Shown here piece after piece: positions 1-36,345 of a stretch of 36,345 bases of DNA (positions within the stretch are counted from its first letter, which is position 1; the number at the start of each line of letters is the position of its first letter). The DNA lies in contig NZ_BONI01000087.1 in the NCBI RefSeq assembly GCF_016862635.1, positions 1 through 36,345 of the forward strand, read 5' to 3'. The notes below the pieces were generated by a model. It had not been told where the DNA came from, did no database searches, and saw only the letters and a program-made list of their open reading frames with translations. Position numbers and translations under genes: made by a program. Source of the stretch: Catellatospora coxensis. Its GTDB lineage: Bacteria > Actinomycetota > Actinomycetes > Mycobacteriales > Micromonosporaceae.

Positions 1-498
1 GTCATCGCCACCATGATGGTCCCGACGCAGCTCGGCATCATCCCGCTCTACCTGCTCATGGCCAAGATCGAGTGGACCGGCACCATGTACGCCGTCGTCG
101 CGCCCGGCCTGGTCACCGCGTTCGGCGTCTTCTTCATGACCCAGTTCCTGCGCGAGGCCGTGCCCAGCGAGCTGATCGAGGCCGCCCGCGTCGACGGCTG
201 CCACACGTTCCGCATCTTCTGGCACGTGGTCCTGCCCGCGTCGAAACCGGCCGCGGCGGTGCTCGGCATGCTCACGTTCATGGGGGCCTGGAACGACTTC
301 TTCTGGCCGCTCGTGGTCCTCACCCCCGAGGACCCGACAGTGCAGACCGCCCTGTCCACCCTGGCCAGCGGCTACATCCAGGACTACTCGCTGTCGCTGA
401 CCGGCACGGCCATCGCCACCGTGCCGCTGCTGGTCGTGTTCGCGCTGCTCGGCAAGTACATCATCGGAGGAATCATGCAGGGAGCGGTGAAGTCGTGA
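1..498 (+). CDS. Carbohydrate ABC transporter permease (MalG/CebG type), 5' end missing
   Basis: Inner-membrane permease subunit of a sugar importer. The reading frame is open from base 1, so the gene starts before the window; the last 165 codons are present. The EAA loop that docks on the ATPase is clear (EAARVDGCHTFRIFWHVVLP, about codons 60-79), followed by two or three hydrophobic segments and a short C-terminus, the usual end of the MalG half of a CUT1 transporter. Its stop overlaps the GTG of the beta-glucosidase by 4 nt (GTGA), so the two are translationally coupled. A permease joined to a GH1 enzyme resembles the cebEFG-bglC arrangement of streptomycetes, which suggests cellobiose or another beta-glucoside as substrate; the binding protein, other permease and regulator lie outside, so the substrate is inferred. 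Confidence 0.9.
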   Translation, partial: VIATMMVPTQLGIIPLYLLMAKIEWTGTMYAVVAPGLVTAFGVFFMTQFLREAVPSELIEAARVDGCHTFRIFWHVVLPASKPAAAVLGMLTFMGAWNDFFWPLVVLTPEDPTVQTALSTLASGYIQDYSLSLTGTAIATVPLLVVFALLGKYIIGGIMQGAVKS

Positions 499-1889
499 CC
501 GCAGTAGCACCCGACCGGCTGGAGGAGCTGTCCGGGCTCCGGTTCCCCGAGGGTTTCCGCTGGGGGGCGGCCACGGCGTCGTACCAGATCGAGGGAGCCG
601 CCGCCGAGGACGGCCGCACGCCCTCCATCTGGGACACCTACGCCCGTACCCCGGGAAAGGTCTTCCAGGGGCACTCCGGTGACGTCGCCTGCGACCACTA
701 CCACCGCTACCGCGAAGACGTCGCCCTGATGAAGCAGCTCGGGCTCGGGACCTACCGGTTCTCGGTCGCCTGGCCGCGCATCAAACCCGACGGCTCCGGC
801 CCGGTCAACTCGCGCGGCCTGGACTTCTACGACCGGCTCGTGGACGAGCTGCTCGACAAGGGCATCGACCCGATGGTCACCCTGTACCACTGGGACCTGC
901 CGCAGGTCCTCGAGGACCGGGGCGGCTGGACCAACCGGGACACCAGCTACTACCTCGCCGACCTGGCCGCCGCGACGATCGCCCGGCTCGGGGACCGGGT
1001 GCGCACCTGGACCACGCTGAACGAGCCGTGGTGCTCGGCGTTCCTCGGCTACGGCAGCGGCGACCACGCCCCGGGCCGCCAGGACCCGGCCGCCGCGCTG
1101 TCGGCGGTGCACCACCTGCTGCTCGGGCACGGGCTGGCGGTGCAGGCGCTGCGGGCGGGCGGGGCCCGCGAGGTGTCGCTGACGCTCAACCTGGCCTGCG
1201 TACGCCCGGTCGACGCGAACGACCCGCACGACCTCGCCGCGGTGCGGCACATCGACGGGCTGCACAACCGGATCTTCCTGGATTCGACCCTGCGCGGCGG
1301 CTACCCGCAGGACATGCGGGCGCTGTTCGCCCGCTTCGGCGTCGACCGGCAGATCCTCGCCGGGGACGAGGGCGTGATCGCGTCGCCGATCGACCTGCTC
1401 GGGGTGAACTTCTACCAGCCGTCGCGGGTGCGGGCCGGGGTCGGCGTCGACTGCGGCCCGGCCAACCCGGGCAGCGAGGGCTGCGAGTACGTGCAGCAGG
1501 ACCTGCCGGTCACCGCGATGGGCTGGCCGGTGGACGCGACCGCGCTGTACGAGCTGCTGATGCGGCTGGCCACGGACTACCCCGGCACCCCGATGATGAT
1601 CACCGAGAACGGCGCGGCCTACCACGACGTGCTCGACGGGGACCGGGTCGCCGACACCGACCGCGTCGCGTTCCTCGACGGCCACCTGCGGGCCGTGCAC
1701 GCGGCCCTGTCCGAGGGAGCCGACATGCGTGGATATCTTGCGTGGTCGCTGTTGGACAATTACGAGTGGGCATACGGTTACGACAAACGCTTCGGCATCG
1801 TGCATGTCGACTACGACACCCAGCGGCGCACTCCGAAGGACAGTGCCCGCTGGTTTGCCGGCGTCATCGGGCGCAACGGGCTCGTTTGA
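495..1889 (+). CDS. GH1 family beta-glucosidase
   Basis: Cytoplasmic glycoside hydrolase family 1 enzyme, 464 aa, the normal length for a bacterial beta-glucosidase, releasing glucose from imported beta-glucosides. The acid/base motif TLNEPW is at residues 174-179 (Glu177) and the nucleophile motif ITENG is around Glu371; the N-terminal FRWGAATASYQIEG and C-terminal YLAWSLLDNYEWAYGYDKRFG blocks are typical, and no signal peptide is present. GTG 495 is chosen because it overlaps the stop of the permease and the family's N-terminal block follows after about 18 residues. The same frame is open upstream to position 72, but that part only mirrors the permease in another frame. The gene ends just before a series of strong hairpins, so it is probably the last gene of the sugar operon. 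Confidence 0.94.
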   Translation: MTAVAPDRLEELSGLRFPEGFRWGAATASYQIEGAAAEDGRTPSIWDTYARTPGKVFQGHSGDVACDHYHRYREDVALMKQLGLGTYRFSVAWPRIKPDGSGPVNSRGLDFYDRLVDELLDKGIDPMVTLYHWDLPQVLEDRGGWTNRDTSYYLADLAAATIARLGDRVRTWTTLNEPWCSAFLGYGSGDHAPGRQDPAAALSAVHHLLLGHGLAVQALRAGGAREVSLTLNLACVRPVDANDPHDLAAVRHIDGLHNRIFLDSTLRGGYPQDMRALFARFGVDRQILAGDEGVIASPIDLLGVNFYQPSRVRAGVGVDCGPANPGSEGCEYVQQDLPVTAMGWPVDATALYELLMRLATDYPGTPMMITENGAAYHDVLDGDRVADTDRVAFLDGHLRAVHAALSEGADMRGYLAWSLLDNYEWAYGYDKRFGIVHVDYDTQRRTPKDSARWFAGVIGRNGLV

Positions 1890-1901
1890 TGTCGGTGGGG
1901 G

Positions 1902-1937
1902 CCGGGCGCGCCGCACGTGGAAAGGCGGCGCGCCCGG
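1902..1937 (+). terminator. GC-rich hairpin after the beta-glucosidase gene
   Basis: A perfect 13-bp inverted repeat (1902-1914 with 1925-1937, loop 10 nt) starts 12 nt after the stop codon. No long T tract follows. Position and strength make it a probable terminator of the sugar operon. Confidence 0.7.
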
Positions 1938-1956
1938 GTTGTCCCACCCCGTGACT

Positions 1957-1990
1957 CACGCCGGGGAGCCGAGCGGGGCTCCCCGGCGTG
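1957..1990. terminator. Second hairpin in the convergent intergenic region
   Basis: A perfect 14-bp inverted repeat (1957-1970 with 1977-1990, loop GAGCGG). It sits between the ends of two convergent genes and could act in either direction. Confidence 0.6.
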
Positions 1991-2022
1991 CCACCTCCCG
2001 GCCGCCGCCGTCCCCTTTGCCG

Positions 2023-2081
2023 CAACTCTTAAAGACTTGGGCCCACCGCACGCGCGGGAGGGCCCAAGTCTTTAAGAGTTG
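2023..2081. terminator. Long 21-bp hairpin, probable bidirectional terminator
   Basis: A perfect 21-bp inverted repeat (2023-2043 with 2061-2081, loop 17 nt) lies 17 nt after the stop codon of the minus-strand WD40 gene. The arms contain CTTAAAGACTTGGGCC and are less GC-rich than their surroundings. It most likely ends transcription of the WD40 gene and backs up the two hairpins before it. Confidence 0.7.
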
Positions 2082-2097
2082 TGCAGGGGTGGGCCGG

Positions 2098-3108
2098 TCA
2101 GACCGGCCAGAGGCGGACGCGGTCGGCGCCGTCGGCGATCGCGACGGTGTGCCCGTCGGGGCTGACGGCGACGCCGGAGACCGCGCCCATCCGGCCGTCC
2201 GCGTCGCGGATCCAGCCGGGCAGCAGCGCGGCCTGCGCGTGGTCGGACAGCCGCCACAACCGCACCGTGCCGTCCCAGCCACCGCTGGCCACGGTCGCCC
2301 CGTCCGCGCTGTACGCCACCGCGTGCACCACCCCGTCGTGCCCGGACAGCACGTACGGCGCCGCCCCGCCCGCGACGTCCCAGATCCGCACCGTGCCGTC
2401 GTCACCGCCGCTGGCCAGCAGCCGGCCGCCCGGCGCGAACGCCAGATCCTGCACCGCCCCGTCGTGCCCGGTCAGCGACGCGGTCAGCCGGCCGGTGGCC
2501 ACCTGCCACAGGCGGATCACGCCGTCCTTGCCCGCCGAGGCCAGGGTGGCCCCGTCGGGGCTGAACGCGACCGCGCCCACCCACTCGCTGTGCCCGGTCA
2601 GCACGGCGACGGTGCGGTTGCCGCCGACGCTCCACAGCCGGATCACGCCGTTGTGGCCCGCCCCGGCGAGCAGCGTGCCGTCGGGGCTGAAGGCCAGGTC
2701 CATGGGGATGCGGGCGTGCCCGGTCAGGGTGCCGGCGGGCCGGCCGGTGGCGGCGTCCCACAGCCGTACGCCGCCCTCGACGGGCGTCGCGAGCCGGCTG
2801 CCGTCGGGGCTGAACACCAGGTGGGAGATCGGTTCGAAGTCGCGTACCGGCATCGTGGCGACGGTCGCGCCGGTGGCGGTGTCGAACACGTGCAGCGCCC
2901 CGAAGCCGCCCACGGCATACCGGGCGCCGTCCGGACTGAACGCCACGGTGGTGGCCAGGCCGCCGACGGCCACGCAGCGGATGGGTGCGGCGCAGCTCGG
3001 CGCGGGTCCGGGCGAGTCCAGCGGCAGGCCGCACGCCGTGGGGAGTGCGAGCGCCAGCAGGAGCGCCGCGGCCCGCGCCGCCCCGGGCACGTTGCGGTAC
3101 GCCGTCAT
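2098..3108 (-). CDS. WD40-repeat lipoprotein (seven-bladed propeller)
   Basis: 336 aa. The N-terminus is a lipoprotein-like signal (hydrophobic residues 13-22, then LPTAC with Cys26; Pro at -3 is not ideal for a lipobox), so the propeller should be anchored outside the membrane. Seven WD repeats follow, each with an (A/V)FSPDG-like strand and ending in VRLW, IRLW, VRIW or a variant (blade ends LHVFD, VRLWD, VIRLWS, VIRLWQ, VRIWD, VRLWR, VRLWPV), enough to close one beta-propeller. WD40 propellers are protein interaction platforms; the partner is not evident. ATG 3108 is used; a GTG two codons upstream is possible and neither has a clear ribosome site. It is 230 nt downstream of the MFS exporter gene on the same strand and may have its own promoter. 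Confidence 0.85.
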   Translation of the reverse strand: MTAYRNVPGAARAAALLLALALPTACGLPLDSPGPAPSCAAPIRCVAVGGLATTVAFSPDGARYAVGGFGALHVFDTATGATVATMPVRDFEPISHLVFSPDGSRLATPVEGGVRLWDAATGRPAGTLTGHARIPMDLAFSPDGTLLAGAGHNGVIRLWSVGGNRTVAVLTGHSEWVGAVAFSPDGATLASAGKDGVIRLWQVATGRLTASLTGHDGAVQDLAFAPGGRLLASGGDDGTVRIWDVAGGAAPYVLSGHDGVVHAVAYSADGATVASGGWDGTVRLWRLSDHAQAALLPGWIRDADGRMGAVSGVAVSPDGHTVAIADGADRVRLWPV

Positions 3109-3338
3109 GCCCACACGGTAGGCCGGTGGGCGGCCCGGGATAAGCGCCGATCGGCCCACCACGAGCAACCGTCCGTGTGGGACGCGGCGGCGGCTGCCCT
3201 GCTCCACGTTCGCCTCCGGCTGAGCGGGCTGCGCGGGCTCGGGCCGGACCGCACCTGCCGGGCGATAACGCCGGCGTGGATCACCGCCCGACGAAACGGT
3301 CCTGCGGGCTCGGCGAGCCAATCGGCCGGTCCGTCGGG

Positions 3339-5087
3339 TCAGCGGTGTGCGGGCTCGGTGACGGGCACCGGGTTCAGCGGCTGCGCGCCGTACAGCTCGT
3401 CGAGGACCTCCTCGGCGTCCGGCTCCCCGGCGGCCGCCCGGCGGCGCGGCCCGGCCAGCGAGGCCGCTGCCCCGAGCACGCCCATCACGATGGCCAGCCA
3501 GAACACGATGACCAGCCCGTCGTGGAACGGGCCGGAGATCAGGTCGGGGAAGAACTGGCGGTCGGTCAGCGCGGCGGCGTTCGCGGCGGGCAGCGCGCCG
3601 AGCACCTGCGGGCCGAGCAGCTCCTGGATCGGGTTGTAGCCCAGGAACGCGGCGAACAGGGTGCCGACCGGCGGCAGCTGCGAAACGGCGTGCGCGGCCC
3701 CGGCCGGCACCCCCTGGGCGGTGAGCCCCGCGTCCAGCGCCGTCGGCAGCGAGCGGGCCAGCCCCGCCACCATCAGCGAGAAGAACACGCCGATCGACAG
3801 CACCATGCCCGCGTTCTGGAACGTGGCCCGCATACCCGAGGCGACGCCGCGCAGGTGCGCCGGCACGCTGGACATGATCAGCGAGGTGTTCGGCGCGGAG
3901 AACAGGCCGCCGCCGAAGCCGTTGAGGAACACCAGCGCGGCGAACACGCCGTAGTGGAAATCGGTCGGCACCAGCAGCAGCGCGGCGAACGACGCCGACA
4001 TCAGCAGCAGGCCGCCCGCCGCGAACCGCCTCGGCCCGAAGCGGTCCGACAGCGCCCCGGACAGCGGCCCGGCGGCCAGGAAGCCGACGGTCAGCGGCAG
4101 CAGGTAGATGCCCGCCCACAGCGGCGTCGCCGCGTAGTCGTAGCCGTGCAGCGGCAGCCAGATGCCCTGCAACCAGATGATCAGCATGAACTGCAGGCCG
4201 CCCCGGGCGATCGAGCCCAGCAGGCTGGCCACGTTGCCGCCGGTGAACGCCGCGACGCGGAACAGGTGCAGCGGGAACATCGGCTCGGCGACCCGGGTCT
4301 CGACCAGGCCGAACAGCGCCAGCAGCACCGCGCCGCCGGCCAGCCCGGCGATGATCCACGGGTTGGTCCAGCCCATGGGGTGGCCGCCGTACGGCTGGAT
4401 GCCGTACGTGATCGCCGCCAGCAGCATGGTCAGGCCCGCGGCGAAGGTGATGTTGCCCCACCAGTCGATGCGGCCGGGGCGGCGCTCGCCGTTGTCGCGC
4501 AGCGAGCGGTACGCCCACACGGTGCCGGCCGCCGCGATCGGCACGTTGACCCAGAAGATCGAGCGCCAGTTCCACTCGGCCAGCAGCCCGCCCAGCACCA
4601 GGCCGATGAACGAGCCCGCGATGGCGGCCACCACGTTGATGCCCAGCGCCGTGCCGCGCTGGCGGGCCGGGAACGCGTCGGTGATGATCGCGGCGGAGTT
4701 CGCCATCAGCATCGCGCCGCCGACGGCCTGCACCACCCGCCAGCCGATCAGCCAGAGCGCGCCCGCGCCGCCGGTGAACGGGTCCAGGGCGAGCACCACC
4801 GAGGTGACCGCGAAGATCGCGAAGCCGAGGTTGTAGATGCGTACCCGGCCGTAGATGTCGCCCAGCCTGCCCAGGGTGACCACCAGCACGGCCGTCACCA
4901 GCATGTAGCCCATCAGCATCCACAGCAGGTAGCCGACGTTGCCGGGCTGCAGCGGGTTGAGGCCCACGCCGTTGAAGATCGCCGGGAGGGAGATCAGCAC
5001 GATCGACGAGTTGATCGTCGCGATCAGCATGCCGAGCGTGGTGTTGGACAGGGCGACCCACTTGTAGCGGGACTCGTGGCTGTTCAT
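3339..5087 (-). CDS. MFS drug exporter, DHA2 (14-TM) family
   Basis: 582 aa integral membrane protein with the length and hydrophobic pattern of a 14-segment DHA2 drug:proton antiporter. The loop 2-3 motif A is visible as GRLGDIYGRVR (73-83). The first segment reads INSSIVLISLP where many family members have an Asp in place of the Asn, so the classical TM1 acidic residue is absent; I recall this variant from actinobacterial members but cannot check it. The C-terminus is a soluble tail. ATG 5087 has a GAAGG ribosome site 8 nt upstream. A MarR regulator lies 169 nt upstream on the same strand, the common arrangement for a regulator controlling an efflux pump in response to its toxic substrate. 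The substrate is unknown. Confidence 0.9.
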   Translation of the reverse strand: MNSHESRYKWVALSNTTLGMLIATINSSIVLISLPAIFNGVGLNPLQPGNVGYLLWMLMGYMLVTAVLVVTLGRLGDIYGRVRIYNLGFAIFAVTSVVLALDPFTGGAGALWLIGWRVVQAVGGAMLMANSAAIITDAFPARQRGTALGINVVAAIAGSFIGLVLGGLLAEWNWRSIFWVNVPIAAAGTVWAYRSLRDNGERRPGRIDWWGNITFAAGLTMLLAAITYGIQPYGGHPMGWTNPWIIAGLAGGAVLLALFGLVETRVAEPMFPLHLFRVAAFTGGNVASLLGSIARGGLQFMLIIWLQGIWLPLHGYDYAATPLWAGIYLLPLTVGFLAAGPLSGALSDRFGPRRFAAGGLLLMSASFAALLLVPTDFHYGVFAALVFLNGFGGGLFSAPNTSLIMSSVPAHLRGVASGMRATFQNAGMVLSIGVFFSLMVAGLARSLPTALDAGLTAQGVPAGAAHAVSQLPPVGTLFAAFLGYNPIQELLGPQVLGALPAANAAALTDRQFFPDLISGPFHDGLVIVFWLAIVMGVLGAAASLAGPRRRAAAGEPDAEEVLDELYGAQPLNPVPVTEPAHR

Positions 5088-5256
5088 GAGGCGCGCCTTC
5101 GGCTGTCGGAACGGGGTGCGGCGGTTGCCGGTGCTGCTCGGGCGTCGATGGCCGGCGGGTCGGTTTCGGTCTCCGGGCCGGGGCTTCGGGCCGGTCGGTG
5201 TCGCCGGGTGCGTCGTGACCTGGGCGGCCGTTGCCGGGGTCAGGACGGGGTGGGAG

Positions 5257-5706
5257 TCAGGCCGTGGCCGCGTGGTCGGCGAGGCGGCCGAGCGCGGGCA
5301 GCGCCGCCTCGATGGCGGCGCGGTCGGCGGCGTCGAGCTGGGCCAGGAGCGCGGCGACGCGTTCGGCGCGTACGTCGCGGCGGTGGCGGAGCAGGTCGCG
5401 CCCGGCCTGGGTGATCTCCACGAGGACGACGCGGCGGTCGGCCGGGTCGGCGGTGCGGGCGGCGAGCGCGTCGCGTTCCAGCCGGGTGACGATCTGGGTC
5501 ATCGCGGGTTGGGTGACGCCCTCGCGTACCGCCAGGTCGGTGAGCCGCCGCGGCCCCTCGCGCTCCAGGGTGGCGAGGGTCGCGGCGGCGCTGAGACTGA
5601 TGCCGGGCGGGCTCAGCCGCCGCAGCGCGGCGAACAGCCGCTGGATGGTCAGTGCCAGGTCATGCCGGGCGGTGTCCGCTGACGGCGGAGCCGGTGTCGT
5701 CGCCAC
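5257..5706 (-). CDS. MarR family transcriptional regulator
   Basis: 149 aa winged-helix regulator. The recognition helix region reads LTDLAVREGVTQPAMTQIVT (residues 55-74) and is followed by the wing motif DPADRRVVLVEIT, both diagnostic of MarR. Helical dimerisation segments occupy both ends. It probably represses itself and the DHA2 exporter downstream, releasing DNA on binding a ligand, as is known for many MarR-exporter pairs. GTG 5706 lies 6 nt after a TATGTT -10 box, with no ribosome site, so the mRNA may be leaderless. Confidence 0.9.
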   Translation of the reverse strand: MATTPAPPSADTARHDLALTIQRLFAALRRLSPPGISLSAAATLATLEREGPRRLTDLAVREGVTQPAMTQIVTRLERDALAARTADPADRRVVLVEITQAGRDLLRHRRDVRAERVAALLAQLDAADRAAIEAALPALGRLADHAATA

Positions 5707-5712
5707 CTCGCC

Positions 5713-5736
5713 AACATATCACGCACTTATAGAAGT
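5713..5736 (-). promoter_or_regulatory. Promoter and candidate operator of the marR gene
   Basis: On the minus strand TATGTT (5718-5713) is followed after 6 nt by the GTG start. Immediately upstream, 5725-5736 reads ACTTATAGAAGT on the plus strand, an imperfect 6+6 inverted repeat (ACTTAT / ACTTCT). It falls in the -10/-35 spacer, where bound MarR would block polymerase. This AT-rich patch stands out in a GC-rich window. Binding is inferred. Confidence 0.45.
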
Positions 5737-5812
5737 TGCTTATGTAACCCGCGTGCCCGACGGAGCGCACCACCGCGTCCACCCGCCGCCCCGGCCAGTC
5801 ATCGACGTTGGC

Positions 5813-6589
5813 CTATCTCGTTGACTTTGATCGCGCCTTTTTCGCCGGGATAGGCCAGCGTCTATCGGGGCCACGCGTCGGCGGCACACCGCGACGTCCG
5901 CGCGACCGCGTCAGGCCGATGACGCCGACCGCCACTGCGGCCAGTCCCGCCAGCAGCGCCGCGAGCAGCCCGAACGGCGGTCCGTCGCCGGACCGGCCGG
6001 CCGCGGCCGTCGTCGCGCCCGGATCAGCGGGCACAGCACAGGAGATCGTCTGCGGCACCCCGTCCGTGGCGACCTGTACCCGCGCGGTGCAGTAGGCGAC
6101 TCCCGGCGCCGCGACGTCCACGGTCACCGTCCACTCACCTGCGGCCAGCGCACCAGGCAGGGGCAGCGAGGCCGGGTCGTGGGGCAGCGGCCGCAGTGCC
6201 GTGACCGGCACCGTCGCGCCCGTGTCGCTGCTCGCCGACAGCATCGCCAGCCCCGGCTGGTCGACGGGATGGCCGTCGTCCCAGGCCAGGGTGAGCCACA
6301 CCGACCCGCGCCCGTCGTGATGCAGCGTGGGCAGCACACCCCGGTGCGCGGCCGCCGGATCGGCGTACCCGAGCGCGACCCCTACGGTCGCGGCCACCAT
6401 GGCCACCGCCGCGACCAGCCGACGCACCGCGATCGAGTGCCGCCACCCGACCGGGTCACGCGACTCGACCGGGCCACGCGACTCGACCGGGCCACGTGAC
6501 TCGACCAGCCGACGTGACTCGGCCGGGCTACGCGGCTCGACGGGGCGAAGCCACCCGGCCCGCCCGTGAACCTTCGCTCGCACCCGCAT
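5813..6589 (-). CDS. Membrane-anchored secreted protein with N-terminal hexapeptide repeats
   Basis: 258 aa, family not firmly recognised. A basic N-terminus contains a run of near-identical VESRGP hexapeptides (residues about 17-47), then a signal or anchor segment (about 56-82, ending in an AxA-like DPAAAHRG site), an extracellular domain of about 110 residues, and a C-terminal membrane helix (FGLLAALLAGLAAVAVG) with a basic tail. The outer domain (WLTLAWDDGHPV) is reminiscent of CopC/YtkA-like beta-sandwich proteins, which is a weak resemblance. A GGGAGG site touches ATG 6589 and lies 6 nt before GTG 6583, so initiation at 6583 is the better spaced option. GTG 6427 would give a conventional signal peptide without the repeats but lacks a ribosome site. 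Confidence 0.7.
   Translation of the reverse strand: MRVRAKVHGRAGWLRPVEPRSPAESRRLVESRGPVESRGPVESRDPVGWRHSIAVRRLVAAVAMVAATVGVALGYADPAAAHRGVLPTLHHDGRGSVWLTLAWDDGHPVDQPGLAMLSASSDTGATVPVTALRPLPHDPASLPLPGALAAGEWTVTVDVAAPGVAYCTARVQVATDGVPQTISCAVPADPGATTAAAGRSGDGPPFGLLAALLAGLAAVAVGVIGLTRSRGRRGVPPTRGPDRRWPIPAKKARSKSTR
6451..6540. repeat. Five tandem 18-bp repeats within a coding region
   Basis: Five consecutive 18-bp units, consensus CCGGGCCACGCGACTCGA: 6451, 6469, 6487, 6505, 6523. The first three differ at one or two positions and the outer two are more diverged. The unit is a multiple of 3, so the minus-strand gene reads it as a hexapeptide (VESRGP and variants) and copy-number changes would keep the frame. 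Confidence 0.9.
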
Positions 6590-6616
6590 CCTCCCTGCTC
6601 AGAACCCCCGAGTGGT

Positions 6617-6665
6617 AAGGAAGGGCACCCTCCGCACCAATAGCGTTAAGAAGGTGCCCTTCCTT
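6617..6665. terminator. Repeat family A, copy 1: hairpin, probable terminator
   Basis: A 13-bp perfect inverted repeat (arm AAGGAAGGGCACC, 6617-6629 with 6653-6665) with a 23-nt interior, ending 4 nt before the stop of the minus-strand metalloprotease. Two more copies with the same arms are at 17332 and 20515. Placement directly after stop codons suggests termination; here it also lies just upstream of the next minus-strand gene. Confidence 0.75.
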
Positions 6666-6669
6666 TCCA

Positions 6670-8136
6670 TCAGGCGGTGACTTTTACTTCGAGGAGGCCT
6701 ACGGAGCCTTGGCCGCTGTTGAGGACGACGCGTAGGCGGGTGGTGCTGACGGAGGTGAAGGTCACGCGGTTGTACTGGTTGAGGGCTACGGGGTAGCCGC
6801 TGGCGCCCGCGACGGCGACGTACGCGGTGCCGTTCCAGTACTGGAGGCCCCACGAGGCGGGTACACGTACGCCGCCGTTGTCGTCGAAGAAGTAGACGTC
6901 GGCGACGCGTACCGTCTGGGCCGTGGACCAGGTCAGTTGCGCCCACTGCTGGCCGGTGTTGGGCCAGGTGCCCCAGCGGCGGTTGACGGTGTCGTTCGAG
7001 GACGGCGGGTCGATGCCGTCGTTGATCGCCAGGACGCTCTCCCAGGATGACGTGTAGGAGGCGCCGGCCGTCGCGGACAGGGCGAGGTTGGTGACCGGTG
7101 GCGGGTTCGTGCCGCCGCCCTTGATCAGGAACAGGTTGTCGGCGACGTTGTAGTACGTCGCCAGGTAGCTGCCCGCGGGCGGGTTGGTGTGGTAGTAGTC
7201 GTCGTGGTTGCAGTCCAGCCGCTGGTCCAGAGCCTGGCTGGGGCACGAGTAGCGCAGCACCACGTTCGGGCCGTCCTTGTAGCACATGACGTCGTACTCG
7301 TCGACGCAGTGCGCGGCGCCGGAGGCGTTGGGGGCGTTGTTGTTCACCGCGCCGAGCGTGTGCCCGAGCTCGTGCGCGGCGACCCCGGCGGTCCAGCAGC
7401 CGTTGTCGGCGCGGGCGTACTCCGGACCGGTGTTGGACCGGTTGGCGTCGCTCTTGCGGGTGTCCCCGGCGAAGCCGCCGATGCCGCAGTAGATGTTCGC
7501 GTCGACGAACTGCAGGTACTTGCGGTCGGTGCGGGCGTAGCCGGCCGCCTTGACAGCGTTGAGCAGCGGGGCCCAGTCGTTGGCGTTGAGCGCCGAGTCC
7601 GGGATCTGCACGTCGCGCACGACCGGGCGGCACGCGCCGTTGACGCTCTCGGTCACGTAGCGGACGTGCCGCTCGCCGCCGGTGGCCTTGGCGCTCTCGT
7701 TGAAGATGACGTCGACCTGCTCGGCGAGCTGCCGGAACGTCTCCAGGTACTGGCTGTAGCGGCTGGTGCTGCCGCGTACGTACAGCACCTCGACGCGGCG
7801 GCCGGACGTGCCGTCGCCCTCGCAGACCGCGAGCGCGGACGGGGCGGCGGCCTGCGCCTGCAGCGGCGCGATGGAGCGGCTGACCGACAGCCCGGCCGGG
7901 GCCGGGTCGGGGCCGTGCGTGCACATCGTGGAGGTGATGCCGACGACGCGGTACATGCCGGCGCACGCGCCGGTGCGCTCGGCGGCCAGTCCGGTGTAGA
8001 CCATGCCGGCTTGGACGGCCGGGGCGGCGCCGTCCTGCGCGCCGGCCGGGGCGGCCGAGGCGGGGGCGGCGGCGCTGAGGGCCAGCAGGGTCACCACGAT
8101 GACCGGCCATCGGCGGCGGGTGGGGGAGGGGTGCAT
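6670..8136 (-). CDS. Secreted zinc metalloprotease with C-terminal discoidin-like (F5/8 type C) domain
   Basis: 488 aa. ATG 8136 is chosen because AAAGGA lies 5 nt upstream and a classical signal peptide follows (RRR, then a hydrophobic core, cleavage after ASA near residue 28). The catalytic domain contains HELGHTLGAVN at 255-265 (His255, Glu256, His259) and a Met-turn-like DVMCY at 282-286. In metzincins the third zinc ligand is His or Asp at position 11 of this motif; here it is Asn265, so the third ligand must be another residue or the family differs. Many Cys pairs suggest disulfides outside the cell. Residues about 345-488 (LALSATAGAS ... GLLEVKVTA) resemble an F5/8 type C/CBM32 carbohydrate-binding domain. 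The likely role is digestion of extracellular protein or glycoprotein. Confidence 0.85.
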   Translation of the reverse strand: MHPSPTRRRWPVIVVTLLALSAAAPASAAPAGAQDGAAPAVQAGMVYTGLAAERTGACAGMYRVVGITSTMCTHGPDPAPAGLSVSRSIAPLQAQAAAPSALAVCEGDGTSGRRVEVLYVRGSTSRYSQYLETFRQLAEQVDVIFNESAKATGGERHVRYVTESVNGACRPVVRDVQIPDSALNANDWAPLLNAVKAAGYARTDRKYLQFVDANIYCGIGGFAGDTRKSDANRSNTGPEYARADNGCWTAGVAAHELGHTLGAVNNNAPNASGAAHCVDEYDVMCYKDGPNVVLRYSCPSQALDQRLDCNHDDYYHTNPPAGSYLATYYNVADNLFLIKGGGTNPPPVTNLALSATAGASYTSSWESVLAINDGIDPPSSNDTVNRRWGTWPNTGQQWAQLTWSTAQTVRVADVYFFDDNGGVRVPASWGLQYWNGTAYVAVAGASGYPVALNQYNRVTFTSVSTTRLRVVLNSGQGSVGLLEVKVTA

Positions 8137-8442
8137 CTGCGTCCTTTCGGCGAGCGCGTCCGGGCGACGCGCATCGGCGGAAACGGGAAGCGGGCACGGT
8201 GAAACCGTCACCGTGCGTGTGGTACGCGGCAGGCGGTGAGCTGCCACCGAGCGATCGACCGAAGACGATCTAAAACGCTTTCGGTCTATTCAGACAGAGG
8301 GTCTGATCGATGTCAACGGCATGCATACAGGCAAATTCGGCCATGCCGTATCACCTGCGCCCGCAACGCTTTCGGAATGTGCCGAAATCATTTCGGCGAC
8401 CGTCGATGTCCCCGGCAAGCCATGCGGACACGGAGAGTGACG
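8137..8442 (-). other. 306-nt intergenic region with several palindromes
   Basis: No gene is seen. It holds the leader of the metalloprotease (ribosome site AAAGGA), a 6+6 inverted repeat TCAGAC-N5-GTCTGA at 8290-8306, a direct repeat AACGCTTTCGG at 8274-8284 and 8365-8375, and the perfect palindrome described separately at 8381-8397. The region is less GC-rich than its neighbours, as expected for a regulated promoter. Confidence 0.6.
8381..8397. promoter_or_regulatory. Perfect 17-bp palindrome, candidate operator
   Basis: GCCGAAATCATTTCGGC is an 8+1+8 perfect inverted repeat. It overlaps a second inverted pair (TTCGG 8371-8375 with CCGAA 8382-8386). It lies between the end of the TetR gene and the metalloprotease promoter region, so it could be an operator for the protease or the stem of a weak terminator for tetR. 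Confidence 0.4.
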
Positions 8443-9099
8443 TCACCGCACCGAATCGCCGCTGAAGCGCCGTCCGCGCTCGCGCATGGCGTCCACCACC
8501 CGGTCCACGCCGGGGCTCGGCGGCGCGGGCGTACGGCCGGGGGCGCGCAACCCGTCGAGGGTGTACGCGAGCTGCCGCCGCCACGCGTCCGGCGCCGCCT
8601 CGGCGGTGCGCTCGATCAGCCCGGCGTTCGCCATCAGGATCAGCACCACGTCCTCGTGCCGGAAGTCCGCGCGCAGCTCGCCGGCCGCCTGCGCGCGCTC
8701 GATGAGCCGCTGCAGCCCCTGGTATGCGCGGTCGTGCAGCGCGTCGAGCCCCGGCACGCCGGACACGGCGGCGGTGAGCAGGTCGGACGTCGCCCGGCAC
8801 CGCGACTGCACCCCGCACAGGTAGACCAGGTGGTCGTGGAAGGCCGTCCAGGCGTCCGGCTGGTACGCGGCGTGTTCGGCGGTCAGGACGATCTCGTCGA
8901 GCGTCTCGGCGTACACGGCGGAGATCAGGTCCCGGCGGGTGGGGAAGTGCCGGTAGAGCGTGGCGTTGCCCAGCGCCGCCCGGCGCGCGATCTCATCGAG
9001 CGGGGCGTCCAGCCCGCGCTCGCTGAACGCGGCCAGCGCCGCCTCGATCAGCCGGCGGCGGTTGCGCTCGGCGTCGGCGCGGGGGGCGTGGGTGGCCAT
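8443..9099 (-). CDS. TetR/AcrR family regulator
   Basis: 218 aa. The N-terminal DNA-binding domain (residues about 10-60, with LDEIARRAALGNATLYRHFP as the helix-turn-helix) is typical TetR; the rest is a helical ligand-binding and dimerisation domain. ATG 9099 is preferred over the ATG at 9111 and longer forms because TATGCT (9112-9107 on the minus strand) lies exactly 7 nt upstream, the spacing of a leaderless promoter. It is divergent from a QorB-like reductase, and both promoters carry the same GGGGA-N4-TCCCC sequence, so it very likely represses itself and the reductase. The inducer may be a quinone or other electrophile handled by the reductase, which is inferred from context. Confidence 0.9.
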   Translation of the reverse strand: MATHAPRADAERNRRRLIEAALAAFSERGLDAPLDEIARRAALGNATLYRHFPTRRDLISAVYAETLDEIVLTAEHAAYQPDAWTAFHDHLVYLCGVQSRCRATSDLLTAAVSGVPGLDALHDRAYQGLQRLIERAQAAGELRADFRHEDVVLILMANAGLIERTAEAAPDAWRRQLAYTLDGLRAPGRTPAPPSPGVDRVVDAMRERGRRFSGDSVR

Positions 9100-9119
9100 G
9101 CCGTCCAGCATAGCGAAAT

Positions 9120-9133
9120 GGGGATCGGTCCCC
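9120..9133. promoter_or_regulatory. TetR operator candidate, site 1
   Basis: GGGGATCGGTCCCC, a 5+4+5 inverted repeat. It lies between the -10 (TATGCT) and the expected -35 position of the tetR promoter. The same arms recur at 9159-9172. Confidence 0.65.
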
Positions 9134-9158
9134 GCTTGTGCTACGGTCGGAGGCAACC

Positions 9159-9172
9159 GGGGAGCTGTCCCC
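9159..9172. promoter_or_regulatory. TetR operator candidate, site 2
   Basis: GGGGAGCTGTCCCC, identical to site 1 in both arms with a different 4-nt centre. Starts are 39 bp apart. It is 67 nt upstream of the reductase ATG, a suitable place to control that gene. Confidence 0.65.
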
Positions 9173-9239
9173 GTTTTGTGAAGACCCTTCGCGGCCTGGG
9201 TGACTGTGCCCGGCGCCGCCATGCCGTGTGGGAGAGAAC

Positions 9240-10094
<855 letters not shown>

Positions 10095-10106
10095 CCGGGA
10101 ACGAGG

Positions 10107-10142
10107 AACGCCTCCGGCGGTGTTGTGCTCGCCGGAGGCGTT
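10107..10142 (+). terminator. Intrinsic terminator of the quinone reductase gene
   Basis: A perfect 13-bp stem (10107-10119 with 10130-10142) with a 10-nt loop, followed by TTCTTCC counted from within the arm end. It starts 12 nt after the stop codon. Confidence 0.8.
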
Positions 10143-10174
10143 CTTCCGCATCGTGGGACGGCGTTCAAGATCGT

Positions 10175-10237
10175 CGGACTTGCCTGGCAGGTGGGCGAAT
10201 TGCCGATCAAGATACGCCCAGGTGCCTGGCAAGTCGG
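10175..10237 (-). repeat. Repeat family C, copy 1
   Basis: A 63-nt element with imperfect 15-nt terminal inverted repeats (10175-10189 with 10223-10237, two mismatches) and an inner TGGGCG/CGCCCA pair. Its reverse complement aligns without gaps to 24456-24518, with 47 of 63 positions equal by hand count. The best-kept interior is GTATCTTGA and TTCGCCCA. It lies between the reductase terminator and the metH leader. Confidence 0.75.
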
Positions 10238-10335
10238 ATGATCGAGGGCGAACGGCCGTCCGCGTCCCGCAGACCGGGACGCGGGCGGTGCCGTGATCGC
10301 GGGCGCGGAGCGCGGACGGTAAACTTCGTGTTCAG

Positions 10336-10420
10336 GTCGAGAGGCGCTGCAACGGGCACAGCCCGCCACGCTCGGCTGGATCCACCGTTGCAAGGGCGCC
10401 TCCGAGAGTTCTTTCGGAGG
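10336..10420 (+). promoter_or_regulatory. S-adenosylhomocysteine (SAH) riboswitch with Shine-Dalgarno hairpin
   Basis: The leader of metH matches the SAH aptamer as I know it: CGAG (10338-10341), GGCGCTGC (10343-10350), a hairpin CGGGC/GCCCG (10353-10357 with 10361-10365), then CCACGCTCGG (10366-10375) closing P1, and GCAAGGGCGCCTC (10390-10402) whose GCGCCTC pairs with GAGGCGC at 10341-10347. Directly after it CCTCCGA (10399-10405) can pair with TCGGAGG (10414-10420), which is the ribosome site. Bases 10399-10402 belong to both pairings, so aptamer folding and ribosome-site masking exclude each other. SAH riboswitches are known to turn on SAH-recycling genes when bound, which fits this layout. 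Confidence 0.85.
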
Positions 10421-10428
10421 TGTTCGCG

Positions 10429-14043
<3,615 letters not shown>

Positions 14044-14200
14044 CCGTAAGGACCCGGCACGCCAGGAAGATAATTAGGCACATATGTCGATCGCGCCATC
14101 GGTTGTGCGGCCGACATTGCCGACTGGGCAGCCATTCTGATCGCCGACACGCCGCCGCCATACTCCTTACAGGACAGCCCGACGGCGGTGGGGGCGAGTC

Positions 14201-14887
14201 ATGGCGGACAGGCGGCAGGCAGTGGGAAAGCGGGCGGCGCTGGCCGCCCTCCTCACGACGGTGGCGCTCGTGCTGGGCGGGTGCGGCGCGCCGGAGTTCG
14301 ACTACGTCAAGAACGCCGACGACGGCGTTTACTTCAAGGTCCCGCACGGCTGGCAGCGCATCGAGCATGAGGCGATGGACTGGATGCTGTCCGGCGAGGA
14401 CCCCGACTCGGTGGCCGCGGCGGCGCGGCGGGAGCGGATCTGGTCGGTCGGCTACGACGCGTCGATCGTCCCGCAGCCGCTGCACCTGTTCCTCGGCACC
14501 GGCGACGAGCCATTCGTGTACGCGATGGTGCGCCGGCTGTCCGAGAACGAGATCAACGCGGTTTCCCTGAACGGGGCCCGTGACCTGCTGCTCCCGGTCA
14601 CCGACTCGGCCCGCGCGGACAACGCGCAGAACCCGGTGTTCCAGGGCTTCGAGCTGGTCTCCGACGAGATCCTGCCGGCCGACGGCTCGGTCCGCGGGGT
14701 GCGCTCGGTCTTCAACTACAGCCCCGGCGGCGGCTCGCTGCAGACGTTCGACCAGACCGTCTACGTCGACGACGCCGGGCGGCGGCTGTACCAGTTCATC
14801 GTGCGCTGCTCGGCCTCGTGCTACCGCGCGCGGGCGGCGGAACTCGACGTGCTGGTGCAGTCCTTCACGGTGAGGAGCGTGGCATGA
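14201..14887 (+). CDS. Lipoprotein of unknown function coupled to the FtsH-like protease
   Basis: 228 aa. The N-terminus is a bacterial lipoprotein signal: basic residues, a hydrophobic core (ALAALLTTVALVL) and the lipobox LGGC (Cys28), so the mature protein is tethered outside the membrane. The remainder (YFKVPHGWQRIEH ... LYQFIVRCSASCYRARAAEL) is a mixed alpha/beta domain with a Cys pair near the end; it loosely resembles PsbP/Mog1-like or LpqN-like actinobacterial lipoproteins but I do not recognise it firmly. Its stop overlaps the ATG of the AAA+ protease by 4 nt (ATGA), implying coupled translation and perhaps a joint role at the membrane. ATG 14201 follows GGTGGGGG at reasonable distance. 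Confidence 0.8.
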   Translation: MADRRQAVGKRAALAALLTTVALVLGGCGAPEFDYVKNADDGVYFKVPHGWQRIEHEAMDWMLSGEDPDSVAAAARRERIWSVGYDASIVPQPLHLFLGTGDEPFVYAMVRRLSENEINAVSLNGARDLLLPVTDSARADNAQNPVFQGFELVSDEILPADGSVRGVRSVFNYSPGGGSLQTFDQTVYVDDAGRRLYQFIVRCSASCYRARAAELDVLVQSFTVRSVA

Positions 14888-17325
14888 GCGAGCGAGCCAT
14901 GAGCGACGTGTCTGCCGAGCCGGTCGAGGGCCTGCGCCCGCCGGGCGAGCCCGCGCGGGTCGAGGAGCGGCGCAAGCGCAAGAAGCTGCCGTTCTGGGAC
15001 CGGATCAAGTTCCTGTTCCTGTTCGCCGTCGCCTGGCTGGTGCTGGTGTGGGCGGAGATGGCCGATTTCCCGGGCGGCATGCCGTTCATCGAGGCGACGC
15101 GCATCCACCTGGTGGAATCGCGCTGGCTGCTGATCCTGGCCGGGGTCGAGCTGCTGCGCCAGGTGCACTTCCTGGTCAGCGAGCACTGGGCCGGATACCA
15201 CCGGTTCTGGAGCCACCGGGTGTTCGGCGGCTTCGAGCGGCTGTCCCGGCGGCGGCTGTCCGACTGGACCAGGTTCCGGCTGGCCCGGATCCTCAAGTGG
15301 GTGTTCTGGATCGTGGTGTTCGCCTTCGTGGCGGGCGCGGTGCTGGACACCTCGCCGGTGCTGGCCCTGTTCCAGGCCCCGGCGATCCTGTGGGCGCTGA
15401 TGCCGTTCGTGCTGCAGATGGTGTTCCTGCTGTTCGTCGTCGTCATGCAGTTCGTGGCCATCTTCTGGTTCCTGTCCCGGGGCGGCGTCGAGGTGTACTA
15501 CCCCGACGACATCAAGACCCGGTTCACCGACGTGTGGGGCCAGGACCACGTGCTGGCCCGGGTGCGGGAGAACATCGTCTTCCTGGAGCAGCCCGACGCG
15601 ATCGAGGCCAAGGGCGGCTACGTGCCGTCCGGCCTGCTGCTGTGGGGCCCGCCGGGCACCGGCAAGACGCTGATGGCGGAGGCGGTGGCGGGGGAGACCG
15701 GCAAGCCGTACGTATTCGTCGACCCCGGCGCGTTCACCAACATGTTCATGGGCGTCGGCATCCTCAAGGTGAAGTCGCTGTTCCGCAAGCTGCGCAAGCT
15801 GGCGCTGCGGTACGGCGGCGTGATCGTGTTCTTCGACGAGGCCGACTCGCTCGGCAGCCGCGGCCAGCTCGCCCAGGGCGGCCCCGGTTTCCCGCGCGGC
15901 ATGACCCCGGCGTTCGCCACCGGCCCCGGCTGCCACGGCTTCGGCTGGCTGTCCCCGGCGACGCAGTGGCGGCTGGCCAGGCAGTCCGCGGCCGAGCCGG
16001 CTCCCGCGCCGGTGCGGCGCAGCCGGTTCGTGATGGGCGCGGGCATGAACAACGGTGGGGGTATGGGCACCTTGCAGGCCCTGCTCACCGAGCTGTCCGG
16101 GCTGAAGAAGCCGCGCGGCTTCGTCAACCGGTTCGTGCGCCGCGCGCTGGGCATGCGCCCGAAGCCGCCGCCGCGGTACCGCATCCTGGTGATGATGGCG
16201 ACCAACCTGCCGGAGGCGCTCGACGAGGCGCTGCTGCGGCCGGGGCGCATCGACCGTATCTACAAGGTCGGCTACCCGAGCAAGGCCGGCCGGGTCCGCA
16301 CCTACGAGGGCTATCTGGGCAAGGTGCGCCACGAGCTGACCGCCGCCGAGATCGACAAGCTCGCGACGATCACGCCGTACGCCACCGGCGCGACCATCAA
16401 GGACCTGATCAACGAGGCGCTGATCACCGCGATCCGGGACGGGCGCGAGGTCATCGCCTGGCGCGACGTGATGCGGGCCAAGCAGCTCAAGGAACTCGGG
16501 CCGCCCGAGGACGTCGAGTACATCGAGCGGGAACGGCACGCCGTCGCGGTGCACGAGGCCTGCCACGCCGTGATCGCGTACCGGACCCGGCACCACATGG
16601 AGATCGACATCGCCACCATCGAGAAGGGCAGCGACTACCTCGGCATGGTGGCCAGCATCCCGCCCGAGGACCAGTTCACCCGCTGGCGCACCGAGTACGA
16701 GGCCGACATCTGCGTGTCGCTGGCCTCGCTCGCGGGGGAGCGCATGTTCTTCGGCGGGGACAGCTCGTCCGGCGTCTCCGGCGACCTGGAGTCGGCGACG
16801 ACGGTCGCGTCGTTCATGGAGGGCTTCTGGGGCATGGGCGGCACCGTGTCGTCGTACTCCACCGCCAAGCGCCTGGAGGTCGGCGCGCCCGGCGGCGGCC
16901 AGGGCGGCCGGCGCAAGAAGGGCCAGGACACCGAGGCCGAGGTACGCCACGCCCTGGCCGACCGGATCGAGGACATGCTCGGCGACCTGCTCGCCCGCAC
17001 GGCGGAACTGCTCGCACAGCACCGCCGCGACGTGCTCGCCCTGGCCCACGCCCTGGAGACCCACAAGACCCTCACCGGCGACGACGTCGTCGCCGTCCTC
17101 GAAGGACGGTCGGGTCCGGTGGTGGACGGCACCCTGTACCGCTCCGAGGAGTTCCTCGCCGAACTCGACGCGTACCACGAAGCCGCCGCGGCGGCCCACC
17201 TCGGCCACAGCCGCGTGACCATGGCCCTGCCCGCCGCCCCGGTGCCCGCGGTCGCTGTGGCAGAACCGACCGCGCCCGCCGAGGAACCTCCTCCTCCCGA
17301 GCCCCCCACCCAGCCGCAGCCCTGA
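14884..17325 (+). CDS. FtsH-like membrane AAA+ zinc metalloprotease with insertion in the AAA core
   Basis: 813 aa, longer than ordinary FtsH (about 640-700). The N-terminal region holds four or five hydrophobic segments (about 41-57, 80-97, 137-153, 158-198) instead of two. AAA module: Walker A GPPGTGKT 255-262, Walker B VIVFFDEAD 313-321, then about 70 extra Gly/Pro-rich residues (about 326-395), then the second region of homology ATNLPEALDEALLRPGRIDR 439-458 with Arg452/Arg455. The M41 protease module has HEACH 557-561 in place of HEAGH and the third ligand Asp634 in SGVSGDLESAT, so it should be active. The tail is Pro/Glu-rich. It likely unfolds and degrades membrane proteins using ATP. 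The start overlaps the lipoprotein stop. Confidence 0.9.
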   Translation: MSERAMSDVSAEPVEGLRPPGEPARVEERRKRKKLPFWDRIKFLFLFAVAWLVLVWAEMADFPGGMPFIEATRIHLVESRWLLILAGVELLRQVHFLVSEHWAGYHRFWSHRVFGGFERLSRRRLSDWTRFRLARILKWVFWIVVFAFVAGAVLDTSPVLALFQAPAILWALMPFVLQMVFLLFVVVMQFVAIFWFLSRGGVEVYYPDDIKTRFTDVWGQDHVLARVRENIVFLEQPDAIEAKGGYVPSGLLLWGPPGTGKTLMAEAVAGETGKPYVFVDPGAFTNMFMGVGILKVKSLFRKLRKLALRYGGVIVFFDEADSLGSRGQLAQGGPGFPRGMTPAFATGPGCHGFGWLSPATQWRLARQSAAEPAPAPVRRSRFVMGAGMNNGGGMGTLQALLTELSGLKKPRGFVNRFVRRALGMRPKPPPRYRILVMMATNLPEALDEALLRPGRIDRIYKVGYPSKAGRVRTYEGYLGKVRHELTAAEIDKLATITPYATGATIKDLINEALITAIRDGREVIAWRDVMRAKQLKELGPPEDVEYIERERHAVAVHEACHAVIAYRTRHHMEIDIATIEKGSDYLGMVASIPPEDQFTRWRTEYEADICVSLASLAGERMFFGGDSSSGVSGDLESATTVASFMEGFWGMGGTVSSYSTAKRLEVGAPGGGQGGRRKKGQDTEAEVRHALADRIEDMLGDLLARTAELLAQHRRDVLALAHALETHKTLTGDDVVAVLEGRSGPVVDGTLYRSEEFLAELDAYHEAAAAAHLGHSRVTMALPAAPVPAVAVAEPTAPAEEPPPPEPPTQPQP

Positions 17326-17331
17326 CCGCGA

Positions 17332-17381
17332 AAGGAAGGGCACCTTCTACACGGACGTCCGTTATGAAGGTGCCCTTCCTT
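17332..17381. terminator. Repeat family A, copy 2: bidirectional terminator
   Basis: A perfect 16-bp stem (arm AAGGAAGGGCACCTTC, 17332-17347 with 17366-17381), 6 nt after the protease stop and 14 nt before the end of the convergent UvrA-like gene. The 18-nt interior contains ACGGACGTCCGT, itself a palindrome. Each strand reads T-rich CTTCCTT at its 3' side. Confidence 0.85.
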
Positions 17382-17395
17382 CGCCTTTCAGCTGA

Positions 17396-19663
17396 TCAGC
17401 TGAGGTGGGTGCGGAGGTGGGTGGCAGTCAGGGAGTGGGCGTCGGTGAGCAGGTCGTGGGGTGTGCCCGCGAAGACGATCCGGCCGCCGTCGTGGCCCGC
17501 GCCGGGGCCCATGTCGATGATCCAGTCGGCGCGGGAGATGACGTCGAGGTTGTGCTCGATGACGATGACCGTGCTGCCGCCGTCGACGAGGCGGTCGAGC
17601 AGGCCGATCAGGTTGTCGACGTCGTTCATGTGCAGGCCCGTGGTGGGCTCGTCGAGCACGTAGATGCGTGACGAGTTGCCCAGTTCGGTGGCGAGTTTGA
17701 GGCGCTGGCGCTCGCCGCCGGACAGGGTGTCCAGGGACTGGCCCAGGGTGAGGTAGCCCAGGCCGACGTCGACCAGGGCGGTCATCGTCGGCTTGATGGC
17801 CTTCTCGGTGAAGAACGACGCCGCCTCGGTGATCTGCATGCGCAGGACGTCGCTGATGTTCTGGCCGCGCAGGGTGTGCTCCAGGACCTCGGGCAGGAAG
17901 CGCCGGCCGTCGCAGGCCTCGCAGGTGCTCACCACCGGGTCCATGAAGGCCAGGTCGGTGTACAGCAGGCCGATGCCCTGGCACTGCGGGCAGGCGCCCT
18001 TGGAGTTGGCGCTGAACAGGGCCGCGTTGACGCCGTTGGCCTTGGCGAACGCCTTGCGGATCGGGTCGAGCACCCCGGTGTAGGTGGCCGGGGTGGAGCG
18101 CTTCGAGCCGCGGATCGGCCGCTGGTCGATGAAGATCGCGTCCGGGTGGTGCCGGGGCAGGCAGCCCTGGATGAGCGGGCTCTTGCCGGACCCGGCCACA
18201 CCGGTGACCACGGTCAGCACACCCTGCGGGATGGACGCGGTGACGTCCTTGAGGTTGTGCAGCGCCGCGTCCTTGATGACCAGCTTGCCGGTGGCGGTAC
18301 GCACGGTCGGCTTCAGTGCCTGGTGGCGGCTGAGGTGCTCGCCGGTGAGCGTGCCGGAGGCGGCCAGCCCGGCCAGGTCCCCGGCGTAGACGACCTGCCC
18401 GCCGTCGCGGCCGGCGCGCGGGCCCATGTCCACCACGTGGTCGGCGATGGCGATGACCGAGGGCCGGTGCTCGACGACGAGCACGGTGTTGCCCTTGTCG
18501 CGCAGGCGTACCAGCAGCTCGTTGAGGCGGTGCACGTCGTGCGGGTGCAGCCCGACGCTCGGCTCGTCGAACACGTACGTCATGTCGGTGAGGCTGGAGC
18601 CGAGGTGGCGGACCATCTTCACCCGCTGCGACTCGCCGCCGGACAGGGTGGCGCTGGGCCGGTTGAGGCTGAGGTAGCCGAGCCCGATGTGGGTCAGGTT
18701 GTCGAGCCGGGCGGCCAGCGAGTTCAGCATCGGGGCCAGGGTGGGCGCGTCGACGCCGCGGATGAATCCGGCGAGGTCGGCGACCTCCATCGCGGCGCAC
18801 TCGGCGATGTTGCGGCCGTCGATCCGGCAGGCCAGCGCGGCGGCGTTGAGCCGGGCTCCGCCGCAGGCCGGGCAGGCCGAACGGGTGGCGATGCGCTCGA
18901 TCGCGGCCCGGATGTGCGGGGCCGTGGTCTCGGTCTGCTTGGTCAGGTAAAGGCGCTTGAACTTGGGCACCAGGCCCTCGTACGTGGAGTTCATGCTGCC
19001 CGCCGGGGTGGCCAGCTTGACCTTCGCCTCGGGCAGGTACATCAGCCGGTGCCACTCGTCGGCGGTGTAGTCGCGCAGCTTCTTGTCGTTGTCGAAGAAG
19101 CCGGACTGCGTGATGATCGCCCAGAACCAGCTGTCCACGTTGAAGCCGGACAGCAGGATCGCTCCCTCGTTGAGCGATTTGTCGCGCTCGACGATGGCGT
19201 CCTCGTCGATCGCGGCGACGTCGCCGAGGCCCTCGCAGTCCGGGCACATGCCGCCGGGGTCGTTGAACGACAGCACCCCCGGGTTGGCCACCGCGGGCGA
19301 GCCGAGCCGGGCGAAGATCAGCCGGAGCATCGAGTACGCGTCGGTGACCGTGCCGACCGTGGACCGGGAGTTCCCGCCCAGGCGCTTCTGGTCGACGATG
19401 ATCGCGGCGGACAGGTTCTCCAGCGAGTCCACGTCCGGCTGGCCGTAGCCGGGCAGCAGCGACTGCAGGAACGCCGTGTAGGTCTCGTTGATCAGACGCT
19501 GCGACTCGGCGGCGATGGTGTCGAACACCAGCGACGACTTGCCCGAACCGGACACGCCCGTGAAGAGTGTGATCTTACGCTTCGGGATGTCGAGACTGAT
19601 GTCCTTGAGGTTGTTCTCGCGGGCTCCGCGTACCTGGATGAAGCCGTAGTCAGCAGTGGTCAC
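17396..19663 (-). CDS. UvrA-like ABC ATPase (class III, drug-resistance type)
   Basis: 755 aa, well short of the roughly 950 aa of UvrA. Two ABC modules: Walker A GVSGSGKSS 36-44 with LSGGESQR 340-347, and GVAGSGKS 488-495 with LSGGERQR 647-654. UvrA zinc modules are present as CPDC (140-143), CPAC (264-267) and CPQC/CEAC (558-561, 581-584). The length is as expected if the UvrB-binding region is missing, so it cannot simply replace UvrA in repair. Short UvrA-like proteins (for example DrrC) confer resistance to DNA-binding drugs. GTG 19663 has GGAGG 7 nt upstream; the frame is open further but only over the divergent tetR gene. The stop lies in a perfect palindrome, TCAGCTGATCAGCTGA (17388-17403). 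The divergent TetR gene suggests inducible resistance. Confidence 0.88.
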   Translation of the reverse strand: MTTADYGFIQVRGARENNLKDISLDIPKRKITLFTGVSGSGKSSLVFDTIAAESQRLINETYTAFLQSLLPGYGQPDVDSLENLSAAIIVDQKRLGGNSRSTVGTVTDAYSMLRLIFARLGSPAVANPGVLSFNDPGGMCPDCEGLGDVAAIDEDAIVERDKSLNEGAILLSGFNVDSWFWAIITQSGFFDNDKKLRDYTADEWHRLMYLPEAKVKLATPAGSMNSTYEGLVPKFKRLYLTKQTETTAPHIRAAIERIATRSACPACGGARLNAAALACRIDGRNIAECAAMEVADLAGFIRGVDAPTLAPMLNSLAARLDNLTHIGLGYLSLNRPSATLSGGESQRVKMVRHLGSSLTDMTYVFDEPSVGLHPHDVHRLNELLVRLRDKGNTVLVVEHRPSVIAIADHVVDMGPRAGRDGGQVVYAGDLAGLAASGTLTGEHLSRHQALKPTVRTATGKLVIKDAALHNLKDVTASIPQGVLTVVTGVAGSGKSPLIQGCLPRHHPDAIFIDQRPIRGSKRSTPATYTGVLDPIRKAFAKANGVNAALFSANSKGACPQCQGIGLLYTDLAFMDPVVSTCEACDGRRFLPEVLEHTLRGQNISDVLRMQITEAASFFTEKAIKPTMTALVDVGLGYLTLGQSLDTLSGGERQRLKLATELGNSSRIYVLDEPTTGLHMNDVDNLIGLLDRLVDGGSTVIVIEHNLDVISRADWIIDMGPGAGHDGGRIVFAGTPHDLLTDAHSLTATHLRTHLS

Positions 19664-19716
19664 GGGCAGACCTCCGGGATCGGGTCGTGGGGGCGGCTCG
19701 CAAGCGTAGCCTGTAC

Positions 19717-19729
19717 CGTACGACGTACG
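19717..19729. promoter_or_regulatory. Candidate TetR operator between uvrA-like and tetR
   Basis: CGTACGACGTACG is a perfect 6+1+6 inverted repeat in the 96-nt divergent gap. On the minus strand it lies between TTGGCG and TACGCT, a possible -35/-10 pair (19-nt spacing) for the UvrA-like gene, so bound repressor would block that promoter. Confidence 0.55.
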
Positions 19730-19759
19730 CCAACTGATAAGGCGAGGTGGAGTGTTCCC

Positions 19760-20500
19760 GTGAGCGCCAAAAGTGACCCAGGTCGCAGTCTCGCGCTGCT
19801 GTGGGGCTCGCACACCCGGCCCGGCCGGTCGGGCCTGACGGTCCGCGCGATCGTCGACGCCGCGATCGAGCTCGCCGACGCCGAGGGCCTGGAGGCGGCC
19901 ACCATGCGCCGGGTCGCCGACAAGATCGGTTCCGGGACCATGTCGCTCTACACCCACGTGCCCGGCAAGGCCGAACTCAACGACCTCATGGTCGACACGG
20001 TGCTCGGCGAGCTGTACAACGGCGTCGACGACCCGTCCGGGCGCGGCGGCTGGCGGGAGGGCCTGCGCTACGTCGCCGAGCGCAACTGGGACGTCGGCCT
20101 GCGCCACCTGTGGCTGCTCGACGCCACCGGCGGCCGCCCAACCCTGGGCCCGAACGCCGTCCTCAAGTACGAGGCCGAGCTCCGGGTGCTGGACGGCATC
20201 GGCCTGACCGACCTGCAGATGGACTCCGTGCTCACCCTCGTGCTGACCCACGTCGAAGGCGTCGCCCGCAGCCACGCCGGCCTGGTCCGCGCCCAGCGCG
20301 AATCCGGCCTGGACGAGCAGGAGTGGTGGCGCGCCACCGCCCCCGTCCTGGAGCGCGTCATGGCCGGCCACGACTTTCCGGTCGCCGGCCGCGTCGGCGA
20401 GGCCAGCAGCCAGGTCTACCAGGCCTCCGCCGACCCCGCCCACGCCTTCGCCTTCGGCCTCGACGTCATCCTCGACGGCGTCCAGCGCCTCATGAAGTAA
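19760..20500 (+). CDS. TetR family regulator with TetR_C-type ligand domain
   Basis: 246 aa. The DNA-binding domain is at residues about 24-75 (AIELADAEGLEAATMRRVAD, then MSLYTHVPGKAELNDLMVD), the form seen in regulators with a class TetR C-terminal domain (Pfam TetR_C_1), whose members often sense drugs. GTG 19760 has GGTGGAG 7 nt upstream. The gene is divergent from the UvrA-like resistance ATPase across a 96-nt gap containing a perfect palindrome, so it is the likely repressor of that gene and of itself. Its drug ligand cannot be told from sequence. It ends 15 nt before a family A hairpin. Confidence 0.88.
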   Translation: MSAKSDPGRSLALLWGSHTRPGRSGLTVRAIVDAAIELADAEGLEAATMRRVADKIGSGTMSLYTHVPGKAELNDLMVDTVLGELYNGVDDPSGRGGWREGLRYVAERNWDVGLRHLWLLDATGGRPTLGPNAVLKYEAELRVLDGIGLTDLQMDSVLTLVLTHVEGVARSHAGLVRAQRESGLDEQEWWRATAPVLERVMAGHDFPVAGRVGEASSQVYQASADPAHAFAFGLDVILDGVQRLMK

Positions 20501-20514
20501 GCAAGGTCAAGAGC

Positions 20515-20563
20515 AAGGAAGGGCACCTTCCACAACGCATAGCGATGTGAAGGTGCCCTTCCT
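20515..20563. terminator. Repeat family A, copy 3: bidirectional terminator
   Basis: A 15-bp stem with the family A arms (left arm 20515-20530, right arm 20549-20563), 18-nt interior, in the 88-nt gap between the convergent tetR and hypF genes. Interior AACGCATAGCG partly matches copy 1 (AATAGCGTTAAG) in inverted sense. Confidence 0.85.
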
Positions 20564-20588
20564 CACGCTGCGAGGCCGGGAGCGCAGG

Positions 20589-22895
20589 TCAGCGGCGGTC
20601 GCGGGCTCCGGCGACGGCCACCTGGCCGAGGCTGATGCCGCCGTCGTTCGGGGGGACCTGGCGGTGGGTGAGCACCTGGAAGCCGGACAGGGTCAGGCCG
20701 TCCAGGGTCCGGCCGAGCAGCAGCGTGTTCTGGAAGACGCCGCCGGACAGCGCCACGGTGTGCAGGCCGTGCCGCTCGCGTACCAGTAGGCACGCGTTCA
20801 CGATCAGGTCGGCGACTCCGGCGTGGAACCGGGCGGCGATCTCCGGCACCGGCACCCCGTCCAGCCGGTCCGCGAGCACCGCGCGGACCAGGTCGGCGCC
20901 GCTCAGCGACAGCACCGCGTCCTCCGCGATCTCCGCCGGATAGCCCGTGACCTCGCCGCGCCGCGCCGCCTGCTCCAGCTCGACGGCGGCCTGGCCCTCG
21001 TAGGTGACCTCGTCGCGCAGGTCCAGCAGCGCCGCGACCGCGTCGAAGAGCCGTCCCGCGCTGGAGGTCAGCGGCGCGTTCACGCCCGCCCGCGCGGCGT
21101 CGCGCAGCGGCGACCAGGCCGCCGCGTGCCGCGCCGCCACCGGCAGCGCGGGCGGCTCGCCGCCGAGCGCGTCCAGGTAGGACAGCGCCATCCGCCAGGG
21201 TTCGCGCACCGCCGCCGCGCCGCCGGGCATCGGCACCGCGGCCAGATGACCCGCCCGGGTGTACGCCGCCAGATCCGCCACCAGGATCTCGCCGCCCCAC
21301 AGCGTGCCGTCGTCGCCGTAACCGAGCCCGTCGAAGGCGACCCCGATCACCGCCTCCTGCTCCCCGTGCTCGGCCAGGCACGACGCGATGTGCGCGTGAT
21401 GGTGCTGCACCCCGACCAGCTCGACCCCCTCCCGCTCCTGCGCGTACGCCGTCGACGGGTAGTCCGGGTGCAGGTCGTGCGCGAGCAGTTCGGGCGTGAT
21501 CCCCAGCAGCCGCTCCAGATGCCCGACGCCCTCGGTGTACGACCGCAGCGTCGCCGCGTTCGCCAGGTCGCCGATGTGGTGCGACAGCGTCGCGAACTCG
21601 CCCCGGGCCAGGCAGAACGTGTTCTTCAGGGCGGCCCCGCAGCCGAGCACCGGCCGGCGCAGCTTGACCGGCAGCCGTACCGGCCGCGGCACGTACCCGC
21701 GCGAGCGGCGCAGCAGCATCGGCGAGCCGCGTACCACCCGCGCCACCGAGTCGTCGGTGCGCAGGTGGATCGGCCGGTCGTGGGTCAGCGCGACGTCGGC
21801 GATGCCGGTCAGCCGGGCCATCGCGTCGTCGTCGCGGTAGGCGATCGGCTCGTCGGAGGAGTTGCCGCTGGTCATCACGAGCGGGCGGACGATCGTGGCG
21901 AGCAGCAGGTGGTGCAGCGGCATGTACGGCAGCAGCACGCCCAGCTCGCGGCAGCCCGGTGCGACCGCCTCGGCGATCCGGTGCGCCGGATGGCGGGTGC
22001 GGCGGGGGAGCAGCACGATCGGCCGGGCCGGGTGGCGCAGCAGGCGCGCCGCGGCGGGTTCCACCTCAGCGATCCCGGCCGCCTCGGCGAGGTCGGCCAC
22101 CATCAGCGCGAACGGCTTGTCCTCGCGGTGCTTGGCGGCGCGCAGCCGGGCGGCGGCCTCGGGATGCGTGGCGTCGACGGCCAGGTGGTATCCGCCCAGG
22201 CCTTTGATCGCGACGACGGCCCCGGCGCGCAGCAGCCGCGCCGTCGCGGCGACCGGGTCGGCCCCCTCGGCGAGCACCGTGCTGCCGTCCATGCTCAGCA
22301 GGCTGAGCCGCGGCCCGCAGGCCGGGCAGCACACGGGCTGGGCGTGGAAGCGCCGGTCGGCCGGGTCGGCGTACTCCTCGGCGCAGTCGTCGCACATGGC
22401 GAACCCGGCCATGGTCGTGTTCGGCCGGTCGTAGGGCACGTCGCGCACGATCGTGAACCGGGGACCGCAGTGGGTGCAGTTCGTGAACGCGTACCCCTGC
22501 CGGCGGCCGCCCCCGCCGGTGGTCTCGGCCAGGCAGGCTTCGCAGGTCGCGGCGTCCGGGGTGACCTGCGCGGCGGGCGGGCCGGACGCGTCGCTGGGCA
22601 CGACGGCGAAGCCGGGCGCGCCGGTGACCGGCAGCGGTGCGGCGGTCATCGAGTCGATCACGGACAGCGGCGGGCGTTCCAGGTCCAGCGCGCACAGGAA
22701 CGCGTCCAGCGCCGACCGCGGCCCCTCGGCCTCGATGAACACGCCCTCGGTGTCGTTGCCGACGTGTCCGTGCAGGTGCAGCCGTTGCGCGAGGGTGTAC
22801 ACGAACGGCCGGAACCCCACCCCCTGGACGACCCCGGCGACTCGTACCGCCAGTCGCTCGTGGGAGGCTTCGTCGGAAATCACCCCGTATGCCAT
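20589..22895 (-). CDS. hypF: Carbamoyltransferase HypF
   Basis: 768 aa (E. coli HypF is about 750). HypF converts carbamoyl phosphate and ATP to a carbamoyl adenylate and passes the carbamoyl group to HypE, the precursor of the cyanide ligands of [NiFe]-hydrogenase. Modules in order: acylphosphatase (VRVAGVVQGVGFRPFVY, 17-33); zinc fingers CEAC 118-121, CTHC 140-143, CDDC 168-171, CPAC 190-193; YrdC-like domain (KGLGGYHLAVDA, 231-242); Kae1-like carbamoyltransferase domain with HHHAHIA (about 495) and FDGLGYGDDGTLWGGE. All key motifs are intact. ATG 22895 lacks a ribosome site but follows CAGAAT by 6 nt, so it may be leaderless. No other hyp or hydrogenase gene is in the window. Confidence 0.95.
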   Translation of the reverse strand: MAYGVISDEASHERLAVRVAGVVQGVGFRPFVYTLAQRLHLHGHVGNDTEGVFIEAEGPRSALDAFLCALDLERPPLSVIDSMTAAPLPVTGAPGFAVVPSDASGPPAAQVTPDAATCEACLAETTGGGGRRQGYAFTNCTHCGPRFTIVRDVPYDRPNTTMAGFAMCDDCAEEYADPADRRFHAQPVCCPACGPRLSLLSMDGSTVLAEGADPVAATARLLRAGAVVAIKGLGGYHLAVDATHPEAAARLRAAKHREDKPFALMVADLAEAAGIAEVEPAAARLLRHPARPIVLLPRRTRHPAHRIAEAVAPGCRELGVLLPYMPLHHLLLATIVRPLVMTSGNSSDEPIAYRDDDAMARLTGIADVALTHDRPIHLRTDDSVARVVRGSPMLLRRSRGYVPRPVRLPVKLRRPVLGCGAALKNTFCLARGEFATLSHHIGDLANAATLRSYTEGVGHLERLLGITPELLAHDLHPDYPSTAYAQEREGVELVGVQHHHAHIASCLAEHGEQEAVIGVAFDGLGYGDDGTLWGGEILVADLAAYTRAGHLAAVPMPGGAAAVREPWRMALSYLDALGGEPPALPVAARHAAAWSPLRDAARAGVNAPLTSSAGRLFDAVAALLDLRDEVTYEGQAAVELEQAARRGEVTGYPAEIAEDAVLSLSGADLVRAVLADRLDGVPVPEIAARFHAGVADLIVNACLLVRERHGLHTVALSGGVFQNTLLLGRTLDGLTLSGFQVLTHRQVPPNDGGISLGQVAVAGARDRR

Positions 22896-23127
22896 GAGAT
22901 GATTCTGCGGCTCAGGACCCCGAAAACCGGCGGACCCGCCCGGCCGGGCCTGCCCGCAAGTTCGCCGGGAGCCGTCAGCGATCGCGGGGGACGGCATCAG
23001 GCCATGATCGGTCCCCGGCCACCGGGCCCGCAACGGAGAATGCCGCCCGCGTACCGCAGCCGGGTTCGTTCCGGCGTTGTGGCACGCCAGGCCGCCGGGG
23101 CGGACGGACGGCGCCGGCGCTCCGGAT

Positions 23128-23847
23128 TCAGCCGAGGCGCTCGACGGCCACCGGGATCAGGCCGTGGGCGCGGGCCAGCTGCCGCAGGTCGCGCAGCAGC
23201 GCGGGCACCGCGGTGGCGGGCCCGTCGCGCAGGGACGCGGTCAGGTCGACGGCCCAGCCGAGGCCCGGCCCGACCCGGCGCAGCTCCCAGCTCAGCTCGT
23301 GCCCGTCCACCTCGCGGCGGGCGCGCCCGACGAGGCGGCCGGTCGGGTCGGCGGCCGGTTCGACCGGCTCCAGCCGCCACCACAGCCGCAGGCACTGCAG
23401 CCCGTGCCGGTCCAGGTCGCCCGCGAACAGGATCCGGTAAACGTGCCGGTCCCGGAAGCCGGGCGGTGCCTGCGCCGGGCCGAGCCGCAGCAGCGGGGCC
23501 GAGGGCAGCGGCAGGAAGTCGCCGAAACGGGCTCGCAGCCACACTTCGTCCGGCAGGTCGCCGCCGCCGAGCTCGCGCAGCGCGGTCTCGGCGGTGCCCG
23601 CGTCGACCGCGCGCACCCGCCCGCGCAGCCGCTCGTCGGCCCGCAGGTCCCGGCTGAGCGCCGGGGCGCACTGCCAGGAGCCGCCGGTCGCCGTCCAGGA
23701 AACGTTGTCGACGCCGATGGCGGTGCCGTCGTCGCGCAGCACCAGCTCCTCGACGACGACCGCCGCCGGGCGGGCGGACTCGTCGGCGGCGAGCAGGTAG
23801 TAGTCCAGCTGCCTGGGCGGCGGGAGGGGCATGTGCAGATGATGCAC
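23128..23847 (-). CDS. Conserved-looking protein of unknown function
   Basis: 239 aa, not recognised. It is soluble, without signal peptide or membrane segment, rich in Leu, Arg and Asp, with alternating strand-like stretches (VVVEELVLRDDGTAIGVDNV, WLRARFGDFLPL, ELSWELRRVGPG) that suggest a mainly beta fold with a C-terminal helix (VPALLRDLRQLARAHGLIPV). GTG 23847 and ATG 23832 are both possible starts and neither has a good ribosome site. It follows the SRPBCC gene by 40 nt on the same strand and may be co-transcribed with it. Codon use (strong GC3) matches the neighbours, which supports it as a real gene. Confidence 0.6.
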   Translation of the reverse strand: MHHLHMPLPPPRQLDYYLLAADESARPAAVVVEELVLRDDGTAIGVDNVSWTATGGSWQCAPALSRDLRADERLRGRVRAVDAGTAETALRELGGGDLPDEVWLRARFGDFLPLPSAPLLRLGPAQAPPGFRDRHVYRILFAGDLDRHGLQCLRLWWRLEPVEPAADPTGRLVGRARREVDGHELSWELRRVGPGLGWAVDLTASLRDGPATAVPALLRDLRQLARAHGLIPVAVERLG

Positions 23848-23887
23848 CCTGCCGGGCGGATCCGGGTATCGCGACCCGCCCCGGCTG

Positions 23888-24382
23888 TCAGTGCCGGGCG
23901 ACGCGCTCCAGCCGTACCTCGGCCAGCGCCCGCGCGTCGTAGGTGTTCTCGCGGTTCTCGGCGAAGTCGGCCAGCCGGTTCAGCGCCTCCTTGTTGCGCC
24001 CGTGCAGCAGCAGGTCGTTGAGCTTGTTGCGGACCGCGAGCAGCGGGCCGCGGGTGAAGTCCTCGACGAGCGTGACCAGTGTCGACGACGCGTCCAGGCG
24101 GACCAGGCGGAAGTCCGCGACCGCCTCGCCGAGCGGCCACATCCGCGCCCGCATCACCAGCCGGTACGGCGCTTCGCAGCGCACCACGTGGGTGACGTCG
24201 GCGGTCGACAGCGGCCAGGGGCCGACCTTGTGGTGCAGCCTGCTGCCGAGGGCGGGCCAGGAGGAGTCGACGTCCCTGATGTGCGCGGTGCCGACGACCC
24301 AGTCCGCGTACGTCCAGCCGTCGGCGAGGACGGCGAAGACGCGTTCGGGCGAGGCCGCGATGACGCGCTCGGTTCGTGCCAT
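23888..24382 (-). CDS. SRPBCC (START-like) family protein
   Basis: 164 aa. The N-terminal ARTERVIAASPERVFAVLAD strand-helix, WTYADWVVGTAHIRDVD, and the later YRLVMRARMWPLGEAVADFRL strands are those of polyketide cyclase/dehydrase-type SRPBCC proteins, a helix-grip fold with a deep hydrophobic pocket. The ligand is unknown; many such actinobacterial proteins have no assigned role. ATG 24382 starts the family domain directly; the longer frame upstream runs into a dispersed repeat (24456-24518) and is not coding. A TATGCAT sequence at about 24414-24420 could be part of its promoter. The next minus-strand gene follows after 40 nt. Confidence 0.8.
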   Translation of the reverse strand: MARTERVIAASPERVFAVLADGWTYADWVVGTAHIRDVDSSWPALGSRLHHKVGPWPLSTADVTHVVRCEAPYRLVMRARMWPLGEAVADFRLVRLDASSTLVTLVEDFTRGPLLAVRNKLNDLLLHGRNKEALNRLADFAENRENTYDARALAEVRLERVARH

Positions 24383-24455
24383 GCGCTGCTCGTACCCTGC
24401 CCGAGGACGAACTATGCATACCACCCATATGCTGCTAGCGGCCGTCCGTGATCCA

Positions 24456-24518
24456 CCGACCTGCCTGGCAATCGTGGGTATCTTGACCGCTCGTTCGCCC
24501 AGGTGCCGGGCAAGTCGG
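24456..24518 (+). repeat. Repeat family C, copy 2
   Basis: 63 nt, aligned without gaps to the reverse complement of 10175-10237. Terminal 15-nt inverted repeats (24456-24470 with 24504-24518, two mismatches). It sits in the divergent gap between the SRPBCC and PRC-barrel genes. Confidence 0.75.
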
Positions 24519-24609
24519 GTGATCATCGGCGGCGGTGGGCGGGTTAGCCGGGCCGTGGAGCGGGTAGGCGGTCGTCGTCAGCACCAGTCCGAACGAGGAG
24601 GAGGAGAAC

Positions 24610-24993
24610 ATGACTGCCATGAACCCGATCCCCTGGGACCCGTGGAGCTACAGCGCGGACCTCGACTACAAGACGACCGACGAGGGCGGCGACCGCTCGA
24701 TCGCCGGTTTCCACGTCGAGGCCGTCGACGGCGGTATCGGCAAGATCGATGAAGCGACCGGGGTCGTCGGCTCCAGCTACATCGTGGTCGACACCGGTCC
24801 GTGGATCTTCGGCAGCAAGCGGATGCTTCCCGCGGGAGTCGTGAACAACATCGACTGGATCGAGGAGAAGGTGTTCGTCAACCGCTCGAAGGCCGAGATC
24901 AAGGACGCTCCGGAGTACGACCCGGACCGTCGCGACGAATCGCTGTACCGCGATCAGGTCGGCACGTACTACGCCGACCGCGAACGTCGGTGA
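24610..24993 (+). CDS. PRC-barrel domain protein
   Basis: 127 aa, acidic, soluble. Residues about 25-90 (IAGFHVEAVDGGIGKIDEAT ... SYIVVDTGPWIFGSKRMLPAG) form a PRC-barrel, the small beta-barrel first described in photosynthetic reaction centre H subunits and the ribosome maturation factor RimM; stand-alone actinobacterial versions are common and often linked to stress, with no defined biochemical role. An unusually strong purine-rich ribosome site (GAGGAGGAGGAG) lies 3-5 nt before ATG 24610, predicting high expression. The gene is monocistronic and ends in a very strong hairpin. Confidence 0.87.
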   Translation: MTAMNPIPWDPWSYSADLDYKTTDEGGDRSIAGFHVEAVDGGIGKIDEATGVVGSSYIVVDTGPWIFGSKRMLPAGVVNNIDWIEEKVFVNRSKAEIKDAPEYDPDRRDESLYRDQVGTYYADRERR

Positions 24994-25004
24994 CGATGTG
25001 AACA

Positions 25005-25038
25005 GGACGGGCCCCGGCGTTCGCGCCGGGGCCCGTCC
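25005..25038. terminator. Bidirectional terminator with 15-bp stem and UUCG loop
   Basis: A perfect 15-bp stem (25005-25019 with 25024-25038) closed by a TTCG tetraloop within G-C closing context, one of the most stable RNA hairpins. It lies between convergent genes, 12 nt after the PRC-barrel stop and 16 nt before the end of the minus-strand gene. Confidence 0.9.
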
Positions 25039-25053
25039 TCGTCCGCGCCCGGC

Positions 25054-25554
25054 TCAGCCGTGCCACCGCTCGGGCAGGGCGGCCTCGCACAGGCAGCACG
25101 TGTAGTCGCCGTCCTTGACCAGGTTCAGTTCCGCGCAGGCCGAGCAGCGGCGGAACTCGAACGCGGCGGTGAACCCGTCCGGGTGGGCGATCCCGGCGCG
25201 GTCGAGCGCCGCGGCCACCGCCGGCCACGACGCCGGTTCGGGGGCGTACCCGGTGGACTGGTTGCTGACCTCGGCGACGGCCCAGCCCGTGGCCGTGCGC
25301 CGTAACGACAGCTCGCCCGCGCTCAGCACGTCACGGCCGCCCGCGCAGGCGACGTGCTCGCTGCGCCGGTCGGCCGCGAGCAGCCGGCCCGCCGCGTCGA
25401 CGACGTAGGTGAAAGGCTCGCCGCCGACCTGCGCCGCCCACGCCTGCACCGCCGGTGCCGAGTCCAGCGGACGGCCGAGGTGTCCGGGACGGACGGCCGC
25501 GAGCAGTTCGGGCGGGCCGAGGTAGCGGTACAGCCGGGCGGCAGCGTGATCCAC
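25054..25554 (-). CDS. Small protein with C-terminal zinc-ribbon-like Cys cluster
   Basis: 166 aa, function unknown. The C-terminal 40 residues carry CSAC and, after LNLVKDGDYT, CCLC, a four-cysteine arrangement (CxxC-N13-CxxC) suited to bind zinc, ending in ALPERWHG. The rest is a soluble alpha/beta region (FTYVVDAAGRLLAADRRSEHV, ELSLRRTATGWAVAEVSNQS). It may be a small adaptor or nucleic acid-binding protein but there is no direct evidence. GTG 25554 is chosen: CACACT precedes it by 6 nt and no ribosome site is seen; the frame is open further upstream but overlaps the promoter and start of the divergent glsB-like gene. Confidence 0.7.
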   Translation of the reverse strand: MDHAAARLYRYLGPPELLAAVRPGHLGRPLDSAPAVQAWAAQVGGEPFTYVVDAAGRLLAADRRSEHVACAGGRDVLSAGELSLRRTATGWAVAEVSNQSTGYAPEPASWPAVAAALDRAGIAHPDGFTAAFEFRRCSACAELNLVKDGDYTCCLCEAALPERWHG

Positions 25555-25677
25555 CCCCGCAGTGTGCGCGCCGCCGCTCGGTGCGGCCACGCGATTTCCG
25601 GCCGCTTGAGCAGGTGTTGGTTTGGTGTCGACGCGGTGCGGGCATCGCCGTGTCAACGACAGGGAAAGGAAAACACC

Positions 25678-25950
25678 GTGGAAATCACCGGTATCTTCAC
25701 CGCCGTCATCATCGGTCTGGTCATCGGTGTGCTCGGTCGGCTGGTCCTGCCGGGCCGGCAGTCCATCGCGCTGTGGCTGACCATCCTCATCGGCGTCGTC
25801 GCGGCCCTGCTGGGCACGTTCGTGGCCGGCGCCTTCGACGTGGCGAACACGGGCGGCGTCGACTGGCTGGAGCTCCTCTTCCAGATCGGATTCGCGGCGC
25901 TCGGCGTCGCGCTGGTCGCGCCGATCGCCTCGCGATCGAACGTCGACTGA
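25678..25950 (+). CDS. GlsB/YeaQ/YmgE family stress-response membrane protein
   Basis: 90 aa with three membrane segments (about 5-22, 28-50, 64-84) and the family hallmark GLVIGVLGRLVLPGRQ in the first loop. This transglycosylase-associated protein family is small, hydrophobic and induced by envelope or acid stress in several bacteria; its molecular role is not settled. GTG 25678 has AAAGGA 7 nt upstream. It is followed 12 nt later by a strong terminator and is monocistronic. Confidence 0.9.
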   Translation: MEITGIFTAVIIGLVIGVLGRLVLPGRQSIALWLTILIGVVAALLGTFVAGAFDVANTGGVDWLELLFQIGFAALGVALVAPIASRSNVD

Positions 25951-25962
25951 CCCCACAGCCTC

Positions 25963-25995
25963 GATGCGGGCCGGGCGCCATGCCCGGCCCGCATC
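25963..25995. terminator. Bidirectional terminator after glsB-like gene
   Basis: A perfect 14-bp stem (25963-25976 with 25982-25995, loop GCCAT) that overlaps the stop codon of the convergent hydrolase gene (25994-25996). Confidence 0.85.
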
Positions 25996-26626
25996 ACGCT
26001 GTCCGGACCCGGTCCGGCTCGCCGCGGGGGATCTGCGCGCGCACGAAATCGCCGACGAGCCGGTGCCAGTACCGGGCGCGGCGCAGCATGCCGTGGCCGT
26101 CGCCGGTCACGGCGAGGAAGGTGACGTCCGCTCCGGCCTTCTCGGCCGTGGCGGCGTACCGGCGGGAGGCGGCCGGGTCGGTGATCCGGTCGGCGACGCC
26201 GTGGGCGATGAGGACGGTGCGCCCGGCGAGCTGCTCGACGGGGTCGCCGGGTTCGATCCACGGTGCGAGCGCGCAGACGGCGCTGACCTGCGGATCGCCC
26301 GCACCCCACAGGGCGGCGCGCCCGCCCATCGAGTGTCCGACGAGGACGACCGGCAGCCCGGGGTGGCGGCTGCGGGCCTGGTCCAGGGCCCATTCCAGGT
26401 CGCGTACCGGGTCGGCGGCCGCGCCGTTCCAGCCCCGGAAGCGGTAGCGCAGCCGCCACACCGTGACGTCGCCGGGCAGGGCCCGCTGGAACGGGACCAT
26501 GCGCAGGTACGCGGCCCGGCCGCGGTGCGCCCGCCCGTGCCCGTCGGCCGCTCCGCCGTGCAGCAGGATCACCAGCGCCCGCGGGCCGCCAGCCGCCGCA
26601 CGGATCTCCAGCGCGGGTACGCGCAT
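25994..26626 (-). CDS. Alpha/beta hydrolase (dienelactone hydrolase/serine esterase-like)
   Basis: 210 aa. A compact alpha/beta hydrolase: oxyanion strand LVILLHGGAAD (18-28), nucleophile elbow GHSMGG (97-102, Ser99), a probable Asp in AHGVADRITD (Asp146) and His178 in TGDGHGM. No signal peptide or large lid is present, so a cytosolic esterase or acyl-hydrolase of small substrates is likely; the substrate is unknown. ATG 26626 has GAGGGAG 5 nt before it; the GTG 18 nt earlier is disfavoured. It is divergent from a MarR regulator with 174 nt between, so it could belong to the same regulon. Confidence 0.87.
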   Translation of the reverse strand: MRVPALEIRAAAGGPRALVILLHGGAADGHGRAHRGRAAYLRMVPFQRALPGDVTVWRLRYRFRGWNGAAADPVRDLEWALDQARSRHPGLPVVLVGHSMGGRAALWGAGDPQVSAVCALAPWIEPGDPVEQLAGRTVLIAHGVADRITDPAASRRYAATAEKAGADVTFLAVTGDGHGMLRRARYWHRLVGDFVRAQIPRGEPDRVRTA

Positions 26627-26752
26627 GTCTGCTCCCTCGATCACGTGAGCCGGGGTCGCCGGCTCCTGTCATCTGTAGCGCACGCGAGAGCCGGACAACC
26701 ATCCGGCCACCCGGTGGCCCTCCTTGCCGCGCAGATAGTGGTGTGCCATCAT

Positions 26753-26767
26753 TGTGTACCTAGCACA
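26753..26767. promoter_or_regulatory. Possible MarR operator
   Basis: TGTG-N7-CACA inverted pair 34 nt upstream of the marR start, in an AT-richer patch. Only four bases per half match, so this is a weak call based on position. Confidence 0.3.
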
Positions 26768-26800
26768 TAGTGAGTGTGCGTCACGATCTCGGGAGGAACG

Positions 26801-27265
26801 ATGGCCGAGCAGCGGCACCTGGCGGCGCTCGACCGCGTGCTCGAACTGGTCGTGCTGCTCAACAAGGACATGACCGAGAGCCTGGCCAAGGAAGGGCTCA
26901 CCCCGTCCCGGACCACCCTGCTCTGGCTGCTGCGCAGCACCGGGCCGAGCACCCAGCGGGCGCTGGCCGACGGGCTCGGCGTGAGCGCGCGCACCGTCAC
27001 CGGCCTGGTGGACGGGCTGGAGGCGACCGGCTTCGTGACCCGCCGGCCGCACCCCACCGACCGCCGGGCCCTGCTGGTCTCGTTCACCGAGCGCGGCGCG
27101 GCGGTCGTCGCCGCCATGGAGCAGGAGCAGGCCGGATTCGCCGACCTGCTGTTCGGCGGCATGTCCGAGGACCGGTTCGAGTGCCTGCACGCGGGCCTCG
27201 GCGAGATCGTGGACCGGCTGCGCGCGGCCGGTCTGACCACCACCCCCGGCGAGGAGCCCTCATGA
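26801..27265 (+). CDS. MarR family transcriptional regulator
   Basis: 154 aa. Winged helix with STQRALADGLGVSARTVTGL as recognition region (about 49-68) and the wing HPTDRRALLVSFT (about 84-96). GGGAGG is 4 nt before ATG 26801. Its stop overlaps the start of the next gene (ATGA), so regulator and membrane protein are made together, which suggests that it controls that operon and possibly the divergent hydrolase. The ligand is unknown. Confidence 0.9.
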   Translation: MAEQRHLAALDRVLELVVLLNKDMTESLAKEGLTPSRTTLLWLLRSTGPSTQRALADGLGVSARTVTGLVDGLEATGFVTRRPHPTDRRALLVSFTERGAAVVAAMEQEQAGFADLLFGGMSEDRFECLHAGLGEIVDRLRAAGLTTTPGEEPS

Positions 27266-27921
27266 CGACCCCCGCGTCCCCGTCCCGATGGCAGCAGGGC
27301 TGGCGGCTGGCCCGCCGGCTGTTCGCGTACGAGGTGGGCATGTGGCGCAGCCTCTACCGCTGGGTGCTGCGCCGGCCGCTGGTGGCCGAGGACGGCGGCG
27401 CCGCGTTCGGCTACGCCAAGGCGATGACGCCGGTGATCTGGGTGTTCATCATCATCTCCGCGATCGAGATCCCGGCCGTCGACCTGCTGCTGCCGTGGGA
27501 GAGCGCGCGCCTGGCCCTGGCGTTCGTGGGCGTGTACGGCCTGGCCTGGATGATCGGCCTGCTGGCCATGGTGAAGGTGCACCCGCACCTGGTCGTGCCG
27601 TCCGGCCTGCGGCTGCGCCACGCGGCGACGATCACCCTGTCGATCCCGTGGGCGAACGTGGCCTCGGTGAGCACCCGCAACCGCTCGCTGCCGGCGAGCC
27701 GCACCTTCCAGTACGAGCAGACCGCCGACGGCACCGTGATGAGCGTCGTCATCCTGAGCCAGACCAACGTGGACGTGGTGCTGCGCGAGCCGACCGTGTT
27801 CCAGCTCCCTAAGGGGCCGACGGAGCCCGTCACGCACGTGCGGGTGTGGGCCGACGACCCGAAGGCCCTGGTCGCGGCGGCGCGCGAGCACCTGACCCGC
27901 TCCGGCGCGCCCGCGGCCTGA
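27262..27921 (+). CDS. Two-helix membrane protein co-translated with MarR
   Basis: 219 aa, family not recognised. A basic amphipathic N-terminus (residues 9-40, FAYEVGMWRSLYRWVLRRPL) precedes two membrane helices (about 56-76 and 83-105) and a C-terminal soluble domain of about 110 residues with strand-rich character (LRLRHAATITLSIPWANVAS, TVMSVVILSQTNVDVVLREP). The soluble part resembles the PH-like fold seen after paired helices in some bacterial membrane proteins (a weak, fold-level impression). ATG 27262 overlaps the marR stop by 4 nt. Likely a cytoplasmic-membrane protein regulated by the MarR partner. Confidence 0.8.
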   Translation: MTTPASPSRWQQGWRLARRLFAYEVGMWRSLYRWVLRRPLVAEDGGAAFGYAKAMTPVIWVFIIISAIEIPAVDLLLPWESARLALAFVGVYGLAWMIGLLAMVKVHPHLVVPSGLRLRHAATITLSIPWANVASVSTRNRSLPASRTFQYEQTADGTVMSVVILSQTNVDVVLREPTVFQLPKGPTEPVTHVRVWADDPKALVAAAREHLTRSGAPAA

Positions 27922-27943
27922 CGTTTCGCCAACCCTGGTCCAG

Positions 27944-27981
27944 AGTCCATGATCACGCGGTCTGTGATCTTGGTCCGGACT
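27944..27981. terminator. Imperfect hairpin, possible terminator
   Basis: AGTCC (27944-27948) pairs with GGACT (27977-27981), and TGATCAC/GTGATC pairs inside them, with an unpaired bulge on the 3' side. It lies 22 nt after the membrane protein stop codon. Confidence 0.4.
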
Positions 27982-28165
27982 GCGTATCAGCAGGTCAAGG
28001 CGAAAAGTGGAGCCTGGGCGGCCCGTGGGGCGATGAGATCCATCTCGCGTAGTCTGCCCTCTGACCCTGCACGGCCCGCGTTTGTGCAGGTAGAAGTGCA
28101 GTGTGGGCGGCCGTCCTTCGCCGCGGAACCGGTACCGCTGCTGGAGGGTGCTGTTCCATGTGCGG

Positions 28166-28205
28166 CTACATCTTTTTCGATGTGCCCACATCGAAAAAGA
28201 TGTAG
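28166..28205. repeat. Repeat family B, copy 1: 19-bp perfect palindrome
   Basis: A perfect 19-bp inverted repeat (28166-28184 with 28187-28205) around only CC. Arm core CATCTTTTTCGATGTG. The same arms recur at 35630-35662. Each strand has a run of T5 inside the stem, not after it. Confidence 0.85.
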
Positions 28206-28288
28206 CGGCGCGCACCGACACCTGTTGTTCCGGCGGCCCGGTGATCACGGCGCAACGGGCTGCCGCCGCCCGCGGTACGCTGCCCGCC

Positions 28289-29191
28289 GTGACCGGCCAC
28301 CGCGACGACTTCTCCCTGGGCATCCGTGACGACGAGCCACCCACCACGGCCGCGCTGCGGCGGATCCTCGGCGAGGCCGCGGAGGTCGTCATCGTCGAGG
28401 CGTCGCCCTACAATCTGGACAAACCGGATGCCGAGCGCATCACGGTGTCCGGCGCCGAGATCGGCGAGCTGGCCGAGCTGCTGGCCATCGTGGACGGCGG
28501 CACGGGCGATCGGTGCCGGTGCCTGGGCTCGCCGACGATCCTCGTGCGCGACGCGGCCGGCCGCGACATCGCCCAGTGGACCCTGCACCACCAGACCGGC
28601 CTGCGGGGCATCGGCGACAGTGACGCCGACCTGCGCGACGGCCCCGCGCTCACGGACTGGCTCGCCGAGCACGGCCTGACCGGACCCCGCGAGATCCAGC
28701 GGATGCTGGCCGAGTACGCGGCGCAGGAGGAGGTCCGCCGGGTCGCATGGGTGCGGGCCGCGCCGCCCGGACTCACCGAGGCCGCCGAGGCCGCGTCCCG
28801 CCGGGAGGACGACGACGCGGAGGAGCGGCTCGCCGAGCTCACCGCCGTGCGCTTCCCCGATGCCGCGGAGCGGATCGCGGTGCTGCTGGCCTGGGCGGGT
28901 TTCACTCCGCACGCCCCGCCGGTGCCCGGGGGCGGTACGCCCTGGCACGAGCTCGCGCCACGGCGGATGCTGCTCCAGGAGCCCGCCGAGGCGATCTTCG
29001 AGGTGCTGGCCGCGGCGCCGCCGACACCTGCCCAGCTCGACGGGGCGGCCGAGCTGTTCACCGACCTCGACTGGAAGGGGCGGCCGGACCCGCCGGAGCC
29101 GCTGCGATCGGTGTTGATCGCGCACGTCACGGCGACGGGCACCGACCCGATGCGGACCCGGATGGGGTGGGGCTACGGCCGGGCGGGCTGA
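28289..29191 (+). CDS. Protein of unknown function, probably leaderless
   Basis: 300 aa, soluble and acidic, not recognised. The N-terminal half looks alpha/beta (AEVVIVEASPYNLD, ERITVSGAEIGELAELLAIV, CRCLGSPTILVRDAAGRDIA, resembling a small structural or immunity-type domain), the rest mainly helical with a Glu/Asp-rich stretch (RREDDDAEERLAEL). GTG 28289 has no ribosome site but lies 7 nt after TACGCT (28276-28281), typical of leaderless actinobacterial transcripts. Its last 19 nt overlap the end of the convergent photolyase gene and no terminator separates them, so the two transcripts probably overlap at their 3' ends. Confidence 0.7.
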   Translation: MTGHRDDFSLGIRDDEPPTTAALRRILGEAAEVVIVEASPYNLDKPDAERITVSGAEIGELAELLAIVDGGTGDRCRCLGSPTILVRDAAGRDIAQWTLHHQTGLRGIGDSDADLRDGPALTDWLAEHGLTGPREIQRMLAEYAAQEEVRRVAWVRAAPPGLTEAAEAASRREDDDAEERLAELTAVRFPDAAERIAVLLAWAGFTPHAPPVPGGGTPWHELAPRRMLLQEPAEAIFEVLAAAPPTPAQLDGAAELFTDLDWKGRPDPPEPLRSVLIAHVTATGTDPMRTRMGWGYGRAG

Positions 29192-30396
29192 CCGCCCGTT
29201 CCGGTCCAGCGGCGCACGTACTCGCCGTCGGGGTCGAAGCGCTCGGCCTGCCGGTCGGGGCTGAAGCGCCGGTACGGCTTGGTGTCGGTGCCGGTCCCGG
29301 CGACCCACTGCCAGTTGCCGTAGTTGTTGGCCACGTCGGCGTCGATCAGCAGCCGGTTATACCAGGCCGCGCCGTCGCGCCAGTCCAGCCCGAGGGTCTT
29401 GGTCAGGTAGGAGGCGGTGACCAGCCGCGCCCGGTTGTGCATCCAGCCCTCGGCCGCGAGCTGCTTCATGCCGGCGTCCACGATGGGCACCCCGGTCTCG
29501 CCGGCCTGCCACGCCTGCAGCGCTTCCGGGTCGTCGTGCCACTGCTCTTGCGCGCCCGGCCGGAACGCCTGCGTGCCGAGCTTCGGGAACGCGGCCAGCA
29601 GCTGGTGGTAGAAGTCGCGCCAGCACAGCTGCCGCAGGTACGCCTCGGGCATGCCGTCGGTGGTGGCCAGGGCGAGCGGGGACAGGCAGCCGAAGTGCAG
29701 GTACGGGCTCAGCCGCGAGGTGGCGTCGCCGGGCAGGTCGTCGTGCCGGTCGGCGTACGCGGCTGCCTTGGTCCTCCAGTTCCTGACCCGGCGCAGGGCT
29801 TCACTTTCGCCGCCGCTCATCGGGTGCGGCGACTCGCTCTTCGCGTCGCCGAGCACGGTGCGCGGGTCGTCGCCGGTGACGCCGTCGGGCAGGTGCACCT
29901 TGCGCGGGGTGGCGACCGTGCCGCGCCAGCGCCGCGACTGCCAGGCCCGCCAGTACGGGGTGAACACCTTGTAGTGGTCGCCGCCGGTGGACGGGGTGAC
30001 CTCGCCCGCGGGGACGATCGTGACGCCGGGGAACAGTTTGAGCGCGAGCCGCTCGCGTGCGCAGGCCCGCGCGAGCCGCTCCTGCCGGCGCGCCGCGTAC
30101 CCGGACACGTCGGCGGTCAGCGCGATGCCCTCGGCGCCGACCTCCCGGGCGGTGCGCACCGCCTCGGCGACCGGGTCGCCGGAGCGCACCAGCAGGTCGC
30201 CGCCCCGGCGGCGCAGGCCGTCGCGGAGGTCCTGCAGGCTCTCCAGCAGGAAGCGGCGGCGGTTGTCCGGCACGGTCAGCGCCGGGTCGGCGACGAACAG
30301 CGGGACCACCCGTTCGGCGTTGGCGCAGGAGGCGGCGAGCGCGGGATGATCGTGCACGCGCAGATCGCGGGTCAGCAGCAGGACGACGGTATTCAT
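29173..30396 (-). CDS. phr: Deoxyribodipyrimidine photolyase (class I photolyase/cryptochrome family)
   Basis: 407 aa flavoprotein that uses blue light to split pyrimidine dimers in DNA. The N-terminal Rossmann domain starts at VVLLLTRDLRVHDHPAL; the FAD domain contains SRLSPYLHFGCLSP, RQLCWRDFYHQLLA, GWMHNRARLVTASYLTKTLG and NNYGNWQWVAGTGTD, all well-kept class I motifs. The protein ends soon after GEYVRRW, so it is some 50 residues shorter at the C-terminus than E. coli Phr (472 aa); I found no continuation in another frame. ATG 30396 has GGGGA 5 nt upstream; an ATG two codons earlier is badly spaced. It is divergent from a LitR/CarH-like regulator, a common pairing for light-induced photolyase. 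Confidence 0.9.
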   Translation of the reverse strand: MNTVVLLLTRDLRVHDHPALAASCANAERVVPLFVADPALTVPDNRRRFLLESLQDLRDGLRRRGGDLLVRSGDPVAEAVRTAREVGAEGIALTADVSGYAARRQERLARACARERLALKLFPGVTIVPAGEVTPSTGGDHYKVFTPYWRAWQSRRWRGTVATPRKVHLPDGVTGDDPRTVLGDAKSESPHPMSGGESEALRRVRNWRTKAAAYADRHDDLPGDATSRLSPYLHFGCLSPLALATTDGMPEAYLRQLCWRDFYHQLLAAFPKLGTQAFRPGAQEQWHDDPEALQAWQAGETGVPIVDAGMKQLAAEGWMHNRARLVTASYLTKTLGLDWRDGAAWYNRLLIDADVANNYGNWQWVAGTGTDTKPYRRFSPDRQAERFDPDGEYVRRWTGTGGQPARP

Positions 30397-30470
30397 GATC
30401 ATCCCCAGACGTCGGCGGGAGATAACGATGCAGCAATCAACGCAACTGTACGCTGCGATAGGCTGCTGAC
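30397..30470. promoter_or_regulatory. Divergent promoter region of photolyase and LitR-like regulator
   Basis: 74 nt. On the plus strand TAGGCT (30459-30464) is 6 nt before the regulator GTG, a leaderless arrangement. The AT-richer centre (30421-30460) contains CTGTACG and several GCA/TGC pairs but no clean inverted repeat; LitR/CarH regulators are known to bind this kind of overlapping promoter in the dark. Confidence 0.5.
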
Positions 30471-31391
30471 GTGGCAGGCGAGGACGAAGGGCTGAGCGCG
30501 GGCGCCGTCGCCCGGCGGCTCGGCATCGCCGTCACCACGTTGCGCACCTGGCACCAGCGCTACGGGCTCGGCCCCAGCGGCCACGACCCCGGCCACCACC
30601 GCCGCTACGACGCCGACGCGCTGGCCCGCCTGGAGACGATGCGGCGGCTCACCGCCCAGGGCGTGCCCGCCGCCGAAGCCGCCCGCGTCGCTCGCTCCGC
30701 CGGCGCCGACGGGATCGCGCAACTCGCCGAGGAGCGCCCGCACACCCGCGACGGCGGCGGGCACACCGTCGCCGTCGGCCCGGCCGGCGCGCAGGCCCGC
30801 GGGCTGGCCCGCGCCGCCATGCGGCTCGACGCGCTCACCGTGCGCCACCTCGTGCAGGAGTCCGTCGCCGAGCACGGCGTCGTCGACGCCTGGCAGGACC
30901 TGCTGGTGCCCGTGCTCGTCGGCATCGGCAACCGGCACGCCGCCACCCAGCGCCTCGTCGACGTCGAACACCTCGTCTCGCGCTGCGTCAGCGAGGTCTT
31001 CGGCGGGGTGCGCCGCCCCGCGCCCGGCTCGCCGGTGCCGGTGCTGCTGGCCTGCGCCGACGAGGAGCAGCACAGCCTGCCTCTGGAGGCCCTGGCCGCC
31101 GCGCTCGCCGAACGCGGCGTCGCCGCCCGGCTGCTCGGCGCCCGCGTCCCCCCGCGCGCCCTGCTCGACGCCGTACGCCGCACCGGCCCGGCCATCGTCG
31201 TCATGTGGTCGCACATGCCCGAGACGGCCGACCTCGCCACGCTGCGCGCCGTGCTGGAGCTGCCGCACCGCCCCGCCGTCGTCGCGGCCGCCGGCCCCGG
31301 CTGGCCCGACGAGCTGCCCGACGGTGTGCTGCGGCCGTGCACGCTCGACGAGGCGCTCACGCTCGTCGCCACGGTCAGCCCGGTGCCCTGA
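30471..31391 (+). CDS. MerR family regulator with B12-binding-like domain (LitR/CarH type)
   Basis: 306 aa. N-terminal MerR helix-turn-helix (AGAVARRLGIAVTTLRTWHQ, 10-29, then HDPGHHRRYDADAL). The C-terminal half matches the B12-binding regulators: a helical region with GNRHAATQRLVDVEHLVS (153-170) and a Rossmann-like domain with DEEQH (197-201) giving a possible lower ligand His201. In CarH the cap motif is Wx9EH; here it is His156-x9-Glu166-His167, so the Trp that covers adenosylcobalamin is replaced by His. The family represses photolyase and carotenoid genes in the dark and lets go on illumination. Its place 74 nt from a divergent photolyase fits. GTG 30471 appears leaderless (TAGGCT 6 nt upstream). 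Confidence 0.85.
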   Translation: MAGEDEGLSAGAVARRLGIAVTTLRTWHQRYGLGPSGHDPGHHRRYDADALARLETMRRLTAQGVPAAEAARVARSAGADGIAQLAEERPHTRDGGGHTVAVGPAGAQARGLARAAMRLDALTVRHLVQESVAEHGVVDAWQDLLVPVLVGIGNRHAATQRLVDVEHLVSRCVSEVFGGVRRPAPGSPVPVLLACADEEQHSLPLEALAAALAERGVAARLLGARVPPRALLDAVRRTGPAIVVMWSHMPETADLATLRAVLELPHRPAVVAAAGPGWPDELPDGVLRPCTLDEALTLVATVSPVP

Positions 31392-31418
31392 CCTCCCACC
31401 AGCCGCCATGTGCGCGGG

Positions 31419-31432
31419 CACCACCGGTGGTG
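31419..31432. promoter_or_regulatory. Perfect 14-bp palindrome upstream of the acyltransferase operon
   Basis: CACCACCGGTGGTG, a perfect inverted repeat 27 nt after the stop of the LitR-like gene and about 58 nt upstream of the probable transcription start at 31490. It could be a terminator for the former or an operator for the latter. Confidence 0.4.
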
Positions 31433-31477
31433 GCCGCTTTCGTCGACCGCGACCATCAGCGGCGACCTGCCCGGCCA

Positions 31478-31489
31478 TACGCTCAGGGC
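31478..31489 (+). promoter_or_regulatory. Leaderless-type promoter of the leader peptide and operon
   Basis: TACGCT (31478-31483) fits a TAnnnT -10 box, with exactly 6 nt to the ATG of the leader peptide. No convincing -35 is seen, as often in actinobacteria. Confidence 0.5.
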
Positions 31490-31522
31490 ATGACGAGTCG
31501 GCGGGAGAGTGGGGCGACGTGA
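31490..31522 (+). CDS. 10-codon leader peptide coupled to the acyltransferase gene
   Basis: ATG 31490 starts MTSRRESGAT and the TGA (31520-31522) overlaps the GTG start of the GNAT gene as GTGA. A TACGCT box 6 nt before the ATG indicates a leaderless message that begins at this ATG. Ribosomes reading the peptide would end on the GNAT start and could reinitiate there. The peptide has no runs of a single amino acid, so classical attenuation is not indicated. It is too short to judge by codon bias; the call rests on the box spacing and the overlap. Confidence 0.45.
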   Translation: MTSRRESGAT

Positions 31523-32391
31523 CGCAGCAGATCACCGTGGACGCGGTGGTGCGGGCCGAGGAGCTGGCGCGGGCCGCGGCCGACCGGCTGGGCGTACGCA
31601 TGCGTGAGCTGTCCACCGTGCCGGAGCAGAACCGCGCGGCCGACCTGCTGTGCCGGGTCTGGCGGGCCGACTCGCCCGACCAGCTCATCAACGCCGGCAT
31701 GCTGCGCGCGCTGGAGCACTCCGGCAACTACGTCGTCGGGGCATACCGCGGCGACGACCTGATCGGCGCGGCCGTGGGCTTCTTCGGCGCCGGCCACCTG
31801 CACTCGCACATCGCCGGGGTGGACCCCGCCAAGCAGAGCGGCGGCGTCGGCTTCGCGCTCAAGCAGCACCAGCGGGCCTGGACCCTGGCCCGGGGCATCG
31901 GCGAGATCTGCTGGACCTTCGACCCGCTGGTACGCCGTAACGCGTACGTGAACCTGCACAAGCTCGGCGCGACGGCGGCCGAGTACCTGCCGGACTTCTA
32001 CGGCGAGATGAACGACGGCATCAACACCGGCGAGGCGACCGATCGCGTCTACGTGCGCTGGGAGCTGCTGTCCCCGGCCGCGTCGGCCGCCGCCCGGGGT
32101 GAGGTGCGCGAGGTCGACCTGGCCGCGCTGCGCGCCGCCGGGGCGGCCGAGCTGCTGAGCCGCACCTCGACCGACGCGCCGACCCTGCCGCCGACCCGCC
32201 CGCCGACCGACGCCCGGGTGCTGCTGGTCGCGGTGCCGGCGGACATCGAGCGGCTGCGGGTGGAGCACCGCGACGTGGCGAAGCTGTGGCGGGCCGCGGT
32301 ACGCGACGCGATCTGCGGGGCGCTGGAGACCGGCTACCGGATCACCGGGATGAGCCGTGAGGGTTGGTACGTGCTGGAGGAGAAGTCATGA
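31519..32391 (+). CDS. GNAT-superfamily acyltransferase, predicted amino acid N-acyltransferase
   Basis: 290 aa. The GNAT core includes YVVGAYRGDDLIGAAVGFFG (71-90), HSHIAGVDPAKQSGGVGFAL (95-114, the cofactor-binding loop in which QSGGVG replaces the usual R/QxxGxG/A) and CWTFDPLVRRNAYVNLHKLG (131-150). It resembles the predicted acyltransferases (COG3375 type) encoded beside N-succinylamino acid racemases, where in Geobacillus kaustophilus the enzyme is a succinyltransferase acting on D-amino acids. The next gene is that racemase and the two overlap by 4 nt (ATGA). By context it acylates an amino acid with succinyl- or acetyl-CoA; donor and acceptor are inferred. GTG 31519 overlaps the leader peptide stop. 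Confidence 0.85.
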   Translation: MTQQITVDAVVRAEELARAAADRLGVRMRELSTVPEQNRAADLLCRVWRADSPDQLINAGMLRALEHSGNYVVGAYRGDDLIGAAVGFFGAGHLHSHIAGVDPAKQSGGVGFALKQHQRAWTLARGIGEICWTFDPLVRRNAYVNLHKLGATAAEYLPDFYGEMNDGINTGEATDRVYVRWELLSPAASAAARGEVREVDLAALRAAGAAELLSRTSTDAPTLPPTRPPTDARVLLVAVPADIERLRVEHRDVAKLWRAAVRDAICGALETGYRITGMSREGWYVLEEKS

Positions 32392-33494
32392 AGGTGACCG
32401 GGTTCGAGCTGCGCCGGATCGCGATGCCGCTGGTCAGCCCGTTCCGCACCTCGTTCGGGGTGGAACACGACCGCGACGTGCTGCTGGTGCGCGCGGTGAC
32501 CGAGGACGGGGCCGAAGGCTGGGGCGAGTGCGTGGCGATGTCCGAGCCGCTGTACTCCAGCGAGTACGTGGACGGGGCCGCCGAGGTGATCCGGCGCTTC
32601 CTGATCCCGGCGGTGCTGAGCCTGCCCGACGCCGATCCGTACCAGGTCGAGGTGCCGTTCGCGAAGATCAAGGGCCACCCGATGGCCAAGGCGGCGGTGC
32701 AGACGGCGCTGCTGGACGCGAAGCTGCGGATCGCGGGCATGCCGCTGGCGGCGCACCTGGGCGCGGTGCGCGACCGGGTCCCCGCGGGCGTCTCGGTCGG
32801 CATCATGGACTCGATCCCGGAGCTGCTCGAAGCCGTCGAGGGCTACCTGGCCGAGGGCTACCTGCGGATCAAGCTGAAGATCCAGCCCGGCTGGGACGTC
32901 GAGCCGGTGCGCGCGGTGCGCGAGCGCTTCGGCGACATCCTGCTCCAGGTCGACGCGAACACGGCGTACACCCTCGCCGACGCCCGCCACCTGGCCAAGC
33001 TGGACCCGTTCGAGCTGCTGCTGATGGAGCAGCCGCTGCCCGAGGACGACATCCGCGGCCACGCCGAGCTGGCGAAGCAGGTGCGCACGCCGATCTGCCT
33101 CGACGAGTCGATCACCAGCGCGCGGGCCGCCGCCGACGCGATCGCGCTCGGCGCGACGTCGGTCGTCAACATCAAACCCGGCCGGGTCGGCGGCTACCTG
33201 GAGGCCCGCCGGGTGCACGACGTGTGCGCCGCCAACGGGGTGCCGGTCTGGGTCGGCGGCATGCTGGAGACCGGTATCGGCCGCGCCGCGAACGTGGCCC
33301 TGGCCGCGCTGCCCGGCTGCGTCCTGCCCGGCGACACGTCCGCCTCGGACCGCTACTTCCGCCGCGACATCACCGCCCCGTTCGTGCTGGCCGACGGGCA
33401 CCTGGCCGTGCCGACCGGGCCGGGCGTGGGCGTCGACCCGGACCCCGACGCGCTCGCCGAGGTCACCACCGCCACGGAATGGATCGCCCGCTGA
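32388..33494 (+). CDS. N-acylamino acid racemase / o-succinylbenzoate synthase (enolase superfamily)
   Basis: 368 aa, the same length as the N-acylamino acid racemase of Amycolatopsis, which I recall as nearly collinear (shared ELRR, PFRTSFG, PLYSSEY, GVSVGIMD, RIKLKI, WDVEPVRAVRERFGD, NIKPGRVGGYLEARRVHDVC). Catalytic residues: Lys162/Lys164 in the KxK motif, metal ligands Asp189, Glu214 and Asp239, and Lys263 in NIKPG. These enzymes interconvert N-acyl- (best N-succinyl-) D- and L-amino acids with Mg2+ and can also make o-succinylbenzoate for menaquinone. Because it is coupled to an acyltransferase gene and followed by a deacylase gene, the racemase role is favoured; no men genes are nearby. 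ATG 32388 overlaps the preceding stop. Confidence 0.93.
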   Translation: MKVTGFELRRIAMPLVSPFRTSFGVEHDRDVLLVRAVTEDGAEGWGECVAMSEPLYSSEYVDGAAEVIRRFLIPAVLSLPDADPYQVEVPFAKIKGHPMAKAAVQTALLDAKLRIAGMPLAAHLGAVRDRVPAGVSVGIMDSIPELLEAVEGYLAEGYLRIKLKIQPGWDVEPVRAVRERFGDILLQVDANTAYTLADARHLAKLDPFELLLMEQPLPEDDIRGHAELAKQVRTPICLDESITSARAAADAIALGATSVVNIKPGRVGGYLEARRVHDVCAANGVPVWVGGMLETGIGRAANVALAALPGCVLPGDTSASDRYFRRDITAPFVLADGHLAVPTGPGVGVDPDPDALAEVTTATEWIAR

Positions 33495-33549
33495 CCTCTT
33501 CGCCCCGTTTGGCCGGACCGGGACCGCCGCCGTCGGCGACAATGACGGC

Positions 33550-33876
33550 GTGGCTGCGCGTACCCGGCTCCGGATCGACTGGCTGCCGCTGGTCGCGGTG
33601 CTGCTGTGCCTGCTGTCGGCGGGCGGCTACGTGATAGCCGTCGTCGAGCAGGGCGGCACGCCGGTGCTCTGGTTCGTGGGCGCGCTGCTGGTCGCGGCCG
33701 CGCTGACGCTCGGCGGCGCGCTCGGCTCCCGGCGGCGGCGCGCCCCGGCCCTGCTGGCCGCAGGCATCCTGCTGTGCGGGCTCGGCGCGCTGGCCCTGTT
33801 CAGCGTCGGCATGCCCCTCATCGCCGCCGGCCTGATCGCTTTCGCGGCCGCGGGTCGCGCCCGCGTCACCACCTGA
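33550..33876 (+). CDS. Small four-helix membrane protein
   Basis: 108 aa, about four hydrophobic helices (11-32, 38-59, 66-84, 85-102) separated by short basic loops (SRRRRAP at 60-66). No family is recognised. GTG 33550 lacks a ribosome site but follows GACAAT by 6 nt, which may be a weak leaderless promoter; alternatively it is read as the third gene of the acylamino acid operon (55 nt after the racemase, 70 nt before the amidohydrolase). A transport or anchoring role for the pathway is possible but unsupported by sequence. Confidence 0.7.
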   Translation: MAARTRLRIDWLPLVAVLLCLLSAGGYVIAVVEQGGTPVLWFVGALLVAAALTLGGALGSRRRRAPALLAAGILLCGLGALALFSVGMPLIAAGLIAFAAAGRARVTT

Positions 33877-33946
33877 CCTGTTCATGATCCGGCGTGCGGT
33901 CCGCAAACCGCGCCGCCACCACCCCTTCCCCCGAGGAGCTCGAACC

Positions 33947-35503
33947 ATGCACGACCTGCTGTTGCGCGGTGGCACCGTGCACGACGGGCTGGGCGGCCCC
34001 GGCACCGTCGCCGACGTCGCGATCACCGGCGACCGGGTGACCGCCGTCGGCGCCGGCCTGGGCCCGGCCCGCCGCGAGCTCGACGTGACCGGCCTGGCCG
34101 TCGCGCCGGGCTTCATCGACGCGCACAGCCACTCCGACCCGGTGCCGCTGATGCCCGAGCCGCAGCCGTTCAAGCTGTTCCAGGGCGTCACCACGGAGAT
34201 CGTCGGCAACTGCGGGTTCTCGTTCGCGCCGCTGGACGCCGCCGCGATCGAGGCCACCGGGCCGCTCTTCGGGGAGCTGGCCGGGGGCGTGCCGGTCGTG
34301 CCGCGCGACTTCGCCGGCTACCTCGCCGACATCGCCGCGGCGGGCCCGACCAACCACATCGCCGCCATGGTCGGGCACAACACCCTGCGGGCGTACGCCA
34401 ACGGCATGGACGAGCGGTTGCGCCCCGGCGCGCTGGAGCAGATGTGCCGCCTGGCCGACGAGGCGTTCGCGGCCGGCGCGGTCGGCCTGTCCAGCGGACT
34501 GATCTACCCACCGGGCAGCTACGGCGACACCGCCGAGCTGGTCGCCCTGGCCCGGGTCGCGCACCGCTGGAACCGCCCGTACACCACGCACCTGCGCAAC
34601 GAGGACGACCGGCTCGCCGAGGCCCTCGACGAGGCGATCGCCATCGCGACGCAGGCCCGGGTCCGGCTGCAGGTCTCGCACTGCAAGGTCGCCGGCAAGG
34701 CCAACCACGGCGGCGGCAAGGCGCTGCTGGCCAAGCTGCACGCCGCCCGCCTGGCCGGCGTGGACGTGCGCGGCGACCAGTACCCGTACCGCGCGGGCGG
34801 CACCTTCCTCAACGCGCTGCTGCCCGGCGCTGCCCTGGTCGGCGGCACCGAGGCGATGCGGGCCCGGCTCGCCGACCCGGCCGAGCGGGCGCGGCTGCGC
34901 GCCCTGGCCGAGGACCTGACGCAGCCCAACGGCTTCTGGGCCCGCGCGACCCCGGCCGACGTCTTCGTCACCACGCACGCGACCCGGCCCGAGGTCACCG
35001 GCCGCACCCTGGCCGAGCTGGCGGGCGCGGGCGACGCCTTCGACACGCTGTGCGAGGTGCTGCTCGGCGACCCGGGCGCGGGCATGGTGATCACGCTGAT
35101 GGCCGAGGACGACGTCGAGACCATCATGGCCGATCCGCTGATCGGCATCGGCTCCGACAACGGCCCGCCGGTCGGCCTGCAGCACCCGCGCACCTGGGGC
35201 TGCTTCCCGCGGGTGCTCGGCGAGTACGTGCGCGAGCGCGGCCTGCTCACCCTGCCCGAGGCGGTCCGCAAGATGACCTCGGCGATCGCCGACCAGTTCG
35301 GCCTCACCGGGCGCGGCTTCGTCGGCGAGGGCGCGGTCGCCGACCTGGTCGTGTTCGACCCGGCGACGATCGGCCACGACGGCACCTACGCCGTGCCCGA
35401 CGTGCGGCCGACCGGCGTCGAGCACGTCGTGCTGGCCGGCCACGTGGTGGTCGAGGCGGGCCGGTTCACCGGCGAGCGGCACGGCCGGGTGCTGCGCGAC
35501 TGA
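33947..35503 (+). CDS. N-acyl-D-amino-acid deacylase (D-aminoacylase) family amidohydrolase
   Basis: 518 aa. Amidohydrolase-superfamily enzyme with the D-aminoacylase pattern: GFIDAHSHSDP (His60, His62), VGNCGFS (Cys89), YTTHLRNE (His215), LQVSHCKV (His245) and GSDNGPP (Asp404), matching the zinc-binding and catalytic residues of the characterised D-aminoacylase family. The N- and C-terminal beta-sandwich parts (LLLRGGTVHDG and DLVVFDPATI ... HVVLAGHVVVEAG) are intact. It would cleave N-acyl-D-amino acids to D-amino acids and the free acid. Substrates vary widely in this family, so the exact one is open. ATG 33947 has GAGGAG 8 nt upstream. Placement behind an acyltransferase and N-acylamino acid racemase suggests a shared pathway. 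Confidence 0.9.
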   Translation: MHDLLLRGGTVHDGLGGPGTVADVAITGDRVTAVGAGLGPARRELDVTGLAVAPGFIDAHSHSDPVPLMPEPQPFKLFQGVTTEIVGNCGFSFAPLDAAAIEATGPLFGELAGGVPVVPRDFAGYLADIAAAGPTNHIAAMVGHNTLRAYANGMDERLRPGALEQMCRLADEAFAAGAVGLSSGLIYPPGSYGDTAELVALARVAHRWNRPYTTHLRNEDDRLAEALDEAIAIATQARVRLQVSHCKVAGKANHGGGKALLAKLHAARLAGVDVRGDQYPYRAGGTFLNALLPGAALVGGTEAMRARLADPAERARLRALAEDLTQPNGFWARATPADVFVTTHATRPEVTGRTLAELAGAGDAFDTLCEVLLGDPGAGMVITLMAEDDVETIMADPLIGIGSDNGPPVGLQHPRTWGCFPRVLGEYVRERGLLTLPEAVRKMTSAIADQFGLTGRGFVGEGAVADLVVFDPATIGHDGTYAVPDVRPTGVEHVVLAGHVVVEAGRFTGERHGRVLRD

Positions 35504-35629
35504 GGACTTCGCCGGGACGGTGTGCCTGTCGCCGCCGCTGCCCACGGTGCGGCAGGACTTCGACGAGGCCGCCGTCCACACGTCAGCCGCACGGGCCGGC
35601 GCACGGGAGGTGTCGCTCTGCGCGGCCTA

Positions 35630-35662
35630 CATCTTTTTTGATGTGGGCACATCAAAAAGATG
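35630..35662. repeat. Repeat family B, copy 2
   Basis: Imperfect palindrome, arms CATCTTTTTTGATGTG and CACATCAAAAAGATG around GG, with one bulged T on the left. The sequence matches copy 1 (28166-28205) except for C-to-T/G-to-A changes in the arms, which keep it palindromic. It lies in the 245-nt gap after the amidohydrolase gene. Confidence 0.8.
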
Positions 35663-35748
35663 AAGGCGCCACCGAGGATGTGTATGCGAACCGCCGCCGA
35701 GCCTTGTCGCGTGGTTCTGGGAGACACGACGGAAGGGGGACGCCGTAG

Positions 35749-35946
35749 ATGGGGCCGACGGCTGGCGACAGTGCGAGAGCCACGTGCTGCTTCTGCCATG
35801 ACGTGATCCGGGTCAGCGAGGACGAGTACGGGATGCAGGTGCAGCTGGCCCCGATGGCCGGCTCGAAAGTCATGCAGGTGATGTGGACCCACTCGTCGTG
35901 TCTGAGGGATCGGCTGCACCCGCACATGGCCGTCTGGTGGGAGTGA
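35749..35946 (+). CDS. Small CxxC-HxxC protein, zinc-ribbon-like
   Basis: 65 aa, hypothetical. CCFC near residue 13 and WTHSSCL near 46 provide a C-x2-C...H-x3-C set that can bind one zinc; the middle strand (YGMQVQLAPMAGSKVMQVMW) would form the connecting hairpin. Similar tiny Cys/His proteins occur widely in actinobacteria, with no defined role. GGAAGGGGG lies 9-17 nt before ATG 35749. No partner gene is apparent. Confidence 0.6.
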   Translation: MGPTAGDSARATCCFCHDVIRVSEDEYGMQVQLAPMAGSKVMQVMWTHSSCLRDRLHPHMAVWWE

Positions 35947-36021
35947 GCACAGGTGATGCGGGCTCGCGGCCTGCTGTGCATTGCCTGGGAACGTTGAGAG
36001 GGCGCTGAAAAGTGCTGCATG

Positions 36022-36050
36022 ATCGACCCTTGTGATCAGCAAGGGTCGAT
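36022..36050. terminator. 11-bp hairpin upstream of the secreted protein gene
   Basis: A perfect 11-bp inverted repeat (36022-36032 with 36040-36050, loop TGATCAG), 76 nt after the small CxxC gene and 167 nt before the next start. It may terminate the former or shape the leader of the latter. Confidence 0.45.
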
Positions 36051-36216
36051 GCGACGATGCATCTACTCGTGTGGAGCCTCACGCGGATCGGGCGGCCGAG
36101 GGCAACCGGTGGGACCGGACGGCGCCTGGTTGGCCGCTGCGCGGCCGCCGCGTATCCGTCCCGTCCACGGCCCGATCCGGGACATGCGGCCGGCACCCGC
36201 TCCATGAGGAGATCTC

Positions 36217-36345
36217 GTGAGTATCCGCACGTTGAGGCGTCGCGTCGCGCTGGTCGCGGTCGGCGCCATGGTCGTGGTCACGGGGGCGACGATCGCGTCC
36301 CCGGCCCACGCCGCCGTGTCCTGCCAGGTGACCTATACGAAAGCA
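36217..36345 (+). CDS. Secreted protein, probably with family 2 cellulose-binding module, 3' end missing
   Basis: The first 43 codons of a gene that runs off the window. A textbook signal peptide (MSIRTLRRRV, hydrophobic core, SPAHA cleavage near residue 32) is followed by VSCQVTYTKA, the typical opening of a CBM2 module (first disulfide Cys, then VTYT). CBM2 is usually fused to cellulases, xylanases or lytic polysaccharide monooxygenases; the catalytic part is beyond the end. GTG 36217 has GAGGAG 6 nt upstream. A secreted polysaccharide-degrading role would fit the sugar importer and beta-glucosidase at the other end of the window. Confidence 0.7.
   Translation, partial: MSIRTLRRRVALVAVGAMVVVTGATIASPAHAAVSCQVTYTKA

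Follow-up and report, generated by a model that had tools for sequence, protein, structure and literature searches.

A GNAT–NSAR–D-aminoacylase gene cluster of Catellatospora coxensis and its possible role in D-amino acid salvage

The window, that is, the whole 36,345-nt stretch of Catellatospora coxensis DNA analysed here, carries three co-directional genes for an acyltransferase (GNAT), a racemase (NSAR) and a deacylase (DAC), which likely form an operon on the + strand. The following features were located in this region:

31519..32391, + strand: predicted GNAT-fold N-acyltransferase (acyl-CoA:amino acid, by its presumed substrate), 290 aa, GTG start likely
32388..33494, + strand: predicted N-succinylamino acid racemase (NSAR/OSBS, enolase superfamily), 368 aa, with profile and structure matches
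33550..33876, + strand: hydrophobic (membrane) ORF, accessory, 108 aa, present in only some of the operons
33947..35503, + strand: predicted N-acyl-D-amino acid deacylase of the D-aminoacylase family (DAC, amidohydrolase superfamily), 518 aa, GAGGAG upstream
35630..35662, strand unassigned: near-perfect palindrome CATCTTTTTTGATGTGGGCACATCAAAAAGATG, 3′ of DAC

The cluster of acyltransferase, racemase and D-type deacylase genes described in the sequence-only reading was confirmed, all four ORFs being present on the + strand, while two of the starts were revised. The most likely start of GNAT is the GTG at 31519, because the ATG at 31490 is out of frame and is followed by a stop after 10 codons; that of DAC is most likely the ATG at 33947, which is preceded by the GAGGAG motif. 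The last 4 nt of GNAT (ATGA, 32388–32391) are also the first of NSAR. A sigma-70 scan of the 30000–36345 region detected no promoter inside the operon, which is weak evidence, and the palindrome might, at a guess, mark the end of the transcription unit. A gene for a GH48-CBM2 cellulase lies downstream of the operon in Catellatospora; the gene calls of this downstream neighbourhood, as well as those of locus L136 and of the junction in genome G040 (see below), came from a crude GC-based script.

No match to the GNAT ORF was obtained in the Pfam, NCBIfam or phmmer searches, and as the profile search was weak (best E 6e-4), a structure model was used. The AlphaFold2 model (mean pLDDT 95.9) retrieved GNAT acetyltransferases with Foldseek, and, as judged from this model, the ORF is a GNAT-fold acyltransferase. 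The described GNAT of the GNAT-NSAR pathway acylates D-amino acids (PMC8762209, citing Sakai 2006), and the same specificity was assumed for the window GNAT by analogy.

The second gene product scored 327 bits against TIGR01928 (cut-off 200.65), and its closest solved structures were those of the Amycolatopsis racemase NAAAR, with a full-length match to the Amycolatopsis sp. enzyme 1sja (556 bits). K161, K163, D189, E214, D239, K263 and R266 were kept; we take K163 and K263 to be the catalytic lysines and D189, E214 and D239 to be the metal ligands, R266 being a further residue of presumed catalytic importance. The aligned positions are identical to those of the Amycolatopsis enzyme, so the earlier statement that the catalytic residues of the racemase are intact holds, and the protein is predicted to be an N-succinylamino acid racemase acting on N-succinylamino acids. 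A Tyr where engineered Amycolatopsis NSAR carries the F323Y exchange was considered as a mark of DAC-linked racemases and proved uninformative, since Y occurred in 103 of the 105 readable NSAR rows (at least 60% identity; 7 rows were unreadable). TIGR01928 is named o-succinylbenzoate synthase (OSBS), and the Amycolatopsis enzyme has been assigned as OSBS by some authors (PMC4215206), which would fit a menaquinone OSBS (MenC) in an operon unrelated to D-amino acids. However, two MqnA/MqnD-family genes scored over cut-off in the same genome, while a search covering MenC and MenD revealed neither a PRK02901-type MenC nor a MenD over cut-off. Menaquinone synthesis thus probably does not depend on NSAR, and the MenC role was disfavoured as highly improbable.

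The closest solved relative of DAC was D-aminoacylase (1m7j, 310.7 bits). In the alignment, inspected by eye, DAC kept the residues corresponding to H67, H69, C96, H220, H250 and D366 of 1m7j, which we take to be the metal ligands, and also those corresponding to K252, Y283 and R377, presumably the carboxylate-binding residues. The earlier placement of the deacylase in the D-aminoacylase family proved right, and DAC would be expected to hydrolyse N-acyl-D-amino acids, both the acyl group and the stereospecificity being predictions from sequence. The tree places DAC together with further DACs linked to NSAR or GNAT, in a clade of 31 rows supported at 100/100. OngB, whose entry is titled carbohydrate de-N-acetylated protein, belongs to the same family, and together with the cellulase gene downstream it would suit a DAC that acts on another N-acyl carboxylate, such as an N-acetyl sugar acid (perhaps the case for OngB), and merely shares the operon. 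This seems quite unlikely, because the top score belongs to D-aminoacylase (OngB reached 232.1 bits) and because more than one DAC lineage is repeatedly linked to NSAR, M20 deacylases and, in most cases, GNAT.

All 11 sampled Catellatospora genomes share the gene order GNAT-NSAR-DAC, with an NSAR-DAC gap of ~4.9 kb in one of them (G118). A neighbourhood survey, as proposed in the sequence-only reading, showed a conserved order of these three genes within the genus and a DAC link recurring well beyond it; in genome G040, the start codon of DAC overlaps the stop codon of NSAR (TGATG). The membrane ORF lies between NSAR and DAC in six of the 11 Catellatospora operons, and two of the five genomes without an operon copy (G051 and G071) carry a homologue elsewhere. 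It is accessory and no core part of the operon: its suggested role in moving the product was left unsupported, and that of a conserved exporter was rejected.

GNAT was the most constant neighbour of NSAR, lying ≤300 bp upstream in 75 of the 80 named actinobacterial NSAR loci, while an M20 deacylase was present ≤3 kb upstream in 53 and PucR downstream in 36 of them. GNAT adjoining NSAR is therefore ordinary, and the M20 gene upstream also matches the established conversion of D- to L-amino acids, the GNAT / NSAR / L-desuccinylase route of Geobacillus kaustophilus that Sakai et al. are said to have described in 2006. The named loci span 8 kb on each side, which is too short for a DAC located 11–18 kb away, as in family f22 (presumably Jiangellaceae); distant DAC relatives (27–40% identity) occurred in six of them (L020, L049, L053, L062, L069 and L083), outside the 30 loci treated below. 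To measure linkage, the three best DAC and five best NSAR candidates were scored per genome. Both enzymes were found in 52 genomes, of which G504 was left out (its DAC row was unlisted). In 23 of the remaining 51 actinomycete genomes, NSAR and DAC lay within 20 kb (six families), compared with ~1.0 expected; in the other 28, the two genes were not within this distance. For this estimate, a genome counts as a single replicon and relatedness is disregarded; f22 alone contributes 18 of the 23 linked genomes. The DAC-NSAR link is not due to chance. Among DACs of at least 55% identity, 32 of 34 were near NSAR or GNAT.

M20 genes, which would provide the L-specific exit of the D-to-L pathway, were present in 26 of the 30 non-Catellatospora DAC loci with NSAR or GNAT that were fetched by place, 19 of the M20s being 55–64% and seven 35–45% identical to the query M20. 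These loci were chosen for DAC-NSAR proximity or for the window DAC clade, so the proportion describes the companions of the link, not its frequency; G322 has a second DAC-NSAR pair (59% DAC), which entered the count through its coordinates and lies outside the fetched loci. In 16 loci of f22, DAC heads a one-strand cluster with an ABC peptide transporter, S9 and beta-lactamase domains, M20 and GNAT, followed on the same strand by NSAR where the contig reaches it, and PucR is present in 10. In locus L136, the binding protein was SBP_bac_5, the S9 and beta-lactamase domains shared one ORF, and the M20 was nearest to carboxypeptidase G2. The beta-lactamase-family protein of L122 had IS11, an alpha/beta hydrolase entry and a PBP cyclase as top matches, and its solved relatives included alkaline D-peptidase, DD-carboxypeptidase, D-amino acid amidase and D-aminopeptidase. 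Searches of the open-access PMC literature revealed no report of the DAC-NSAR/GNAT link, and passages of PMC1431709 and PMC6351551 contain nothing on it.

Considering these results, the operon is best explained as a reduced, D-aminoacylase-equipped GNAT-NSAR pathway salvaging D-amino acids, to which we assign a probability of about 0.48. DAC would strip the acyl group (acetyl or larger) from N-acyl-D-amino acids, GNAT would succinylate or acetylate the free D-amino acids released, NSAR would invert the N-acyl-D to the N-acyl-L form, and an L-specific M20 encoded elsewhere in the genome would free the L-amino acid. Since the described GNAT acylates D-amino acids, a DAC that took this acyl group off again would set up a futile cycle, which would be avoided only if DAC acted poorly on the group added by GNAT. 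Salvage of acyl-D-amino acids, the second option of the sequence-only reading, fits best with the GNAT, M20 and PucR genes beside NSAR, which also accompany the racemase in the established D-to-L conversion, with the D-acylating described GNAT, with the linkage of DAC to NSAR in 23 of the 51 genomes and with the frequency of M20 in the other DAC loci; the peptide importer and serine hydrolases of many DAC clusters also suggest it. To our knowledge, the natural feed of the GNAT-NSAR pathway is unclear, and the recurrent link to DAC, together in many genomes with that to the importer and D-peptidase-like hydrolases, names N-acylated or peptide-bound D-amino acids as its likely source.

Against salvage, no M20 was found in or beside the cluster in the 11 Catellatospora stretches (4 to 19 kb), nor in the stretches around GNAT-NSAR-DAC of G040 and G062. 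Among the seven GNAT-NSAR-DAC genomes searched, four (G040, G062, G118 and G133) had no M20 of the NSAR-linked group, and G040 had no M20 at E≤1e-40, so that the L exit is putative in these genomes. In favour of salvage, an unlinked M20 (L103) on contig C104 of the window's own genome groups with the NSAR-linked M20s in a FastTree tree, for which a third of the 80 named loci were taken and in which the long branch of L172 (G133) is unsurely placed; C104:21665-22729 (minus strand) is the best candidate for the L-specific enzyme. The low identity of seven of the 26 co-located M20s and the 28 unlinked genomes also speak against salvage, as does Catellatospora KI3 (G016), which has a canonical M20 cluster plus a separate GNAT-NSAR-DAC, so that the DAC version could do something different.

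The four genomes lacking an NSAR-linked M20 and the separate M20 and DAC versions of KI3 favour the first option of the sequence-only reading, in which an L-amino acid would be acylated by GNAT, epimerised by NSAR and set free in D form by DAC at the expense of acyl-CoA. NSAR/D-acylase tandems yielding D-amino acids are a known engineered process (PMC7431475), and the 11 Catellatospora operons and G040, with its overlapping DAC and NSAR, contain DAC and no M20. On the other side stand the D-acylating characterised GNAT (PMC8762209), the M20s accompanying DAC in 26 of the 30 loci, and the importers and peptidases of many clusters, which are typical of catabolism. The L-to-D route is less likely than salvage and rather doubtful; it is equally doubtful that in Catellatospora and G040-like genomes the exit deacylase was swapped from L- to D-specific, which would have made the irreversible D-to-L converter a PLP-independent, acyl-CoA-driven and general L-to-D one. 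If true, this would be a new bacterial way to make D-amino acids. A further alternative is the use of racemic N-acyl-amino acids from outside the cell, where NSAR would let DAC (or M20) consume both enantiomers, GNAT being minor or detoxifying. The activity of Amycolatopsis NSAR on N-acetyl-methionine (PMC8142540) and the frequent proximity of DAC and M20 to NSAR agree with this, but the constancy of GNAT beside NSAR and its overlap with NSAR here make the acylation step look central, and we consider this alternative improbable. The recurrent DAC link provides a gene set testable across actinomycetes, and D-amino acid biocatalysis could draw on its NSAR/D-acylase pairs, which are matched by nature.

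Compared with known systems, DAC shares with D-aminoacylase (1m7j) the presumed metal ligands and carboxylate-binding residues, and differs in residues 298–341, which have no counterpart in the alignment; N-acyl-D-glutamate deacylase (3gip) is the other closest system. Unlike these two, the window DAC belongs to a clade found mostly adjoining NSAR or GNAT. NSAR is of the same family as the Amycolatopsis sp. N-acylamino acid racemase (1sja) and has the same presumed catalytic residues; that comparison concerns the enzyme only, and the DAC in the same likely operon is a feature of the window. An acyl-CoA-dependent GNAT adjoining NSAR is common to our operon and to the G. kaustophilus pathway, whereas the deacylase of the operon is a D-aminoacylase, M20 being absent, and both deacylases occur in 26 of the 30 loci fetched by place from other genomes. 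The engineered amidohydrolase process combines the same two kinds of activity, NSAR and D-acylase or D-succinylase, but, according to PMC7431475, it is man-made, contains no acyltransferase and starts from racemic N-acyl-amino acids.

Reading of the open reading frames placed four successive genes on the + strand of the window at 31519–35503:

31519–32391, + strand, GNAT acyltransferase gene, GTG start
32388–33494, + strand, racemase (NSAR) gene, ATG start
33550–33876, + strand, hydrophobic ORF of 108 residues
33947–35503, + strand, D-aminoacylase-family amidohydrolase (DAC) gene, ATG start

The cluster of acyltransferase, racemase, small membrane ORF and amidohydrolase proposed by the sequence-only reading was recovered, but its start was moved: position 31490 opens a 10-codon ORF in a different frame, and the GNAT gene most likely starts at GTG 31519. 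The GNAT and racemase genes share a four-base overlap, and no sigma-70-like promoter was found within the cluster by the promoter scan. Directly upstream, a photolyase-like gene (29173–30402, − strand) diverges from a MerR-like regulator gene (30471–31391, + strand), a pair assigned by eye that resembles a light-response pair. Two copies of the near-perfect palindrome CATCTTTTT(C/T)GATGTG..CACATC, possibly a terminator or a mobile palindrome, were seen at 28169–28202 and, 3′ of the DAC gene, at 35630–35662, while hairpin-like AAGGAAGGGCACCTTC repeats occur at 17332–17380, 20515–20563 and, as a half copy, 6640–6664. The 3′ end of the window, from about 36218, appears by eye to encode the start of a protein similar to a GH48-CBM2 cellulase; in C. 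vulcania, a GH48 cellulase with CBM2 (Pfam) lies downstream of DAC (L009:11551–15051).

The racemase shares 97 to 94% identity with its counterparts in C. paridis, C. sichuanensis, C. vulcania and C. methionotrophica, which places the window in a Catellatospora genome. It scored 327 bits against TIGR01928 (cut-off 200.65) and matched the Amycolatopsis NAAAR over its full length. Alignment bore out the claim that its catalytic residues are intact, as the catalytic lysines, the metal ligands and R266 are all kept, in the roles that we take these residues to have. The deacylase likewise proved to be of the D-aminoacylase family: its closest match was D-aminoacylase 1m7j (310.7 bits), followed by N-acyl-D-glutamate deacylase (255.4), amidohydrolase 9g5m (247.0) and OngB (232.1), and it keeps the metal ligands and the putative substrate-carboxylate residues, whose binding role is our assumption. 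The GNAT protein had no match in Pfam or NCBIfam; however, its AlphaFold2 model, built from 51 sequences (mean pLDDT 95.9; 16 invariant columns in the alignment), matched GNAT acetyltransferases such as 4pv6 chain C (TM 0.84 by target length).

Among the best 80 named of at least 589 NSAR relatives, each locus reaching at most 8 kb per side, GNAT lay no more than 300 bp upstream of NSAR in 75. An M20 peptidase gene occurred up to 3 kb upstream in 53 loci and a gene for a PucR regulator up to 1.5 kb downstream in 36; ABC transporter, S9 and beta-lactamase-type genes were also frequent. GNAT, M20 and PucR around NSAR are the gene set expected of the described D-to-L pathway, whose GNAT is stated to yield N-acetyl- and N-succinyl-D-amino acids in PMC8762209, which cites Sakai 2006. 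In these 80 loci, DACs of at least 50% identity occurred only in the five Catellatospora, and distant relatives (27–40%) in six further loci. Two NSAR clusters (L136:8771–12076 and L031:2494–6066) contain a single ORF that joins an S9 peptidase to a beta-lactamase/DD-peptidase-type domain.

At the family level, NSAR and DAC occurred together in 43 of 200 genomes (E≤1e-40), and in 16 of these they lay within 20 kb of each other (all 11 Catellatospora and G040, G062, G022, G026 and G139). In the class set of 394 genomes, both were listed in 51 and lay within 20 kb in 23, against about 1.0 expected by chance, and not within that distance in 28; 22 of the 23 linked pairs were on the same strand. 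Eighteen of these 23 genomes belong to one family, f22, probably Jiangellaceae, and the other five to five families. Both sets together held 34 DAC genes of at least 55% identity, 32 of them with NSAR or GNAT: 31 lie with NSAR, or with GNAT at a contig end (G274), and that of G031 has GNAT only. The remaining two lie 1.3 kb from a contig end (G362) or are broken (G329). The broken gene (L178, G329:C25:18379–19922), 57–67% similar to that of the window, is split into two reading frames, and no NSAR-pathway neighbours were found in the stretch read. In the DAC tree, whose rows were picked mostly for proximity to NSAR and which is therefore no measure of linkage, the window gene fell in a 31-row clade (support 100/100) with the f22, G040, G062 and G031 genes. 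Because the association recurs, DAC is, judged from sequence, a member of the pathway.

The 16 f22 loci read share one gene order on a single strand: DAC comes first, then an ABC transporter, the S9 and beta-lactamase domains, an M20, GNAT and, last, NSAR; in L179 the contig ends within GNAT, and in L138, L142 and L143 additional genes separate M20 from GNAT. PucR follows NSAR in 10 of them; loci L138, L143, L152, L179 and L182 run out at NSAR or GNAT or close to them, and L136 showed no PucR in the 2 kb read after NSAR. L136 has an SBP_bac_5 protein as the binding component of its transporter, with the S9 domain and the beta-lactamase domain sharing one ORF. Ten loci with more distant DACs (L123–L125, L144–L150) all have NSAR and M20, and nine a GNAT match. 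M20 was present in 26 of the 30 non-Catellatospora loci fetched by place (DAC plus NSAR or GNAT), with 55–64% identity to the query M20 in 19 and 35–45% in seven, and absent from L121, L122, L140 and L181.

Since M20 adjoins DAC in most linked loci read outside Catellatospora, the simplest chemistry would make DAC a feeder, which would convert N-acyl-D-amino acids to D-amino acids that GNAT, NSAR and M20 would then turn into L-amino acids. The acyl preferences of DAC and GNAT should then differ, because, if GNAT is D-specific, a DAC removing the same acyl group would waste acyl-CoA. The L-to-D route, proposed earlier along with acyl-D-amino acid salvage, would require a GNAT accepting L-amino acids, and it may still hold, above all in genomes without an NSAR-type M20. 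No M20 was found beside the likely operon in the 11 Catellatospora genomes (stretches of 4 to 19 kb). The window's genome has three unlinked M20 relatives (47 to 55% identity), and the one on contig C104 clusters with NSAR-linked M20s (FastTree; SH support of 97 for the smaller group and 89 for the larger one). Among seven genomes with GNAT-NSAR-DAC that were searched, G000, G087 and G016 have an M20 of this group; all M20s of G062, G118 and G133 fall outside it (one of G133 on a long branch), and G040 had none at E≤1e-40. Catellatospora KI3 (G016) carries, besides GNAT-NSAR-DAC, a separate canonical M20-GNAT-NSAR-PucR cluster (L195, G016:C23:156000–172000), with no DAC in the stretch read. 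The feeder role and the L-to-D route are both directions that we infer. As for the four-gene order, GNAT-NSAR-DAC held in all 11 Catellatospora, but the small membrane ORF is in only six of the 11 operons; G051 and G071 have a homologue elsewhere in the genome.

The combination of NSAR with a D-acylase is already known as an engineered process (PMC7431475). No report of a natural GNAT-NSAR-D-aminoacylase operon was found in the open-access literature, a search that misses most subscription papers.
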